Shown piece by piece: positions 1-64,000 of a stretch of DNA of 64,000 bases; within the stretch, counting starts at the first letter, position 1; each line of letters starts with the position of its first letter. This stretch comes from Leeia aquatica. GTDB lineage: Bacteria; Pseudomonadota; Gammaproteobacteria; Burkholderiales; Leeiaceae. A model generated the notes under the pieces. That model had not been told where the DNA came from. It did not search any database and saw nothing but the letters and a program-made list of their open reading frames with translations. The translations under genes were made by a program, and so were the position numbers. Location of the stretch: contig NZ_JABAIM010000002.1 of NCBI RefSeq assembly GCF_012641365.1, forward strand, positions 372,001 through 436,000, in the 5' to 3' direction.

Positions 1-364
1 GTTCCGTGAGTGGCGTACCGTTGGGATCAATCAGGAGAAAAGTTGATATGCGTTCCCGTCCGGCATTCCGCCCGACGGGACGCGACTCCCCGTCAGCGGA
101 GAAGTCGTTTTTTAGGTTTCAACCCAAGGCCGCACAGGTCCGACACCGCCAGCGGGGCGGTAGAACAAGGCAAGAAAGCACGCAGCATGGCCATGACAAG
201 GTCACATTCAGGTTGAGCGCTTATCATCCAATAAAGCCGCCAGCCTGACAAGCGCCAAATCAGCCAACGGAAGAAAGACTCCGCCATGCCCCGTGAGTAT
301 GGACTCCCACGAGTGTTAACATGACAAGCGACTGAAACAGACTTTCCTACATCGGACCACGCGC
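1..364. other. left-edge non-coding stretch
   Basis: No convincing gene is seen in the first 364 bases. The short open frames here have no family resemblance, no good ribosome binding site and overlap one another. The only interpretable element is a terminator-like hairpin at 83-113, which probably closes a plus-strand gene lying to the left of the window. A second imperfect stem pairs GCGTTCCCGTC (51-61) with GACGGGACGC. Bases 114-364 hold nothing I recognise. Confidence 0.5.
83..113 (+). terminator. intrinsic terminator of an off-window gene
   Basis: CGACT at 83-87 pairs with AGTCG at 103-107, with further inner C/G pairing, and six T residues follow at 108-113. The T run is on the plus strand, so it would end a transcript entering from the left edge. 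Confidence 0.55.
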
Positions 365-1303
365 ATGCTGCAACATTTCCCCGGTACCTGGAGCTTCCCC
401 GCCAGCTGGCACAGTCTGGGCGAATTGAGCCGCTATGGTTCTCTGCCCGGTTGGGTCAAACTTTGGCGAGCGGTCTCGATCCTGCTGTTGCCGGGCGCTG
501 GTTTTCTGGCTTATCTCTGGCCGCAACCTGTGATCTGGCTCGGCTGTAGCCTGATGGTGCTGCTGTTGCTGCTGAGCTGGCTCTGGCTGGCGACCGCCCC
601 ACGCCGCGAGATGTTGCGCTATCTGCAGGAAGGCGGGCTGGCGCCGCTGAGTGAACGCCAAAGGCGTGCGCTGCAACCCAATATCGTGCATTGCTACAAC
701 CGGGGCTGGTGGATAGAGACGCTGGAAATGTGGCCCTGCAGCCACCGTCTGCACCACACGCGCGGCTACTGGCTGCTGGACATCGAAGCCGAACCTGCTT
801 GCTCACGCAGCTCACTGAAAAGCGACTGGGATATTGAAAGCCGCGAAGACTACTTGCAGATGTTTGACCGACTGCGGCAAGGTCTGCATACGCAGTACCT
901 GCTGAGCCCGGATGCCAGTGCAGCCTACGTGAATTTGACCGACGAACTCGCCTGGCTGACACAAAGTGACCCCAAGCGGGTAGCCCGCCTTTGGCAAGAA
1001 CAAGACGGCAAACCCGCGCATCTGATCTGGGGTTTCGATCTGTGGCGCGCCAGCAATATGGCCCGCATGGCCTGGCAAGCCCAGTACATCAGCGAAGCGG
1101 AAGCCTGGGCACATATTGAAGCCGTAGCCGAACAGATTTTCCAGCGCTTTGCCTCGCTGGATGAGTTCTTTTTCAGTTACCTGGTGGGCTTCGCCTTCTG
1201 GAACCGGGACAAAGCGGAGTGTGAAGAGAGAGTCAGTTTCTATACCGTCTTTGTCCGCCAATGCCACTGGCCACGCGCCAAAACCTTATGGGGCTGGCAA
1301 TAA
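365..1303 (+). CDS. DUF1266 family membrane-anchored protein
   Basis: Predicted 312-residue protein. Two adjacent hydrophobic segments around residues 35-72 suggest a membrane hairpin, followed by a basic stretch (APRRE) and a soluble C-terminal domain. The segment around residues 220-245 (WGFDLWRASNMARMAW, then an acidic SEAEAW) matches the signature of the DUF1266 family as I know it; that family has no established biochemical function. No strong Shine-Dalgarno precedes the ATG, so the exact start is uncertain. It ends 4 bases before a convergent gene. The DUF1266 assignment rests on that motif only. Confidence 0.7.
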   Translation: MLQHFPGTWSFPASWHSLGELSRYGSLPGWVKLWRAVSILLLPGAGFLAYLWPQPVIWLGCSLMVLLLLLSWLWLATAPRREMLRYLQEGGLAPLSERQRRALQPNIVHCYNRGWWIETLEMWPCSHRLHHTRGYWLLDIEAEPACSRSSLKSDWDIESREDYLQMFDRLRQGLHTQYLLSPDASAAYVNLTDELAWLTQSDPKRVARLWQEQDGKPAHLIWGFDLWRASNMARMAWQAQYISEAEAWAHIEAVAEQIFQRFASLDEFFFSYLVGFAFWNRDKAECEERVSFYTVFVRQCHWPRAKTLWGWQ

Positions 1304-1307
1304 CGTC

Positions 1308-1787
1308 TCAGAACAAGGAGGCCTGCCGTGGCGCCTCTGCCGGGGCTCGCTTCTGCTGAGGTGTCAAATGGGTGACGGCCAGGCCATAGCGCCGCTGGAT
1401 GGCGTCCGCCACCATGGAACGGTGGCACATGTGCGGGTCCGCCTCATAGCACAGCAATACACTGGGCGAAGCCTGCGCAACACGCGCCAGTGCCGCAAGC
1501 GGCTCATGCTGAGACTCCAGCCAGCTACAGAAATCCCGCGTATACCGCCCCCAGTCATCGTCTTCACGGTAGCGCATGCGGATCGGGCGTGGGCAGCCCA
1601 ACTCGGACATCGGCTGATACTGCACCCCAGCCGCCTCCAGCCAATCAGCCATACTCGCACCAGAGAAACCTGGCTTGCGGGAAAAGGGCGATTCTCGGAC
1701 ATCCACCAGTGTTTGCACGCCGTGCTGCTGCAGGCATGCGGCAAAGGCAGGGGCCGTCAAACCTTCATAACCGATGGTGTACAGCAT
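1308..1787 (-). CDS. DUF488 family protein
   Basis: A 159-residue soluble protein. The N-terminal YTIGYEG and DVRESPFSRKPGF motifs and the C-terminal CYEADPHMCHRS motif are the hallmark of the DUF488 family, found in many bacteria but without a settled reaction; the conserved Cys/His residues suggest a metal or catalytic site. Two ATGs are adjacent (1790 and 1787). AAGGA sits 6 bases before the second one and only 3 before the first, so 1787 is preferred. It is convergent with the DUF1266 gene and appears to be a single-gene transcript. Confidence 0.85.
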   Translation of the reverse strand: MLYTIGYEGLTAPAFAACLQQHGVQTLVDVRESPFSRKPGFSGASMADWLEAAGVQYQPMSELGCPRPIRMRYREDDDWGRYTRDFCSWLESQHEPLAALARVAQASPSVLLCYEADPHMCHRSMVADAIQRRYGLAVTHLTPQQKRAPAEAPRQASLF

Positions 1788-1974
1788 CATGTGTCCTTGC
1801 CCGTCCTAGCCTGCGCATGGCAGCATGTTGTCATGACTGCGCGGAGGCAGCAAGGTTCCCACCTGTACTCCTGACCCACACTATTCCCGCTTCTCTTTTG
1901 GAGATGGGCGTTTAATCACGCGGACTAGACCTCCATGCAAAGGAGGGGGCTATGTGTTTTTCCCTCTACCAGTC

Positions 1975-2937
1975 TCAAGCAGAACCAGGCTCATGCTCCA
2001 ACGCCAGTGATGAAAAATATGCCTTCAACGCAGCCACTGCGATACGAACCTTGGCGGGTTCTACGTCGCGCCTCGCCGTCAGCATGGCTAAAGGGTACGA
2101 CGGCAGTCTCAGTTGGGGTAACACCCTGACAAGATGCCCTTGTTCAAGGGCGTGACGGACATCCGCATAGAAGAGCCTTGCGATACCCATGCCTTGTTCG
2201 CACATCTGCCGCAACGCGATCTGATTGCTTGTTGTAGTGCGGGTCTGGAGGGGGATCAGTTCCTTTCTCCCATGATCATCCACTGTCTCCAGTATGAAGT
2301 TCGGTAGGGGAGCCCCCCCGTCAGGGAAGGCAGCCTCTGCTGTAACTTCTTGCACTTCTCGCATCAGGGCCAGCCAGTGATGTCGCTGTAGATCTAGCGA
2401 CGACTTTGGACTGCCGTGACGTTCCAGATACGCCGGAGCGGCACATAGCACTGTGTCCATCTGCCCAAGCTTTCGAGCGATCCAGGTAGAGTCAGGCAGC
2501 TCGCCAACTCGCAGAGCGATGTCGATCCGCGAGCTGATCAGGTCGATCAGCACATCATCGACGATCAGGCTCATCCGCAGTAGAGGCCATTGTGTCAAAA
2601 CAGGTGCCAGCGCTGGGGCAATATGGTTGCCGAAGCCAAGGGGAGCTGCGATTCGCAACTCACCAACCGGCGCATCCCGGGCCTGCTCCAGCGATGCAGC
2701 TGCCGCACGCCCGGCTTCGAGCAAACGAAGACAGTGTGGGTAGCAGCGCTCGCCAGCCTCGGTGAGCGCAATCTTCCGCGTCGAACGATGCAGCAACGCG
2801 ACGCCAGCTCGTTGCTCCATCCCACGCACGATCTGACTAACGGCGGAGGGCGTCATTCCGAGGCGCTTCGCAGCTGCGCTCATCGAACTTGCGTGAACAA
2901 CCTCTGCGAAAACCGCATAGGGCTTGTACTCGTCCAT
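1975..2937 (-). CDS. LysR-family transcriptional regulator
   Basis: A 320-residue LysR-type regulator. The N-terminal winged helix-turn-helix covers about residues 1-60 (AAAKRLGMTPSAVSQIVRGME, then RSTRKIALTEAGE), followed by a periplasmic-binding-protein-like effector domain. GGAG lies 6 bases before the ATG. It is divergent from the DsbA-fold / NAD(P)-binding / MFS genes beginning at 3046, the classic arrangement of a LysR regulator with its target operon, so it probably controls them from the 108-base intergenic region. The effector is unknown. Confidence 0.93.
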   Translation of the reverse strand: MDEYKPYAVFAEVVHASSMSAAAKRLGMTPSAVSQIVRGMEQRAGVALLHRSTRKIALTEAGERCYPHCLRLLEAGRAAAASLEQARDAPVGELRIAAPLGFGNHIAPALAPVLTQWPLLRMSLIVDDVLIDLISSRIDIALRVGELPDSTWIARKLGQMDTVLCAAPAYLERHGSPKSSLDLQRHHWLALMREVQEVTAEAAFPDGGAPLPNFILETVDDHGRKELIPLQTRTTTSNQIALRQMCEQGMGIARLFYADVRHALEQGHLVRVLPQLRLPSYPLAMLTARRDVEPAKVRIAVAALKAYFSSLALEHEPGSA

Positions 2938-3045
2938 TCATTACTCCAATTTAACAATGATTGAATCTTACACCACCTTACGGCACGACTAAGAATTACA
3001 GATAATAAATCATCCAATTTCAGACAAAGATATGAAGAGACCGGA

Positions 3046-3741
3046 ATGAAGCCTGATATGAATGATCCGCTACTGCACTACGTCTACGATCCGCTCTGCG
3101 GCTGGTGCTATGCCGCCTCCCCTCTTGTCAAGGCGGCCGTCGCTAACGGCATCGGCATTAAGTTGCATGGCGGTGGGTTATGGGGGATACCAACCTCTCT
3201 GGTAGCAGAGAAACGTAGCCACATCCAGATGAACGATCAGCGTATCGCCGAACTCACGGGCTTGCCATTTGAACCGGCATATCTCAACAAGCTGTTGGAC
3301 GATCCCGCAACCATCTTCTGGTCTCACCCCACTATTGCCGCTGTCCTTGCAGCCGGCGCGCTACGCAACGGCGCTGACCTTGACATGCTGCACGCCATCC
3401 AGACTGGGCACTATGTCCAAGGCCGCAAGGTCGTTGAAGAAGGTGTGCTAGCGAACCTGGCCATCCAGATAGGTCTGGCGGCAGACGACTTCGCCACCAC
3501 AATCCGAAACATTCACGTTGCCGAACACATCCACAACAGTCGCCACCTGATGACGCTGCATGGAATCAAAGGCTTTCCAGGCTTTGTCCTCGAACACGAG
3601 GGCAGGTTCACACGCGTCAGGCACGAGCGCTTCTACGGCAATCCCGAAGCATTCGCGACAGAACTTCGCACCATTACCAAATTGACTTTGGAAAAAGCTG
3701 GAAGCGACCAGCCCACGGGATCGACCACTTCTCTCGCATGA
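3046..3741 (+). CDS. DsbA-fold thioredoxin-like oxidoreductase
   Basis: A 231-residue protein with a thioredoxin-type CGWC site at residues 18-21 directly after the first beta strand (LHYVYDPLCGWCY). This is typical of cytoplasmic DsbA-family proteins (FrnE / 2-hydroxychromene-carboxylate isomerase relatives). No signal peptide is present, so it should act in the cytoplasm rather than as periplasmic DsbA. It is the first gene of a plus-strand set with an NAD(P)-binding protein and an MFS exporter, opposite a LysR regulator. Together they look like a small electrophile or drug response module; substrate unknown. Confidence 0.85.
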   Translation: MKPDMNDPLLHYVYDPLCGWCYAASPLVKAAVANGIGIKLHGGGLWGIPTSLVAEKRSHIQMNDQRIAELTGLPFEPAYLNKLLDDPATIFWSHPTIAAVLAAGALRNGADLDMLHAIQTGHYVQGRKVVEEGVLANLAIQIGLAADDFATTIRNIHVAEHIHNSRHLMTLHGIKGFPGFVLEHEGRFTRVRHERFYGNPEAFATELRTITKLTLEKAGSDQPTGSTTSLA

Positions 3742-3768
3742 ACATCCCCCATCAAACATCAACCCATG

Positions 3769-3774
3769 AAGGAG
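3769..3774 (+). promoter_or_regulatory. Shine-Dalgarno that fixes a GTG start
   Basis: AAGGAG lies 6 bases upstream of GTG 3781. An in-frame ATG at 3766 overlaps this ribosome binding site and so cannot use it. The GTG is therefore the better start for the NAD(P)-binding protein. Confidence 0.75.
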
Positions 3775-3780
3775 TTTTCC

Positions 3781-4404
3781 GTGAAAATCGCATTGATCGG
3801 CGCCACCGGCTACGTAGGATCGAAACTGCTACCCGAAGCACTGGCCCGCGGCCATCACATCACCGCCATTGCCAAGAACCCCGAGACGCTACCGCAGCAT
3901 GAACTGCTTACCAGCCTCTGTGCTGATGTGACGGACACACATGCCTTGTCCGAATGCCTGACCGGCCACGATCAGGTCATCAGCGCCTTCAACCCCGGTA
4001 CCGACCCCTTCGGCAGTGGTGTGCGTGCGCTGATCGCCGGCGTCAAGAAGGCAGGGATTTCACGCTTTCTCACAGTAGGCGGTGCGGGTTCGCTGCGCTT
4101 GCCTTCCGGTGGGCGCGTAATCGACCAGCCGGACTTCCCTGCAGAGTGGAAGGCCGGAGCATTGCTGACGATCGCCTTTCTCGATCTGCTGCACACCGAG
4201 AAGGAACTGGACTGGGTGTTCCTCAGCCCATCGGCTTTGCTGGTCCCTGGTGAGCGTACCGGTAAATACCGCGTCGGCAAGGATGACCTGTTGATCGACG
4301 CTGATGGCAAAAGCCACATCTCACTGGAGGACTACGCGGTAGCGATGCTGGATGAAGCCGAGAAACCTCAGCATCACCGTGAGCGCTTCACTGTCGGCTA
4401 TTAA
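3781..4404 (+). CDS. NAD(P)-binding (NmrA/SDR-like) protein
   Basis: A 207-residue Rossmann-fold protein opening MKIALIGATGYVGSK, with the GxxGxxG dinucleotide-binding glycines at residues 7-13. The family is the atypical SDR/NmrA-like NAD(P)H-binding group (YwnB/YesF-like), which acts as redox sensors or flavin/quinone reductases. The C-terminal part keeps the LLHTEKELDWVFLSPS segment seen in these proteins. Start chosen as GTG 3781 because of the AAGGAG at 3769. It lies 39 bases after the DsbA-fold gene and 41 before the MFS gene, so probably one transcript. Confidence 0.85.
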   Translation: MKIALIGATGYVGSKLLPEALARGHHITAIAKNPETLPQHELLTSLCADVTDTHALSECLTGHDQVISAFNPGTDPFGSGVRALIAGVKKAGISRFLTVGGAGSLRLPSGGRVIDQPDFPAEWKAGALLTIAFLDLLHTEKELDWVFLSPSALLVPGERTGKYRVGKDDLLIDADGKSHISLEDYAVAMLDEAEKPQHHRERFTVGY

Positions 4405-4445
4405 GCCCTCTGTATCGCCACCCAACCCAGACCAGAGATCACCAC

Positions 4446-5654
4446 ATGGCCATTTACAAGAAAGATATCGTACCAAACAGCCCTATCCGTTCAAGCTCTT
4501 GGCTTGCACATGTCGTACTTGCACTCGGTGGTTTCGCCATCGGAACCACCGAGTTCGCGACGATGAGCTTCTTGCCAGCGTTTACCGCTGAGCTGGGTGT
4601 CGATGCCCCTGCGGGGGGTCATGTGGTCAGTGCCTACGCGCTGGGCGTGGTCATCGGTGCGCCAGTGCTAGCCGTACTGGGTGCGCGCCTTGAACGCAGG
4701 TTGCTGCTCGTTCTGCTGCAGCTGTGGTTTGCAACAGGCAATATTCTGAGTGCGATGGCGCCGAGCCTGCAGGCGCTCATGATCCTGCGCTTCGTAACAG
4801 CGATTCCGCACGGCGCCTATTTCGGGATCGCTGTTTTGGCAGCAGCAAACATGGTTACTGAGCAGAGGCGAGGCAATGCCGTGGGTCGCGTACTCATGGG
4901 CCTGGCATTGGCAACAGTGGTCGGCGTACCGCTTGCTAACCTGCTCGCACAGGGGCTAGGCTGGCGTAGCGGATTTGTCGCCATCGGCTTGGTTTCACTG
5001 CTGGTCGTTGGAATGCTTTTACGCGTCATGCCTATTCAAATGCCGTCTGCAGGTGCTTCAGCCCTCCGTGAGTTGGGCGCACTCCATCGCTCTCAAGTGT
5101 GGTTGACCTTGGGCATTGGGGCAGTAGGTTTTGGTGGATTATTTGCTGTCTACACCTATCTTGCATCGACGCTTCACGAAGTGACGAAAGCAACTGACGG
5201 TGCCATAGCGATCGTACTGGCGGTATTCGGAGCAGGAATGGCATGTGGTAATCTTGCTGCACCGTATCTGGCACGATTCGGCGTCATGCGTGCTGCAGGC
5301 TTGCTGCTGACGTGGAGCGCACTGGCACTGGCTCTTTACCCGCTGACAATATCCCATGTTTGGTCAATCGCGCTCGCCGTGTTCGCTATCGGCTGCGGTG
5401 GCGGACTTGGGGCCATCCTTCAAATGCGACTCATGGAGGTGGCTGGTGACGCGCAAAACTTGGCTGCCTCTCTGAATCATGCGGCTTTCAATGTCGCAAA
5501 TGCGCTCGGGCCATGGCTAGGGGGTGTAGCACTCAATATGGGTCTGGGTTGGACATCGACGGGTTGGGTCGGTTGTGCCCTGGCACTGGCCGGGATTGCA
5601 GTATGGTTCGTTACGTTATCAGTCCAAAGGGGGGCTTATCCAACCGCCACCTGA
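4446..5654 (+). CDS. MFS efflux transporter (DHA1/AraJ-like)
   Basis: A 402-residue protein with about 12 hydrophobic helices. The N-terminal IGTTEFATMSFLP motif and the GARLERR loop are typical of the drug:H+ antiporter-1 group related to AraJ, YdhP and sugar-efflux proteins. It is the last gene of the LysR-linked module and would export the compound the module responds to. Its final two codons (ACC TGA) fall inside the 151-bp direct repeat that begins at 5648, so the native C-terminus may have been replaced at the repeat junction. Confidence 0.9.
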   Translation: MAIYKKDIVPNSPIRSSSWLAHVVLALGGFAIGTTEFATMSFLPAFTAELGVDAPAGGHVVSAYALGVVIGAPVLAVLGARLERRLLLVLLQLWFATGNILSAMAPSLQALMILRFVTAIPHGAYFGIAVLAAANMVTEQRRGNAVGRVLMGLALATVVGVPLANLLAQGLGWRSGFVAIGLVSLLVVGMLLRVMPIQMPSAGASALRELGALHRSQVWLTLGIGAVGFGGLFAVYTYLASTLHEVTKATDGAIAIVLAVFGAGMACGNLAAPYLARFGVMRAAGLLLTWSALALALYPLTISHVWSIALAVFAIGCGGGLGAILQMRLMEVAGDAQNLAASLNHAAFNVANALGPWLGGVALNMGLGWTSTGWVGCALALAGIAVWFVTLSVQRGAYPTAT

Positions 5655-5798
5655 TCATGCCAGCCAAACGATTCAGGGGCACGGCACTGTAAGCTTGAGT
5701 GGCTTGACTGAAACGGACTGATTCGCAATGAAAAAGACTATTTTCAACGCAGATGGGCTCACGCTGTTACAAGAGGGTGAACAATATGACGTCACCTA
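5648..5798 (+). repeat. 151-bp direct repeat, copy 1
   Basis: Aligns without gaps to 22245-22395 (offset 16597) with 6 mismatches, all at or before 5687. Bases 5688-5798 are identical to copy 2. The left part corresponds to the last codons of the small gene at 22026-22289 (CCTGATCATGCCAGCC, then a TAA at 5690-5692). The right part holds the start of a second small gene, ATG 5728. There are no inverted-repeat ends or transposase, so it is not an obvious insertion sequence. Confidence 0.93.
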
Positions 5799-5823
5799 CG
5801 ATGCAGGTGCTAATCAGGGGTAG
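5728..5823 (+). pseudogene. 31-codon small gene or truncated remnant
   Basis: Opens MKKTIFNADGLTLLQEG, continues 8 codons beyond the repeat and stops at TAG 5821. The first 23 residues are identical to the frame at 22325 in repeat copy 2. A 31-residue product with no hydrophobic segment is short for a complete protein, and the two copies diverge in the middle of the frame, so I read it as the 5' end of a gene cut by rearrangement. I do not recognise the family. A genuine small protein cannot be excluded. Confidence 0.4.
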
Positions 5824-6018
5824 AAGTTCAGGTATAGCCTGACGGTGGCTGTGTCAGTAATGTTGTGTTCAAGGCAGTTTGAGTCATCACACAGAAGGCC
5901 GAACAAATCTATCCTGATAGAAGAATCGCGCATTGATTTATGGCAGCCCTCCAATCCTTTTCCCAGTCTTTTGCTCTCCGCTCATATACGTTCCAAGCTT
6001 GTCATTCCAATTCAAAAC
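5824..6018. other. intergenic stretch after repeat copy 1
   Basis: AT-richer than its surroundings. The frame of the small remnant stays open after its TAG stop and runs to 6111, but it crosses the terminator at 6019-6052 and the DUF3460 gene and shows no recognisable protein, so I do not call it. Nothing else is recognised. Confidence 0.4.
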
Positions 6019-6052
6019 AAAAAGGGCCAGTCCGTTGCCGGTGGCCCTTTTT
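6019..6052 (-). terminator. intrinsic terminator of the DUF3460 gene
   Basis: AAAAAGGGCCA (6019-6029) pairs perfectly with TGGCCCTTTTT (6042-6052). Read on the minus strand, the stem is followed by TTTTTGTTTTG, the expected U-rich tract, 23 bases after the stop codon of the gene at 6075. The A/T-flanked stem could also stop plus-strand transcripts. Confidence 0.85.
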
Positions 6053-6074
6053 GTTGTGCAACCAGGTCAGACGT

Positions 6075-6290
6075 TTACAGGTCGACCTTTTTCTTCGGTG
6101 CGCCGCTGTAGACGTAGCCTTGATAATAGTAGCCGTTCTGCTTGACCTTGGCTTCCGTGGCGCCCTGTTCAAAGGTCGCATCGACCGGCTTGTCCCACCA
6201 TACGGCGCGGCGCTCCAGGCGCTCGGCAGCCACTTGTGGATTTTGTTCCAGATAGCGGTTGATGAAGTCGGTGAATTCGGATTGATACAT
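6075..6290 (-). CDS. DUF3460 family small protein
   Basis: A 71-residue soluble protein opening MYQSEFTDFINRYLEQNP, with a central WWDKPVD motif. This is the pattern of DUF3460, small proteins known mainly from beta-proteobacteria and of unknown function. The ATG at 6290 was chosen because the family begins MYQSEF and an AGGTG lies upstream; longer in-frame versions add an unrelated N-terminus. It lies 124 bases beyond sucD with a hairpin between them and its own terminator behind it, so probably a separate transcript. Confidence 0.85.
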   Translation of the reverse strand: MYQSEFTDFINRYLEQNPQVAAERLERRAVWWDKPVDATFEQGATEAKVKQNGYYYQGYVYSGAPKKKVDL

Positions 6291-6360
6291 GGTGGGCACC
6301 TGCTCATATTCAATGGCTGCATTATAGCGGTTTGGCTGCGGGCTGGACACCGCTACACAG

Positions 6361-6390
6361 CACAACGCCACCCCGAGGGGTGGCGTTGTG
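6361..6390 (-). terminator. hairpin at the end of the suc operon
   Basis: CACAACGCCACCCC (6361-6374) and GGGGTGGCGTTGTG (6377-6390) form a perfect 14-bp palindrome about 24 bases after the sucD stop. No U tract follows on the minus strand, so it may act as an mRNA 3' stabiliser or a factor-assisted terminator. Confidence 0.6.
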
Positions 6391-6413
6391 GCGAGCTCAG
6401 CTGCAGTACAGAC

Positions 6414-7301
6414 TTACTTCAGCATGCCCTTGGCCTTCAACACTTCCACCATGGTGCTGCCCAGTTCGGCCGGGCTGCGGGTGTAAGCGATGCCCGCCTT
6501 CTCGAAGGCAGCAAACTTCTCTTCTGCGGTACCCTTGCCACCGGAGATGATGGCACCGGCGTGGCCCATGCGCTTGCCCTTCGGCGCGGTCACACCGGCG
6601 ATATAGCCCACGATCGGCTTGGTGACGTGTGCCTTGGCGTACTCGGCGGCTTCTTCTTCCGCCGAGCCACCGATTTCACCGATCATGATGATGGCGTCGG
6701 TATCCGGATCATCCTGGAACAGGCGCAGCGCGTCGATGTGGCTGGTGCCCGGGATCGGGTCGCCGCCGATGCCGATGCAGGTGGATTGGCCCAGACCGGC
6801 AGCGGTGGTTTGTGCCACGGCTTCATAGGTCAGGGTACCGGAACGGGAGACGATGCCGATGCGGCCCGGCTTGTGGATGTGCCACGGCATGATGCCGATC
6901 TTGCACTCGCCCGGGGTGATGATGCCGGGGCAGTTCGGCCCGATCAGACGTGCACCGGAGCTTTCCACATAGCGCTTCACTTTCAGCATGTCCAGGGTCG
7001 GCACGCCTTCGGTAATGCACACCACCAGCTTCACGCCGGAATCCACGGCTTCCACGATGGAATCCATGGCAAACGCGGCCGGCACGTAGATCACCGAGGC
7101 ATCGGCCTGGGTTTCACGCACGGCTTCCTTCATGGTGTTGAACACCGGCAGGCCCAGATGCTGGCTGCCGCCCTTGCCCGGCGTCACGCCGCCAACCACC
7201 TTGGTGCCGACCTTCAGCGCCTGCTCGGCGTGGAAGGTACCGTTCTTGCCGGTGAAGCCTTGCACCAGAATCTTGGTGTCTTTATTGACCAAAACGCTCA
7301 T
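6414..7301 (-). CDS. sucD: succinyl-CoA synthetase alpha subunit
   Basis: 295 residues, the normal length. It pairs with SucC to convert succinyl-CoA, ADP (or GDP) and phosphate into succinate, CoA and nucleoside triphosphate in the TCA cycle. Visible features are the N-terminal CoA-binding Rossmann domain ([15 protein letters not shown]), the GPNCPGI segment and the phosphohistidine loop [10 protein letters not shown] around residue 246. An AAGG-containing ribosome site precedes the ATG. It starts 30 bases after sucC and is the last gene of the TCA operon. Confidence 0.98.
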
Positions 7302-7331
7302 TTGAATACCTTTCTAAACCGTTATGCCGGA

Positions 7332-8498
7332 TTAAGCCTTGACCGCTGCAACCACCTTCTGGGCGGCGTCGGCCAGCCCTTGGGCAGAGGTCAGCTTGAG
7401 ACCGGATTCGTCCAGAATCTTGGCACCCAGTTCGGCGTTGTTGCCTTCCAGACGCACCACCACCGGCACGGTCACGTTGACTTCCTTCACCGCCGCGATG
7501 ATGGCTTCTGCGATCATGTCGCAGCGTACGATGCCGCCGAAGATGTTGATCAGCACGCCTTGCACCGACGGATCCGCCAGGATCAGCTTGAAGGCTTCAA
7601 TCACGCGTTCCTTGGTGGCGCCACCGCCCACGTCCAGGAAGTTGGCCGGTTGGCCGCCGTACAGCTTGATGATGTCCATGGTGGCCATCGCCAGACCGGC
7701 ACCGTTCACCATGCAGCCAATATTGCCTTCCAGCGCCACGTAGTTCAGCTCGAACTCGGAAGCCTTCAGCTCACGCTCGTTTTCCTGCGACTTGTCGCGG
7801 ATGGAGGAGAGGTGCGGCAGGCGGAACAGCGCGTTGCTGTCGATGCCGACCTTGGCATCCACGCAGCACAGGCTGCCATCGCCACGGATGGCCAGCGGGT
7901 TGATTTCAAACAGGGCGAAGTCGTTTTCAACGAAAGCCTTGTAAGCACCGGTCATCAGCTTGGTGAACTGGCCGATCTGGTCGCCGGACAGGCCCAGCGC
8001 AAACGCCACATCGCGTGCCTGGAACGGCAGCAGGCCCACCAGCGGGTCCACCGTCACCTTCAGGATTTTTTCCGGGGTGTTGTGTGCCACTTCTTCGATC
8101 TCGACGCCACCTTCGGTCGAGGCCATGAAGGTCACGCGGCGGCTGGAGCGGTCCACCACCGCGCCCAGGTACAGCTCGCGCTGCACCGGGTACATGTCTT
8201 CACACACCAGTACCGAGTTCACCGGCTGACCGTTGGCATCGGTCTGGTAGGTCACCAGGTTCTTGCCGATCAGGGTACGGGCTACGTCAGCGGCTTCTTC
8301 GCGCGACTTGACCACCTTCACGCCACCCGCCTTGCCACGGCCGCCAGCGTGTACCTGCGCCTTGATCACGGCGAACTTGCCACCCAGCTTGTCAAATGCG
8401 GCAGCTGCTTCTTCGGCGTTGGTCGCCAGAACGCCTTGCTGTACCGGCAGGCCATACTTGGCCAGCAGTTCCTTGGCCTGATATTCATGCAGATTCAT
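7332..8498 (-). CDS. sucC: succinyl-CoA synthetase beta subunit
   Basis: 388 residues, as in E. coli. N-terminal ATP-grasp nucleotide-binding domain ([30 protein letters not shown]) and C-terminal CoA-ligase domain with the GGIVRCD motif. GAAGGA lies 6 bases before the ATG. It forms the alpha/beta enzyme with SucD. The gap from lpdA contains a perfect 9-bp stem (8529-8555), so SucCD levels may be set separately from the upstream 2-oxoglutarate dehydrogenase genes. Confidence 0.98.
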
Positions 8499-8528
8499 TA
8501 CAGTTCCTTCAACGAGGGGGTTGGGGGT

Positions 8529-8555
8529 CCGGGGTGGGGGTATGGGCCACCCCGG
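8529..8555 (-). other. intercistronic hairpin lpdA/sucC
   Basis: CCGGGGTGG (8529-8537) is the exact complement of CCACCCCGG (8547-8555). It sits in the 63-base gap between the lpdA stop and the sucC ribosome site. There is no U tract, so it is a candidate for transcript processing, partial attenuation or stabilisation. Confidence 0.6.
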
Positions 8556-8561
8556 TCACAA

Positions 8562-9992
8562 TCAGCCGTGCAGTGCCCGCTTGTCCACAGCCAGTGCGGC
8601 TTCGTGGAATACTTCGGACAGCGACGGGTGGGCATGGACGATACGGGCAATGTCTTCCGAGGCGGCGCTGAATTCCATCGCCATCACCGCTTCGGCCACC
8701 ATTTCAGAGGCAAACGGGCCGATGATGTGGACACCCAGCACGCGGTCGGTCTTGGCATCGGCCAGCACCTTGACGAAACCATCGGCGTGGCCGAGGCCCA
8801 GCGCGCGGCCATTGGCACCAAAAGTGGAACGACCGGCCTTGTACTCGACGCCTTCGGCTTTCAGTTGTTGCTCGGTCTTGCCGACCCAGGCAATTTCCGG
8901 GTTGGTGTAGATCACCCACGGGATGGTGTCGAAGTTGATATGGCCCTTCTGGCCAGCCAGCGTTTCGGCCAGCGCCACGCCTTCGTCCATCGCCTTGTGG
9001 GCCAGCATCGGGCCGCGCACCACGTCGCCAATGGCGTACACATTCGGCAGGTTGGTAGTCCAGTGGTCGTCGATCTCCACCTGGCCGCGCTCGTTCAGCT
9101 TGAGGCCCACCTCTTCTGCGCCCAGGCCCACGGTATTCGGCACGCGGCCCACGGCCACGATCAGCTTGTCGAATTCTGCCTTCTGCGCTTCGCCCTTGGC
9201 GTCGGTGTATTCCACGCTGACGCCCTTCTTGCCATTACTCACCTTGCCCAGCTTCACGCCGGTAGCGATCTGGATGCCCTGCTTGGCAAACAGCTTGGCG
9301 GCTTCCTTGGCCAGGGCTTCATCGGCGGCGCCGAGGAAGGTCGGCATCGCTTCCAGGATGGTGACTTCCGAGCCGAGGCGACGCCAGACGCTGCCCATTT
9401 CCAGGCCGATCACACCGGCGCCGATCACACCCAGACGCGCCGGGGTGCTGGCCAGGCTCAGCGCACCTTCGTTGTCGAGGATGTTGACGTTATCAACGGT
9501 AATCCCCGGAATCTGACGCGGGCTGGAGCCGGTGGCGATAATCACGCGGGTGGCACTCACCACCTCCACCTTGTCACCGTCCTTCACCTCGACTTGCCAC
9601 AACTCGCCCTCGTGCTTGAGCAGGCGGCCGGTACCCAGCAGGCTGGTGACCTTGTTCTTCTTGAACAGGAAGGACACCCCTGCCGTGAGCTTGTCGACGA
9701 TCTTGTCCTTGCGGGCGATCATCTTCGGCACGTCCATCTTGGCACCGTCCACGGTAATGCCGTGATCGGCAAAGTCGTGTTGCAGCTGGGCGTAGTTTTC
9801 CGAGGATTGCAGCAGCGCCTTGGAGGGGATGCAGCCCACGTTCAGGCAAGTACCGCCCAGGCTGGGCTTGCCTGCCTTGTTTTTCCAGGCGTCGATGCAG
9901 GCGACGTTGAAGCCGAGCTGGGCAGCCCGGATGGCGGCAATGTAGCCGCCGGGGCCGCCGCCGATCACGACGATATCGAAGTTGTTTGCCAT
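8562..9992 (-). CDS. lpdA: dihydrolipoamide dehydrogenase (E3)
   Basis: A 476-residue flavoprotein that reoxidises the lipoyl group of the 2-oxoglutarate dehydrogenase complex, passing electrons to NAD+. Seen: FAD-binding GGGPGGY (residues 11-17), redox-active disulphide GGTCLNVGC (C49 and C54), a second dinucleotide fold [13 protein letters not shown], and the C-terminal HAHPSLSE motif with the catalytic His-Glu. Its place between sucB and sucC indicates an E3 dedicated to this complex; another lpd may serve pyruvate dehydrogenase elsewhere. Confidence 0.97.
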
Positions 9993-10054
9993 TTTCAGGT
10001 CTCGTTGGTTACAGGCAGCAGGTTCGGGGGGCTGCCTTGGTCTTCCACCATCCA

Positions 10055-10074
10055 GCCGGGGGCGTGCCCCCGGC
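10055..10074 (-). other. intercistronic hairpin sucB/lpdA
   Basis: GCCGGGGGC (10055-10063) and GCCCCCGGC (10066-10074) form a perfect 9-bp arm pair with only GT between them, in the 89-base gap between sucB and lpdA. No U tract follows in either direction. Confidence 0.6.
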
Positions 10075-10081
10075 GCTGTAC

Positions 10082-11263
10082 TTACAGGTCCAGCAGCAGG
10101 CGGGCCGGGTCTTCCAGCACATCCTTCATCGCCACCAGCGACAGCACGGCTTCGCGGCCATCAATGATACGGTGGTCGTATGACAGCGCGAGGTACATCA
10201 TCGGGCGCACTACCACCTGGCCATTTTCCACCACCGCACGCTCCTTGGTGGCGTGCATGCCGAGGATGGCGGATTGCGGCGGGTTGATGATCGGGGTGGA
10301 CATCATCGAGCCGAAGGTGCCGCCGTTGGACACGGTGAAGGTGCCGCCTTGCAGCTCTTCCACACCCAGCTTGCCTTCCTGGGCGCGCTTGCCGAAGTCG
10401 GCAATCTTCTTCTCGATGTCGGCCAGGCTCAGCTGGTCGCAATCACGCAGCACCGGCACCACCAGACCGCGCGGGCTGCTCACCGCCACGCCAATGTCGA
10501 AGTAGCCGTGGTAGACGATGTCGGTACCGTCCACCGAGGCGTTGACGATCGGGAACTTCTTCAGCGCATGCACCGCTGCCTTGACGAAGAAGGACATGAA
10601 GCCCAGCTTCACGCCGTGGTCCTTCTCGAACTTGTCCTTGTACTTGTTGCGCAGGTCCATCACCGGCTTCATGTTCAGCTCATTGAAGGTGGTGAGGATG
10701 GCGGCGGTGGATTGCGACTGCACCAGACGCTCGGCCACGCGCTGACGCAGGCGGGACATCGGCACACGCTGTTCCGGACGGCCGGACAGGTCGGCAATCA
10801 CAGCCGGGGCTGCAGGCGCAGCCGCTGCAGCGGGCTTGGCGGCAGCGGCCTGCACGTCTTCCTTCAGCACACGGCCACCGCGACCGGAGCCTTGTACGTT
10901 ATCCAGGTTCACGCCGGTTTCTGCGGCCAGCTTCTTGGCGGACGGCATGGCGGCAGCGGTGCTGGCGGCGGCTGGCGCAGCTGCTGGTGCAGCAGCGGCG
11001 GCCGGGGCGGCTTCTCCTTGCACGGCAGCGGTGTCGATCTGGGCAATCACTTCCTGGCTGCCACACACCGAGCCATCACCCTTGATGATCTTGACCAGCT
11101 TGCCGGCCTGCGGTGCAGGCAGTTCCAGCACCACCTTGTCGGTTTCCACGTCGATCAGGTTTTCGTCACGGGCGACAAACTCGCCTTCTTTCTTGTGCCA
11201 GGCCAGCAGGGTGGCTTCAGACACGGACTCCGGCAGTTGCGGCACTTTTACATCGATGATCAT
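10082..11263 (-). CDS. sucB: 2-oxoglutarate dehydrogenase E2, dihydrolipoyl succinyltransferase
   Basis: 393 residues from the ATG at 11263. The N-terminal lipoyl domain carries the lipoylated lysine in VETDKVV (K43). It is followed by an Ala/Pro-rich linker, a peripheral-subunit-binding domain ([26 protein letters not shown]), a second linker, and the catalytic domain ending [13 protein letters not shown] with the active-site His and Asp. AAGGA lies 8 bases before this ATG, whereas the ATG at 11272 abuts it, so 11263 is preferred. It forms the core of the sucA/sucB/lpdA complex. Confidence 0.97.
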
Positions 11264-11291
11264 GGGATGCATCCTTCTTTCAAAAGTGGAC

Positions 11292-11314
11292 AAGGGTGGC
11301 GTACCGCCACCCTT
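11292..11314 (-). other. intercistronic hairpin sucA/sucB
   Basis: AAGGGTGGCG (11292-11301) pairs perfectly with CGCCACCCTT (11305-11314) around a 3-base loop, in the 61-base gap after the sucA stop. It lies about 28 bases upstream of the sucB start and could affect coupling between the two cistrons. Confidence 0.6.
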
Positions 11315-11324
11315 CACCCGAACG

Positions 11325-14156
11325 TTATTTACCCAGCGTCATGGCCGCGTCGAGGAAGGCCTTCAGCTGTGCAGTATGCTTGCTCATATAGCCCACGGCA
11401 GGCGAAGCGGAGGAGTCGCGGCCGGCGTAAGACAAGGTCTGACGCGGCGACATGCAGGCTTCCAGCCGGTGACGAATCTGGTGCCAGGCGCCCTGGTTGC
11501 GCGGTTCTTCCTGCACCCACACCAGCTCCTTGGCGGCGCTGTACTGCGCCAGCTCGGCACGCAGCGCTTCGGTCGGGAACGGGTAGAGCTGCTCGACACG
11601 CACGATGGCGATGTCCTTGACGTTGCGCTCCTTGCGGGCGTTGACCAGGTCGTAATACACCTGCCCGGAGCACACCACCACGCGCTTCACCTTCTTGGCA
11701 TCCAGACCGCCCTGGTCGCCGATCACGGTGTGGAATTCACCCTTGCTCAGCTGTTCGATCGGGGTCATGGCGTCCTTGTAGCGCAGCAGGCGCTTGGACA
11801 GCATGATCACCAGCGGCTTGCGGTACGGACGCAGCATCTGGCGACGCAACAGGTGGAACATCTGCCCGGCTTCGGACGGCATGATGACCTGGATATTGTG
11901 CTCGGCGCACAGCTGCAGGTAACGCTCGACACGGGCGGAGGAGTGCTCCGGGCCCTGACCATCGTAGCCGTGCGGCAGGATCATGGTCAGGCCGCACAGA
12001 CGGCCCCACTTGGTTTCGCCGGAGGTAATGAACTGGTCGATCACCACTTGCGCGCCGTTGGCAAAATCGCCGAACTGCGCTTCCCAGATCACCAGCTCAT
12101 CCGGTGCCGAGCAGGCATAGCCATATTCAAAGGCCAGTACCGCTTCTTCGTTGAGGATGGAGTCGATCACCAGGAAGTGTTTCTGGTTCTCGGAGAGATT
12201 ACGCAGCGGCACATAGCTGCCGGTATCCCACTTCTCGCGGTTCTGGTCATGCACCACGGCATGGCGGTGGCTGAAGGTGCCACGACCCGAGTCTTCACCG
12301 GACAGGCGCACGCCATAGCCGGATTCCAGCAGCGAGGCATAGGCCAGCGTTTCAGCCATGCCCCAGTCCACCGGCAGCTCGCCGTTGACCATTGCCTTGC
12401 GGTCGTTCAGCAGCTTCTCGACGGTACGGTGCAGCTTGAAGCCTTCCGGCATGCGGGTCAGCTTCTCGGTCAGGCGCTTGAGGTCTGCCGCGGGCACCGT
12501 GGTGTCGGTCGGGTGCGCCCAGTGGGTACCGAAGTATTGCGAGAAGTCGATGGCAAACGCGCGCTGGAAACCGGTGAGCGAGGTCTGCTCGACATGCTCG
12601 CCCTTGTCCAGCGCAGCGCGGTAGGCGGCGATCAGCGCGTCGCCCTCGTCTGCTGCAATCACCCCCTCGGCCGCCAGCTTGTCGGCAAACAGCTTGCGGG
12701 TGCCGGGGTGCTTGGAGATCTTCTTGTACATCATCGGCTGGGTCAGATACGGGTCGTCCGACTCGTTGTGACCGTGGCGGCGGAAGCACACCAGATCAAT
12801 CACCACGTCCTTGCCGAAGGCGGCGCGGTATTCCAGCGCAGCCTGGGTGACCAGCACCACCGCTTCTGGATCGTCAGCATTCACGTGGAACACCGGGGCT
12901 TCGATCATCTTGGCGATGTCGGTGCAATACAGCGTGGAGCGGGTATCGCGGGTGTCCGAGGTGGTAAAGCCCACCTGGTTGTTGATGACGATGTGTACCG
13001 TGCCACCGGTGCCATAGCCCCGGGTTTGCGACAGGTTGAAGGTACCCTGGTTGGTGCCAAGGCCGATGAAGGCGGAGTCACCATGCAGCAGCACCGGTAA
13101 CACCTGTGCGCCGGTCCGGTCGCCACGGCGTTGCTGGCGGGCCCGCACCGAGCCTTCCACCACCGGGTTGACGATTTCCAGGTGCGAGGGGTTGAACGCC
13201 AGCGACAGGTGGATCGGGCCGCCCGGGGTCGGAATGTCGGCCGAGAAGCCCATGTGGTACTTCACGTCACCTGACGGCAGCTCGGTGGTCGGGCGACCTT
13301 CAAATTCGGAGAACAGGTCCTTCGGCGCTTTGCCGAGGGTATTGACCAGCACGTTCAGGCGGCCACGGTGGGCCATGCCGATCACCATTTCCTGCACGCC
13401 ACGGCTGCCTGCGCCCTGGATCAGTTCATCCAGTGAGGCAATCAGCGATTCGCCGCCTTCCAGCGAGAAGCGCTTTTGGCCTACGTACTTGGTATGCAGG
13501 TACTTTTCCAGCGTTTCGGCAGCGGTAATCTGCTTGAGGATGCGGCGGCGCTGCTCAGCGCCGAAACGCGGGGTGGAAGCGCGCGACTCGAACCACTCCT
13601 GCACCCATTTTTTGCGGGCGCTGTCGGTGATGTGCATGTATTCGAGGCCGACGCTGCCGGTATAGGTCTGGCGCAGCTTGCCGAGAATGTCGGACAGCTT
13701 GGCCTGGGTGTGCCCCATCAGCGAGCCGCCGTGGAAGGTCAGGTTCAGGTCTGCGTCGGACAGGCCGTGGTGCGACAGCTCCAGCTCCTTGATCCGCTCG
13801 CGGTCAAAGCGCTGCAGCGGGTCCAGCTTGGCATGGCGGCTGCCGAGGATACGATAGGCTGAGATCAGGCGCAGCACCTGCAGTTGCTTTTCCGAGGCAG
13901 CCGGATCGGCACTGCCGCTGGCGACACGCGGGCGTTTGACCAGCTCGACGAAGGACTGTTGCACCGGGGCATGCGCCACATCACGCTCGCCCGGCTGGTG
14001 GCGTTGCCAGCCATCGAACAGGCCGCGCCAGTGGTCATCGACACTGTCCGGGTCTGCCAGGTATTGCTCGTACAGCTCTTCCACGAACGGCGCATTGCTG
14101 CCGAACAGGTGGGAACTGTCCCAGTGGTGTTGCATCTCGTTTGACATCGTATCCAT
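11325..14156 (-). CDS. sucA: 2-oxoglutarate dehydrogenase E1
   Basis: A thiamine-diphosphate-dependent dehydrogenase of 943 residues, the usual length. It decarboxylates 2-oxoglutarate and succinylates the E2 lipoyl group. Seen: N-terminal E2-binding segment ([23 protein letters not shown]), [21 protein letters not shown], the ThDP-binding [16 protein letters not shown] region, and C-terminal [21 protein letters not shown]. Start codons GTG 14159, ATG 14156 and ATG 14147 are all possible because no clear ribosome site is visible; 14156 is a choice, not a proof. Confidence 0.97.
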
Positions 14157-14200
14157 CACTTGAGGTCAGGGGGTTACCGCCGCCGGCGCGCCAGTGGCAA

Positions 14201-14228
14201 GGCGGCGCTTCCTTGCGAAAGCGCCGCC
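14201..14228 (-). other. intercistronic hairpin gltA/sucA
   Basis: GGCGGCGCTT (14201-14210) pairs perfectly with AAGCGCCGCC (14219-14228) around an 8-base loop, just after the gltA stop and upstream of sucA. No U tract follows. Confidence 0.6.
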
Positions 14229-14235
14229 TGCTGCA

Positions 14236-15525
14236 TCAACGCTGGTCCAGCGACACGTAGTCACGTCGCGCTGCGCCGGTGTACAGCTGGCGCGGGCGAC
14301 CAATCTTCAGGCCCGGATCGGCAATCATTTCGGCCCAGTGCGAGATCCAGCCGACGGTGCGCGACAGCGCAAAGATCGGGGTGAACATGGACACCGGGAT
14401 ACCCAGTGCCGCCAGCACGATGCCGGAGTAGTAATCGACGTTCGGGTACAGCTTTTTGCTGATGAAGTACTCGTCTTCCAGCGCCAGTTTTTCCAGCGCC
14501 ATGGCCAGCTTGAACAACTTGTGGTCGTGCAGGCCGAGTTCGTTCAGCACTTCGTAGCAGGTTTCGCGCATGATCTTGGCGCGCGGGTCCATATTCTTGT
14601 ACACGCGGTGGCCAAAGCCCATCAGCTTGAAGCCGTCGTTCTTGTCCTTGGCGCGGGCGATGAATTCCGGAATGCGGGCTTCGTCGCCGATTTCGTTCAG
14701 CATCTTCAGCACGGCCTCGTTGGCACCACCGTGTGCCGGGCCCCACAGGCAGGCGATACCGGCAGCAATGCAAGCAAACGGGTTGGCACCGGAGGAGCCG
14801 GACAGGCGCACAGTGGAGGTGGAAGCGTTCTGCTCATGGTCGGCATGCAGCGTGAAAATGCGGTCCATGGCACGGGCGGCCACCGGGTTCACCTTATATT
14901 CGGCCACCGGGGTGGAGAACATCATGTGCAGGAAGTTCTCGGCGTAGGTCAGGCCGGCCTTCGGATAGGAGAACGGCAGGCCCTTGTTGTAGCGGTAGGC
15001 TTGCGCGGCAATGGTCGGCAGCTTGGCGATCAGGCGGAAGGCCGAAATCTCGCGGTGGCGCTCGTCATTGATGTCCAGCGAATCGTGGTAGAAGGCGGAC
15101 AGTGCGCCCACCACACCCACCATCACGGCCATCGGGTGCGCATCACGACGGAAGCCCTTGAAGAAGGACATGATCTGGTCGTGCAGCATGTTGTGGCGCA
15201 TCACCAGATGGTCGAACTCCTGCTTCTGCGCTGCGGTCGGCAGTTCGCCGTTCAGCAGCAGGTAGCAGACTTCGAGGTAGTCGCTCTTCTCGGCCAGTTG
15301 CTCGATCGGGTAGCCACGGTAGTACAGCAGGCCCTGGTCACCGTCGATGAAGGTGATCTTGGACTCGCAGCTGGCGGTGGCCAGGAAGCCGGGATCGTAG
15401 GTAAACATGCCGGTCTTGCCCAGCGTGCGGATATCCACCACGTCCGGACCCAAGGTGCCTTTGAGGACCGGCAGGTCGATGCTCTGACCGTCGCCGTAAT
15501 TCAGTTTCACACTGCCGTTTTCCAT
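14236..15525 (-). CDS. gltA: citrate synthase, type II
   Basis: A 429-residue citrate synthase, which condenses acetyl-CoA with oxaloacetate. The catalytic regions [24 protein letters not shown] and [15 protein letters not shown] are intact. Length and sequence match the hexameric, NADH-sensitive type II enzymes of Gram-negative bacteria. The ATG at 15525 has GGAG 6 bases upstream and gives the usual N-terminus ([13 protein letters not shown]). The 179-base gap to sdhE is the largest inside the TCA cluster and could hold a separate promoter. Confidence 0.97.
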
Positions 15526-15665
15526 GTTCTGCTCCACTGGGACGCTCGACCGGACCACTTCGCCCGGTGAACGAGGTTATCGACTGTTCGGGTAGCCCCG
15601 TTTTGTTGTAGTGTGTCTGCCGGTAGTCCGTTTTTGCCGGGCTGCCGGTATCTCTCCGTCCGTCC

Positions 15666-15685
15666 CCCCGGTCGATCAGCCGGGG
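15666..15685 (-). other. hairpin in the sdhE/gltA gap
   Basis: CCCCGG (15666-15671) and CCGGGG (15680-15685) form a 6-bp stem about 20 bases after the sdhE stop. It is shorter than the other intercistronic hairpins and has no U tract. The rest of the 179-base gap shows no recognised element. Confidence 0.45.
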
Positions 15686-15704
15686 CTTGCTGCGGTTGCT
15701 GCGT

Positions 15705-15938
15705 TCAGGCGTTGCGCAACCGTTCGATGACCGGCAGCCAATGTTCCACATCGGTGTCGGCCCGGCGATTGACCATGTCCAGCAAATCATTGTCGGGCAG
15801 CAGCAGGATCTCCTGATAGGCCATCTGCTGCTCGGCGGGCAGGGTATGCCACTGCTGGGCGAGGAAGCGGTCCAGGATCAGGTCCAGTTCCAGCAGCCCG
15901 CGGCGTGAACGCCAGCGTATACGGTCAAAATCGCTCAT
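15705..15938 (-). CDS. sdhE: succinate dehydrogenase assembly factor 2 (SdhE)
   Basis: A 77-residue acidic protein of the SdhE / YgfY / Sdh5 family, which promotes covalent attachment of FAD to SdhA. The RRGLLELDLILDRF stretch contains the conserved RGxxE motif of the family. The start at 15938 (MSDFDRIRWRSRRG) gives the normal family length; longer in-frame versions add unrelated residues. It sits between sdhB and gltA, the usual position in beta-proteobacteria. Confidence 0.95.
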   Translation of the reverse strand: MSDFDRIRWRSRRGLLELDLILDRFLAQQWHTLPAEQQMAYQEILLLPDNDLLDMVNRRADTDVEHWLPVIERLRNA

Positions 15939-15998
15939 CTGTGCTTCTTTATGGATGGCAAGTCGGGTTTGTGCCAGTGGCCTTGCGGCCACCGGGCA

Positions 15999-16709
15999 TC
16001 AGACCGCGCGCTTGACCATCATTTCCTTGATCTTGCCGATGGCGAAGGTCGGGTTCAGCTCCTTCGGACAGACATCGACACAGTTCATGATGGTGTGGCA
16101 ACGGAACAGGCGGTACGGGTCTTCCAGATTGTCCAGACGCTCGTTACCAGCCTGATCGCGGCTGTCGGCCAGGAAGCGGTAAGCGGCCAGCAGGCCCGCC
16201 GGGCCGACAAACTTGTCCGGGTTCCACCAGAACGACGGGCAGGAGGTGGAGCAGCAGGCGCACAGAATGCATTCGTACAGGCCGTTCAGCTTGTCGCGCT
16301 CTTCCGGCGATTGCAGACGCTCTTTCTCCGGCACCGGATCGTTGTTGATCAGGTAAGGCTTGATCGAGTTGTACTGCTTGAAGAACTGGGTCATGTCCAC
16401 GATCAGGTCGCGGATCACCGGCAGCCCCGGCAGCGGGCGCAGCTCGATCGGTTGCTTCAGCGTGTCCACATCGGTAATACAGGCCAGCCCGTTGCGACCG
16501 TTGATGTTCATCGCGTCGGAGCCACACACGCCTTCACGGCAGGAACGGCGGAAGCTCAGGGTATCGTCCTGAATCTTCAGCTTGACGATGGCGTCGAGCA
16601 GTTTCTTCTCGATCTCGTCCAGCTCAACCGTCATGTCCTGCATGTAGGGTTGCTGATCCTTGTCCGGATCGTAGCGGTAAATGCGAAATTGAATGGTGCG
16701 GGTAGTCAT
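15999..16709 (-). CDS. sdhB: succinate dehydrogenase iron-sulfur subunit
   Basis: 236 residues. The N-terminal ferredoxin domain carries the [2Fe-2S] cysteines in CREGVCGSDAMNINGRNGLAC. The C-terminal domain carries the [4Fe-4S] and [3Fe-4S] cysteines in CILCACCSTSCPSFWW and CVDVCPKELNP. It passes electrons from the SdhA flavin to quinone at the membrane. ATG 16709 is preferred over a GTG two codons upstream because it has the usual MTTRTIQFRIYRYDP start. It begins 12 bases after sdhA. Confidence 0.97.
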   Translation of the reverse strand: MTTRTIQFRIYRYDPDKDQQPYMQDMTVELDEIEKKLLDAIVKLKIQDDTLSFRRSCREGVCGSDAMNINGRNGLACITDVDTLKQPIELRPLPGLPVIRDLIVDMTQFFKQYNSIKPYLINNDPVPEKERLQSPEERDKLNGLYECILCACCSTSCPSFWWNPDKFVGPAGLLAAYRFLADSRDQAGNERLDNLEDPYRLFRCHTIMNCVDVCPKELNPTFAIGKIKEMMVKRAV

Positions 16710-16721
16710 CAGCACGCCCTT

Positions 16722-18497
16722 TTAGTAGGAACGGGTTTGCAGTTCGATGGTGTCAACGGTCAGCGGCTTCATGTTGACCGGCTTGTATTCCAGGCGGTTG
16801 CCATCACGGAACCACAGGGTGTGCTTCAGCCAGTTCGTGTCATCGCGACCATTCGGCGTTTCCGGCGTATCGGCCGCATCATCACGAACGTGGGCACCGC
16901 GCGATTCGGTACGCGCATTGGCCGAGATCATGGTGGACTTGGCCACTTCGATCAGGTTGTCCAGTTCCAGTGCTTCGATACGGGCGGTGTTGAACACCTT
17001 GGAGCTGTCGTGGATCTGGGTCTGCAGCACCATCTGCTCCACTTCCAGAATCTTCTCCACGCCTTCGGCCAACTTGTCCTTGAAGCGGAACACGCCGCAG
17101 TGGGCCTGCATGGTCTTTTGCATGGCGGCGCGGGCGTCGTTCACTTCCACGCCGTTCTTCTGGCTATTCAGCCGTTCAACGCGCGCCACGGCACGGTCGA
17201 TCTCGCTTTGCGGCAGCGGCGGCAGCGATTTCACTTCGCTACGCACGTAGTCGATCAGCGAGTTGCCTGCGCTCTTGCCGAACACCAGCAAGTCCAGCAG
17301 CGAGTTGGTGCCCAGACGGTTGGCACCGTGCACCGAGGCACAGGCCACTTCACCGGCGGCGTAGAAGCCCGGCACCACGGCACCGTTCACCACCACTTCG
17401 CCACGATAGTTGGTCGGCACGCCGCCCATCTGGTAATGGCAGGTCGGCACCACCGGGATCGGCGCCTTGATCGGGTCGACACCGGCAAACTTGATGGAGA
17501 TTTCACGGATGCCCGGCAGCTTGGACTTGATCACGTCCGGGTCCAGGTGGGTGATGTCCAGCAGCACATGGTCCTTGCCGGAGCCACAGCCACGGCCTTC
17601 GGTGATTTCGGTCACCATGGCGCGCGACACCACGTCACGCGAGGCCAGATCCTTGGCGGACGGCGCATAGCGCTCCATGAAGCGCTCACCGGCCGCATTA
17701 CGCAGAATGCCGCCTTCACCACGCACGCCTTCGGTAATCAGCACCCCGGCACCGGCCACGCCGGTCGGGTGGAATTGCCAGAACTCCATGTCTTCCAGCG
17801 GGATGCCGGCACGGGCCGCCATGCCGAGGCCGTCACCGGTATTGATGAAGGCGTTGGTCGAGCTCTGGAAGATGCGACCGGCACCGCCGGTGGCAAACAG
17901 GGTGGCCTTGGCCTGGAACACCACGATTTCCGAGGTTTCCATTTCCATGGCGATCACGCCCAGCACCTTGCCTTCGCTGTCGCGGATCATGTCCAGCGCC
18001 ATCCACTCCACGAAGAACTGGGCATTGGCGCGCACATTGCGCTGATACAGGGCATGCAGCATGGCGTGACCGGTACGGTCAGCCGCCGCACAGGCGCGGC
18101 GCACCGGGGCACCCTTGCCGAAATTGGAGATATGGCCGCCAAACGGGCGCTGATAGATGGTGCCGTCCGGGTTGCGGTCAAACGGCATGCCGAAGTGCTC
18201 CAGCTCCACCACCACCTTGGGTGCTTCGCGGCACATGAATTCAATGGCGTCCTGATCGCCCAGCCAGTCCGACCCCTTCACGGTGTCGTACATATGCCAG
18301 TGCCAGTGATCCGGCTCGGAGTTGCCCAGCGAGGCGGACACCCCGCCCTGCGCCGCCACAGTATGCGAGCGGGTGGGGAACACCTTGGACAGCACGGCCA
18401 CCTTCATCCCGGCTTCGGCCAGCTGCAGCGAGGCGCGCATGCCTGCGCCACCGGCGCCGACGATGACTGCATCAAATGTTCTTACCGGCAGGGCCAT
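16722..18497 (-). CDS. sdhA: succinate dehydrogenase flavoprotein subunit
   Basis: A 591-residue FAD protein that oxidises succinate to fumarate. The N-terminal FAD fold has GAGGAGMRASLQL. The histidine that binds FAD covalently lies in the PTRSHTVAAQGG motif, the HPTG motif is present, and the substrate-binding region (GANRLGTNSLLDLLVFG) is intact. The ATG directly follows the sdhD stop (TAAATG), implying translational coupling. FAD attachment should depend on the SdhE encoded downstream in the same operon. Confidence 0.98.
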   Translation of the reverse strand: MALPVRTFDAVIVGAGGAGMRASLQLAEAGMKVAVLSKVFPTRSHTVAAQGGVSASLGNSEPDHWHWHMYDTVKGSDWLGDQDAIEFMCREAPKVVVELEHFGMPFDRNPDGTIYQRPFGGHISNFGKGAPVRRACAAADRTGHAMLHALYQRNVRANAQFFVEWMALDMIRDSEGKVLGVIAMEMETSEIVVFQAKATLFATGGAGRIFQSSTNAFINTGDGLGMAARAGIPLEDMEFWQFHPTGVAGAGVLITEGVRGEGGILRNAAGERFMERYAPSAKDLASRDVVSRAMVTEITEGRGCGSGKDHVLLDITHLDPDVIKSKLPGIREISIKFAGVDPIKAPIPVVPTCHYQMGGVPTNYRGEVVVNGAVVPGFYAAGEVACASVHGANRLGTNSLLDLLVFGKSAGNSLIDYVRSEVKSLPPLPQSEIDRAVARVERLNSQKNGVEVNDARAAMQKTMQAHCGVFRFKDKLAEGVEKILEVEQMVLQTQIHDSSKVFNTARIEALELDNLIEVAKSTMISANARTESRGAHVRDDAADTPETPNGRDDTNWLKHTLWFRDGNRLEYKPVNMKPLTVDTIELQTRSY

Positions 18498-18845
18498 TTA
18501 TACACTCCACAGAATATTGATGCCGTACACCAGCGCGGCCACCAGCCACACCACGGTCAGTACATGCAGGGTCAGGCGCACGCCGACCGGTTTGACGTAA
18601 TCCATCCACAGGTCACGGATGCCCACCCAGGCGTGCAGCAGCAGCGCGATATAGGTCACCAGCGTGAACACCTTCACCGAGGTGTGGGCAAACAGGTTGC
18701 GCCAGCCCTCGTGGGTATGCGGAATCGACAGCAGCAACACCACCAGCGCGATGGTGTAGACGATCATCAGCACCGCAGTGGCGCGCTGCATGATCCAGTC
18801 ACGCAGGCCATAGTGTGCGCCCACCAGAATCTTGTCCTTGCTCAT
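18498..18845 (-). CDS. sdhD: succinate dehydrogenase membrane anchor subunit D
   Basis: A 115-residue protein with three hydrophobic helices; with SdhC it anchors the complex and contributes to haem b and quinone binding. The HAWVGIRDLWMDYVKP motif contains residues conserved near the quinone site in beta-proteobacterial SdhD. The start at 18845 overlaps the sdhC stop by 4 bases (ATGA), a coupled start; longer in-frame versions would run deep into sdhC. Confidence 0.93.
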   Translation of the reverse strand: MSKDKILVGAHYGLRDWIMQRATAVLMIVYTIALVVLLLSIPHTHEGWRNLFAHTSVKVFTLVTYIALLLHAWVGIRDLWMDYVKPVGVRLTLHVLTVVWLVAALVYGINILWSV

Positions 18846-19219
18846 GACAGCAACACTCCTCCCAACACGGCGGTCAGCACCAGGCTGATCACCAGCACCG
18901 CCTTGGCGGTCGTACGTGCGGTATGCAACTGGATGCCCTTGTGCAGGTCCAGCGCCAGAAAGCGGATACCGGCACACAGGTGATGCATGAACGCCCAGAT
19001 GAAGCCCAGCATCACCAGCTTGACCAGCGGATGGGTCAGGAACTGCTTACAGGAGGCATAGACTTCGGGGGAGCTGAGCGAGAGTTGCAGCAGGTAGAGC
19101 AGGAAGGGCAAACCGAGGAATAGGGCCACACCGCTGACGCGATGCAGGATCGACACCTTGCCCGGCCACGGTAGCCGGATCTTGGTCAGGTCGAGGTGCT
19201 TGGGACGCACTTTTTGCAT
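18842..19219 (-). CDS. sdhC: succinate dehydrogenase cytochrome b556 subunit
   Basis: A 125-residue protein with three transmembrane helices. The N-terminal RPKHLDLTKIRLPWPGKVSILHR and the HHLCAGIRFLALD motif (with the probable haem-ligand histidine) are typical of cytochrome b556. It is the first gene of the minus-strand TCA cluster. The 227-base gap upstream must hold the main sdh promoter; an AT-rich stretch near 19370-19380 (TAAAAT on the minus strand) is a possible -10, but no good -35 is seen. Confidence 0.95.
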   Translation of the reverse strand: MQKVRPKHLDLTKIRLPWPGKVSILHRVSGVALFLGLPFLLYLLQLSLSSPEVYASCKQFLTHPLVKLVMLGFIWAFMHHLCAGIRFLALDLHKGIQLHTARTTAKAVLVISLVLTAVLGGVLLS

Positions 19220-19446
19220 TATCACGATTCCTGATGCGGCACTGCACCGAAGCACCGGTTGCAGCGCCGGATTGACGCTTGACCGTGACGGCACCGCCGC
19301 CACAATCGCCATCGCAGTACCGCCGCCAGCCCCGCAAGGCTGGCAACCGTACAACATGCTGATTTTAGCAAAAAATTTAGCCCACTACCGACCGACTACA
19401 GCCCGCAAGCGACATTTTCTTGCAACGCAACAGCGCGCACACCCTT

Positions 19447-20166
19447 CTAGAGCCGACGATACTGCACCAGACGGCTATCCAGCCACATCCGCCGCCACTC
19501 CACCGGCAAGCCCTCCAGATCACACGCCCGCCGCATCACCCGCAGCAAAGGGCTATGTTCCGGAAAGCGCAACCACGGCTCCTCATCCGCCGGGGCTGCC
19601 ACAAACCATTCCTGCACCCCGCCCACCCGCACGCCAAACTCGGCGGCGTACAGGCGATACATCTGACCGCCATACTGCTTGATCAGGCGCGGCTCCAGCC
19701 GGTCGAAGCGCTCGGCATCCAGCACCGACTCCTCATACCCCACCATCCGCCCCGCCACCCGCAGCTGCCGCCGCACCAGGCGCACCGGCGCATTACGGCG
19801 CAATTGCAGCATGTCCGACGCCCGCTCGCTGGCCACACCGCGGCCACAACTCAGCAGCTCCGGCTCCACCCGCTCCGGCGCGGCCAGGCCATCATCGCCA
19901 CTGGCGCACAACGCCGACCACTGCCATTCATCCGGCCACGCCGCCACAAAGGTACCCACCCCCTGCCGACGCAGCAGCAAACCTTCTGCCACCAGCGCAT
20001 CCAGCGCCTTGCGCACCGTACCCTGGCTCACCTGAAAACGGTCCGCCAGCGTGTACTCGCTCGGCAGCGATTCATCCGCCAGCCACTCGCCTGCAGACAC
20101 CGCCTCCATCAGGTAGCGTTTCACCTGCAGATACAAAGGCTGAAAAACCGGACGTGGTGAACTCAT
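19447..20166 (-). CDS. GntR-family (HutC/UTRA) transcriptional regulator
   Basis: 239 residues. N-terminal winged helix of the GntR family ([54 protein letters not shown]), then a UTRA ligand-binding domain ([26 protein letters not shown]). The start at 20166 ([12 protein letters not shown]) fits the family. Its position between sdhC and the divergent mdh, with a perfect palindrome 44 bases upstream, suggests autoregulation and control of mdh and perhaps of the sdh/suc genes. The ligand could be a TCA intermediate, but this is inference. Confidence 0.92.
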
Positions 20167-20209
20167 ACTGGCTGCCTTTTTACCATTGCCCCCTCCCCCT
20201 GTCCATACA

Positions 20210-20225
20210 TGTCTTATATAAGACA
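20210..20225. promoter_or_regulatory. 16-bp perfect palindrome, probable GntR operator
   Basis: TGTCTTATATAAGACA is fully self-complementary. It lies 44 bases upstream of the gntR start and 259 bases upstream of mdh. Its symmetry and length suit an operator for a HutC-subfamily GntR dimer, so it is the best candidate site for the adjacent regulator. No second perfect copy was noticed by eye in the sdhC or gltA upstream regions. Confidence 0.65.
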
Positions 20226-20231
20226 CATGAC

Positions 20232-20245
20232 TTGATCAAGGTCAA
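20232..20245. promoter_or_regulatory. FNR/ANR-like box
   Basis: TTGATCAAGGTCAA matches the FNR/ANR consensus TTGAT-N4-ATCAA at 9 of 10 positions. It is 6 bases from the 16-bp palindrome. This suggests oxygen-dependent control of gntR and/or mdh. A 10-base motif can arise by chance and no regulator gene is nearby. Confidence 0.4.
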
Positions 20246-20372
20246 GCACAAATCCACCTCATCTGCTATCGTCAAAAAACCGTGTGCCGTGCTACACTGC
20301 CCGACGCATATTGCAGCGCACGATAAACCGGCCCACCGGTCCGCTGGCCAACCGGTTGATCACGCGCACACC

Positions 20373-20378
20373 TATAAT
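20373..20378 (+). promoter_or_regulatory. possible -10 box of mdh
   Basis: A consensus TATAAT lies 105 bases upstream of the mdh ATG. A recognisable -35 at the standard spacing is not seen, so the promoter may be activator-assisted. Confidence 0.4.
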
Positions 20379-20483
20379 CTGAATAGTCCATGCATGGACA
20401 AACGCCGCCGTGCTGTCGTGCAGCAAGCGTCAGCCTGGTTTCGCGCCGTCCCTGTGAAACAACCAGACGTTGGAGCCCACACC

Positions 20484-21470
20484 ATGAAAGCACCCGTACG
20501 TGTTGCCGTAACCGGCGCAGCCGGTCAGATCGGCTACAGCCTGCTGTTCCGTATCGCCAGTGGCGAAATGCTGGGCAAAGACCAGCCGGTCATCCTGCAA
20601 TTGCTGGAAGTGGCACACGAGAAAGCCCAGCAAGCCCTCAAGGGCGTGATCATGGAGCTGGACGACTGCGCCTTCCCGCTGCTGGCTGGTGTGGTGGCAA
20701 CCGACGACCCAATGGTAGCCTTCAAGGATGCCGACATCGCCCTGCTGGTTGGCGCCCGCCCGCGCGGCCCCGGCATGGAACGCAAGGACCTGCTGCAGGA
20801 AAACGCCAAGATCTTCACCGTGCAAGGCGCCGCACTGAACGCCGTAGCCAGCCGCAACGTGAAGGTACTGGTGGTGGGCAACCCGGCCAACACCAACGCC
20901 TACATCGCCATGAAGAGCGCACCGGACCTGCCGTCCAAGAACTTCACCGCCATGCTGCGTCTGGACCACAACCGTGCTCTGTCGCAACTGGCCGCCAAAT
21001 CCGGCAAAGCCGTCAGCAGCATCGACAAGCTGGTGGTCTGGGGCAACCACAGCCCGACCATGTACCCGGACTACCGCTTCGCCACCGTGGGCGGTGACAG
21101 CCTGAAGGCCCTGATCAACGACGAAGAATGGAACCGCACCACCTTCCTGCCGACCGTTGGCAAGCGTGGCGCCGCCATCATCGAAGCCCGCGGCCTCTCC
21201 TCCGCCGCCTCCGCCGCCAACGCCGCGGTTGACCACATCCGCGACTGGGTGCTGGGTACCAACGGCAAGTGGGTCACCATGGGCGTGCCATCCGACGGCA
21301 GCTACGGTATTCCGGAAGGCGTGATCTACGGTGTGCCGGTCACCTGCGAGAACGGCGAATACACCCGCATCACCGGCCTGGAAATCGACGAATTCAGCCG
21401 CGAACGGATGAACTTCACCCTGGCTGAACTGGAAGAAGAACGCGCCGGCGTCGCCCACCTGCTGGGCTAA
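20484..21470 (+). CDS. mdh: malate dehydrogenase
   Basis: A 328-residue NAD-dependent enzyme that interconverts malate and oxaloacetate. Seen: N-terminal nucleotide fold [39 protein letters not shown] and the active-site loop [13 protein letters not shown] with the catalytic histidine. The length and motifs are of the cytosolic-type MDH group common in beta-proteobacteria. The ATG at 20484 has GGAG 8 bases upstream and matches the family N-terminus; the frame is open for another 330 bases upstream but unsupported. It is divergent from gntR and followed by a strong terminator. Confidence 0.97.
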
Positions 21471-21491
21471 GCCGACCGCTTCCGGTCACGA

Positions 21492-21523
21492 AAACAGGCG
21501 GGCATGTCCCGCCTGTTTTTTTT
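21492..21523 (+). terminator. intrinsic terminator of mdh
   Basis: AAACAGGCGGG (21492-21502) pairs with CCCGCCTGTTT (21508-21518) and a run of T residues follows. It lies 21 bases after the mdh stop. Confidence 0.93.
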
Positions 21524-21688
21524 GGGTATATTGGTCACATAACCTGCTGCCCTCTTGCTCACCAGCGATTAAAGGGATGAGGGTTTAATGAGCGTGGCGA
21601 TTAGAAGTGTGTGGGAGCCGTCGCTTCAGTCAACTGCTCCAAAATCTTTTTGCATCTGCTAGAGAAAATTATAAAAAGAAGGGGTGGC

Positions 21689-21877
21689 ATGAAAAAAATC
21701 CTGTGCATGATATTTTCAATATTAGCAATTTCATTACTGATCGTTTTTCTGCCACAGGTCATTTCAGGGCAAGCCAGCCTGAGTATGACGCTATTTACTC
21801 TGATTTCCCTACCCTATGGCGCTTACCTGTTTGGCTACTACGCCTTGTATGAGAAGCTTCCTTTTAGAAGAGATTAG
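21689..21877 (+). CDS. small two-helix membrane protein
   Basis: 62 residues beginning MKKILCMIFSILAISLLIVFLP, with two hydrophobic helices (about 3-22 and 30-52) and a short charged tail. The GGGGTG before the ATG is an acceptable ribosome site. Base composition is clearly AT-richer than mdh and prpR on either side, as for the rest of the 21.5-22.65 kb island. No family is recognised. Genes like this often accompany immunity proteins of polymorphic toxin systems, but that is context-based inference only. Confidence 0.55.
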   Translation: MKKILCMIFSILAISLLIVFLPQVISGQASLSMTLFTLISLPYGAYLFGYYALYEKLPFRRD

Positions 21878-21992
21878 CTGCTGGGTCCCGTATGAATATC
21901 AGCTTGCAGATGGACTAGACGCCTTGCATGATGCTATCACGGCTATACCTGAGCACCATCCGGGTATGCAGATTTGGGCAGAACAGGCTTAA
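21849..21992 (+). CDS. 47-residue acidic small protein
   Basis: Opens MRSFLLEEISCWVPYEYQ and ends IWAEQA, overlapping the end of the membrane protein by 29 bases in another frame. The composition (several W, Y, E, D; balanced hydrophobics) looks protein-like rather than a random shadow frame, and the stop lies 33 bases before the next gene's ATG. It may be a genuine small cistron or the C-terminal half of a broken gene. Family unknown. Confidence 0.35.
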   Translation: MRSFLLEEISCWVPYEYQLADGLDALHDAITAIPEHHPGMQIWAEQA

Positions 21993-22025
21993 TATGTCGA
22001 CGAGGTGCTACTCAGGAGCAGAGGG

Positions 22026-22289
22026 ATGAAGTTTGTAGATAAGCGCATTTTCAAAGGAGAACGCTTTTCAATTGGTATAGAAGCGACAACGGGGCGGTCT
22101 TATTTAGCCATTCCAGTCGCAAATTCTTTGGTGGAATACGAGGAATACTATGAGATTGATCAAGCGCTCGTAGAGGACTGTGCAAACAATCTGGAAGCGC
22201 TGCTGGAAATTGCTCGCTTGTGCAGAACCCGTCAGTTTGATCATCACCTGATCATGCCAGCCGGGCGGCTCAGGGGCACGGCATTGTAA
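22026..22289 (+). CDS. small soluble protein, possible orphan immunity protein
   Basis: 87 residues from ATG 22026, with AGGAG 7 bases upstream. The YLAIPVANSLVEYEEYYEI core resembles a family of small hypothetical proteins I associate with immunity or effector clusters; I cannot name it with certainty. The last 15 codons (from the end of RQFDHH onward) fall in the 151-bp repeat, and a matching tail without its gene body lies downstream of the MFS gene near 5655-5692. Confidence 0.6.
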   Translation: MKFVDKRIFKGERFSIGIEATTGRSYLAIPVANSLVEYEEYYEIDQALVEDCANNLEALLEIARLCRTRQFDHHLIMPAGRLRGTAL

Positions 22290-22395
22290 GCTTGAGTGGC
22301 TTGACTGAAACGGACTGATTCGCAATGAAAAAGACTATTTTCAACGCAGATGGGCTCACGCTGTTACAAGAGGGTGAACAATATGACGTCACCTA
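22245..22395 (+). repeat. 151-bp direct repeat, copy 2
   Basis: Gap-free match to 5648-5798 in the same orientation, with 6 mismatches clustered in the left third and the last 111 bp identical. This copy overlaps the 3' end of the gene at 22026-22289, the start of the truncated frame at 22325 and the start codon of the gene at 22383. The two copies bracket about 16.4 kb containing the whole TCA block and mdh. Confidence 0.93.
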
Positions 22396-22396
22396 A
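22325..22396 (+). pseudogene. truncated 23-codon frame in repeat copy 2
   Basis: The same first 23 residues as the frame at 5728 (MKKTIFNADGLTLLQEG and on), but a TAA completed by the first base beyond the repeat stops it at 22394-22396. The repeat boundary therefore truncates the gene. Its ribosome site and ATG lie within the repeat. Confidence 0.45.
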
Positions 22397-22646
22397 AGCG
22401 TTTACGTCGTCGGATGCTGAAATCTGGAAAGCCAAGCTTGGCGCCTATTCCTCAGTGAGTAAACTACTCCGCGACCTTGCTGAGCACTATGGTTTATCAA
22501 GAAATGATGCCGCTGTACTACTTTATGAACTCTTCGATGGCTTTTCGCTGGACGATATTAGCTATGTGTGGAAGTGGGATTATGTGGGGAGTGGCCGAGG
22601 GATTTCAGATCAACACCTTGACCAGCAGCTTGGGCACTTGTTATAG
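22383..22646 (+). CDS. small helical protein at the repeat junction
   Basis: 87 residues starting MTSPKAFTSSDAEIWKAKLG at an ATG inside the repeat, preceded by GAGGGTG at a good distance. The sequence predicts mostly helices (VSKLLRDLAEHYGLSRNDAAVLLYELF), resembling a small regulatory or immunity-type protein. Only its first four codons derive from the repeat; the rest is unique to this locus. It overlaps the truncated frame at 22325. Family not recognised. Confidence 0.55.
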   Translation: MTSPKAFTSSDAEIWKAKLGAYSSVSKLLRDLAEHYGLSRNDAAVLLYELFDGFSLDDISYVWKWDYVGSGRGISDQHLDQQLGHLL

Positions 22647-22719
22647 AATTTTAACAAGCTACTACCTGAACCAATTTGCTGCATCCCCGGCCAGCGTGCA
22701 TTTCTCACTACCGTAGCCA

Positions 22720-24594
22720 TCATACACCTCCCCCCTTCCTTCTCCTCCACAACGTCGTGCGGCTGATGCCGAGCGCGCGGGCGGCGGCTTGCAGGTCGCC
22801 TTGGTGGTGGGCGAGGGTGGCTTCGATGGGGTCGGTTGAGGTGGGGGTGGGGTGGAGTTCGGGCAGGATGCTGGACCAGTCGGCCCCGGTGGCGGTGTGG
22901 GCGTGGCCGAGGTGGAATACGAGGGCGCGTTCCAGCAGGTTTTCCAGTTCGCGCACATTGCCGGGCCAGGCGTAGCCTTGGGCGTGCTGCAGCACGGCTT
23001 GCCAGACCGGGTGGGTGTCGCCGCCCTGCCCCAGTTTGGCTTGCAGCCCGGCCAGCAGGTGCTGGGCCAGCAGGGGCAGGTCTTGCAGGCGTTCGCGCAG
23101 TGGCGGCACGTTGAGCGCGAGGATATTGAGGCGGTAGTAGAGGTCGGCGCGGAAGCGGCCTTCCGCTACGCGCTGGCGCAGGTCGGCATGGGTGGCGGCC
23201 ATCACGCGGAGGTCAACCGGGGTGGGCTCGACACCGCCCAGCCGCAGCACTTCCCGCTCCTGCAGCACGCGCAGCAGGCGGGTTTGCAGCGGTAGCGGCA
23301 TGTCGCCGATTTCGTCGAGGAACAGGGTGCCGGTGTGTGCCAGCTCGATCAGGCCCGCCTTGCCGCCCTTGCGGCTGCCGGTAAACGCGCCTTCTTCAAA
23401 GCCGAACAGTTCGGATTCCAGCAGGCTGTCGGGAAAGGCGGCGCAGTTGATGGCCACAAACGGCGCATGGCGGCGGGCGGAGTGCAGGTGCATGCCTTGC
23501 GCCAGCAGCTCCTTGCCGGTGCCGGATTCACCTTGCAGCAGCACCACCGCGTCGCTGGCACCGTAGAGCCGGGCCAGCTCGCGCACCCGCTGGATCGCGG
23601 GCGATTCACCCACCAGATCGTCCAGCCGGTAGCGGGCGCGGAATTGCCGCCGCTGGCTGAGGGTACGCAGCTTGCGGTCGGCGCTCTGGATGCTGCTGGC
23701 GTCCTGAAAGGTGAGCACCGCGCCGGTCTGCTGGCCTTGCTCGATCAGCGGCAGGCGGTGGGTCACCAGGGTGCGCTGGCCGACCGATTCCACCCGTTCG
23801 CGGCTGGCTTCGCCACTGCGCAGCACATCCTGCAGGCTGAGCGGCGGGCACAGCTCGGAGAGGCGGCGGCCGGTAGCCCATTCTTCCGCCACCCCCAGCA
23901 GGTGCGCCATCGCCGGGTTGAGGGTTTCGATGCGCTCCTCCATGTCCACCGCCACCACGCCTTCGGCCAGCGTCTGCACAATACAGTCGAGCCGCTCGCG
24001 CTTGATCTCTTCCAGATGGGCGATGCGGGCCACCTCCAGCGCATCGTCAAACGCGCGGCGCACCGAGGGCGCGGAGTAGAGGATCACCCCCGGCAGCCCT
24101 TCCTGCATCGCCCACGACACGATCAGGCTGGAGCCGACCACCACCACCCGTTCACCGGAGTGGGCCAGCGTACGCAATAGCTGGCGAGCCGCTTCGTCCT
24201 GCTGATAGGTGCGGATGTCCAGCGGCAGGCTGAGCATGGGCTGCAGGTCGGCAAACTCGCTGGCGAGCTGCTGGCGGGTGAGGATCACCACCCGCCCAGC
24301 ATCCATCGCCTGCGCCTGCTGCAGCGCCAGCAGTACGTCAAAGCCATTGACCTGGATGGTGGCCACCGGCACCGGCAGCGCCTCGCGCAGCTGCTGGGCA
24401 TTGGCCCCGGCCGCCACCAGTGCGTCCAGCAGCCCGGCCCGCCACAGGCTGCGGGCATCCTGCTCGGCGTCCTCCAGCGGGCGGTCGAGCAATCGCCAGT
24501 CGGCGAGGTGGGCGTATTCGGTGAGCTGGCTACGGCACAGGTCGGCCAGCCCTCGGGTGGCGACCACGGCAATCTGCGGTTTGCGGCTGGGCAT
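22720..24594 (-). CDS. prpR: sigma-54-dependent propionate catabolism regulator
   Basis: 624 residues. N-terminal PrpR sensor domain (about 1-180; senses 2-methylcitrate in studied species), a PAS-like segment (about 195-300), then an AAA+ sigma-54 activation domain with GESGTGKELLA (Walker A), GAFTGS (sigma-54 contact loop) and GTLFLDEIGDMP (Walker B). A C-terminal Fis-type helix-turn-helix ends the protein (AARALGISRTTLWRRR). The start at 24594 gives MPSRKPQIAVVATRG. It is divergent from prpB, whose upstream region carries a consensus -24/-12 promoter and inverted repeats for this regulator. Confidence 0.96.
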   Translation of the reverse strand: MPSRKPQIAVVATRGLADLCRSQLTEYAHLADWRLLDRPLEDAEQDARSLWRAGLLDALVAAGANAQQLREALPVPVATIQVNGFDVLLALQQAQAMDAGRVVILTRQQLASEFADLQPMLSLPLDIRTYQQDEAARQLLRTLAHSGERVVVVGSSLIVSWAMQEGLPGVILYSAPSVRRAFDDALEVARIAHLEEIKRERLDCIVQTLAEGVVAVDMEERIETLNPAMAHLLGVAEEWATGRRLSELCPPLSLQDVLRSGEASRERVESVGQRTLVTHRLPLIEQGQQTGAVLTFQDASSIQSADRKLRTLSQRRQFRARYRLDDLVGESPAIQRVRELARLYGASDAVVLLQGESGTGKELLAQGMHLHSARRHAPFVAINCAAFPDSLLESELFGFEEGAFTGSRKGGKAGLIELAHTGTLFLDEIGDMPLPLQTRLLRVLQEREVLRLGGVEPTPVDLRVMAATHADLRQRVAEGRFRADLYYRLNILALNVPPLRERLQDLPLLAQHLLAGLQAKLGQGGDTHPVWQAVLQHAQGYAWPGNVRELENLLERALVFHLGHAHTATGADWSSILPELHPTPTSTDPIEATLAHHQGDLQAAARALGISRTTLWRRRKGGGV

Positions 24595-24604
24595 AGCTTC
24601 ACTT

Positions 24605-24639
24605 TGAAACAGCAATGTTTCATATTGAAACATGAAACC
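24605..24639. promoter_or_regulatory. PrpR upstream activating sites
   Basis: Four copies of the TGAAAC(A/C) unit in alternating orientation: TGAAACA 24605-24611, TGTTTCA 24616-24622, TGAAACA 24626-24632 and TGAAACC 24633-24639. The middle pair is a perfect inverted repeat with a 3-base spacer. The cluster is about 90-120 bases upstream of the -24 element, the normal distance for a sigma-54 enhancer, and directly upstream of prpR. Confidence 0.75.
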
Positions 24640-24728
24640 ATGCCCTGCACCAGCGGCGCCAAACCGCTCGCCTGATAATCATTTGATTCCATGCAGAAAA
24701 ACCACGCCCGCCCGCCGCCCCAGCGTGC

Positions 24729-24744
24729 TGGCACGCGCCTTGCA
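24729..24744 (+). promoter_or_regulatory. sigma-54 promoter of prpBC-GNAT-prpD
   Basis: TGGCACG at 24729-24735, four bases, then TTGCA at 24740-24744: an exact match to the -24/-12 consensus TGGCACG-N4-TTGC(A/T). Transcription would start near 24756, leaving a leader of roughly 20 bases before the prpB ATG at 24778. Confidence 0.88.
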
Positions 24745-24777
24745 GGGGAATGGGCCACTTACCTGACCGGAGGTTAT

Positions 24778-25671
24778 ATGTCTCACCTCATCAGCGCCGG
24801 ACGGCGCTTCCGCGATGCCGTTGCCAACGAGCACCCCTTGCAGGTGATGGGTGCCATCAATGCTTACGCTGCCCGTCTGGCCGAGCACAGCGGCTACCGT
24901 GCGCTATACCTGTCGGGGGGCGGCGTGGCGGCAGGCTCCTGCGGCATCCCCGATCTGGGCATCACCACGCTGGAAGATGTGCTGATCGACGTGCGCCGCA
25001 TCACCGACGTGACCGAGCTGCCCTTGCTGGTGGACATTGATACCGGCTGGGGCGGCGCTTTCAACATCGCCCGCGCCATCCGCAGCCTGGAAAAGGCCGG
25101 GGCCGGGGCGGTGCATATTGAAGATCAGGTGCAGCAGAAGCGCTGCGGCCATCGCCCGAACAAGGCCATCGTCAGCCAGGCCGAGATGGTGGACCGCATC
25201 AAGGCGGCGGTGGATGCTCGCCGCGATGCGGACTTCGTGATCATGGCCCGCACCGACGCGCTGGCGGTCGAAGGGCTGAACGCCGCCATCGACCGCGCCT
25301 GCGCCTGCGTGGAGGCCGGTGCCGACATGATTTTCCCGGAAGCGATGACCGAGCTCGGCATGTACCGCCAGTTTGTCGACGCGGTAAAGGTGCCGGTGCT
25401 GGCCAATATCACCGAGTTTGGCAGCACGCCGCTGTTCACCACCCGCGAGCTGGGTGACGCTGGCGTGGCGATGGTGCTGTATCCGCTGTCGGCCTTCCGC
25501 GCCATGAACCAGGCCGCGCTGGAGGTATATCAGGCGATCCGCCGTGATGGCACGCAGCAGAGTGTGGTAGACCGCATGCAGACCCGTGCCGAACTGTACC
25601 AACACCTGGGCTATCACGATTTCGAGCAGAAGCTCGACGCGCTGTTTGCCCGCGAAAATGTGGCGGAATAA
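24778..25671 (+). CDS. prpB: 2-methylisocitrate lyase
   Basis: A 297-residue enzyme that cleaves 2-methylisocitrate to pyruvate and succinate, the last step of the methylcitrate cycle. Seen: [10 protein letters not shown] near the N-terminus, VDIDTGWG (metal binding) and the catalytic KRCGH motif in [10 protein letters not shown]. Start ATG 24778 has GGAGG immediately upstream and lies after the sigma-54 promoter; an in-frame ATG at 24691 would be upstream of the transcription start. First gene of the prp operon. Confidence 0.97.
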
Positions 25672-25704
25672 GCGCCCGTCTCTCCATCCCGAAGAGGAAC
25701 CCTC

Positions 25705-26862
25705 ATGACCCAGAGCACCGAATCTGTCCTGCCCAAGCCAAAAAAGTCCGTCGCGCTGTCTGGCGTGGCCGCGGGCAATACCGCGCTGTGTACCGTGGGC
25801 CGCACCGGCAATGACCTGCACTATCGCGGTTACGACATCCTGGACGTGGCCGATCAGTGCGAGTTTGAAGAAATCGCCCACCTGCTGGTGCACGGCAAGC
25901 TGCCAACCCGCGCTGAGCTGACCGCTTACAAGCAGAAGCTGCGCGCCCTGCGCGGCCTGCCGCAAGCGGTAAAGGCGGTGCTGGAGCAGTTGCCCGCCGC
26001 CACCCACCCGATGGACGTGATGCGCACCGGTGCCTCCACCCTCGGCTGCGTACTGCCGGAGAAAGACGACCACAACACCCCCGGCGCGCGCGACATTGCC
26101 GACCGGCTGATGGCCTCCTTTGGCTCCATCCTGCTCTACTGGTACCACTTCAGCCACAATGGCCGCCGTATCGAGCTGGAAACCGATGATGATTCCATCG
26201 GCGGCCACTTCCTGCACCTGTTGCACGGCGAGCGCCCGTCCGAGCAGTGGGTGAAGGCGATGCACACCTCGCTGATCCTGTACGCCGAGCACGAGTTCAA
26301 TGCCTCCACCTTCGCTGCCCGCGTGGTGGCCGGTACCGGCTCCGACATGTACTCGGCCATCACCGGCGCGATAGGCGCGCTGCGCGGCCCCAAGCATGGC
26401 GGTGCCAACGAGGTGGCGTTCGAAATCCAGAAACGCTACGACAGCCCGGACGACGCTGAAGCCGACATCCGCGCCCGTGTGGAACGCAAGGAAGTGGTGA
26501 TCGGCTTCGGCCACCCGGTGTACACCGTCTCCGACCCGCGCAACAAGGTGATCAAGGAAGTGGCGCGCTCGCTGAGCGATGCTGCGGGCAACCGCAAGAT
26601 GTTCGACATTGCCGACCGGCTGGAAGCGGTGATGTGGGACATCAAGAAGATGTTCCCCAATCTGGACTGGTTCAGCGCGGTCAGCTACCACATGATGCAG
26701 GTGCCGACCGCCATGTTCACCCCGCTGTTCGTGATCTCCCGCACCAGCGGCTGGGCCTCGCACGTGATCGAGCAACGGCAGGATGGCAAGATCATTCGCC
26801 CCTCTGCCAACTACACCGGCCCGGAAGACCTGCGCTTCGTGCCGATCGACGAGCGGAAGTAA
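25705..26862 (+). CDS. prpC: 2-methylcitrate synthase
   Basis: A 385-residue citrate-synthase-family enzyme that condenses propionyl-CoA with oxaloacetate. The catalytic histidine regions [14 protein letters not shown] and [13 protein letters not shown] are present. At under 390 residues and lacking the extra N-terminal domain of the gltA product at 14236, it fits PrpC, not housekeeping citrate synthase, and its place between prpB and prpD settles this. GAGGA precedes the ATG. It begins 33 bases after prpB. Confidence 0.96.
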
Positions 26863-26867
26863 AGCGC

Positions 26868-27359
26868 ATGCTGCCGCTGCACTTCCGCGCTGCCCGCCGG
26901 GACGACCTGCCCCGGCTGGTCGCCCTGCTGGCCGACGATGGTCTGGGCCGGGGCCGTGAAACGCCGGAGGAACCACTGCATCCGGATTATCTGGCCGCCT
27001 TCGACAGCCTGGACCGCGACCCGAACCAGCTGCTGCTGGTGGTGGAGCACCAGGCCGAGGTGCTGGGCATGCTGCAGCTCACCTTCATCCCCGGCCTGTC
27101 GCGGCGGGGCGCCACCCGCGCGCACATTGAAGCGGTGCGGGTGGATGGACGCTGGCGGGGCCAGAAGATCGGCGAGCGCCTGATGCAGGAAGCCATCCGC
27201 CGCGCCGAAGCGCACGGCTGCCAGCTGGTGCAGCTCACCAGCGACCGCCAGCGTGAAGCCGCACACCGGTTTTACCAGCGGCTGGGCTTCGCCCCCAGCC
27301 ATACCGGCTTCAAGCTGCGCCTGCCGCTGCAGCCTGATGCCCAAACGGATACCCACTGA
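26868..27359 (+). CDS. GNAT acetyltransferase inside the prp operon
   Basis: A 163-residue GCN5-type N-acetyltransferase. Residues 1-15 (LHFRAARRDDLPRLVALL) form the first strand and helix. The acetyl-CoA-binding motif A is RVDGRWRGQKIGERLMQEAI, and AAHRFYQRLGFAPSHTGFKL is the usual C-terminal motif. It starts 5 bases after the prpC stop and ends 24 bases before the prpD ATG, so it is co-transcribed from the sigma-54 promoter. Substrate unknown: a small molecule, or perhaps a protein, is equally possible. Confidence 0.9.
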   Translation: MLPLHFRAARRDDLPRLVALLADDGLGRGRETPEEPLHPDYLAAFDSLDRDPNQLLLVVEHQAEVLGMLQLTFIPGLSRRGATRAHIEAVRVDGRWRGQKIGERLMQEAIRRAEAHGCQLVQLTSDRQREAAHRFYQRLGFAPSHTGFKLRLPLQPDAQTDTH

Positions 27360-27383
27360 TTCTTGAACTGGAAGGAAACCACC

Positions 27384-28826
27384 ATGTCTGCACACATCTC
27401 CAACGTTCGCCCGGATCCGGACAAAGTCCTGGTCGACATTGCCGACTACGTGCTCAACCACGTCGTCACCTCGCAAGAAGCCATGAACACTGCCCGCCTG
27501 TGCCTGATGGACACGCTGGGCTGCGGTCTGGAAGCGCTGGAATACCCGGCCTGCACCAAGCTGCTGGGGCCGGTGGTACCGGGCACCGTGGTGCCGAACG
27601 GCGCCAAGGTGCCTGGTACCCAGTTCCAGCTCGACCCGATCCAGGCCGCCTTCAACATTGGCGCCATGATCCGCTGGCTGGACTTTAACGACACCTGGCT
27701 GGCCGCCGAATGGGGCCACCCGTCGGACAACCTGGGCGGCATCCTGGCGGTGGCCGACTGGCTGTCGCGCAGCCGTGTGGCGCAAGGCAAGCCCGCGCTG
27801 ACCATGAAGGACGTACTGGTGGCGATGGTCAAGGCCCACGAAATCCAGGGCTGCCTGGCGCTGGAAAACTCCTTCAACCGCGTCGGCCTCGACCACGTGG
27901 TGCTGGTGAAAGTGGCCTCCACCGCCGTGGTGACCCACCTGCTGGGTGGCAGCCGCGAAGAGATCATCAACGCCCTGTCCCACGCCTGGGTGGATGGTCA
28001 GGCGCTGCGCACCTATCGCCACGCACCGAACACCGGCAGCCGCAAGAGCTGGGCAGCGGGCGATGCCACCAGCCGCGCCGTGCGCCTGGCGCTGATCGCC
28101 ATGAAGGGCGAAATGGGCTACCCGAGCGTGCTCAGCGCCAAGGGCTGGGGCTTCTACGATGTGCTGTTCAAGGGCAATGAATTCAAATTCCAGCGCCCGT
28201 ATGGCAATTATGTGATGGAACACGTGCTGTTCAAGATCAGCTTCCCGGCAGAATTCCATGCCCAGACCGCCGTGGAATGCGCGGTGAAGCTGCACCCGGT
28301 GGTGAAGGATCGGCTGGAAGACATCGAGAAGATCGTGATCACCACCCACGAATCCGCCATCCGCATCATCGACAAGAAGGGCCCGCTGAACAACCCGGCC
28401 GACCGCGACCACTGCATCCAGTACATGACCGCCATCGGCCTGATCAAGGGCGACCTGACGGCTGCCGACTACGAAGATGAGGTGGCCAACGACCCGCTGA
28501 TCGACGACCTGCGCGACAAGATGGTGTGCGTGGAAGACCCGCAATACAGCGCCGACTACCACGACCCGGACAAGCGCAGCATTGCCAACTCCATCCAGGT
28601 GTTCTTCCGCGATGGCACCAAGACCGTGCCGGTGAGCGTGGAATACCCGATCGGCCACCGTCGCCGCCGTGGCGAAGGCGTGCCGGTGCTGGAAGCCAAG
28701 TTCCGCCGCAACCTGGCCCGCCGCTTCCCGCTCAAGCAATCGCGCGCCATTCTGGACCTGTGCCAGGATCAGGCCCGCCTGGAAGCCACCCCGGTCAACG
28801 AGTTTGTCGATCTGTTTGTGATCTGA
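27384..28826 (+). CDS. prpD: 2-methylcitrate dehydratase
   Basis: A 480-residue MmgE/PrpD-family enzyme that dehydrates 2-methylcitrate to 2-methylaconitate; E. coli PrpD is about the same length. Seen: [37 protein letters not shown] and the C-terminal [13 protein letters not shown] segment of this family. The start at 27384 has AAGGA 7 bases upstream. With prpB and prpC this gives the PrpD version of the methylcitrate cycle; no acnD, prpF or prpE is in the window. A strong hairpin follows. Confidence 0.96.
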
Positions 28827-28851
28827 TCATCACATTCACGTAACCAGTAGC

Positions 28852-28883
28852 CACAGGGGCACCCGTCACCGGGTGCCCCTGTG
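28852..28883 (+). terminator. hairpin ending the prp operon
   Basis: CACAGGGGCACCCG (28852-28865) pairs exactly with CGGGTGCCCCTGTG (28870-28883) around a 4-base loop. Only CTTT follows, so the U tract is weak, but its strength and position 25 bases after prpD fit a terminator. Confidence 0.7.
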
Positions 28884-28952
28884 CTTTGGGGCCGCTGCCG
28901 GATACCCGCCAGCCCGGTATACTCAGGCTTTGCGCCACACACCACTCTGCCC

Positions 28953-29492
28953 ATGATTGTCCTGCACACTGAACGCCTGACCCTGCGCCCACTCGACCAG
29001 CGCGACGCTGCCTTCATGCTCGAACTGCTCAACGACCCGGAATGGCTGCGCCTGATTGGCGACCGCCAGGTACGCACCCTGGACGACGCTGCGCGCTATA
29101 TCGAAGACCACATGCTGGCCAGCTATCGCCAGCATGGCTTTGGCTTCTACGGCATTGAAATCAACGCCAGCGGGGTGCTGGCAGGCCTCTGCGGCCTGGT
29201 CAAGCGTGACTGGCTGGACCACATCGACCTCGGCTACGCCCTGCTGCCCGCCTGGCGCGGCAAGGGCATCGCCCGCGAAGCGGCGCAGACCATGTTCCAC
29301 TACGCCCGCGACACCCTGCGCCTGCCACGCCTACTCGCCACCACCCGCAGCTACAACCACGGCTCGCAAAAGGTACTGGAATACATCGGCATGCAGTACG
29401 AGCGGGACATCCCCCACCCCGACGGCAGCCGCATGCTGATGCTCTATAGCTGGCAGGCTGACCAGGCTCAGCCGCAGCTGGACCACGCTTAA
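28953..29492 (+). CDS. GNAT acetyltransferase (RimJ/RimL-like)
   Basis: A 179-residue N-acetyltransferase of the RimJ/RimL subgroup: ETERLTLRPL-type first strand (HTERLTLRPLDQRDA), motif A region LLPAWRGKGIAREAAQTM, and the SYNHGSQKVLEYIGMQYE terminal region. Such proteins acetylate ribosomal-protein N-termini or small molecules; the substrate here cannot be deduced. It is followed 15 bases later by the DUF2867 gene, suggesting co-transcription. Confidence 0.9.
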   Translation: MIVLHTERLTLRPLDQRDAAFMLELLNDPEWLRLIGDRQVRTLDDAARYIEDHMLASYRQHGFGFYGIEINASGVLAGLCGLVKRDWLDHIDLGYALLPAWRGKGIAREAAQTMFHYARDTLRLPRLLATTRSYNHGSQKVLEYIGMQYERDIPHPDGSRMLMLYSWQADQAQPQLDHA

Positions 29493-29507
29493 CGCTGCCC
29501 AACCCGC

Positions 29508-30032
29508 ATGGACCGACTCTACCCGGAGCGTTTCCCCACCGAGGCCACGCTGCCAGCACGCCTGCTGCAGCAGGCCCGCTATACCGATGCCTGGCGTCTC
29601 CCGCTGCAACAGCCCGCGCTCAGCCCGCCAGCGCTGTTCCTCGCCGTGTTCGGCCACCGGCCCGGCTGGCTGAAAGGCCTGTTCCAGCTTCGCAACCTGC
29701 TGGTCCGCCCCTTTGGCCTGGCCACCAGCAGCCGCCAGCAACTCGACGCCCAGCCCGACCCCGCCCACTGCAAGGTGGGCGATACCCTGCTCGGCTGGAC
29801 CCTCTACCACCTCAGCGAACACGAGCTGGTGATTGGCCGCGACAATCCGCACCTGGATTTTCGCGTCGTCATCCGCAAACAGACCAGCCCCACCGGCACC
29901 GACGCCCTGTTCGCCACCCTCTGCGCCCCCCACAACACCGCAGGCCGCGCCTACCTCCGCGCCATCCTCCCCTTCCACCGCCCCGGCTTCCGCTGGCTAC
30001 TGGCAAGGGCGGTGAGGGCTGGGCGGCTGTAG
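29508..30032 (+). CDS. DUF2867 family protein
   Basis: A 174-residue protein with FGHRPGWLKGLFQLRNLLVRPFGL near residue 45, VIGRDNPHLDFRVV near 108 and a terminal LRAILPFHRPGFRWLL. These are the conserved blocks of DUF2867, which has no known function. It begins 15 bases downstream of the GNAT gene. High GC and strong codon bias match the neighbours, so there is no sign of recent transfer. Confidence 0.82.
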   Translation: MDRLYPERFPTEATLPARLLQQARYTDAWRLPLQQPALSPPALFLAVFGHRPGWLKGLFQLRNLLVRPFGLATSSRQQLDAQPDPAHCKVGDTLLGWTLYHLSEHELVIGRDNPHLDFRVVIRKQTSPTGTDALFATLCAPHNTAGRAYLRAILPFHRPGFRWLLARAVRAGRL

Positions 30033-30074
30033 GGGCTGCTGACCAAGCCCTTCCACAGCCCAAAGCGACACACC

Positions 30075-30536
30075 ATGACACCATCCGCCCAGCCCTTCAT
30101 CTCCTTCTGCGCCCTGTTTGGCGATGCGGAGGGCGAGCGCATGGTCTGGCCCTACATATATGGCACGTGCGGCGTGCTGGACCTGCTGGAGGAGCAGGTG
30201 TCGAGGGGGGGTTACAGCGAGCAGATTGACCTCATTCTGATCTGCCTTTTTGTAGAAGGCAGCGAGGACTGGTTCAAAATGCCAGCAGCCCCCCGGCTAG
30301 GCCGCCTCCGCAAGGATAAAGGCATCCGCTACGATGTCCCGCTACGCATCGGCCACTTCTTCCCGCTCTCGCCTGCCGACAAGCGGGACGTCCTCATCCA
30401 GCACATGCTTGATGCCGTCAACGCCTGCGAAACACGGTTCCGGAATGGCCGGGTCCCTTTTCAGGCCGAACTGCTGCGTAAAGACCTGATGCGTGCAATC
30501 CATGATTATCGCCAAAGACCGTTACCCGCAACCTGA
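30075..30536 (+). CDS. conserved hypothetical, possibly immunity-type
   Basis: A 153-residue soluble protein without signal peptide. Its alternating strand/helix pattern (QIDLILICLFVEGSEDWFKMP, then KDKGIRYDVPLRIGHFFPLS, then a long helical tail) recalls small immunity-protein families, but I cannot assign one. No toxin gene is adjacent. It lies 42 bases after the DUF2867 gene. The following 271 bases up to 30808 contain no gene I can support. Confidence 0.55.
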   Translation: MTPSAQPFISFCALFGDAEGERMVWPYIYGTCGVLDLLEEQVSRGGYSEQIDLILICLFVEGSEDWFKMPAAPRLGRLRKDKGIRYDVPLRIGHFFPLSPADKRDVLIQHMLDAVNACETRFRNGRVPFQAELLRKDLMRAIHDYRQRPLPAT

Positions 30537-30807
30537 TCGAATGATGAACACCGGACCTGCCGGTAGCGCCGGCCGTGGCCTGCAACATACCAGCTCATGC
30601 CCCGTCACCTCATCAGGAGGCATGCCATGCAGAGCCCCCCTGAACCATTGGTCGGTACGAGTATAGCGGGCATTGTCATCTCCAGTACAAGCTGTCAGCA
30701 TGCCCATGCTGCGACCTGTTTTCAGGCAGGGGCTGTTTCATGACTGCGTGCTGGGGTACATCCCGCTCTGGTGCGTGACCATAATGTTTCAGACAGGAGG
30801 TACAACG

Positions 30808-31179
30808 ATGGGCAACAACCCGGTTGGCTGGTTTGAGATCTATGTACAGGACATGCCTCGCGCCAGGGCTTTTTATGAGGCTGTGTTTGCCGTCAAGCTG
30901 GACGCGCTGGAGGCGGGGGACATGGAGATGTGGTCTTTCCCGATGGACATGGCGCAGTATGGCTCGGGCGGAGCGCTGGTGAAGATGGAAGGCTGCCCCA
31001 GTGGCGGAGGGGGTACGCTGGTGTACTTCAGCAGTGAAGACTGTGCTGTGGAAGCGGCTCGTGCCGCACAGGCTGGGGGCAAGGTGTTCCGCGAGAAAAT
31101 GTCCATCGGTCAGTACGGTTTCATTGCGCTGGTTACCGATACCGAGGGCAATATGATCGGACTGCATTCGCAACAATAA
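30808..31179 (+). CDS. VOC-family (glyoxalase-like) protein
   Basis: A 123-residue single-module vicinal-oxygen-chelate protein: VGWFEIYVQDMPRARAFYEAVF at the N-terminus and ALVTDTEGNMIGLHS at the C-terminus are the paired beta-alpha-beta-beta-beta hallmarks. The perfect AGGAGG 7 bases before ATG 30808 fixes the start; frames extending further upstream are not supported. Substrate unknown; dimers of such domains usually bind a metal between modules. Confidence 0.88.
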   Translation: MGNNPVGWFEIYVQDMPRARAFYEAVFAVKLDALEAGDMEMWSFPMDMAQYGSGGALVKMEGCPSGGGGTLVYFSSEDCAVEAARAAQAGGKVFREKMSIGQYGFIALVTDTEGNMIGLHSQQ

Positions 31180-31190
31180 GCCCGGATACG

Positions 31191-31217
31191 GCCCCGCATG
31201 CCATGGTGGCGCGGGGC
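31191..31217 (+). terminator. terminator-like hairpin after the VOC gene
   Basis: GCCCCGC (31191-31197) pairs with GCGGGGC (31211-31217), followed by TATTT. It separates the plus-strand VOC gene from the convergent minus-strand gene ending at 31222. Confidence 0.6.
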
Positions 31218-31221
31218 TATT

Positions 31222-31839
31222 TCACGCTCTGCCTAGTGAACGCTGCATCCACAGCTGCAACATGTCCGGGCCCCAGTAGGCATAGGGCAGGATCATCACG
31301 CTGCGGGTATCCGGTGCGGTGAGAATGGGGAAAACGCCACCCCGTAGAAAGCCATCCGGCAAGTGCTGACGGTAGACCATGAACGAGGAGGTTGCCATGT
31401 CCTCGGTCGCACCCAGGCTCGCCGGCAGATGCAGGCCGAAGCTACGTTCCAGCTCTTGGGTCACGCTGTCGGCCAGTGCTTGCAGCTCCGGGTTGTCCGG
31501 CTGGGTGTGCTTCAAGTCAAAAATAGCCTGCCCTACCGCCCGCAGCCGCTGTGGCGCTGCGTCAAAGTTGGGCTCCGGGCTATATACCAGCTGCGCCGGG
31601 CAATCCAGGTCTCCCCATTGGAACAACTGGGAGTTTGCCTGCACCAGTGCGCCCCACACCACGCGCCCACGCTGGACCAACAGGCGCTGCTCTTCCCACA
31701 CCTTGAACAGCGGATCGCGACTCTCCATCCAGCGCGGTTGCGGGGCTGAAGCAAAACGCAGCTGCCGCACCCAGCCCGGCCAGCGTGTGAAACGGCGTCG
31801 ACTGTCTGCGATCATCTGTTCAAGTGAAGGTGTGCTCAT
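31222..31839 (-). CDS. conserved hypothetical protein
   Basis: A 205-residue soluble protein, no signal peptide or membrane segment, rich in Trp, Gln and Arg. The C-terminal part (TSSFMVYRQHLPDGFLRGGVFPILTAP) looks like a compact beta domain. I do not recognise the family. It begins 32 bases after the ATP-grasp gene on the same strand and is probably the last cistron of that three-gene set. Confidence 0.7.
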   Translation of the reverse strand: MSTPSLEQMIADSRRRFTRWPGWVRQLRFASAPQPRWMESRDPLFKVWEEQRLLVQRGRVVWGALVQANSQLFQWGDLDCPAQLVYSPEPNFDAAPQRLRAVGQAIFDLKHTQPDNPELQALADSVTQELERSFGLHLPASLGATEDMATSSFMVYRQHLPDGFLRGGVFPILTAPDTRSVMILPYAYWGPDMLQLWMQRSLGRA

Positions 31840-31871
31840 CGGTGGGTCAAATTAAAAGGTCATGATAAGGG

Positions 31872-33077
31872 TCACCAAACGGGGGCCCACTCCAGCTGGA
31901 TGATCTCGTCGACGACTTTCCGGCACATGGCCTCAGCCGCAGCAGCAGTCGCTGCGGTACAGATCACATGCCCCAGCCGATCATACGAGTCGATCATCTC
32001 TCCAACCTCGTCCCCTGCGGCGCAGTTCAGGACCAGCTCCACCACACCGGGCAGGCGTCGTGCCTCATCGACACCGTGGATGGCCACGATCCGGCCAGGA
32101 CGGCTGACCAGGAAGCGGATGGCAGCCGCTTGCTGGATATCGGGCTGAGTGATCTCGCCTTGCTGGAGGCAAAACCAACGCAAGGTCAGCTCAAAGACAT
32201 CCACCTCCGTCGCCAGCTGTAGCAACTGGGCAATGCGATCACCGCCGACACGGGTGTGGGTTTCAACAATACGTGCGCCCGTACTGCCCAGTATCACTTC
32301 GGTATGTGAAGGGCCCTCCTGCAAGCCCACCCGATCCAGACAGTCGAACACCGCTTGTCGCAGTTGCTCCTGCTCCGTCGAAGACAACATGGCCGGGCCG
32401 ACATGGCCGACCTCGATATAGGGGTTAGCCCAGCCCTCACCCAACTTGGCTTTCTGGTGGATGTTCAGCACGACATGGCGCCCGTGAAAGCTGAATGCTT
32501 CGACAGAGAACTCCGGCCCCTCGACAAAGCGCTCAACCATGTAGTCTTCACCCACACCATCAGCAGGAAACACCGTGCGAAGCAGCGCCTCGTCAAACTG
32601 ATCCAGCCGGATCACCCCATAGCTGCCCATGCCCCGCTCAGGCTTCAGGATCACCGGGTAACCCTGCGCCTGTACGAAAGCCTGAAAATCCGCCACGGTG
32701 CTGACATGCTGTGCCGGGACCGAGTAGGGGCTGTCCGCCATGGCAGCCCGCATCTTCACCTTGTCGCGGGTGCATGCCACCACATCCGCAGGCACCATCG
32801 GCTCCAGACCCAGTTCAAGATTCAGCTGTGCTGCAAGCTGCAGGGCATTTTCGCCAAACGACAGCACCTGATCAAACGGGTCTTCCTTGTGAATGGCTTT
32901 GAGTACAGGCAATAGGCCGGGGTCTGTCAGAAAGTCCAGTCCCAGCCAGCGGGCCACCGCACGCCCTTCGTCCGGCATGCCTCGCTCCGGCCTATCCACC
33001 ACCGTCAAACGAATGTCCAGTCGCGCTGCCGCAGCAAGCACTTCGGTCATCCCACCGATCAGCAATACATGTGGCAT
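31872..33077 (-). CDS. ATP-grasp ligase-like protein
   Basis: A 401-residue ATP-grasp enzyme resembling carnosine-synthase/BacD-type carboxylate-amine ligases. The N-terminal Rossmann-like domain is MPHVLLIGGMTEVL. The ATP-grasp core has YPVILKPERGMGSYGV, DYMVERFVEGPEFSVEAFSF and the metal-binding RIVETHTRVGGDRIAQLL. Such ligases join an amino acid to a second amine through an acyl phosphate. The start at 33077 has GAGGA 5 bases upstream; a 16-residue longer version is possible. The reaction product is unknown. Confidence 0.88.
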   Translation of the reverse strand: MPHVLLIGGMTEVLAAAARLDIRLTVVDRPERGMPDEGRAVARWLGLDFLTDPGLLPVLKAIHKEDPFDQVLSFGENALQLAAQLNLELGLEPMVPADVVACTRDKVKMRAAMADSPYSVPAQHVSTVADFQAFVQAQGYPVILKPERGMGSYGVIRLDQFDEALLRTVFPADGVGEDYMVERFVEGPEFSVEAFSFHGRHVVLNIHQKAKLGEGWANPYIEVGHVGPAMLSSTEQEQLRQAVFDCLDRVGLQEGPSHTEVILGSTGARIVETHTRVGGDRIAQLLQLATEVDVFELTLRWFCLQQGEITQPDIQQAAAIRFLVSRPGRIVAIHGVDEARRLPGVVELVLNCAAGDEVGEMIDSYDRLGHVICTAATAAAAEAMCRKVVDEIIQLEWAPVW

Positions 33078-33121
33078 GGAGGTCCTCTTTATCGGCACCG
33101 CAACTGGGTTGTGCGCTGTCG

Positions 33122-33640
33122 TCATGTTGCTGTCAGCTGCAGATCACAATGAATCTGCAGGGCCTCGGTAGCATTACGGTGCAGCAGGAACCCCTGCTGC
33201 TGCAAGGCCTGTTGCACCTGTTGCACCACGGGCTGGAACCGGCTTACCCGCCGCGCCTGCCAGCTCGATGAAGTAAACACACCCAGCGGCAGCAGGCGTA
33301 AGCGACGGCCCTGCCAACGGATGGAAACATCGACATGATGACCATCCACATCATGACCATTGGCACCGAAGATATCGGCCACTTCGGCACGCCGCGCGGG
33401 GTACACCGTACGGAACACACCCATCCCGGCATAACGAAAAATCCGCCGCGCCAGGCCCAGACGGGCGCTTGGGGCTTCATAACCGCGGGTCAGGATCAGG
33501 CCTATCGAGTCCGGCAGACAGGCAGCCGCCTGCTGCAAGCGCAACCAGGCCTCTGGCGCCAGCGCCACTTGGCGTGCGGGCCAACGCGGTTGTACTTCGA
33601 GCCGCCCCTGCACGCCCCGCGGCAAGGTCATCAACGGCAT
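33122..33640 (-). CDS. hypothetical protein, first of the ATP-grasp trio
   Basis: About 172 residues. The middle section (LILTRGYEAPSARLGLARRIFRY, then NGHDVDGHHVDVSIRW) faintly resembles the Arg and His/Asp metal motifs of M15 D,D-dipeptidases such as VanX, but spacing differs by one residue and the final E-x-x-H motif is not evident, so I do not assign a function. The start is uncertain: TTG 33655, ATG 33640 and ATG 33631 are all in frame without a good ribosome site. 44 bases separate it from the ATP-grasp gene. Confidence 0.55.
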   Translation of the reverse strand: MPLMTLPRGVQGRLEVQPRWPARQVALAPEAWLRLQQAAACLPDSIGLILTRGYEAPSARLGLARRIFRYAGMGVFRTVYPARRAEVADIFGANGHDVDGHHVDVSIRWQGRRLRLLPLGVFTSSSWQARRVSRFQPVVQQVQQALQQQGFLLHRNATEALQIHCDLQLTAT

Positions 33641-33780
33641 GGTCAAATCAGGCAATGTCCTTTTCTGTCATCTTGACAGCCTTTCTGCAAATCACGTTCA
33701 CTGATGCGGCTACCTGCAGCACCCAGCAGATGAGGCTTACCCTCTCAGCATGTGCTGACCTCGCATTGTAGGGGATATGC

Positions 33781-34389
33781 ATGACGTTACAAACCTGGAT
33801 ACTGTTTGCTTTTGCCACCCTGGGGCTGTCACTGACCCCAGGGCCAAATGGCATGCTGGCGTTGTCGCATGGCGCGCTCTATGGGGTGCGGCGTACGCTG
33901 CTGACCATTAGCGGTGGTGTGCTGGGCTTTATTGTGCTGCTGGGGCTAGCGATGTCCGGCATCAGCGCCCTTCTGAAAACATCCAGTATCGCGCTGAGCT
34001 GGCTCACCTGGCTGGGGGCGGCCTGGTTGCTATGGCTTGGGGTTCAGCTGTGGCGCAGCCCGCCATTGACGCTGGACAATGTACATGCTGACCCGCGCGC
34101 GCACGGTTCGTTGTTCCTGCAGGGCTTGCTGTCTGCGTTATCCAACCCCAAGGTGTTGCTGTTCTTTGGCGCGTTCCTGACCCCATTCATCGCCCCATCC
34201 GCACCACTGCTGCCGCAGTTTGTGGTGATGGCACTCACCTTCGCCGTCATCGAATTCGGCATCGAGCTGCTGCTGGCTGTACTGGCGCAACGCATTCGTC
34301 CCTGGTTGCACCGGCTGGGTCACCGCTTCAACCAGATTTGCGCCGTGCTGTTTGGACTGATCGCGGTTGTGCTGGTCCTGGCGCACTGA
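33781..34389 (+). CDS. LysE/RhtB-family exporter
   Basis: A 202-residue membrane protein with about six helices and the family motif SLTPGPNGMLALSHGALYGVRR at residues 18-40; LSNPKVLLFFGAFLTPFI is the second conserved block. The family exports amino acids, homoserine lactones or related compounds. It is divergent from the ATP-grasp set, which may produce the exported compound (an inference from position). A GGGGAT lies just before the ATG. Confidence 0.92.
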   Translation: MTLQTWILFAFATLGLSLTPGPNGMLALSHGALYGVRRTLLTISGGVLGFIVLLGLAMSGISALLKTSSIALSWLTWLGAAWLLWLGVQLWRSPPLTLDNVHADPRAHGSLFLQGLLSALSNPKVLLFFGAFLTPFIAPSAPLLPQFVVMALTFAVIEFGIELLLAVLAQRIRPWLHRLGHRFNQICAVLFGLIAVVLVLAH

Positions 34390-34393
34390 CCCA

Positions 34394-35035
34394 CTATAGC
34401 CAGCGCTCCCCTGCGGGGGTCAACACGCGGGCTCGCAGGCGTGGCATCGCCTCCGGCGTATCTGCTTGCAGACAGGCATCCTGCAGAGGCAGGGTGTCCA
34501 GCAAAGCCTGCACTGCTGACGCCTGCGGGTGTGACCAGTGCAAGCCCAACAGTCTGACACCCTGATCCGGCAAGCGCTCAGCCGGGTGTATGCCCTCAGG
34601 CCATTCAATCAGCATGGGGAGTACACCGCCCCAGGGCATGCGTCCATCCTCAGGGATGCTGATTTGCCATAGCAGGTCACCTCGGCTCATGGCACATACC
34701 GTACCTACCTCCCCTTGCAACCGGGCAGCGGCGGCTTCTATCTCTACACTTCGGGCCACCCAAGCACGCAGCGCAGGCGTCGCCATCGCAGGGTCATCCA
34801 GCGCAAACCAGCGCGGGCGCTCAGGCGCGGCCAGATGCGGCGCAGGTGCAATCACTTCCAGATAGCAGCGCGGGCCCAATCGCAGCAGACGGTTATGGGT
34901 GCCCATCAGCACATGCTCACCGCCAGGCTGTAAAGGGACACCCAGCTGCGCGCTGACCCAGGCAACGCCTGCCTCCAGTGAGGCAGCCGTCACCGTCAGA
35001 TGATCAATCCGGCACGGCGGGTGCTTACCAGTCAC
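34394..35035 (-). CDS. VOC/glyoxalase-3-type protein
   Basis: About 213 residues with RIDHLTVTAASLEAGVAWVSAQLGV-type N-terminus and RLLRLGPRCYLEVIAP, features of the glyoxalase-like domain group of the VOC superfamily. The ATG upstream at 35089 lies deep in the DUF5713 gene; GTG 35035, overlapping that gene's end by 11 bases and preceded by a GGTGG, is the more likely start. Convergent with the LysE gene (4-base gap). Substrate unknown. Confidence 0.75.
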   Translation of the reverse strand: MTGKHPPCRIDHLTVTAASLEAGVAWVSAQLGVPLQPGGEHVLMGTHNRLLRLGPRCYLEVIAPAPHLAAPERPRWFALDDPAMATPALRAWVARSVEIEAAAARLQGEVGTVCAMSRGDLLWQISIPEDGRMPWGGVLPMLIEWPEGIHPAERLPDQGVRLLGLHWSHPQASAVQALLDTLPLQDACLQADTPEAMPRLRARVLTPAGERWL

Positions 35036-35366
35036 GAGGGGCCACCAGATCTTCTGCATCCGCCTGAGGAAAGCCGTAGCAGCGCGCAATCAACATGAAT
35101 TCGCCTGCAATATCATCCCGTGCCACCGTCTCCAGATCACTCCCAGCATCCCAGAAAGCTTGCTGCAAGCGATTGAAGGCTTCGGTTGCGGCGTGCGTTA
35201 GCGCATACAGTTCCTCGAGATCCTGAGGCTGATTTTCCTCGATCGCCTCGCACAGTTGCTGCAGGATGCCCCGCCCCAGGTCCAGCACATGGGGCGGGTA
35301 GTACGGGTCGCGATACAGTTCGGCCAGAAAGGCATGGTGGCGCAACTCGGTATTGCTCAATGGCAT
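35025..35366 (-). CDS. DUF5713 family protein
   Basis: A 113-residue acidic helical protein. The pattern MPLSNTELRHHAFLAELYRDPYYPP at the start, ALTHAATEAFNRLQQAFWDAGSDLETVARDDIA in the middle and the terminal ATRDW-like APRDW match what I know of DUF5713, a family of unknown function. ATG 35366 gives the family N-terminus, with GAGGGTG upstream. It overlaps and is probably co-transcribed with the downstream VOC gene. Confidence 0.8.
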   Translation of the reverse strand: MPLSNTELRHHAFLAELYRDPYYPPHVLDLGRGILQQLCEAIEENQPQDLEELYALTHAATEAFNRLQQAFWDAGSDLETVARDDIAGEFMLIARCYGFPQADAEDLVAPRDW

Positions 35367-35497
35367 GCTCACCCTCGCAATGCATACGTCTGATTCCAAC
35401 TGTAGCGGCTTCTGCACCGGCTTGCCAGACTGGCTCACATGACAGCGGGCCGCTTGCAGCGTAAGCTGATGCCTCTCACTACGACAGGAGTACGGCC

Positions 35498-36061
35498 ATG
35501 TCCCAACTCAAGGTACTCGGGCTTTGCGGCAGCTTGCGCAAGCATTCCACCAATATGGGTTTGCTCAAGTATGCCCAGGCACATGCCCCCGCCCAGATTG
35601 ACCTGACCATTGCCGACCTGAGCGAGGTACCTTTTTACAACGCAGACCTGAGTACACCGCCCGCCGCAGCGGCAACCTTGCTACAGCAGTTTGAGGCCGC
35701 CGATGCACTGCTGCTGGCGTGTCCGGAATACAACTACTCGCTGGCACCGGCCTTGAAGAACGCACTGGACTGGGCCTCCCGCGCGCCGGAAAACCGGCTG
35801 CTCCACCATAAACCCGTGGCCATCATGGGTGCCGCGGGCGGCATGGGCAGTTCACGCGCGCAGTACCACCTGCGGCAAGTGTGCGTCTTCCTCAACCTGC
35901 ATCCGCTGAACAAGCCGGAAGTGTTCAGCAATGCGTTCAGCAACAGCTTTGATGCCACCGGTCAGCTGGTCGACGAAAAGGTGCAGCAGCTGATTCAGCA
36001 ACAACTGGCCGCCCTGTATGACTGGTCGGTACAACTGGGCTTCGGGCGGTCGCAGGCATGA
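35498..36061 (+). CDS. NADPH-dependent FMN reductase
   Basis: A 187-residue flavodoxin-fold oxidoreductase of the ChrR/YieF/SsuE-like group: GLCGSLRKHSTNMGLLKYA (phosphate loop), LLACPEYNYSLAPALKNALDWASR (flavin-binding block) and MGAAGGMGSSRAQYHLRQV. These proteins reduce quinones, chromate or flavins. AGGAG lies a few bases before the ATG. The next gene overlaps its stop by 4 bases. Confidence 0.92.
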   Translation: MSQLKVLGLCGSLRKHSTNMGLLKYAQAHAPAQIDLTIADLSEVPFYNADLSTPPAAAATLLQQFEAADALLLACPEYNYSLAPALKNALDWASRAPENRLLHHKPVAIMGAAGGMGSSRAQYHLRQVCVFLNLHPLNKPEVFSNAFSNSFDATGQLVDEKVQQLIQQQLAALYDWSVQLGFGRSQA

Positions 36062-36372
36062 GTTCAAGTTTGCTGGTGATCCTGACGCTGCTGCTCAGCA
36101 TCGGGCTCACATTGAGCTATGTGGGCAGCCTGATTGCGATGCTGAGTGCCTTTGGTCAACGCAAACCGCTGGCTGGCCTGCTGATGTTGCTGTTGCCGCC
36201 ACTGGCCCTGTTCTACAGCCTGCAGGATCGGGCAAAGCACCGCTATGCCCTGCGCTTGCTGACATTCGGGCTGCTCGCCCTGCTGCTCACGGCCTTGCTG
36301 GGTGCCTTGTTTGGCGACGCCCGCTTCTGGTCCTGGTTTTTTCAGGGCATGACCAGCAAGCCACCGGCCTGA
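36058..36372 (+). CDS. small integral membrane protein
   Basis: 104 residues with three hydrophobic segments (about 4-28, 40-57 and 67-84) and no recognised family. It starts in an ATGA overlap with the stop of the flavin reductase gene, so translation is coupled and the two products may work together, for example in quinone metabolism at the membrane; that role is inference. Confidence 0.7.
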   Translation: MSSSLLVILTLLLSIGLTLSYVGSLIAMLSAFGQRKPLAGLLMLLLPPLALFYSLQDRAKHRYALRLLTFGLLALLLTALLGALFGDARFWSWFFQGMTSKPPA

Positions 36373-36403
36373 AGCCATACCGGCAGCCCTATGGCGCCAG
36401 AAG

Positions 36404-37297
36404 TCAACGCAGGGCGGCGTCCAGCCCTGCGGCTTCATACTGCCCATCCTCCGCCGGATAGCGCAGCCCCTTCAGCCCCTGCGCCTTGGCCAGGGACCAG
36501 AGCAGGCTTTCACCCGCAGGCAAGGTATCCGGCGTCATCGCATAGAGGGGGTCAGCATAGGCTTGCCGGGGACTCACCACCTCCCAGCCCCGGCTGCGGA
36601 ACAGCGTAATGATGCTGCGGATATAGGCCGCATTGAGGGCGTTGGTGTGCAGCAGCATCACATGCGAGGGGCTGCGGTGCAGTACGCTCTGTGCCAGTTG
36701 ATCATAGTGCTGTGCGCGGTCCCACAGGTGGTTCAGGTAGGCGGCCTGCAAGGTGGGCAGGCGGTCGGTCTTGCCTTCTTTCAGCAGCTGCAGGAAACGC
36801 TCGTTGTAGTACCAGTCACTGGTATCAATACTGACCGCAGCAACTTGATAGCCATGCTCGCTCAGCCAGCGACGCACGCCATCCCTCTTCTCCAGGGTAT
36901 CGCCCTCTTTCAGATAGGGGTAGCGGAAACGGGGCGTCCAGCCCGGCAGTACACTCAACAGCCGCTCAGCGCGCTGAATATCGGTGGTGTAGCGTGTCAG
37001 GGTCATGTCCTTGCCAGACAGACTCTTGTGGCAATGGGTGTGGTTACCGATCTGGTGGCCTGCCACTGACCACTGCCGCAGCAAGGCCATGCCCGCCTCA
37101 CTCTCCACACGTTTGCCAGCAGGCAGGATCAAGCTCTGCACCTGCATGGCGGCCAGCCCGTCCAGCAGCTTCTGGTTCCAGACCGCTGCCTCTTCGGCCT
37201 CCTCAGGACTAAAGCCATCATCAAAGGTCAAGGCAAGGGTGTGTGCACAGAGCAGCCCCGGCAGAACCAGCAGAAAATACCCCAGCCAGCGAAACAT
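36404..37297 (-). CDS. secreted polysaccharide deacetylase
   Basis: A 297-residue NodB-type enzyme. A signal peptide (residues 1-18, ending LLCA-H) precedes the TFDDG motif (residues 24-28), with HQIGNHTHCH holding the metal-binding histidines and RFRYPYLKEGD the third motif. The C-terminal SHVMLLHTNALNA block is also conserved. It probably removes N-acetyl groups from an extracytoplasmic glycan; which one is unknown. Convergent with the small membrane protein gene. Confidence 0.9.
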   Translation of the reverse strand: MFRWLGYFLLVLPGLLCAHTLALTFDDGFSPEEAEEAAVWNQKLLDGLAAMQVQSLILPAGKRVESEAGMALLRQWSVAGHQIGNHTHCHKSLSGKDMTLTRYTTDIQRAERLLSVLPGWTPRFRYPYLKEGDTLEKRDGVRRWLSEHGYQVAAVSIDTSDWYYNERFLQLLKEGKTDRLPTLQAAYLNHLWDRAQHYDQLAQSVLHRSPSHVMLLHTNALNAAYIRSIITLFRSRGWEVVSPRQAYADPLYAMTPDTLPAGESLLWSLAKAQGLKGLRYPAEDGQYEAAGLDAALR

Positions 37298-37513
37298 GCG
37301 TCATCACTTTGTCATAAATATTTTGCATGCTAAACCATGCAGACAACTGTGCCAACTGAACGGCTGGCCAGTCCCGGCCTGAAGATGCCGGGCAATACGG
37401 CCTTGGCATGCCCCCCTTGCTGCGTCTATGATGAGCCATGGATGCACGACTCGACACCATCCTGTCGCCCGTTTACCTGCTGATTGTCCAAACCCGCCCA
37501 GAACGGAGTTGCC

Positions 37514-39145
37514 ATGTCCAGTGCTGTTGTGGTCACTGATCGTGAAACCATTCTTCCCGACAATACCTTCATCTATTCCCGCACCGACTTGCGCGGCATT
37601 ATTGTCGAAGCCAACCATGCCTTTGCCGAGATCAGTGGCTATGTGCCGGAGGAGCTGATTGGCAAGCCGCACAATGTGGTACGGCACCCGGACATGCCGA
37701 AGGAAGCCTTTACCGACCTGTGGCGTACCCTGAAAGCCGGCCGCCCTTGGCGTGGCATGGTCAAAAACCGGCGCAGTGATGGCGGCTACTACTGGGTGGT
37801 AGCCAATGCCTCACCGGTGCGTGAAAACGGTCAGGTGATCGGCTATCAGTCGGTGCGGACCAAACCCAGCCGCGAGCAGATTGCCGAAGCGGAAGCCATC
37901 TACCGCCGCATCCGCGAAGGCGACAAAAGCCTGAGCATTGAGCAAGGCCGTGTGGTACGCAAGCTGCCTGCTTGGCTGGACTGGCTGATGAGCCTCTCCG
38001 GGCACATGGCTATCCTCGCTTTTGTGTTCGGCCTGCATGCCTTGTTTGGCCTGTTCGACATCCTGCAAATTCATACACCGGCATGGATGGGGGATGGTCT
38101 GGACATGCTGTCGATCCCGATTTTCCTCTACATCGTGCTCTTTTTCATCCCCAAGCTGAACCGAGATGTCCACACCATCGACGATTACTTTGAAAAAGCG
38201 CTGCAGACCGGGGAGCTCGCCGGCGAAATGAATCTGAGCCGGCGCGACCAGCTGGGCCGGGTGGCCAGGCAGGCCTATGGGCTGGTCTCGTCACTGCGCG
38301 CCGCCTTGCTATGCGTGCAAGATGCCACCGTCCAGGTAGCCCGAGCCAGTAGCGATATGGGGGAGCAGGTCACCCAGGTAGAACAATCCGCGCATGAACA
38401 GAACCGGGCTACTGGTTCTACCGCTGCCGCGCTGGAAGAAATGTCCGCTTCGGTGCTGCATGTGGCCGAGATGGCCGGTAAGGCCGGTGCGTCAACCCGC
38501 GAAGTCGGGCAACAAGCCCAGCACAGTGCGGACACCGCCAATCAGGCAGCGGCGGGTATCTTGCGGCTGGCCGACACGGTCAAAGCCTCATCCCGCACCG
38601 TAGAAGCGCTGGGGCACAGCTCCACCGAGATCGGCAATATTGCCAGCCTGATCAAGGAAATCGCCGGGCAAACCAATCTGCTGGCCCTGAATGCCGCCAT
38701 TGAAGCCGCGCGTGCAGGTGAACAAGGCCGAGGCTTTGCCGTGGTGGCGGATGAAGTACGCAAGCTGGCGGAACGCACCACCTCGGCCACCGGGCAGATC
38801 GATGAATTGATCGGCAAGATTCGGCAAGATGCCGAGCAAGCGGTCAGCAGCATGCAGAGCGGTGCGCAACAGGTGGAAGACAGCGTGCAGAAGGTGGAGG
38901 AAGCCCGCCAGTCGCTACAGACTATCAACACCCATATGCAGCTGACCGTGACCGAGGTCAATGGCATCGCCAACGCGGCGCATGAAGAAAGCCAGGCCAT
39001 GGGCAGCATCTCGCAAGATGTCTCGCAAGTGGTATCACTGACCGACTCCACCCTGCATGCAGTGGAAGCCACCCGTGACGAATTTGCCAAACTCAACCGG
39101 GTACTGGAGCGCATGCAGCTCTCAGTCAAGCAGTTCCGCCTGTAA
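37514..39145 (+). CDS. methyl-accepting chemotaxis protein with PAS sensor
   Basis: 543 residues, Aer-like. An N-terminal PAS domain (about 18-115: [42 protein letters not shown]) precedes two hydrophobic segments (about 160-180 and 195-215), then a long helical signalling domain ending with the conserved hairpin [33 protein letters not shown]. The PAS/W-R pattern suggests redox or energy sensing through a flavin or haem, as in Aer. ATG 37514 has GGAG 5 bases upstream. Confidence 0.92.
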
Positions 39146-39193
39146 CCCTCTCGCTTAGTACCGGCCCCTGCGGGGGCCAGTACCGGAACCTTC

Positions 39194-39751
39194 ATGCCTG
39201 AATCTTCGTTGCAGATACGACCGGCTCTGCCCGCCGAGTATCCGGTGATTGCCCGCCTGCATGCCGATAACTGGCAGCATGCCTATGCCGGGCAACTGTC
39301 GGCAGCGTGGCTGACCCATCATGTTCACGCTGACCGCTTGCAATGCTGGCAGCAGCGCATGGCACAGATCGACCCAAGTCAGCGGGTATGCCTGGTAGAA
39401 GCGGATGGGCTCGCCATTGGCTTTGCCTGCCTTTATCTGCAACATGACCCGGCGCGGGGGCACTATCTGGATAACCTGCATGTGCTGCGTCACTGGCAAG
39501 GCCGTGGTATCGGCAGGCAGCTGATGCAGGCTATTGCTGCGATGTGCCAGCAGGATGATCCCAGCCAGGGCTTGTACCTGTGGACCACCACACAGAATCA
39601 TGCCGCCCAGCAGTTTTATCAAGCCATCGGCGCACGCTGTGAGGGCGAATCCGTGTGGGAAGCACCAGACGGCAACCGCATCCCCTGTGTGGGTTATCAG
39701 TGGAGCGCAGCTCAGCTGGCTGCCGCAGAGACTTTCATGCAAAATGCATGA
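39194..39751 (+). CDS. GNAT acetyltransferase
   Basis: A 185-residue GCN5-type acetyltransferase: QIRPALPAEYPVIARLHADNWQHAYAG N-terminal fold, LHVLRHWQGRGIGRQLMQAI acetyl-CoA loop and QNHAAQQFYQAIGARCEGESVWE terminal block. It starts 48 bases after the chemoreceptor and its TGA directly abuts the ATG of the following lipoprotein gene (TGAATG), so the last two are coupled. Substrate unknown. Confidence 0.9.
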   Translation: MPESSLQIRPALPAEYPVIARLHADNWQHAYAGQLSAAWLTHHVHADRLQCWQQRMAQIDPSQRVCLVEADGLAIGFACLYLQHDPARGHYLDNLHVLRHWQGRGIGRQLMQAIAAMCQQDDPSQGLYLWTTTQNHAAQQFYQAIGARCEGESVWEAPDGNRIPCVGYQWSAAQLAAAETFMQNA

Positions 39752-40261
39752 ATGAACCGAATTATTCCCTTACTATGCCTGCTGCTGGCGGCTTGCCAGG
39801 ATCAGGCTAACCACACTGCGCCGCCCGCCAGTACCGCAGATGTTGTTCTGCCCACGCCAGAACATACGGTTTCCGGTGATTTTCTGCTGACCGCAGAGGC
39901 CCGGCAGCTCGAGCCGCTGAACGGTATCCGCCATATCATAATTCACTGCAACTGCGAGAAGCAGGATGTCGTCCGCGACGATCAGCTCAGCCAGCTGATG
40001 CTGGACATATCAGGCGAGAACGGCAGTACAGGCTACCATGGAGAGCAAAGGGTTCCCGAGCGGATGCAGCCGCGTGATCTGCTGTTTGACCGGAGCGTTC
40101 AAGGCGATACGCTGACCCTGCAAAGCCGGGAGTGGCTGTTCATGCACCACTTCACCCGGATCACCCGCTTGCAGGTCCGGCTGCCCAGCCGGGTCACCCT
40201 GCGGTTTGTACCCTGGAGCGAAGAAGCGCTGTACCGGCGCAGTCCGTTCAACTCGCCGTAA
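39752..40261 (+). CDS. predicted lipoprotein
   Basis: A 169-residue protein with a type II signal peptide: NRIIPLLCLLLAAC, lipobox LAAC with Cys15 followed by Gln. The mature domain has no recognised family; it is polar with a beta-rich pattern. Its ATG follows the GNAT stop without a gap. Its last 14 bases overlap the 3' end of the convergent GGDEF-EAL gene. Confidence 0.72.
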   Translation: MNRIIPLLCLLLAACQDQANHTAPPASTADVVLPTPEHTVSGDFLLTAEARQLEPLNGIRHIIIHCNCEKQDVVRDDQLSQLMLDISGENGSTGYHGEQRVPERMQPRDLLFDRSVQGDTLTLQSREWLFMHHFTRITRLQVRLPSRVTLRFVPWSEEALYRRSPFNSP

Positions 40262-42017
40262 ACGGCGGCTGCTGCTGATGTTCCTGCTGCCACTTGCGCC
40301 ACCACTGGGGAAAGGCCTCGGCAGGCATGGGCCGGGCAATGCTGTAGCCTTGCCCATGATCGCAGCCCAGGGCCCGCAGCAAGGCCCATTGTGACGGGTC
40401 TTCCACCCCCTCTGCGGTCACATGCACCCCAAAGCCCTTGCCGAGTGCGGCGACCGAGCGCACGATGGAGGCATCGCGGCTGCCCGCCTGCAGTTGCCGC
40501 ACAAACATCTGGTCAATCTTGATCTCGGCGATGTCCATTTCCCGCAAATAGCCGAGGGAGGTATAGCCTGCACCAAAGTCATCGACCGAAATGGCCAGCT
40601 GGTTGCTGCGGAAGGCTTCCAGTACCGTCATGGCCTGATTGGGATTGGCGATCAGCGCCGTTTCGGTCAGCTCGATCACCAAGGCTTCGGGGGGCAAGCC
40701 CAGCTCGTACAGCCGACTGGTCAGACGGGTCAGGAACTGGGCATCGTCGATCAACCGGGCAGAGAGGTTGACGGACACCGGGAACTGCCAGCCCTGCGCA
40801 CGCCACTGTACCGCCTGCTGCATGGCCTGCTCGAAAATCATGTCATTGAGCGGATGGATGATGGACGCCCGCTCTGCCACCGGGATGAACTCTGCAGGCG
40901 AAATATTCACCCCCTCCCGCGTGCGCCACCGTACCAGCGCCTCCACCCCCACCAATTGACCATCTTGCAGGCTGATCTTCGGCTGGTAGTGCAGGAAAAG
41001 CTCCTGCCGCTCCAGCGCTTCGGACAAGCGATGCGCCAGCAACACCGGGCTGGGCTGCGGCCCGCCGCTGGGTCGCAGGTCGCTGTACAGCATGTAACCC
41101 CGGCTGCCATGCTTGGCCGCCGCCATCGCATCGTCGGCCTGGGTCAGCAGGTCGCGCCGGTTATTCCCATTGTGTGGGTAGAACACGATGCCGATGGAGA
41201 TGTCGATGCTGACCACCTCGCCACCCACCGCGATCGGCTGACGGATGACGCTGCAGATTTTCTCGGCCAGCTGCACCGCATCTTCCGGTGTCTCCATTTC
41301 CACCAGGGTAGCGGCAAACTCATCCCCGCCCAGGCGGGCAAACAAGTCGCTCGGGCGGGCGACAGACTGCAATCGTCTCGCCACCTCGACCAGCAACTGA
41401 TCTCCAGCCTCATGCCCCAAACGGTCATTGACCTCCTTGAACAGATTCAGGTTCAGCAGGAACAGGGCAAAGCTGTTGCGCGAGGTACTGCGTGACGCCG
41501 CAAAAAACAGATTCTCAAGATGATCAAAAAACAGGTTGCGGTTCGGCAAGCCCGTCAGCGGGTCGTACAGGCTCATCCGCCGCAGTTTCTGCTCGGCTTC
41601 CGCCACCTCCTGCATCAGCTTCTGGTGGTGCAGACCATTGTCGATGGCATTAAGCAGCCTCTCCGCATCAATCTGGTGTTTGGTCAGGTAGTCGAACACC
41701 CCTCGGCGCATGGCCTCGGCTGCAATATTGTCGTCACCCAGCCCGGTGACCATGATCACCGGGAAATCCGGCCCCAGCTTGCCCTGCAGGCTAGGCAGCA
41801 GTTCCATGCCGTTGATGTCACCCAGCTGATAGTCCAGCACCACACAATCAAATACCCCGCTGATCAGGCGGGACAGCGCCTCTTCACCGGAGCTGGCTTC
41901 GGTAACATCCGCATCGCGTGAGGAACGGTTGAGCAGCCGCGTCAGACGCTCACGATCCACATCGTCGTCATCGACGATGAGGATGCGCAGCCGCGGCAGC
42001 TCATTAGAGGGATTCAT
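40248..42017 (-). CDS. response regulator with GGDEF and EAL domains
   Basis: A 589-residue protein in three parts. A receiver domain (1-125; phosphoacceptor Asp in VVLDYQLGD) is followed by GGDEF (about 150-310, active-site ARLGGDEF intact) and EAL (about 330-580, VGVEALVRW and KIDQMFVRQL intact). It may both make and degrade cyclic di-GMP, with phosphorylation choosing the direction. It overlaps the upstream receiver gene by 4 bases and is the output of the kinase/receiver operon at 42014-44238. Confidence 0.95.
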   Translation of the reverse strand: MNPSNELPRLRILIVDDDDVDRERLTRLLNRSSRDADVTEASSGEEALSRLISGVFDCVVLDYQLGDINGMELLPSLQGKLGPDFPVIMVTGLGDDNIAAEAMRRGVFDYLTKHQIDAERLLNAIDNGLHHQKLMQEVAEAEQKLRRMSLYDPLTGLPNRNLFFDHLENLFFAASRSTSRNSFALFLLNLNLFKEVNDRLGHEAGDQLLVEVARRLQSVARPSDLFARLGGDEFAATLVEMETPEDAVQLAEKICSVIRQPIAVGGEVVSIDISIGIVFYPHNGNNRRDLLTQADDAMAAAKHGSRGYMLYSDLRPSGGPQPSPVLLAHRLSEALERQELFLHYQPKISLQDGQLVGVEALVRWRTREGVNISPAEFIPVAERASIIHPLNDMIFEQAMQQAVQWRAQGWQFPVSVNLSARLIDDAQFLTRLTSRLYELGLPPEALVIELTETALIANPNQAMTVLEAFRSNQLAISVDDFGAGYTSLGYLREMDIAEIKIDQMFVRQLQAGSRDASIVRSVAALGKGFGVHVTAEGVEDPSQWALLRALGCDHGQGYSIARPMPAEAFPQWWRKWQQEHQQQPPFTAS

Positions 42018-42430
42018 AGCACACTCACACTACCGTGATATTCATCCAGCAGGCGTGCCAAGCGGCTAAACTGGGGGCCCACTGCCGACTTCACCATGTA
42101 CCCCGCAACATGATGGTGATAAGCACGGGTTTTGTCGGTGTCGGCATCCGAAGTGGTCAAAATAAACACAATCAGGTTACTCAGGTCAGGATCATTTCGG
42201 GTCTCTTCAAGAAACTCAAACCCATTCAACCGCGGCATGTTGAGGTCCAGCAGCACCAGCATGGGGCGCTTGATCGACCGCTCAGGATGCTGCCCTCGCA
42301 GAATATCCAGCGCGACCTGACCATCTTCTGCCAGAACCACTGTGCAGTTCAGATTGTATTTGCGTAAACTGCGCAACACCGCCTCGGCAGCCACATCATC
42401 ATCTTCGACCAACAGAATATCGAGATTCAC
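42014..42430 (-). CDS. single-domain response regulator
   Basis: A 138-residue stand-alone receiver of the Rcp1 type: ILLVEDDDVAAEAVLRSL (acidic pocket), LLDLNMPRLNGFEFL (phosphoacceptor Asp), ILTTSDADTDKTRAYHHHVAGYMVK (switch Thr and Lys). The start is GTG 42430, overlapping the kinase stop (GTGA) with GGGAG 6 bases upstream; a longer in-frame version would read into the kinase gene. It likely acts as a phosphotransfer step between the kinase and the GGDEF-EAL protein. Confidence 0.93.
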   Translation of the reverse strand: MNLDILLVEDDDVAAEAVLRSLRKYNLNCTVVLAEDGQVALDILRGQHPERSIKRPMLVLLDLNMPRLNGFEFLEETRNDPDLSNLIVFILTTSDADTDKTRAYHHHVAGYMVKSAVGPQFSRLARLLDEYHGSVSVL

Positions 42431-44238
42431 TGCGTACTCCCTGTTTGTACACGCTGCTGAAAGCGCGGCCACCAGAAACGAAACTCCGCGCCCCGCCCTT
42501 CACCGGCGACACCGGTATGCACTTCAATCCGTCCGCCGTGGCTCTCCACCAGCCGACGGGTAATGGCCAGCCCGATGCCTGAGCCTTGCCGGGCCGAGGC
42601 AGAGGCGGTCTGAAACAGCATGAAAATACGTTCCAGACTGGCCTCAGGGATGCCTGGCCCATCATCTGCCAGGCGGAAACAGCAGTAGGCGTCTTCCTCC
42701 GTCACCCGTAAGCGAAGGTGTCCTTGTGACCGGTCATGGTGTTTGATGGCATTGCTGATCAAGTTGCGCAGCACCGTTTCCAGCGGGGTGCGTGCGCCCG
42801 GAAACGGACTGACGCGGATATCCCGCTCCAGCACAAAGCCCTCAGGTATGGGGCTCATCTCCAGAATATTGTCCAGCAATGCCTGGGGATCAACCAGTAC
42901 CAGCTCGGTACTGGCTTTGCCGGCCCGCGCATAGGTCAGCAAGTCATCAATCACCCGCCCCATACGTGCCACCCGGCTGCGTATGCGCTCCAGATTGTTG
43001 CCCAGTTTGTCGTATTCGCCGGCTTGCAGGTCCTCCTGCATCCACTCTGCCAAGTCTCCAATACCTTGCAGGGGGGAGCGCAGGTCATGCGAGGCCACGT
43101 AGGTGAATTGCTCCAGATGGGCATTGGCTTGCCGCAATGAATCCTCAACCCGCTTGCGGGCTGAGATATCGGTGACCACCGCCATCACCATCTGCTGACC
43201 ATCCCACACCAGCGGCGCCAGGCCGACTTCCACCGGAAACTCGCTGCCATCGCGGTGTCGCCCCATCAGGTCACGCCCCATGCCCATGCGGTGATGCCGA
43301 GGCGCACGGCTGTACGCGGTACGCAAGGGAGGGTGCCCCGCCACATGGCGTTCCGGAATCAGGATTTCGACGGCTTGCCCGAGCAGCTCGTCGGTTCGGT
43401 AGCCAAACGCCTGCGCCACCAGATGGTTCAGGAAGCGGATGCAGCCATCCTGGCTGACCACCAGCACCCCATAGGGCGCAGCCTGTACCAGGTCACGGAA
43501 AGAGTGCTCAATCTTGCGCCGCTCGCTGATGTCCACCACCGAGGCCAGCACCCCCTGCCCAGAAGGGGTCTGCACGGGGGCCAGACCGATTTCCAGCGGA
43601 AACTCGCTGCCATCGGCACGGCGCCCAAACAGCTCGCGCCCCACCCCCATGCGGCGTGCCTCAGGCTGGACGGAGTACATGGTGCGCATGCCTGCATGTC
43701 CATTGCGATAGCGTTCAGGCAGCAACACTTCAATCAACTGCCCGGTCAGGCTGCCGGCTTCGAAACCAAACATGGTCTCGATCGCCGGGTTGGCTTGCAG
43801 GATATGACCACCGTCATCCACCAGCAGCAAGCCCACCGGAGCAGCCGCCAGCATAGGGTCGGCCCAGCCTTGCCGGGGCGCAGCTTGCGGCAAGGCCATC
43901 AGCAAAACCTGCTGGCCCGCCTGCTCTCCCATCCGGGCGGTTAGGCACAAATTTGGTGCCCCGGCCAGGCTGAGCTGCACATTGCCCTGACTATCCGGTT
44001 CACTCAACGCACTGATGAAGTCAGCCCGCGAATGGCCGGGGCCTACCGGGATACCCAAGGATGCCAGCCATTCACGCAACGGGGCGTTCAGATAGCACAC
44101 TTGTGCTTCATCCAGCACCAACACCCCTTGGGTCAGCTGATCGGTAACCCACTGCAATGCAGGGGAACATACCGTCCCGACTTGATTGTGTTCCAAAGCA
44201 TGGCTCCTTGCGGATCCACAGGCTAAACCGGCCTGCAT
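42427..44238 (-). CDS. PAS-domain sensor histidine kinase
   Basis: A 603-residue cytoplasmic kinase without transmembrane helices. After a degenerate N-terminal segment, two very similar PAS domains follow (about 128-245 and 250-370), each with an LPERYRNGH / IPERHVAGH-type helix and a GRRADGSEFPLEIGLAP / GRHRDGSEFPVEVGLAP block, indicating internal duplication. Then come a HisKA domain (SHDLRSPLQGI, phosphorylated His) and an ATPase domain (NLISNAIKHHD, DDGPGIPEA, GSGIGLAI). The first ATG lacks a ribosome site, so the start is uncertain. Confidence 0.93.
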   Translation of the reverse strand: MQAGLACGSARSHALEHNQVGTVCSPALQWVTDQLTQGVLVLDEAQVCYLNAPLREWLASLGIPVGPGHSRADFISALSEPDSQGNVQLSLAGAPNLCLTARMGEQAGQQVLLMALPQAAPRQGWADPMLAAAPVGLLLVDDGGHILQANPAIETMFGFEAGSLTGQLIEVLLPERYRNGHAGMRTMYSVQPEARRMGVGRELFGRRADGSEFPLEIGLAPVQTPSGQGVLASVVDISERRKIEHSFRDLVQAAPYGVLVVSQDGCIRFLNHLVAQAFGYRTDELLGQAVEILIPERHVAGHPPLRTAYSRAPRHHRMGMGRDLMGRHRDGSEFPVEVGLAPLVWDGQQMVMAVVTDISARKRVEDSLRQANAHLEQFTYVASHDLRSPLQGIGDLAEWMQEDLQAGEYDKLGNNLERIRSRVARMGRVIDDLLTYARAGKASTELVLVDPQALLDNILEMSPIPEGFVLERDIRVSPFPGARTPLETVLRNLISNAIKHHDRSQGHLRLRVTEEDAYCCFRLADDGPGIPEASLERIFMLFQTASASARQGSGIGLAITRRLVESHGGRIEVHTGVAGEGRGAEFRFWWPRFQQRVQTGSTQ

Positions 44239-44299
44239 GCTTTGGTATGGTAATCTGCTGCAGAAAAAGCAAGATCAACTGGACGAGTGGACAGCCCAG

Positions 44300-45088
44300 T
44301 CAGGCCAGTGCGCCCACGGTGAACCGCATGCCGTGTCCGGTACCGATCTCTGGTGTCAGCACCACCCCATAGGCACGCTGCAGCGGCCCGGGCAGCAAGA
44401 CCGCCTCGGGTCGACCCCAGCCCAGCAGCTGGCCGTTTGCCAGCAAAGCAACCTCATCAGAATAACGGGCGGCCAGTTCAAGATCATGCAGTACCTGCAC
44501 AACCGTGCGCCCTGTCCGGGCCAGCTTTTGCAACAAGCGCTGCAAGGCATGTTGATGTTTCAGGTCCAGATGATTGGTCGGCTCATCGAGCAACAGACAC
44601 GGCGTCTGCTGCGCCAGCGCCCTTGCCAGTGCCGCGCGCTGGCGCTCGCCACCAGACAGGCGCGACAAAGGCTTGTGCATCAAGGGCAGCAGCTCCACCT
44701 GCTGCAAGGCGTGCTCCAGCAGCTGCCGGTCCGCAGGCGGTAAAGGTGTCCAGCTGTCGCGGTGCGGGTGGCGCCCCAGTGCTGCGTACTCCAGCACCGT
44801 GAAGGGTAGCGAGTAGTCCGGATGCTGTGCCACCCAGGCCATCTCCCGTGCCCGCTGCACCGCATCAAGGCGGGACAGGGGCTGCCCCTGATAGTCCACC
44901 CGACCGACCGCCACTGGCAACAAGCCTGCCAATACCCGCAGCAGGCTGGTTTTGCCTGCACCGTTGCAGCCCAGCAGCGTCGTCAGCCGTCCCGGTTGAA
45001 TCTGGCAACTGACCCCTTGCAGCACCGGTTTGCCACCACGCGCCACGGTAACCGTGTCCAGTTGCCAGCCGAGGGTGATGGGTATCAT
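44300..45088 (-). CDS. hmuV: haem ABC transporter ATP-binding protein
   Basis: A 262-residue ATPase with LLGCNGAGKTSLLR (Walker A), LSGGERQRAALARAL (signature), CLLLDEPTNHLD (Walker B) and the switch HDLELAARYSDEVALL. It resembles the FecE/HmuV group. It starts inside the hmuU stop (ATGA overlap) and ends 62 bases before the kinase gene. With HmuT and HmuU it moves haem from periplasm to cytoplasm. Confidence 0.93.
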   Translation of the reverse strand: MIPITLGWQLDTVTVARGGKPVLQGVSCQIQPGRLTTLLGCNGAGKTSLLRVLAGLLPVAVGRVDYQGQPLSRLDAVQRAREMAWVAQHPDYSLPFTVLEYAALGRHPHRDSWTPLPPADRQLLEHALQQVELLPLMHKPLSRLSGGERQRAALARALAQQTPCLLLDEPTNHLDLKHQHALQRLLQKLARTGRTVVQVLHDLELAARYSDEVALLANGQLLGWGRPEAVLLPGPLQRAYGVVLTPEIGTGHGMRFTVGALA

Positions 45089-46089
45089 GCGGCCTCCTTG
45101 CGACGTTGCTGCCGCCACAGTAACAGTACAAAGCACGGCGGCCCGATAAAGCTCACCAGAATACCCACCGGCAGGTCCAGCGGGTAAGCCACGGTACGCG
45201 CCAGAGTATCCAGCACCAGCAGCAACAGCGCGCCACCCCATGCTGACAAGAGAATGAGCCGACGCCGACTGCCCCCACTAAACAACGCCACTCCGTTGGG
45301 CACCAGAATGCCAATAAAGCCAATAATGCCGGCCAAGGCGACCGCCGCGCCGATGCACAGCGCCGTCCCCACAATGGTCAACGCGCGCACCCGGCTGACT
45401 TCCACCCCCAGCAATTGGGCTGCATCATCCCCCAGCAGCAGTACATCCAGATTACGCGCTTGCCAGCACAGCAGCAGCAAACCCAGCACCACGCATGCCA
45501 GCGCGGGCAGGTAATCGCTGAAACGAGCGGCGGACAGATTGCCGGATAGCCAGGCCATGGCGCCACGCAAGGCCAGATCATCGGACAGAAACAGCAACAG
45601 GCTTATACCCGCGCCGCAGGCCGCCCCCACCATCAGGCCGATCAGCAGCAAACCCCCGGTACCACCACCCACCCAGCGATGCAGCAGCAGGATGAACAAG
45701 GTGGTGAGCACGCCGCCACCAAACGCCACCAGCGGCAACGACAGCGCCACCATGCTGCCGGTGCCTGCCGTCACCAGCAACAGCACCACGCCCAAAGCAG
45801 CCCCGCCACTGGTGCCCAGCAGACCAGGGTCCGCCATCGGATTGCGGAAAATGGCTTGCAAGGCAGCGGCACTGGCAGCCAGTGCAGCACCGACCAGCAA
45901 GGCTGAGGCCATGCGCGGAAGCCGAATGTGCCGCAGCAGTGGGTCTTGCCAGTCTGGCCAGACCCAGCCCTCCCCGCCCTGACCTGCCGCCCACAGCAGA
46001 AGCAGTACACTGCCGAGCAATGCCAACGCTTGTGGCATACCCGGCAAACGTACCTTCTGAACCGCGGCCCAAGCGAGGGTCGTCATCAC
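45085..46089 (-). CDS. hmuU: haem ABC transporter permease
   Basis: A 334-residue membrane protein of the BtuC/FecCD type with about 10 helices. Characteristic motifs: RLPRMASALLVGAALAASAAALQAIFRNPMADPGLLGTSGGAALG near residues 54-100, and GFIGILVPNGVALF near the C-terminus. The order receptor-hmuS-hmuT-hmuU-hmuV identifies the substrate as haem. Overlaps of 4 bases with genes on both sides imply coupled translation. Confidence 0.93.
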   Translation of the reverse strand: MMTTLAWAAVQKVRLPGMPQALALLGSVLLLLWAAGQGGEGWVWPDWQDPLLRHIRLPRMASALLVGAALAASAAALQAIFRNPMADPGLLGTSGGAALGVVLLLVTAGTGSMVALSLPLVAFGGGVLTTLFILLLHRWVGGGTGGLLLIGLMVGAACGAGISLLLFLSDDLALRGAMAWLSGNLSAARFSDYLPALACVVLGLLLLCWQARNLDVLLLGDDAAQLLGVEVSRVRALTIVGTALCIGAAVALAGIIGFIGILVPNGVALFSGGSRRRLILLSAWGGALLLLVLDTLARTVAYPLDLPVGILVSFIGPPCFVLLLWRQQRRKEAA

Positions 46090-46874
46090 AGAGCCTGCAG
46101 ACGACGAACCACGGCCGGGCTATTCAGCCCAACGGCAAATACATCCAGCACATCCATCTCGAACAGCTTGTGCTGTTTGACGGCAGGCGTGTCTGCCAGC
46201 TCTGGCCGTGCCGCCAGCGCCTCCAGCGAACCGTACACAGGCCGGTTGTGGCGCGCCACAATCACCACATCGGGCTGCAATGCCTGCCACACCTCCCGGT
46301 TGAGGCGAGTCATACCGCTCCACTGGCCTGCCACATTGACGCCGCCAGCAGCACGAATCAGCAGGTCTGCCGCCGTATCCCGGCCGGCAATCATGGTCCC
46401 GTCGTAGCTAATCAGGAAACGTCGTCCTTTGGCATTTACCGCTATCATGCCCTGCTGCCAGCGCTGCGCCAACTGCTCCGCAGCCTCACCGCGCCCAAGC
46501 AACTGCCCGGTCTGCCGGATCAGCGCCGGGAAATCGCTGCCATCCGGCTTTGTTCCCAGCAGATGCGCATTGACGCCCATGTCACGCAGCTGCTGCCAGA
46601 TGACAGGGGGCTGCGCCAGCTCGCTGCCGAGTACCAGCGTGGGCTTGGCCTTGATGATCGGCTCCACCGTCAACGCCCGGGAAAAACCGATCACCGGCAC
46701 CTTGCGCAGCGTTGCAGGTTTGAGGGCGTTGCGATCACGCCCGACCAGCTCGTTGCAACGCCCCAGTGCGCACACCAGCTCGGCCATATCGGGCGTCAGC
46801 GCAACGATGCGCTCCGCCGCCATGGTAGGCAGGCTGCCCAGCAGCAGCCCGGTCAGCAGCAGTTTACGCAGCAT
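46086..46874 (-). CDS. hmuT: periplasmic haem-binding protein
   Basis: A 262-residue substrate-binding protein of the BtuF/HmuT type with a signal peptide (LRKLLLTGLLLGSLPTMAA-E). RIVALTPDMAELVCALG and VIGFSRALTVEPIIKAKPTLVLG form the N-terminal lobe; the long alpha helix and RNRPVYGSLEALAARPEL segment the second. It hands haem from the outer-membrane receptor to HmuUV. It overlaps the 3' end of hmuS by 11 bases and hmuU by 4. Confidence 0.92.
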   Translation of the reverse strand: MLRKLLLTGLLLGSLPTMAAERIVALTPDMAELVCALGRCNELVGRDRNALKPATLRKVPVIGFSRALTVEPIIKAKPTLVLGSELAQPPVIWQQLRDMGVNAHLLGTKPDGSDFPALIRQTGQLLGRGEAAEQLAQRWQQGMIAVNAKGRRFLISYDGTMIAGRDTAADLLIRAAGGVNVAGQWSGMTRLNREVWQALQPDVVIVARHNRPVYGSLEALAARPELADTPAVKQHKLFEMDVLDVFAVGLNSPAVVRRLQAL

Positions 46875-47913
46875 GGCTCAGTTCCTGTGGCAGTTCATCG
46901 AGCAATGCGCGCCAGCCTTCCAGCTCCGGTTGGCCGGGCTTGCGCTCGCCAAACAGGGTCGCGATGATGCCGCCCTCACCGTCCAGCAACTCCAGCGAAC
47001 TGACAATGCCGTCATCGGTCGGCTTGCGTACCACCCAGGCCTCGGCGATGGCGTCCTGCCGCAGGTGCAGGTTAAAGCCGGGGTCCAGCACATTGATCCA
47101 CGGACCCATCGGTTCGATGCGCTGCACTGGTCCGCTGTGGATCTGGATCATGCCGCGATTACCGACAAACACCATGATGGGGAGACTGCGTTCTGCTGCG
47201 GTACGCAACACCCGATCCAGCGCATCCGCGCCCACCCGCCAGGTAAAACCCTCTGGCGCAAAGCGCAGCGCTTGACGGCGGGATACCTCAAAACGGCGGG
47301 TCAGCCCAAAGAACTGGTGGGTATCGGTCAGGTCCTTCCAGCCTTGCTGGAAACCAGCCACGTCGATCGACTCGTCCGGTGTTTCGCCTGCTTTGGCGAC
47401 GACGGGCTCGAACTGCAGCGCTTCACCATCGAATTCGGTGAATTCATCCACCAGCGCCTGCCAGGCCACGGCATCGCTGCCTGCGCGCTGAAACACCTTG
47501 TGTACCGCTTCACCGTGGCGATCGAAGAACTGCAAGCTATGTTGCTCGCCCTCGCCCTTGGGCTCGGTCAGTGCAAATGCGCAATACCAGTGGCTGAAGA
47601 AAATGCGCAGGTCGATCACCCCCAGGGTCAGCCCGACTTCAGCGCTGCCCTTCAGCTCGCCGTACTGGCCCACTTTCTCATGCACTGCCGCATCATTGCG
47701 GGTGAGTGCCATCACTTCGCCCAGCTGGTGAAAGCGCCCCAGCAAACCAGTCCAGTCCGACTTCAGCCGACAGCTGCCCGGCATCACCGCTACCAGCTCG
47801 GCTTCACTCACGCCCAGTTTCTCGGCGGCATCACGCTGGCGCAGCTTGGCACCGCTGGCCAGCAGGTCTTGCCAGGCTTGCAGCAGGGCTGCACCGTTCA
47901 GGGTCTGTGTCAT
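46864..47913 (-). CDS. hmuS: cytoplasmic haem-handling/degrading protein
   Basis: A 349-residue protein of the HemS/ChuS/HmuS family, made of two similar halves (about 30-170 and 200-340). The family releases or stores haem, and some members degrade it. Seen: RQRDAAEKLGVSEAELVA at the start and VFVGNRGMIQIHSGPVQRIEPMGPWINVLDPGFNLHLR in the second half, with the family's conserved PWINVLD. ATG 47913 has GGAGG 8 bases upstream. Confidence 0.93.
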   Translation of the reverse strand: MTQTLNGAALLQAWQDLLASGAKLRQRDAAEKLGVSEAELVAVMPGSCRLKSDWTGLLGRFHQLGEVMALTRNDAAVHEKVGQYGELKGSAEVGLTLGVIDLRIFFSHWYCAFALTEPKGEGEQHSLQFFDRHGEAVHKVFQRAGSDAVAWQALVDEFTEFDGEALQFEPVVAKAGETPDESIDVAGFQQGWKDLTDTHQFFGLTRRFEVSRRQALRFAPEGFTWRVGADALDRVLRTAAERSLPIMVFVGNRGMIQIHSGPVQRIEPMGPWINVLDPGFNLHLRQDAIAEAWVVRKPTDDGIVSSLELLDGEGGIIATLFGERKPGQPELEGWRALLDELPQELSHAA

Positions 47914-47989
47914 GTTGTTCCCCTCCAAAAGCGATCCCCCGTTGACGGACGGGGTAGCCGGGCCACCGAAGCAGCCAGTTCAGGTTCAA

Positions 47990-50212
47990 TCAGAAGCGGG
48001 CTTCAAGCGATACGGCAAAGGTGCGGCCAGGCTGGGTGTAGCGATCCAGCACCGTGCTATTGGCCGCCACACCGCGCACGTCCGACCACAGCCAGTACTT
48101 GCGGTTGGTCAGGTTGTAAATGCCAAAGCGCAGGGTGGTCTGCTTGCCGAGATTGACGTGGCCACTCAGGTCCAGTGTGTTGAAGGATGGTGTGCGGTAA
48201 TACACCACCGGCTGCGAGCCGGTCGCATCGGCGACCCGACGTTGGGCATCAACATGTACCCAGTCCAGACCCAGCCCCCAGTCGGCATTGGCATACGCCA
48301 GGCCCAGCGTGAACTTGGCGGGATCAACCGAATTGAGTGGTGCGCCATTGTCTTCCGACTGGCCACGGGTGTAGCCATAGGCCGTGCGTAACGTCCAGTT
48401 GCGCATGAAGGCCCAGTCGGCCCGCAGTTCCAGCCCTCGGGTGCGCACCCGGCCGATGTTCTCGTTGCGGTATTCCGTGGAAATACCGTTGCCGTTGGTA
48501 TCCCCTTTGTTCAGCGGCACCGCTTCAATGAAATCGCGGTAGCGGGTCTGAAAAGCCGTCGCGGAGAAGGACACACTGTCCCACTGTCCGCGCAAGCCCA
48601 GCTCCATGCCTTTGCTGCGCTCAGCCTTCAGCGCCGCATTGGGGAAAATCTCGTACTGTCCGGCCGCATTGACAAACGCCGTCGCGGTGGCGTCATACGG
48701 CGGGTTGCGGAAGCCTGCTGCCAGTTGCCCAAACAGGGTCAGGTGTGGGTCCAGCTTCCACTGCATTGCCAGTTTGGGGGTCCAGGCACTGTCGCTGTAG
48801 TCCTGAACCTTCTGCCCCGAGGTATTGGCACGCGCAAAATCGGCATCGGGCGACAGTCTCAGGCGATAGCGGTCGTAGCGAAGTGCCGGTTGCAGCGTGA
48901 AACGATCGCTCAGGGCGATGGCGTCCTGCATGAAGACACCGATGCGATCCACCTGAGCATCCGGGAAAATCTTGCTCGGATAGGTTTCGCCTGCCACGGT
49001 CTTGTTGATCGTGCCAGTAGCCAGGTTGATTTCCGAGCGGTCGCGCGGACGGCGAGTTTCAGTGCGGCTGACATCCAGACCATAAACCAGATCATGGCTG
49101 ACCGAGCCCCACTGCAGGCCCTTCTGGAACTGCACATCCATGCCCAGCATGTCCTGCTCGAAACGGCTGTCGGTCAGTCGCAGACGGTTATTGCTGCGCC
49201 GTTCGCTGGCGGTTTCATGAAAGCGCAGCTGCTGGATATAGGTATTGAGCTTGAGGTGGTCGAACAATGCGGTATTGCCATCGTATTCATAGCCCAAGCC
49301 CAGGCGGCTGCGTTCACTGCGGTCATCGCCTTGGCTGTCCAGAATGTTGATGACCGGGCCGCCACCTGCTGCCACCCCGCGTTCTGACAGCAAATTGGTT
49401 TGGCTATAGCGACGGAAGTGATCCAGTGTCAGGGAGAGACGATGCCCCTGCCCCAGATTGCGCTCCAGCGTGGCCAAAATACCCGTACTGTTCCAGTCTT
49501 GCGGGTTGGGTGTCGTGCGCTTGCTCTTGGCCGTCAGGTCGCTGGCATCGTTGCTGCCCTGATTTTGCCGTTCCTCACCTTCACGGCGAACCAGTTGCAG
49601 CAGCGTCGCCCAGTCCTGGTTGCGCCAAGCTAGCGTCGCACTCAGCCCCTTGCGCTGGTCTTGGCCATCAAAGCTGGCCTTGGCACGGAATGCCACCTTG
49701 CCGGGTTCGGTGGCGACATCTTCGGGCCGCAAGGTGCGCAAAGCCACCACACCGCCCATGGCATCACTGCCATAGGCTCCGGAGAACGGACCCTTGACCA
49801 GCTCCACCCCGGCCAGACTGTCCGGGTCCAGCAGGTCACGTCCGGAAATGGCCGAGCCACCACCCCGATATTCATCCGGCAGCCGGACCCCATCCACCAG
49901 CATCAATACCCGGTTGCCTTCAATACCACGGATGGTGACACTGCCATTGCCGCGCCGGATCAGCTCCGTCGGCAGGCTGACATTAGGTTCAAGCTTGAAG
50001 ACATCCTTGGTGTTGACCACCTGGCGGCGGTCCAGCTCACTGCGAGGCACCAGACTGACGTTGGTCGCCGTGTCTTCTGCATCGGTGGCCACACGGTTAG
50101 CCACCACACTCACACTGCCCGGCGATGCGACTACCGGCGCTTCATCTGCAAGCGCTGGCACTGCAGCAGCCAGCATCAATCCGGCCAGCGGCCAGCTATC
50201 CTTTACAGCCAT
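47990..50212 (-). CDS. hmuR: TonB-dependent haem/haemoglobin receptor
   Basis: A 740-residue outer-membrane receptor. Signal peptide (AVKDSWPLAGLMLAAAVPALA), TonB-box-like VSVVANRVATD, plug domain (about 50-165; RGNGSVTIRGIEGNRVLMLVDGVRLPDEY) and a 22-strand barrel ending in the terminal Phe of SLEARF. LAAGFRNPPYDAT occupies the place of the FRAP box of haem receptors, here altered. It belongs to the haemoglobin/transferrin/lactoferrin receptor group. It is 94 bases downstream of hemP and 76 before hmuS. Confidence 0.93.
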   Translation of the reverse strand: MAVKDSWPLAGLMLAAAVPALADEAPVVASPGSVSVVANRVATDAEDTATNVSLVPRSELDRRQVVNTKDVFKLEPNVSLPTELIRRGNGSVTIRGIEGNRVLMLVDGVRLPDEYRGGGSAISGRDLLDPDSLAGVELVKGPFSGAYGSDAMGGVVALRTLRPEDVATEPGKVAFRAKASFDGQDQRKGLSATLAWRNQDWATLLQLVRREGEERQNQGSNDASDLTAKSKRTTPNPQDWNSTGILATLERNLGQGHRLSLTLDHFRRYSQTNLLSERGVAAGGGPVINILDSQGDDRSERSRLGLGYEYDGNTALFDHLKLNTYIQQLRFHETASERRSNNRLRLTDSRFEQDMLGMDVQFQKGLQWGSVSHDLVYGLDVSRTETRRPRDRSEINLATGTINKTVAGETYPSKIFPDAQVDRIGVFMQDAIALSDRFTLQPALRYDRYRLRLSPDADFARANTSGQKVQDYSDSAWTPKLAMQWKLDPHLTLFGQLAAGFRNPPYDATATAFVNAAGQYEIFPNAALKAERSKGMELGLRGQWDSVSFSATAFQTRYRDFIEAVPLNKGDTNGNGISTEYRNENIGRVRTRGLELRADWAFMRNWTLRTAYGYTRGQSEDNGAPLNSVDPAKFTLGLAYANADWGLGLDWVHVDAQRRVADATGSQPVVYYRTPSFNTLDLSGHVNLGKQTTLRFGIYNLTNRKYWLWSDVRGVAANSTVLDRYTQPGRTFAVSLEARF

Positions 50213-50306
50213 ATACCCCCCGATGACGGTCGTGCCGTCATATTGCATATCGCGTGGCGGGCTGGCTGGTACTACAGCGGGCTGGCTAGGCGTTGTGTAA
50301 GGGTGC

Positions 50307-50489
50307 TCAGGGCACCTTGGTCAGGATCAATTTGTCATTGCGCGTCCAGCGCAGCAGGTAACGTTCCCCCCGATGCTCAATCAGCACCTCCCGTGATGCA
50401 GCAAACAGCGCCTTACTATCCAGCATGGGTAGCGCGGGCCGTGTCGCGGGGGCCTGGGTATTGACTTGGGGCTGACGTACTTGATCCAT
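50307..50489 (-). CDS. hemP: haemin uptake protein HemP
   Basis: 60 residues from ATG 50489, of the small HemP family: SREVLIEHRGERYLLRWTRNDKLILTK is the typical C-terminal block. In other bacteria HemP helps express the downstream receptor. An upstream ATG at 50513 would add MKIIIIRD, but these codons coincide with the Fur-like box at 50498-50512, so the shorter start is preferred. If 50513 is used the product has 68 residues. First gene of the haem locus. Confidence 0.85.
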   Translation of the reverse strand: MDQVRQPQVNTQAPATRPALPMLDSKALFAASREVLIEHRGERYLLRWTRNDKLILTKVP

Positions 50490-50497
50490 GTCACGAA

Positions 50498-50512
50498 TGA
50501 TAATAATTTTCA
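50498..50512. promoter_or_regulatory. Fur box of the haem locus
   Basis: TGATAATAATTTTCA matches the 7-1-7 inverted-repeat Fur consensus TGATAAT-N-ATTATCA at 13 of 14 positions, directly upstream of hemP. It predicts iron repression of hemP-hmuR-hmuSTUV. Confidence 0.75.
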
Positions 50513-50649
50513 TTGCTATATGCAAGTTTTACAAAGCACCTTGATCATTTTGCAAAACCGCACAGCGTTGCCCTGCCCCATTGCGCGGCAGGGATAGGCA
50601 AATCAACAACCCATTGGCATAATCGGACTATCCCTGCCTGAGGTACGCC

Positions 50650-50880
50650 ATGTCTACCCCATCACGCTCCGCATTCACAGATATACCGTTTCTGCTACTC
50701 TTCATTCTGACACTGCTCAATGCATTGGTTGGTCGCCCACTGTGGCTGGCCATACAGAGCAGCCAGGCATGGCGCAATGGTGTCGCGGACATCTTGCAAG
50801 GCAGCATGACCCTGCTTTTGCTGTTGATGCTGCTGATACGCGGCCTGCAACTGAAGAAACAAAAGCCACCACACCATTAA
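50650..50880 (+). CDS. small membrane protein
   Basis: A 76-residue hypothetical with two hydrophobic stretches (about 12-34 and 46-65) and a basic tail (LKKQKPPHH). The divergent haem locus lies 137 bases to the left and the solute-binding protein 38 bases to the right. No family recognised. Coding potential is moderate: composition is plausible for a membrane peptide but the ribosome site (TGAGGT) is only fair. Confidence 0.5.
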   Translation: MSTPSRSAFTDIPFLLLFILTLLNALVGRPLWLAIQSSQAWRNGVADILQGSMTLLLLLMLLIRGLQLKKQKPPHH

Positions 50881-50917
50881 TCGTTTCATGACCACCCCAG
50901 GTCAAACAGGAGGGCAG

Positions 50918-51667
50918 ATGCTGCGCATGGTGTTCTGCATGTGCCTGCTATGGTGGACGCTGCCCGCGCACGCCACCCTGCTGGAGGTCGTCACCGAGGA
51001 AGGCCCGCCCTTGCAATATCTGGAGCAAGGCCAGATTCGGGGGGCGGGTGCCGAGTTTGTAGAACGTCTGCTGCACCGGGCAGGCTATTCATACCGGCTG
51101 AGCATGGTGCCGTGGGCCCGGGCCGAGCTGATGGCCACAACCCAGCCGAATGTCCTGATTTTTTCAATCGCCAGAACCCCCATACGGGAAAGCCAATATC
51201 AATGGATCGGGCGTTTGCTCACAATCCAGTATTCACTATTCCGCCTGGGTAGCCGGGGAGACATCCAGCTTGAGCGGCTGGAGGATGCCAAGGTCTGGCG
51301 GATCGGCGTGGTCAAGGGCGATGTACGGGCCAATTGGCTGCGGGATCAGGGCTTTGCTTATGCCAGTGGCACAGGGCCTGGTCTGGAGGAGGCGCCCACC
51401 CCTTTTGATAATCTGCGCAAGCTGCAAGCGGGCCGGGTCGACTTGATCCCCAGTTCCACCCTGGGTCTGGTGGGCTTTTGCCAGCAAACCGGCCAGCGTT
51501 GTGACCAGCTTCTGCCCATTCTGGACCTGCCGTTTCGTGCCGAACTCTACCTGGCAGCCAGCCAGGGCACCGCTCCCGACATCCTTGACCGGCTGCGCAA
51601 GGCCTATGGCCAACTGGTCAAGGATGGCAGTTATGATCGCATGCTGGGTGGTTATCAAGCGCAGTAA
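50918..51667 (+). CDS. periplasmic solute-binding protein (family 3-like)
   Basis: 249 residues with a signal peptide (LRMVFCMCLLWWTLPAHA-T) and the amino-acid-type binding-protein fold: VTEEGPPLQYLEQGQIRGAGAEFVERLLHRAGY, ARTPIRESQYQWIGRLL, KVWRIGVVKGDVRANWL. The AGGAGG just before ATG 50918 fixes the start. No ABC permease or ATPase is adjacent; instead a two-component pair follows 108 bases later, so it may serve as a sensory binding protein (inference). Confidence 0.88.
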   Translation: MLRMVFCMCLLWWTLPAHATLLEVVTEEGPPLQYLEQGQIRGAGAEFVERLLHRAGYSYRLSMVPWARAELMATTQPNVLIFSIARTPIRESQYQWIGRLLTIQYSLFRLGSRGDIQLERLEDAKVWRIGVVKGDVRANWLRDQGFAYASGTGPGLEEAPTPFDNLRKLQAGRVDLIPSSTLGLVGFCQQTGQRCDQLLPILDLPFRAELYLAASQGTAPDILDRLRKAYGQLVKDGSYDRMLGGYQAQ

Positions 51668-51774
51668 CCGTACGTCGGCCCCGCTGTTCACCGGCGAATG
51701 CGCGCCCTACACTGACAACCGTTGACCAGATGCTCTTTGGTTACCATTAGGCAAACCCGCCTACACTGCACGTC

Positions 51775-52431
51775 ATGCATTTACTCATTATTGAAGACGA
51801 CTTTGACCTTGGCATGGCGCTGCAACAGGCGCTGAAGTCCGAGGGTTTTACCAGCGAATGGCTACGCCGCATTGCTGATGTCAGCAATGCCATCAACATG
51901 GCGGACTACGCCTGCGTGCTGCTGGACCTGACCTTGCCGGATGGCAGCGGCTTTGACTTGCTGCGCCGCTGGCGCAAACAGGAATTGACCGTGCCCATCA
52001 TTGTGATGACCGCACGGGATGGCCTGCAGGATCGGCTGGACGGGCTGGATGGCGGTGCCGATGACTTTGTAGTCAAACCCTTTGCGGTGGCTGAACTGAT
52101 TTCACGCATCCGGGCCGTGCAACGGCGCTATGCCCAGCAAAGCAGCGAAGTGTGGCGCATTGGCGAGCTGGAAATTCATCCGCGCCGTCACCTGGTCCAG
52201 TTATCGGGTGAACCGGTGGAATTGTCGCGTCGGGAATTCCAGCTGCTGCAAGAGCTGGCACGGGATGCGGGCAGTGTGGTGGCCAAGGGCGCGCTCTCAC
52301 AGCGGCTGGAGCCGCTGGGTGATCCGGTGGACTTCGCCACGCTGGAGGTCCACCTCTCCAACCTGCGCCGCAAGATCGGTGCGGAGCGGATCCGTACCCT
52401 GCGTGGCATTGGCTACATGCTGGTAAAATAA
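51775..52431 (+). CDS. OmpR/QseB-type response regulator
   Basis: A 218-residue regulator. Receiver domain (1-115: LIIEDDFDLG acidic pocket, LLDLTLPDGSGF phosphoacceptor Asp, FVVKPF switch Lys) and winged-helix DNA-binding domain (ELSRREFQLLQELAR, VHLSNLRRKIGAERIRTLRGIGYML). It pairs with the kinase gene starting 90 bases downstream and is most like the QseB/PmrA subgroup. Targets unknown; the upstream binding-protein gene is one candidate. Confidence 0.94.
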   Translation: MHLLIIEDDFDLGMALQQALKSEGFTSEWLRRIADVSNAINMADYACVLLDLTLPDGSGFDLLRRWRKQELTVPIIVMTARDGLQDRLDGLDGGADDFVVKPFAVAELISRIRAVQRRYAQQSSEVWRIGELEIHPRRHLVQLSGEPVELSRREFQLLQELARDAGSVVAKGALSQRLEPLGDPVDFATLEVHLSNLRRKIGAERIRTLRGIGYMLVK

Positions 52432-52520
52432 CACTTTCCACGCCCGAGGACTGTCCTCTGATCCCCGTCGCCCACCATCCGGAGCGCCGTGCCAGCATCT
52501 GGTCCCGTCTCAGGGCCAGT

Positions 52521-53897
52521 GTGCGTCAATGGCGCCTGCCCAGCCTGCGCCGACGGGTGCTGGTGGGGCTGCTGCTGTCTGTTTTCCTGCTCTGGCCCAT
52601 CCTGATTCTGGTGGGCTATCTGGAGATACAAAACGAAGCCCCCCCCTTGAAACAGGTCAGTATGGCCATGCAAAGCGTGGTGGCCCAGATCGACGATAAA
52701 GCGCCGATCGAGGTGATCTGTAGCCGCATTCTGGCCCAGCAGAAACTGCTGGAAGCGCTGACCCCCAATACGGCAGATGATGCGGTCCTGCTCTGGCAGG
52801 TCAAACACGAAACAGCCGGCATGCTGCTCAACCTTGGCAGAAGCTACCGGCTGCCGGATACGGACTTGATCGATGGCAACCATCGCTTGCAGATTGGCGA
52901 TGCCAGCTTTGATGTTCTCCAGGTCACCAAAGGCCCATGGCGTATCCGCCTGGGGCTGACCTCGGTTACGGACTTGCGCTTGCTGTGGATGCTGGGCAAG
53001 GACATCTGGATTTACCTGATGGTCGCCTTTCTGGTGCAGCTGATCCCGATGTTCATCGCCGTGAGTGGCGGCATCCGGCCACTGCGGCAATGGAGCCAGC
53101 GTATCGCCGAGCGCAAGCCCGACGACCTGCGGCCTCTGGAAGAAGCCGCACGCTATAGCGAGCTGGAGCCGATGTCGAATGCGCTCAACACCCTGCTCTG
53201 TCAGCTGCGCGGCAAAATGGACCAGGAACGGGCTTTTGTGCAAAACGCGGCGCATGAGCTACGTACCCCGATGGCCGTCATCTCCACTCAGGCCCACGTG
53301 CTGGCGAGTGCGACGGATGATGACACTCGCCAGCAAGCAAAACTGCATCTGGAGCATGCGGCCCATCGGGCCTCCCATCTGATTGGTCAGTTGTTGCAGC
53401 TGGCCCAGCTGGAGACCGACCATGCCCCTCGTCCTGCGCAGCAGCTGGATGTGGCGCAGCTCTTGCGCCTCTCGCTCGCCCAGCTCTTCCCACTGGCAGA
53501 GCGCAAGGCTCAGGAACTCTCCCTGCAGGCCCCGGACCAGCTGTGGGTGACGGTGGAACGGGATGCCTTGCAATCCATCATCGACAACCTGATCGGCAAT
53601 GCCATCCGCTATGTGCAGGAAGGCGGTTCCATCGCCGTCTCGCTCAACCTGGAAGGCGCATATTGGCAATTGCAGGTCAGCGATAATGGCCCCGGCATCC
53701 CGCTGGCTGACCGGGTACGCATCTTTGAGCGCTTCTATCGGGTGGCCGACAACACCCAGCCTGGCACAGGGCTTGGACTGGCCATTGTCAAAGCCGCCTG
53801 CCAGCGACTGGGGGGAAGCATCCAGCTCGGAGATGGCCCGGAAGGGCGTGGTACCTGCTTTACCGTTCAGATACCGATGCAGGCGCTGACACATTGA
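52521..53897 (+). CDS. QseC-like sensor histidine kinase
   Basis: 458 residues from GTG 52521. Two transmembrane segments (about 13-34 and 155-180) enclose a 120-residue periplasmic sensor. HisKA with QNAAHELRTPMAVI (phosphorylated His near 245), and a Bergerat ATPase with DNLIGNAIRYV, SDNGPGIPLADRVRIFERFYR and GTGLGLAIV. It phosphorylates the regulator at 51775. No good ribosome site precedes the GTG and the open frame continues upstream, so the N-terminus is uncertain. Confidence 0.93.
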   Translation: MRQWRLPSLRRRVLVGLLLSVFLLWPILILVGYLEIQNEAPPLKQVSMAMQSVVAQIDDKAPIEVICSRILAQQKLLEALTPNTADDAVLLWQVKHETAGMLLNLGRSYRLPDTDLIDGNHRLQIGDASFDVLQVTKGPWRIRLGLTSVTDLRLLWMLGKDIWIYLMVAFLVQLIPMFIAVSGGIRPLRQWSQRIAERKPDDLRPLEEAARYSELEPMSNALNTLLCQLRGKMDQERAFVQNAAHELRTPMAVISTQAHVLASATDDDTRQQAKLHLEHAAHRASHLIGQLLQLAQLETDHAPRPAQQLDVAQLLRLSLAQLFPLAERKAQELSLQAPDQLWVTVERDALQSIIDNLIGNAIRYVQEGGSIAVSLNLEGAYWQLQVSDNGPGIPLADRVRIFERFYRVADNTQPGTGLGLAIVKAACQRLGGSIQLGDGPEGRGTCFTVQIPMQALTH

Positions 53898-53956
53898 ACA
53901 GCTGACAGGCACATCCCGCCCTCTGTTAAACTGTCGTTCCGTCAGTCTTCCAGAGC

Positions 53957-54292
53957 ATGCTCATGCGCCATGTCTACCTGATGCTGTGTGTGGCAGGAAC
54001 CGTGTGGCCTTTGGCCCATTTCTTCCCTTTTGTGCAAGCACACGGTCTCGACATCCCGTACTTCCTGCAGCAGCTGTGGGTCAATGACATTAGCCGTTTT
54101 TTCGCTGCCGATGTGGTCTGCTCAGCGGTCTGCTGTGTCAGCTTCATGGTCGCAGAGGGTCGGCGCATTGGCATGCGGCAGCCTTGGCGGGCGGCATTGG
54201 GGCTGATGGTAGGCGTCTCGCTGGCCTTGCCCCTGTTTCTGTGGCTACGCCAGCGTCATCTGGAGCAGCAAGGCCGACTGGCGCTGGCCTGA
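53957..54292 (+). CDS. DUF2834 family membrane protein
   Basis: A 111-residue protein with three hydrophobic helices. YLMLCVAGTVWPLAHFFPFVQAHGLDIPYFLQQLWVNDISRFFAADVV matches the pattern I know for DUF2834, a membrane family of unknown function. Two start ATGs (53957 and 53963) are possible. It follows the kinase by 59 bases, with no terminator evident in between. Confidence 0.8.
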   Translation: MLMRHVYLMLCVAGTVWPLAHFFPFVQAHGLDIPYFLQQLWVNDISRFFAADVVCSAVCCVSFMVAEGRRIGMRQPWRAALGLMVGVSLALPLFLWLRQRHLEQQGRLALA

Positions 54293-54299
54293 CACACGG

Positions 54300-54665
54300 C
54301 TAGCCGTGCTGAGCCCTGTCCGTCCTGGACAGGTAGTACTGCCCGGCATGGGAAAACAGCATGCCGATACAGGTGGTCTGTTCGATTTGGGCAGCATCAA
54401 TCGCCGCCAGCAGCTGGCTGCCATAGCGCAATGCCTGTTCGACCCCGGCCACTGCGATGGCCTGTGACCGGTACAAGCGCTCATCCCAGCGGCAAACAAA
54501 CTCACCACTCTCAGCATATTGCACCACGTAGCCCAGAAACAGGGCCTCTTCCGGCAACCCCAGCAGCGACCGCGCCGACGACTCCACACAGGGCCGCACC
54601 CCAGGGGAATGGGGATGCCGCTCGGAGCGGGGTGGCTCGGTAAACGCTGACAGCATCATGCTCAT
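54300..54665 (-). CDS. hypothetical protein
   Basis: About 121 residues. The C-terminal half (LGLPEEALFLGYVVQYAESGEFVCRWDERLYRSQAIAVAGVEQALRYGSQLLAAIDAAQIEQTTCIGMLF in outline) looks like an alpha/beta domain; I do not recognise it. The start is uncertain: ATG 54665 is chosen, but the frame is open to ATG 54722. It is convergent with the DUF2834 gene and shares a 200-base AT-rich divergent promoter region with the glucanase gene. Confidence 0.55.
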   Translation of the reverse strand: MSMMLSAFTEPPRSERHPHSPGVRPCVESSARSLLGLPEEALFLGYVVQYAESGEFVCRWDERLYRSQAIAVAGVEQALRYGSQLLAAIDAAQIEQTTCIGMLFSHAGQYYLSRTDRAQHG

Positions 54666-54922
54666 GGCCGTTCTCGCTTGACTGGGTATGGCAATGCAAT
54701 ATTCATACGTCTTGCCCTGCATGCATATTAGTACATTATCCTAAAAAAAATACAAACGCATACATCCGTCCGTCTACGGATAGACGGCCCGCCAAGCCAA
54801 GCAGCCGCTCAAGGCATGTGCACATCATGGCTCACCCTGACCGAATGGCCACTGCATCCTGCACCGCAATTGCTAGCATGACAGGGTAACCTTGCCCGTA
54901 CCTTTAGATACCCGGAGCCCCC

Positions 54923-56350
54923 ATGTCGAGCACAACCATCCCGTCTCAACTGATCATTGATCTGACACAGACTGATCTGCCTGTGGATACCCCGGTCTAT
55001 GTTTATGTGCTAGGGCTGGTCGGCAGTCTCTACTACTACATGGACGCCAATGGTGCGCCACAGCTGATGTCGCTCAAAGACAACACGCAGACTGCAGGCA
55101 CGTTTCCTGACATGAGCGAATTGAGCCCGGCAGCCCAGGATGCCTTGTCCATCAACTACCCGCTGGACTGGGCAGACTGGAGCATGGCCGTGAGCGTAGG
55201 CAGCAATCTGATCCTGCCACTGGGCAATATCAACACCACCACCATTCCCACCCTGGGTACAGGCACCCAGGCGTTCAGCGGCCGGGTGTATTTCTCGGTT
55301 GGCGTTCCCAGGCTGCCTTTTACGGTACAGGGCAGTGGCAACACCGTGACGGGCTATACCGCACCGGTGTTCGGCAACGGCACCGGCGTGGGGGGCTCGC
55401 TCTGCCTGTATGACTGGATTGAGTTCTCTTACGATAGTGAGGGCAATTTCAACGGCAACCCGACCCAGGTCAACCAGTTTGGCTTCCCGATCTGGCTGCA
55501 AGCCACACCGGTTGGCGAGTCCCCCTACCCCACCCAGGGTCAGTACAACACCAGTCGCGCCCATGTCCTGCAAGACATTGCCAACATGCCCTCGCCGTGT
55601 GGTGGCACGGCAGCCTTGCTTGCCCCGCCTGCAGCAGCCAGTGAGGCCTACCCCACCAGCATCACCTACCTGCGCGGCCTCTCGCCCGATACCCTGAGCG
55701 GCAGCAGCCAGCCACCGGCTACACTGAACGCTTACTTTGACACGGTCATCCAGCAAGCGGCTGTCGCCTGGCAAACCACACCGCTGGTCACGACAGACTT
55801 GAGCACGGGTAGCTATACCGGCGTGGCATATCCCTTGCAATATCCCAATGCCCCCACGGCCCCCACCGGCTATCCAGCGGGCGCACTGGCCTTCTACGCG
55901 GGCAGTTACACCATGGCCGAGCTGGTCACCGCGCTGCAAGCGACCCCGTCCCTGGCACCGGCGTTCTACATCTCGGCGGATAATGGTCTGCCCACCAGCA
56001 GCGCGGACATCTGGCAATGTGCCAATTCACTGGCGAGTGGTGGCACCGCCCAGCTGAATGTGGGAAAAATGCTGGCGGCCGCATTTAACCGTGGCATGAT
56101 CATCAATGCGGCAGGTACGGTTACCACCAGCCTGGATGACAGCACCTGCGCCAGTGAGGCCAACCAGTTCTATGCAGACGGCACCTGCTACAACCCCTGG
56201 GCAGAAGCCTTCCATAGCTACAGCGCCAATGGCCTGGCCTACGGCTTTCCGTACGATGATGTCTGCGACCAGAATCCATCCGTACCGCCAGCAGGAGACA
56301 GTCTGGTGGCCAGTTTCGTACGCCTGACGCTAGGTCGCTTTTATCACTGA
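54923..56350 (+). CDS. GH64-like beta-1,3-glucanase
   Basis: 475 residues. RVYFSVGVPRLPF, LYDWIEFSYDSEGNFNGNPTQVNQFGFPIWL and the terminal GLAYGFPYDDVCDQNPS are the blocks I associate with glycoside hydrolase family 64 (thaumatin-like laminaripentaose-producing glucanases). Such enzymes attack fungal and algal beta-1,3-glucans. No signal peptide is visible at the N-terminus (MSSTTIPSQLIIDLTQTDLP), odd for a secreted enzyme. Its 3' end overlaps the convergent LysR gene by 21 bases. Confidence 0.82.
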   Translation: MSSTTIPSQLIIDLTQTDLPVDTPVYVYVLGLVGSLYYYMDANGAPQLMSLKDNTQTAGTFPDMSELSPAAQDALSINYPLDWADWSMAVSVGSNLILPLGNINTTTIPTLGTGTQAFSGRVYFSVGVPRLPFTVQGSGNTVTGYTAPVFGNGTGVGGSLCLYDWIEFSYDSEGNFNGNPTQVNQFGFPIWLQATPVGESPYPTQGQYNTSRAHVLQDIANMPSPCGGTAALLAPPAAASEAYPTSITYLRGLSPDTLSGSSQPPATLNAYFDTVIQQAAVAWQTTPLVTTDLSTGSYTGVAYPLQYPNAPTAPTGYPAGALAFYAGSYTMAELVTALQATPSLAPAFYISADNGLPTSSADIWQCANSLASGGTAQLNVGKMLAAAFNRGMIINAAGTVTTSLDDSTCASEANQFYADGTCYNPWAEAFHSYSANGLAYGFPYDDVCDQNPSVPPAGDSLVASFVRLTLGRFYH

Positions 56351-57268
56351 GGCACTCAGCGCGCTGTCCTGAGGAAATGCGGTCAGGCAGACCTCCCGCA
56401 CGGCTTGCCGCAACCAGCGGTGCGCGGGGTCGGCCTCGAGACGTGGGTGCCAGAGCAGGGAAACGGTAAAGGCCGGCAGCTCAAATGGTAAAGGCAGCAT
56501 CTGCATCCCTTCGCTCAAGGACAGGCTGTGTCGCTCCGGCACAGTGGCCACCAGATCGGTGCGCCGAGCCAGCGCCAGCGCAGTGGCAAAGCTGCTGACC
56601 ACGGTGTGATGCTGGCGCTGCAGGCCATACTGCGCCAATGCGCTATCTACCTGCCCATGCAATTGCTGCCCCCGGGTAACCACCACGTGTGAAGCCGCGG
56701 CATAGCGCTCCGTGGTCAGCGGTTGTGCCAGCAACGGATGTCCGGCGCGGACGGCCACCACAAACCGATCCCGGAACAGGGACTGCACCCGAAGCTCGGG
56801 CGCTATGTCTTCCCCCACCACGCCCGTATCCAGGTCCACGCTACCGTCCCGCAACGCCGCACTGTTCCTGTCTACCTTGAGCATGAAATTCAGGCGAACA
56901 CCGGGTGCTTGGGTGGCCAGATGCGCCAGCAAAGCGGGCCCGACCGCTTCCACAAAGCCCTCGCGACACCGCAGGGTAAAACTGCGCTGCAATTGCGCCA
57001 GCACCAGCGGACGTTCGGGACGCAGCGTCATCTCCACCTGCTGCGCCAGCAGTGCCACCGATTCCCGTAATGCCAAGGCACGCGGGGTCGGCACCAGCCC
57101 CCGCCCTGCCCGCACCAGTAGCGGGTCACCGGTGGTCTCGCGCAGCCGGGCCAGTGCCCTGCTCATGGCCGACGGGCTGAGATGCAAGGCGCGCGCAGCC
57201 CCTGCCACACTGCCCTCCCGCAGCAAGACATCCAGCGTATGCAGCAGGTTGTAATCCGGTGCGTTCAT
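56330..57268 (-). CDS. LysR-family transcriptional regulator
   Basis: A 312-residue regulator: helix-turn-helix in residues 1-60 (LHTLDVLLREGSVAGAARALHLSPSAMSRALARLRE), a conserved VPTPRAL wing, then the effector-binding domain. It resembles the NodD/PA-type LysR subgroup that often controls efflux pumps. It is divergent from the MFS gene at 57384, with 115 bases between them, so that transporter is the likely target. Confidence 0.93.
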   Translation of the reverse strand: MNAPDYNLLHTLDVLLREGSVAGAARALHLSPSAMSRALARLRETTGDPLLVRAGRGLVPTPRALALRESVALLAQQVEMTLRPERPLVLAQLQRSFTLRCREGFVEAVGPALLAHLATQAPGVRLNFMLKVDRNSAALRDGSVDLDTGVVGEDIAPELRVQSLFRDRFVVAVRAGHPLLAQPLTTERYAAASHVVVTRGQQLHGQVDSALAQYGLQRQHHTVVSSFATALALARRTDLVATVPERHSLSLSEGMQMLPLPFELPAFTVSLLWHPRLEADPAHRWLRQAVREVCLTAFPQDSALSASVIKAT

Positions 57269-57383
57269 GCGACCTCAATGACATGGCGTTCAATGCACTT
57301 ATTATGTGCAAACCATGCGTCTTCCGCCATCTATTGCCAGCCCCTACACTGCAGTCAAACCTTTTCATTACGCAGGAATCATC

Positions 57384-58796
57384 ATGAACGAAACGTCCAC
57401 CGCGCCGCCGATCCGGGGCATTCTGCTCAGCCTGTCGCTGGCCATGCTGCTCTCCTCTCTGGGTACCAGCATTGCCAATATCGGCCTGCCCACACTGGGG
57501 AAAGTGTTCTCTGCCCCCTTCCCGCAAGTACAGTGGGTGGTGCTGGCCTACCTGCTCAGCCTGACCAGCCTGGTCATCCTGGCCGGCCGACTGGGCGACT
57601 TGCTGGGCCGCCGCCGTCTGCTGCTGATCGGCCTCATCGTGTTCGCGCTGGCATCACTGCTGTGTGGACTGGCCCCCAGTCTGCCCTGGCTGATTGCCGC
57701 ACGCGGTTTACAGGGCGCGGGCGCCGCCATTCTGCTGGCCCACACACTGGCGCTGGTTAGTGAAACGCTGCCCAAAGAACGCAGTGGCCGTGCCATGGGC
57801 CTGATGGGGACGCTCTCCGCCGTCGGCACCGCGCTGGGCCCGACGCTGGGAGGCAGTTTGATCGGTCACTTCGGCTGGCGAGGGCTGTTTCTGGTGCTGG
57901 TCCCGATCAGCGTGCTGACCTGGTTGCTGGCCCGGCATTACCTGCCGAAGCCTGTTGAACAGCACAAGACACCATTGCAGCTGGATTTAGCCGGCACCGC
58001 TGTGCTGATGATCGCGCTCAGTAGCTACGCACTGGCCATGACGCTGGGACGCGGCCATATGGGCCGCCTGAATCTGCTCTTGCTGGCGGTGGCGACCCTG
58101 GCGCTGGGCTTGTTCCTGCAGATTGAACGGCGCAGCAGCAGCCCGCTGGTGCCTTTGCGCATGCTGCGCAATACCCAGCTTTCCAGTGGTCTGCTGATGA
58201 GTGGATTGGTCTCTACGGTCATCATGTCGACCTTGGTGGTGGGTCCGTTCTATCTGAAACACGCGCTGAGCCTGCCGGATGGTCTGGCAGGGCTGGTGAT
58301 GTCTTGTGGTCCGGTTGCTTCGGCCCTCAGCAGTAATCTGGCTGGCAGACTGGTAGACCGCTTCGGCAATCTGCGCATGACCCGGCTGGGGCTGACCGGC
58401 ATGCTGACAGGCGGCATACTGCTCAGTGTGATCGCGCCTCACCCTTGGTTACCCGGCTATATGCTGTCCACAGTCCTGCTGACCGCCAGCTATGCCTTGT
58501 TCCAGACGGCCAATAACACGGGCGTCATGGCAAGCTCTGTGCCAAGCCAGCGCGGGGTGACCTCCGGCATGCTCAATCTGTCACGCAATCTGGGGTTGAC
58601 CACCGGCACCGCGCTGCTGGGCACGGTATTTGCGGCAGGCAGCGGTAGCCTGGATATCAACCATGCCAGTGCGGTGCAGGTTGCACTGGGCATGCAGACC
58701 AGCTTCGCCGCAGCTTCAGGTTTGACCCTGCTGGCCTTGCTGCTGGCCTGGCGCATCCCTGCCGCACCCCGGACCGCTCAGGAAACCGGCCAGTAA
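57384..58796 (+). CDS. MFS multidrug efflux transporter (DHA2/EmrB-like)
   Basis: A 470-residue, 14-helix protein of the drug:H+ antiporter-2 group: SLGTSIANIGLPTLGKVF and WVVLAYLLSLTSLVILAGRLGDLLGRRRLLL (motif A) and GLMGTLSAVGTALGPTLGGSLI (motif C). ATG 57384 has AGGA upstream and starts MNETSTAPP; a 26-residue upstream extension is open but unlikely. Probably regulated by the divergent LysR protein. No membrane-fusion partner is adjacent. Confidence 0.92.
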   Translation: MNETSTAPPIRGILLSLSLAMLLSSLGTSIANIGLPTLGKVFSAPFPQVQWVVLAYLLSLTSLVILAGRLGDLLGRRRLLLIGLIVFALASLLCGLAPSLPWLIAARGLQGAGAAILLAHTLALVSETLPKERSGRAMGLMGTLSAVGTALGPTLGGSLIGHFGWRGLFLVLVPISVLTWLLARHYLPKPVEQHKTPLQLDLAGTAVLMIALSSYALAMTLGRGHMGRLNLLLLAVATLALGLFLQIERRSSSPLVPLRMLRNTQLSSGLLMSGLVSTVIMSTLVVGPFYLKHALSLPDGLAGLVMSCGPVASALSSNLAGRLVDRFGNLRMTRLGLTGMLTGGILLSVIAPHPWLPGYMLSTVLLTASYALFQTANNTGVMASSVPSQRGVTSGMLNLSRNLGLTTGTALLGTVFAAGSGSLDINHASAVQVALGMQTSFAAASGLTLLALLLAWRIPAAPRTAQETGQ

Positions 58797-58843
58797 AGCG
58801 CCCTCCGTCCGGCGAGGACCTCGGGGACCCACCTTGACGCGGC

Positions 58844-59146
58844 TTACTTGCCCTTGGGACGCGGCAGGCCCAGACCGCGCTTGTAGAACATGCCCATCGC
58901 GTACTGCTCATGCCCGCCGGCTTGCAGCGTGGTGGGTGCCGTAGGTGGCAGCATGGATGACGGGAGATGGAGGGGATTGGTGGATACGGCCTGCAGCACA
59001 GGGCATTCCCCTGTTGCGCTTGCCATACCAGTCTGCAGGCCAGTCGTCACCGGAGCAAGGACTTCCGGCTTGCTGGCCCACACTGCTGTGGTGAGGGACA
59101 GCCCCGCCAGCAGGGTTGCGGCGTGACGTTGACTGAGAATGCGCAT
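58844..59146 (-). CDS. small secreted protein with a partial Sel1-like repeat
   Basis: About 100 residues from ATG 59146 (MRILSQRHAATLLAGLSLTTAVWA-S), giving a signal peptide. The tail HEQYAMGMFYKRGLGLPRPKGK resembles the start of a Sel1 (TPR-like) repeat, A-x-Y-x-L-G-x-x-Y-x-x-G-x-G-x, but stops after half a repeat, so the gene may be a 3'-truncated relic of a longer Sel1 protein. A middle Pro/Thr-rich section is low-complexity. Upstream frame extension to 59215 is possible. Confidence 0.5.
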   Translation of the reverse strand: MRILSQRHAATLLAGLSLTTAVWASKPEVLAPVTTGLQTGMASATGECPVLQAVSTNPLHLPSSMLPPTAPTTLQAGGHEQYAMGMFYKRGLGLPRPKGK

Positions 59147-59431
59147 GGGAATCCTGGCAACAAAGGCAATGAGATGGTTCAGAAATGTGCCCAACAATTG
59201 AGCCAGCATGATCATATCACCCCAATGTTAAGCAAACCTTAAATGACCATCTCACCAGTTAAGACATGGATCAGGGCATGCCGGAGTGACGCCGGGTTTG
59301 GAAAACCGCGAAAGCCGACACCCGCAAGCCTTTGAATAAACACTTCTCCCCCGGATTGTGTACACTGGCAGCCATGTTCAATCCAGCCTGCTCCACAAGA
59401 GCAGCAAGCCTTCCTGCATGGAGCCTGACGT

Positions 59432-60043
59432 ATGCTGATTACCCATCTCGGCCATACCCCGACTGTCCACCCGGATGCCTGGGTGGCACCCAATGCCGTA
59501 CTGTGTGGTGATGTGCATGTCGGGCCGGGTTGCCGCATCCTGTTCGGTGCGCAAATCATTGCCGAAGGGGGACGCATCAGTCTGGGGGAGCAGGTCATTG
59601 TCATGGAAAATGCGGTATTGCGCAGCAATGACCATCATCCGCTGACCATCGGCAATCATTGCCTGATCGGGCCGCAAGCGCATGTGGTCGGCTGCACCCT
59701 TGAGGATGAGGTCTTCATTGCCACCGGCTCTGCCATCTTCCACGGCGCTCACATCGGGCGCGGCAGTGAAGTGCGTATCCATGGTGTGGTTCACCTGAAA
59801 AGCACCTTGCCCCCTGGCAGCACGGTGCCGATTGGCTGGGTGGCTGTTGGTCAACCCGCTCGCATCCTGCCCCCGCACGAACACGAGGCTATCTGGGCGC
59901 AGCAAGGTCCGCTCAACTTCCCGCTGACGGTCTATGGCCTGCAACGCGAGGAAGCCAATATGGTGACGATCACCCGTGGGCTCTCCGAGCGGCTGGGGCG
60001 GCATTTGCATGACAGCACCCAGTGGGATGATCTGGTGCTGTAA
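59432..60043 (+). CDS. gamma-carbonic anhydrase-like hexapeptide protein
   Basis: A 203-residue left-handed beta-helix protein of repeated hexapeptides (VHPDAWVAPNAVLCGDVHVGPGCRILFGAQIIAEGG and onward). It resembles PaaY/CaiE/YrdA-type gamma-carbonic anhydrase relatives, whose zinc histidines may be represented by RSNDHHPL and GAHIGRG; assignment of a real carbonic anhydrase activity is not proven. Could also be a sugar or CoA-dependent acyltransferase-like protein. The 200 bases before the next gene show no clear operator. Confidence 0.8.
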   Translation: MLITHLGHTPTVHPDAWVAPNAVLCGDVHVGPGCRILFGAQIIAEGGRISLGEQVIVMENAVLRSNDHHPLTIGNHCLIGPQAHVVGCTLEDEVFIATGSAIFHGAHIGRGSEVRIHGVVHLKSTLPPGSTVPIGWVAVGQPARILPPHEHEAIWAQQGPLNFPLTVYGLQREEANMVTITRGLSERLGRHLHDSTQWDDLVL

Positions 60044-60253
60044 GGGTTGTGGCAATCTGTCACACCCGCCTGGCCCCATTACAAGCCAATAGAAACAGTG
60101 TTTAATAATCAATGTGTTAAGCACGTTTCATTGACCGTCCCAGGCACACCTCACCCCTTGCGGCATAGTGTCGCAAGGGCTTGTCTCCTTGTGAGCCCTC
60201 TCTTACCCTGACCGCTCCCTTCCCCTGTCCACATTACAACGAGAGCGAGACAG

Positions 60254-61627
60254 ATGAGCAGTCCCCGTAAAACCCCAAGCTTCTATACCGTTGCCTGGCG
60301 CTGGCATTTCTTTGCCGGGATGTTTGTGGTGCCCTTCATGCTGATGCTGGCCTGTACCGGCATCATCTATCTGTTCAAGCCTCAGCTGGATCAGTGGATG
60401 TATGGCGAGCTGCTGAACGTTCCTGCCAGCAACCAGCCCATGCACCCGGCAGATCATCTGGCAGGCTTGGTGCAGCAGCACTACCCGGGGGCAGCGTTGC
60501 TGAAGTATCAGCCGCCTGCCACCTCAACCAGCAGCAGCAAGCTGGTGATCCGTCATCAGGGGCAAAAGCTGGGCGTATATGTCGATCCATACCGGGCAAC
60601 CCTGCTCGGCAGTCTGGACGAAAACAGTACGCTGCAAGCCGTGGTACTGAAACTGCATGGCGAACTGCTGATGGGCAAATCGGGGGACTTGCTGGTCGAG
60701 CTGGCTGCCAGTTGGGGTGTGGTCCTGCTGGTGTCGGGGCTGTATCTGTGGTGGCCGCGTGGCCGTGGCAAGCTGGCCGTATTCTGGCCGCGCTTCTCGG
60801 CGGGAGGCCGCACCCTGTGGCGAGACCTGCATGCGGTCACCGGCTTCTGGGGTGTCCTGTTTGTACTGTTCATGCTGTTCTCCGGCCTGACCTGGACCGG
60901 CTTCTGGGGTGAGAAGTTTGCTGCCGTATGGAGCCAGTTCCCGGCGCAGATGTGGGACGATGTGCCCAAATCGGACCGCAAGGCGATCACGCTAAACAGC
61001 ACAGAAGACAAAGTGGTGCCGTGGGCGGTAGAGCAAACCCCCTTGCCCCGCTCCACCGGTAACCATGCAGAACACAACAACCAGGGTGCTAGCCCTGCCG
61101 TCAGCCCTGCGACCATTCGCCTGCAGCAGGTGGTCGACCTGGCCCAGACACTCAAGGTCGCACCCGGCTACGCCATTGCATTACCTGATGGCCCGGAAGG
61201 CGTTTATACCGTCTCGGTGTTTCCGAACGACCCACGTCAGGAAGCCACCCTGCATGTAGACCAGTACAGTGGCAAGGTGCTGGCGGACATCCGCTTCAAG
61301 GACTATGCCGCGGTACCCAAAGCGGTCGAATTCGGTGTTGCCCTGCACGAGGGTAAATTCTTTGGACTGGCCAACCAGCTGCTGATGCTCACCATTTGCT
61401 TGCTGATCATCTTCAGCTGCATCAGCGGCATCATCATGTGGATCAAGCGCAAGCCGGATGGCAAGCTGGGCGTGCCGGCCTCCCCTGCAGATACGCCACT
61501 GTGGAAAACCGCCCTGATCCTCATGCTGCTACTCGGCGCAGCGTTCCCGCTGGTGGGCGCCAGTTTCCTGCTGGTCCTGGCGCTGGATGCGCTGTGGCAA
61601 CGCTTGCCGCGACGCGCTGCAGCCTGA
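60254..61627 (+). CDS. PepSY-associated membrane protein (PiuB-like)
   Basis: 457 residues with four strong transmembrane segments (about 15-38, 155-175, 200-225 and 375-400) and a final pair near the C-terminus. N-terminal WRWHFFAGMFVVPFMLMLACTGIIYLFKP, KLHGELLMGKSGDLLVELAASWGVVLLVSGLYLWWP and RDLHAVTGFWGVLF are the blocks of PepSY-domain iron-uptake-linked reductase-type proteins. The histidines in these helices could bind haem. Expected role: ferric-siderophore reduction or uptake, by family only. No good Fur box seen upstream. Confidence 0.88.
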   Translation: MSSPRKTPSFYTVAWRWHFFAGMFVVPFMLMLACTGIIYLFKPQLDQWMYGELLNVPASNQPMHPADHLAGLVQQHYPGAALLKYQPPATSTSSSKLVIRHQGQKLGVYVDPYRATLLGSLDENSTLQAVVLKLHGELLMGKSGDLLVELAASWGVVLLVSGLYLWWPRGRGKLAVFWPRFSAGGRTLWRDLHAVTGFWGVLFVLFMLFSGLTWTGFWGEKFAAVWSQFPAQMWDDVPKSDRKAITLNSTEDKVVPWAVEQTPLPRSTGNHAEHNNQGASPAVSPATIRLQQVVDLAQTLKVAPGYAIALPDGPEGVYTVSVFPNDPRQEATLHVDQYSGKVLADIRFKDYAAVPKAVEFGVALHEGKFFGLANQLLMLTICLLIIFSCISGIIMWIKRKPDGKLGVPASPADTPLWKTALILMLLLGAAFPLVGASFLLVLALDALWQRLPRRAAA

Positions 61628-61649
61628 GAACCCGTGTTGCCGGATTACT

Positions 61650-61675
61650 GCAAGCTGACCTGAAGGTCAGCTTGC
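61650..61675 (+). terminator. hairpin after the PepSY gene
   Basis: GCAAGCTGACC (61650-61660) pairs perfectly with GGTCAGCTTGC (61665-61675) around TGAA. It is 23 bases after the stop. There is no U run, so it may be a stabilising or factor-assisted terminator. Confidence 0.65.
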
Positions 61676-61763
61676 CTAAGCGCCCCCGCATCAGGACAAT
61701 GCGCCTCCCGGCCTACGAAATACCCGGACAGACCGGCCTTTCCTGCAATCCTTTGAGTAATTC

Positions 61764-62477
61764 ATGTCCCAGTTCTCCCACGCCGTTGACCACTATTGGC
61801 AGCGTTGTCTGGCCCAGACAGCAGCGCACTCGCAGCAAGATTTTCTGTCCATCAACCCACATCTGCCCGAGGGGCGGGAGATCATGCTGCTGAAGCGTGA
61901 TACACACACCCGGGCCGTTGTGACGCCGGAATGGGCAGCCCGACTGGCACTTGCCCCGCACCCGATTCACGATGAAACCGAATTTCGTCAGCGCTTGGCC
62001 GCGCACGGTGCCCATCTGCACGGGGCCGACTGGCTGCACTACTTTACCGAAGCTGACCAAGCCCGACTGCTGCAGGAAACAACGCCCGCACATATCCGCC
62101 CCTTGAGCCAGGCCGACCAGACTGCCTTCAACCAATTCCAGTCCCTGGCTTCTGAAGCCGATCTGGATGCGGCCTGGGTAGAGCTGGATCACTGGTCAGT
62201 CTGGGGCGCTTTTGTCGGACCACAGCTGGTGTGTGCGGCCAGCATGTATGTGTGGCCGGATAGCCCACTGGCCGATACCGGGGTGCTGACCCTTCCGGCG
62301 CACCGGGGCCAAGGATTTGCCCGCGACGTGATCCGCGCCATCAGCCGCCATGCCTGCCAGCAAGGGTTTGAGCCGCAATACCGCTGTCAGCTGGATCATG
62401 TCAGCTCTGCGGCCGTCGCGCGCGCAGCCGGCATGCGCTGTTATGGCAGCTGGGAAGTCCTCAGCACAGATGACTGA
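61764..62477 (+). CDS. GNAT acetyltransferase
   Basis: A 237-residue protein. An N-terminal helical part (FSHAVDHYWQRCLAQTAAHSQQDFLSINPHL) is joined to a C-terminal GCN5-type domain with LTLPAHRGQGFARDVIRAISRHACQQGFEPQYRC (acetyl-CoA loop QGFARDV). The C-terminal HVSSAAVARAAGMRCYGSWEVL is typical of the FR47-like group. It starts 136 bases after the PepSY gene; substrate unknown. Confidence 0.86.
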   Translation: MSQFSHAVDHYWQRCLAQTAAHSQQDFLSINPHLPEGREIMLLKRDTHTRAVVTPEWAARLALAPHPIHDETEFRQRLAAHGAHLHGADWLHYFTEADQARLLQETTPAHIRPLSQADQTAFNQFQSLASEADLDAAWVELDHWSVWGAFVGPQLVCAASMYVWPDSPLADTGVLTLPAHRGQGFARDVIRAISRHACQQGFEPQYRCQLDHVSSAAVARAAGMRCYGSWEVLSTDD

Positions 62478-62744
62478 CGGCAAACGTTGTGCCGGTCAGA
62501 CAGGCGCGATGACAATTGTATGAATGCCTCTTGCTTCACGGCACCGACGTGATACAGTTCCCGGCGCGGAATGGACGAAGCACTGCCACGGCAGTGACAT
62601 CCGCCTGAAGGCGGGGCAACCTGCCTTCAGTCTGAATTTCCGGCCCTGACTGTCCATAGCCTCGCAGAAGGCTGATGGCGGGGTGCGGGCGCGATCAGTC
62701 AGGGAGCTCGCCACACATGGCGAGTCACATGGGCAGGAGACATC
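62478..62744 (+). other. leader region with two hairpins
   Basis: No gene. Two perfect short stems: CACTGCC/GGCAGTG (62581-62587 and 62590-62596) and CCGCC/GGCGG (62601-62614), followed by a region upstream of the lipoprotein gene. No recognised riboswitch. The stems could be the terminator of the GNAT gene or part of the lipoprotein 5' leader. Confidence 0.4.
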
Positions 62745-63761
62745 ATGTCCTCGTTGCAGCAAACCCGGCGCCAGCTGCTACGCGCAGCCATGCTGGGCGT
62801 TCTGGCGATCGGTCTGGCAGGTTGTGGCGCCAATCAAGTTCCCGTATCCAGCAACACCGATGCCGTACAGGCCGCACTGAAGCAGGGCAAAGGCGTACTG
62901 GTCGCCCGCAAGACCACGCTGGATTTCTATACAGCTTCGCATGAAATGCTGACCCTGCCGGGGGATGCGCGCCCAGCGCTGACGTACTGGCTGCACCGCG
63001 ACAGCAAGAAACCGCTGGTACTGGGCGCCTGGACCTCCAGCGAAGGCCATGGCAAGCGCTTCGTTGGCAACGCGGATTACTACATTCTGGAACCCGGTTT
63101 TTATGACCTGGTCGGCTTTGCCCGCAAGACTAGAAACAATGACACGGTGCGTAACCTGCAGCGCGCGCGCACCTCATTACAGTCCACATTAGGCTTTGTA
63201 CAGTTCTCCCGCACGACCCTGCCGCACATGGAGCAGTACAAGGAGTGGATCCCGCCCTCCTATGCAGGTGCCACGGTCAACGGCAATATGATCACCCATT
63301 GGTATGACCCCGGCTACTATGCGGATGCAACACGCGAAGTGCAGGGCGACGCCATTTTCATCGACTTCCGTGGCGTCATCCCCTACGACAAGAGCGGCAA
63401 GGGCAATCTGGCCAGCTTCTACATCAAGCCCGGGCAATTGCTGACGATCGGGGACTTTGATGTCGCCTACACCAATGGCCCAGCAGAAACACCTCGTCCT
63501 GAGGTCTGGGTCAGCCCACTGGAAAGCATTACCTACTATTTCAACCCACAGCCACAACATGCCGAGTTGCAGCAGGTGATGACGCAAATGGGTTATCCCG
63601 CCAATCTGGTGCAGCAAGTCGGGACAGCCGTACCGATTCCTGGCATGTTTTTTCAAAACATGAAGCCTATTGGTGCCAATCCACCGGGCATGGGCATGCT
63701 GACAGACAAGCTCTATTACCTTAGCGTGACCGCCAAATCACGGGTGCTGACGCCGCACTAA
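62745..63761 (+). CDS. predicted lipoprotein
   Basis: A 338-residue protein with a type II signal peptide (RRQLLRAAMLGVLAIGLAGC, lipobox LAGC, Cys near 27). The mature part is rich in Tyr, Gly and Pro with a beta-type pattern, for example DADYYILEPGFYDLVGFARKTR and GDAIFIDFRGVIPYDKSGKGN. I do not recognise the family. ATG 62745 follows an AGGAG by 5 bases. Downstream is a convergent AraC-type regulator. Confidence 0.72.
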   Translation: MSSLQQTRRQLLRAAMLGVLAIGLAGCGANQVPVSSNTDAVQAALKQGKGVLVARKTTLDFYTASHEMLTLPGDARPALTYWLHRDSKKPLVLGAWTSSEGHGKRFVGNADYYILEPGFYDLVGFARKTRNNDTVRNLQRARTSLQSTLGFVQFSRTTLPHMEQYKEWIPPSYAGATVNGNMITHWYDPGYYADATREVQGDAIFIDFRGVIPYDKSGKGNLASFYIKPGQLLTIGDFDVAYTNGPAETPRPEVWVSPLESITYYFNPQPQHAELQQVMTQMGYPANLVQQVGTAVPIPGMFFQNMKPIGANPPGMGMLTDKLYYLSVTAKSRVLTPH

Positions 63762-63764
63762 GTC

Positions 63765-64000
63765 TCAGCGGGAGGTGAACCAACGCGCAGGGGTCACCCC
63801 AAGCGCACGCTGAAACATGCTGATGAACGCACTGGGAGTGGCATAGCCCAGTGCGTCCGCCACCTGCGCCACCCTTTCTCCATTCGACAAGCGCTCCAGC
63901 GCCTGCACCAGTCGGGCCTGCTGCCGCCACTGGGCAAAACTGAGCCCGGTTTCCTGCTGAAACAAGCGCGTGATGGTGCGCGCGGACAGCCCGGCCCACT
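63765..64000 (-). CDS. AraC-family regulator, C-terminal part (cut by window edge)
   Basis: The 3' 77 codons of a minus-strand gene whose start is beyond 64000. Sequence WAGLSARTITRLFQQETGLSFAQWRQQARLVQALERLSNGERVAQVADALGYATPSAFISMFQRALGVTPARWFTSR contains both helix-turn-helix motifs of the AraC/XylS DNA-binding domain, with the conserved GYATPSAFISMFQRALGVTPARW. Sensor domain and target are outside the window. (Frames starting at internal Met are not separate genes.). Confidence 0.88.
   Translation of the reverse strand, partial: WAGLSARTITRLFQQETGLSFAQWRQQARLVQALERLSNGERVAQVADALGYATPSAFISMFQRALGVTPARWFTSR

Follow-up and report, generated by a model that had tools for sequence, protein, structure and literature searches.

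Vibrio cholerae carries arrays of orphan immunity genes, which form by effector displacement (PMC5361080). Protection against a foreign NADase was demonstrated in Serratia marcescens Db10 for 2280, an orphan NADase immunity protein; 2280 shares 88% identity with RhsI1 of strain SJC1036, a 124-aa protein reported to have a fold unlike those of other NADase immunity proteins (PMC10539506). The tandem immunity paralogues esaG and tipC recombine via short conserved blocks, located at the 5′ and 3′ ends in tipC, and give rise to mosaics (PMC9484751). On the toxin side, Tne5 of the Tne5-Tni5 system, reported in May 2026, has 4KT6 as its best DALI match (Z 13.1, rmsd 2.6) and is carried by PAAR, Rhs, CDI-type and type VII (LXG) proteins (PMC13285283). 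The founding Tne5 toxin is the C-terminal domain of a Pluralibacter Rhs protein, for which a Lys and a Glu are noted, and the Tni5 protein named in that report is AVR02353.

Here we studied a 151-bp direct repeat in a 64,000-nt window of the Leeia aquatica genome (the whole stretch of DNA that was analyzed), for which the original prediction had proposed cassette exchange among small genes, with recombination at the repeat. The reading that we favor, at a probability of about 0.84, is that an orphan gene pair, ImmA-ImmB, whose relatives lie behind NAD-glycohydrolase-like toxin domains, is present in two copies truncated in different ways, and that the repeat is the part which they share. The features concerned are listed in Table 1.

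Table 1. Features at the two repeat copies and their surroundings (window coordinates).
Feature	Position	Strand	Basis or remark
Repeat copy 1	5648..5798	+	Gap-free match to copy 2; overlap of ImmA and ImmB remnants
Repeat copy 2	22245..22395	+	Gap-free match to copy 1
MFS transporter gene, stop codon inside repeat copy 1	4446..5654	+	Homologues
Copy 1 ImmA remnant, last 14 codons (HLIMPAKRFRGTAL) and stop, joined to MFS gene 3′ end	5648..5692	+	
Copy 1 ImmB codons 1-30; homology stops at Q30, then G and stop	5728..5817	+	HMM E 5.4e-7, model positions 1-30
Low-GC island between malate/lactate dehydrogenase-family gene and sigma-54 regulator gene	21473..22719	.	
62-aa peptide, hydrophobic by reading, same low-GC island	21689..21877	+	
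ImmA, complete orphan immunity gene, 87 aa	22026..22289	+	Homology; relatives behind toxins
Copy 2 ImmB codons 1-23, then TAA at junction	22325..22396	+	HMM E 0.018, model positions 1-22
87-aa ORF, family unknown	22383..22646	+	ATG and possible Shine-Dalgarno (by reading) from ImmB remnant

The repeat itself is as it had been described. The two copies are 96% identical without any gap, at a spacing of 16,597 bp, and in a search of the 3.56-Mb, 13-contig L. aquatica genome the second copy was returned with 246 bits and an E-value of 4.7e-66, far beyond chance. The six mismatches, all of them transitions, lie in the left third as claimed, at repeat positions 19, 20, 21, 24, 25 and 40, three of them forming one codon, and positions 41-151 (111 bp) do not differ at all between the copies. 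Outside the repeat the resemblance ends abruptly, the 30-bp flanks of the two copies being unrelated (6/30 and 7/30 identical). The description of the reading frames was likewise right. Each copy joins the 3′ end of one small gene to the 5′ start of another; in copy 1 the frame overruns the repeat by seven codons (DAGANQG) and a stop beyond the edge-spanning codon, and in copy 2 a TAA (22394-22396) falls at the edge, with an 87-codon frame starting from an ATG inside the repeat. Since short exact repeats can confuse assemblers, an assembly artefact had to be considered, but the six base differences, the four different flanks and the location of both copies on one 755-kb contig of the 13-contig assembly make it extremely improbable.

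For the complete small gene at copy 2, ImmA, a scan of genome contigs with a four-sequence alignment gave 265 pattern stretches and 91 relatives, of which the 80 best-scoring were kept; they occupy 79 distinct loci, to which all locus counts below refer. Among 57 ImmA sequences, residues R83 and G84, which the repeat encodes, do not vary, and at least 90% have G80, where the copy 1 remnant has a K. At 38 of the 79 loci, an ORF of 100 aa or more on the same strand has its end between -8 and 60 nt before ImmA, and 25 of these 38 close upstream ORFs have one C-terminal domain in common, with gaps to ImmA of -4 to 26 nt. By tblastn, this toxin domain was found before ImmA over at least 130 aa at 26 of the 79 loci, over 40-129 aa at 4 and over less than 40 aa at 4, and was undetected at 45. 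Pfam analysis of ten upstream proteins identified DUF6861 in three of them and WXG100_2, PAAR, PAAR together with Rhs, Rhs and a sub-threshold DUF637 in one each, and returned nothing for two. The domain before ImmA is carried by PAAR, Rhs, WXG100, DUF6861 and hemagglutinin-type proteins; in Rahnella, for instance, the ImmA relative starts 9 nt after a hemagglutinin-repeat gene whose end matches the toxin domain. Such neighborhoods are typical of polymorphic toxins, in which a single toxin domain is accompanied by the matching immunity gene. Because no adjoining toxin was detected at 45 of the 79 loci, immunity is deduced from the toxin-bearing ones, and these make protection against the adjoining toxin the most likely role of ImmA, as judged from gene neighborhoods.

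ImmA is rare in the order, where it was found in L. aquatica and in one other genome among 349; for a further ImmA gene of the order (L126), the 3.3 kb of its locus matched neither the toxin nor ImmB. A plasmid protein search with ImmA matched 9 of 72,556 records. A phage origin was also considered and rejected, as none of the 21 pattern stretches in viral contigs was confirmed as ImmA. The predicted ImmA fold has no close match among solved structures (best Z 4.1), which does not show that the fold is new. Six loci (L032, L041, L095, L100, L102 and L107) are immunity arrays, with two or three ImmA paralogues each within 12 kb at most, at 30-47% identity to the ImmA of the window, and on the Pseudomonas aeruginosa plasmid Rms163 (L009, 6001-6261) an ImmA relative contains an in-frame stop. 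The loci at which tblastn detected only the tail of a toxin domain before ImmA are L030, L044, L080 and L096, and those with a partial domain are L061, L066, L073 and L090. All eight may represent steps on the way from a functional pair to an immunity gene without its toxin.

The nature of the toxin domain was addressed by modeling, from an alignment of 25 sequences (pLDDT 93.1). The modeled domain next to ImmA has an ART-like fold nearest to the streptococcal NAD+ glycohydrolase: its best structural match by VIA-align is the Streptococcus pyogenes enzyme 4kt6 (Z 12.7, rmsd 2.7), over 147 of 155 residues, the next family having a Z of 6.0 among 999 chains aligned. With Foldseek alone, the streptococcal protein (7wvh) came second (E 0.011), behind MbcT, a toxin of NAD-degrading type (E 0.0053). 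The toxin profile had two matches among the sequences of solved structures, at E 0.5-0.7 and not meaningful, and the NADase resemblance came from the fold search only. The same structure is the best match of Tne5, at closely similar scores, and the carriers are similar as well (PAAR, Rhs and CDI-type), with WXG100-type proteins here versus LXG proteins there (PMC13285283). The likeness to the Tne5-Tni5 system is thus one of fold and carriers, and of such a pair the L. aquatica genome has the immunity side only. On the strength of the model, the domain next to ImmA is likely NAD-glycohydrolase-like and a member of Tne5. DUF6861 stands N-terminal to the toxin domain at four loci (L033, L038, L064 and L125, the latter in genome G744), once before an Rhs shell. 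We found no mention of DUF6861 in the open-licence papers searched; a trafficking function in polymorphic toxins is possible for this domain.

Among 399 genomes of the order, the toxin domain was found in five; the genes behind the toxin were read for these matches apart from two of them (L116 and L117). No toxin of the family was found in L. aquatica or its congeners (G000, G001 and G002) with a 17-toxin profile at E-values up to 1. The profile search works, since genome G035 was matched, and because it found no such toxin in L. aquatica, ImmA and ImmB are orphan immunity genes there. For ImmA, both sides of this assignment were observed, i.e. relatives directly behind a polymorphic toxin and no cognate toxin in the same genome. 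The predicted role of ImmA resembles that of 2280, which stands alone as well and confers immunity to an NAD(P) glycohydrolase domain of foreign origin. However, the toxin countered by 2280 is TNT-like (proposed Tne4), whereas the domain adjoining ImmA relatives is nearest to the streptococcal enzyme, and ImmA has 87 aa against the 124 aa of RhsI1 (PMC10539506).

The frame that starts in copy 1 reads MKKTIFNADGLTLLQEGEQYDVTYDAGANQ and belongs to the second family, ImmB. An HMM built from two foreign ImmB proteins (of G744 and G035) was searched against all 1625 window frames that run from stop to stop over 20 residues or more, and matched only the two remnants. The match of the copy 2 remnant falls below the HMMER inclusion threshold, this shorter remnant not being significant alone. 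Both remnants are homologous, at the E-values of Table 1, to small genes found directly behind toxins of subtype B. The clearest case is a 1601-aa DUF6861-Rhs protein ending in this sister subtype of the domain, with a 77-aa ImmB 9 nt behind it (G744/L118). In 300 genomes of the order, two weak ImmB matches were found besides L. aquatica (E 0.0047 and 0.094), the better of which is a 78-aa gene 11 nt after a toxin-domain fragment of subtype B (G035/L109). A weaker case of the same kind is found in Nitrospirillum (L049, E 0.16, 11 nt). Plasmid searches gave one short match with the 30-aa ImmB sequence (E 0.3) and none with the 78-aa ImmB of L109. The 78-aa protein had no match at E 0.001 in 369 genomes of the class, a result which shows little, because the remnants of L. 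aquatica, listed among those genomes, also missed this limit.

How do the two families come to lie side by side? In a genome of the same order but of another family (G743/L115), toxin A is followed after 10 nt by ImmA and, 32 nt further, by an ImmB with a frameshift. The gap between ImmA and ImmB is 35 nt in both window copies, a similar spacing, so the repeat spans a gene junction that is seen elsewhere, the toxin-ImmA-ImmB order having been met in one other genome only. Insertion of a new pair before an older immunity gene, as in the V. cholerae arrays, would give this very order, and both there and here immunity genes stand without their toxin (PMC5361080). In V. cholerae the arrays are found where T6SS clusters end (3′ side), whereas the genes studied here sit beside core metabolic genes and are mostly broken.

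The arrangement in L115 could also mean that ImmA and ImmB neutralise the same toxin and that the pair is kept for that purpose, by analogy with Tdi5a and Tdi5b, two unrelated immunity proteins of the single toxin Tde5 (PMC13392607). Such a dual role would be compatible with a truncation origin of the repeat, and the order and spacing in L115 speak for it. However, in L118 and L109 the toxin before ImmB is of subtype B, and the neighboring ORFs that were read include no ImmA. Moreover, ImmB has a frameshift in L115 and is cut short in the two window copies, and therefore is not being kept there. We regard a dual role as unlikely.

The flanks indicate how the two copies differ. In copy 2 the left side is native, with the whole 87-aa ImmA, and the right side is new; in copy 1 the right side is native for six codons past the repeat, and the left side is new. 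One side of each copy was thus never a junction, as ImmB and ImmA simply continue there in their native form. The two ends of the repeat are explained by one truncation point each, in ImmA and in ImmB, and the repeat looks like a by-product of truncation. The earlier reading of small and partly broken genes at the repeat is supported.

Alternatively, such a stretch could have undergone a single segmental duplication in recent times, with template switching at replication as one possible mechanism, and all later differences would reflect decay. The 111 bp without any difference would agree with it, even though ImmB is truncated in both copies. Nevertheless, six changes spread evenly over 151 bp would all fall within some 22 bp with a probability of only ~2e-4, and three of them affect a single codon. 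Furthermore, copy 1 has six extra ImmB codons (to 5817) and copy 2 the whole ImmA, and as each thus holds native sequence that the other lacks, neither of them, in its present form, can have given rise to the other in full. A single duplication thus appears doubtful. The clustered mismatches rather suggest a mosaic made by recombination, and immunity genes are a class known to be shuffled. In esaG and tipC, too, short conserved blocks in immunity genes recombine and give mosaics, but among many tandem paralogues, whereas here there are two remnants of a gene pair 16.6 kb apart (PMC9484751).

This clustering, together with the different genes to the right of each copy, also speaks for the cassette exchange of the original prediction, the repeat then being a recombination site for swapping small genes in and out. 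We looked for a general counterpart at 77 of the 79 ImmA loci, two being dropped for short flanks. A direct repeat of at least 50 bp overlaps the 300 bp behind ImmA at 14 of the 77 loci (e.g. L050 and L089), versus 7.0 expected from random windows (P 0.002), while the two 300-bp bins before the ImmA end have repeats at 3/77 and 4/77. The excess behind ImmA is weak support for cassette exchange, because the eight bins located 900-3000 nt upstream reach 7-12 of 72-77 loci. At most, the borders of the ImmA module seem somewhat repeat-rich, as exchange would need, and this says nothing direct about the window repeat. More specific observations run against exchange. Multiple copies were expected under shuffling, but nucleotide searches returned two copies in the L. 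aquatica genome, with no third reported, no match in the congeners G001 and G002, and, among 99 other genomes, three with 19-48-bp matches of 35.6 bits, none of which is a copy of the repeat; a plasmid search with the 151 bp gave no copies either. Native sequence borders copy 1 on the right (ImmB, six codons) and copy 2 on the left (ImmA), and between the copies lie core metabolic genes, collinear in the congeners, and no cassette. Of the earlier proposal, recombination is retained, on account of the mismatches; the cassette and its dedicated recombination site are not, there being two copies only with ends that correspond to two truncations, and we consider them quite unlikely.

Under the truncation reading, the two copies came to lie on either side of a block of core genes. 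The block between them is, by ORF reading, a TCA-cycle cluster from sucD to malate dehydrogenase, and is collinear in G001 and G002. Site 1 is a synteny break: window positions 1-6420 have no congener DNA match except 6106-6290 in G001, and the genes beside sucD in the congeners sit on another contig (C1) in L. aquatica. A reciprocal breakpoint was sought on C1; among the genes listed there (by reading, CBS-domain, LysR-type and others) none is immunity-like. The MFS gene to the left of copy 1 ends on a TGA within the repeat, and in three homologues, retrieved from among 465 matching plasmid records, the C-terminus extends further by about 8, 9 and 14 aa. This fits a cut of the MFS gene at copy 1 but does not prove it, because such tails vary. 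The MFS protein resembles Cmx/CmrA efflux proteins, scoring 236 against 400 bits, well below the curated cut-off.

Site 2 stands out by composition, two 600-bp windows of this 1.2-kb stretch having a GC content of 0.447 and 0.515 versus 0.62 to the left and 0.69 to the right of it. Pfam was used to check two genes here, the malate/lactate dehydrogenase-type gene that closes the block and the sigma-54 regulator gene that follows; the corresponding gap of the congeners holds other genes by ORF reading (mutarotase, Lrp, ctlX-like and astA-like). The full 87-aa ORF has no match in 368 other genomes, and a plasmid search with its 85-aa shorter form was empty. The 62-aa peptide is possibly another immunity-type gene; neither it nor a 37-aa C-terminal fragment (~21880-21992) has plasmid relatives. 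One could imagine that broken immunity genes serve as raw material, the ImmB remnant having given a ribosome binding site and a start to the 87-aa gene, and the ImmA-ImmB junction being a recurrent short homology patch through which immunity genes reach housekeeping regions at a distance from all secretion loci, but we hold this to be very improbable.

The exclusion of a transposon by the original prediction agrees with the ORFs read at both sites, none of which is a transposase; Pfam and NCBIfam likewise detected no transposase in ImmA, in the shorter form of the 87-aa ORF or in the 62-aa peptide. The window contains no tRNA, which argues against a tRNA-targeted integrative element, and positions 3000-25000 have no Rfam match at gathering score that would indicate a structured RNA. 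An inverted-repeat search of each site alone found a terminator-like hairpin (6013-6058) and a 12-nt hairpin (21491-21519). A 12-nt inverted pair of 92% identity (21622/22301) has one arm inside copy 2, not at its ends, and is probably due to chance. Elsewhere in the window a second direct repeat is present, of 112 bp and 72% identity (43214-43325 and 43577-43688, 363 bp apart).

The following history may account for these observations. Following the published displacement model, an incoming toxin A-ImmA pair would have displaced toxin B and left ImmB behind. The ImmA-ImmB stretch would then have reached both sides of the TCA-cycle genes, via ectopic recombination or by two acquisitions. Copy 1 would have been cut inside ImmA, where it was joined to the MFS gene, as well as inside ImmB, and copy 2 inside ImmB only. 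Copy 1 would now be dead DNA, whereas the intact ImmA of copy 2 could still protect against foreign toxins by binding and blocking them.

In conclusion, the repeat is real and its cause is of an ordinary kind. ImmA and ImmB represent two small immunity families located behind an NADase-like toxin domain on several kinds of carriers. For the members scanned, no Pfam or NCBIfam model came up at its curated cut-off and no PADLOC model at E 0.01, and small hypothetical genes of similar size could be annotated from them. A repeat can arise as the mere overlap of two different truncations, which should be checked before a recombination site is named. What was an unexplained repeat becomes a readable fossil of bacterial warfare.
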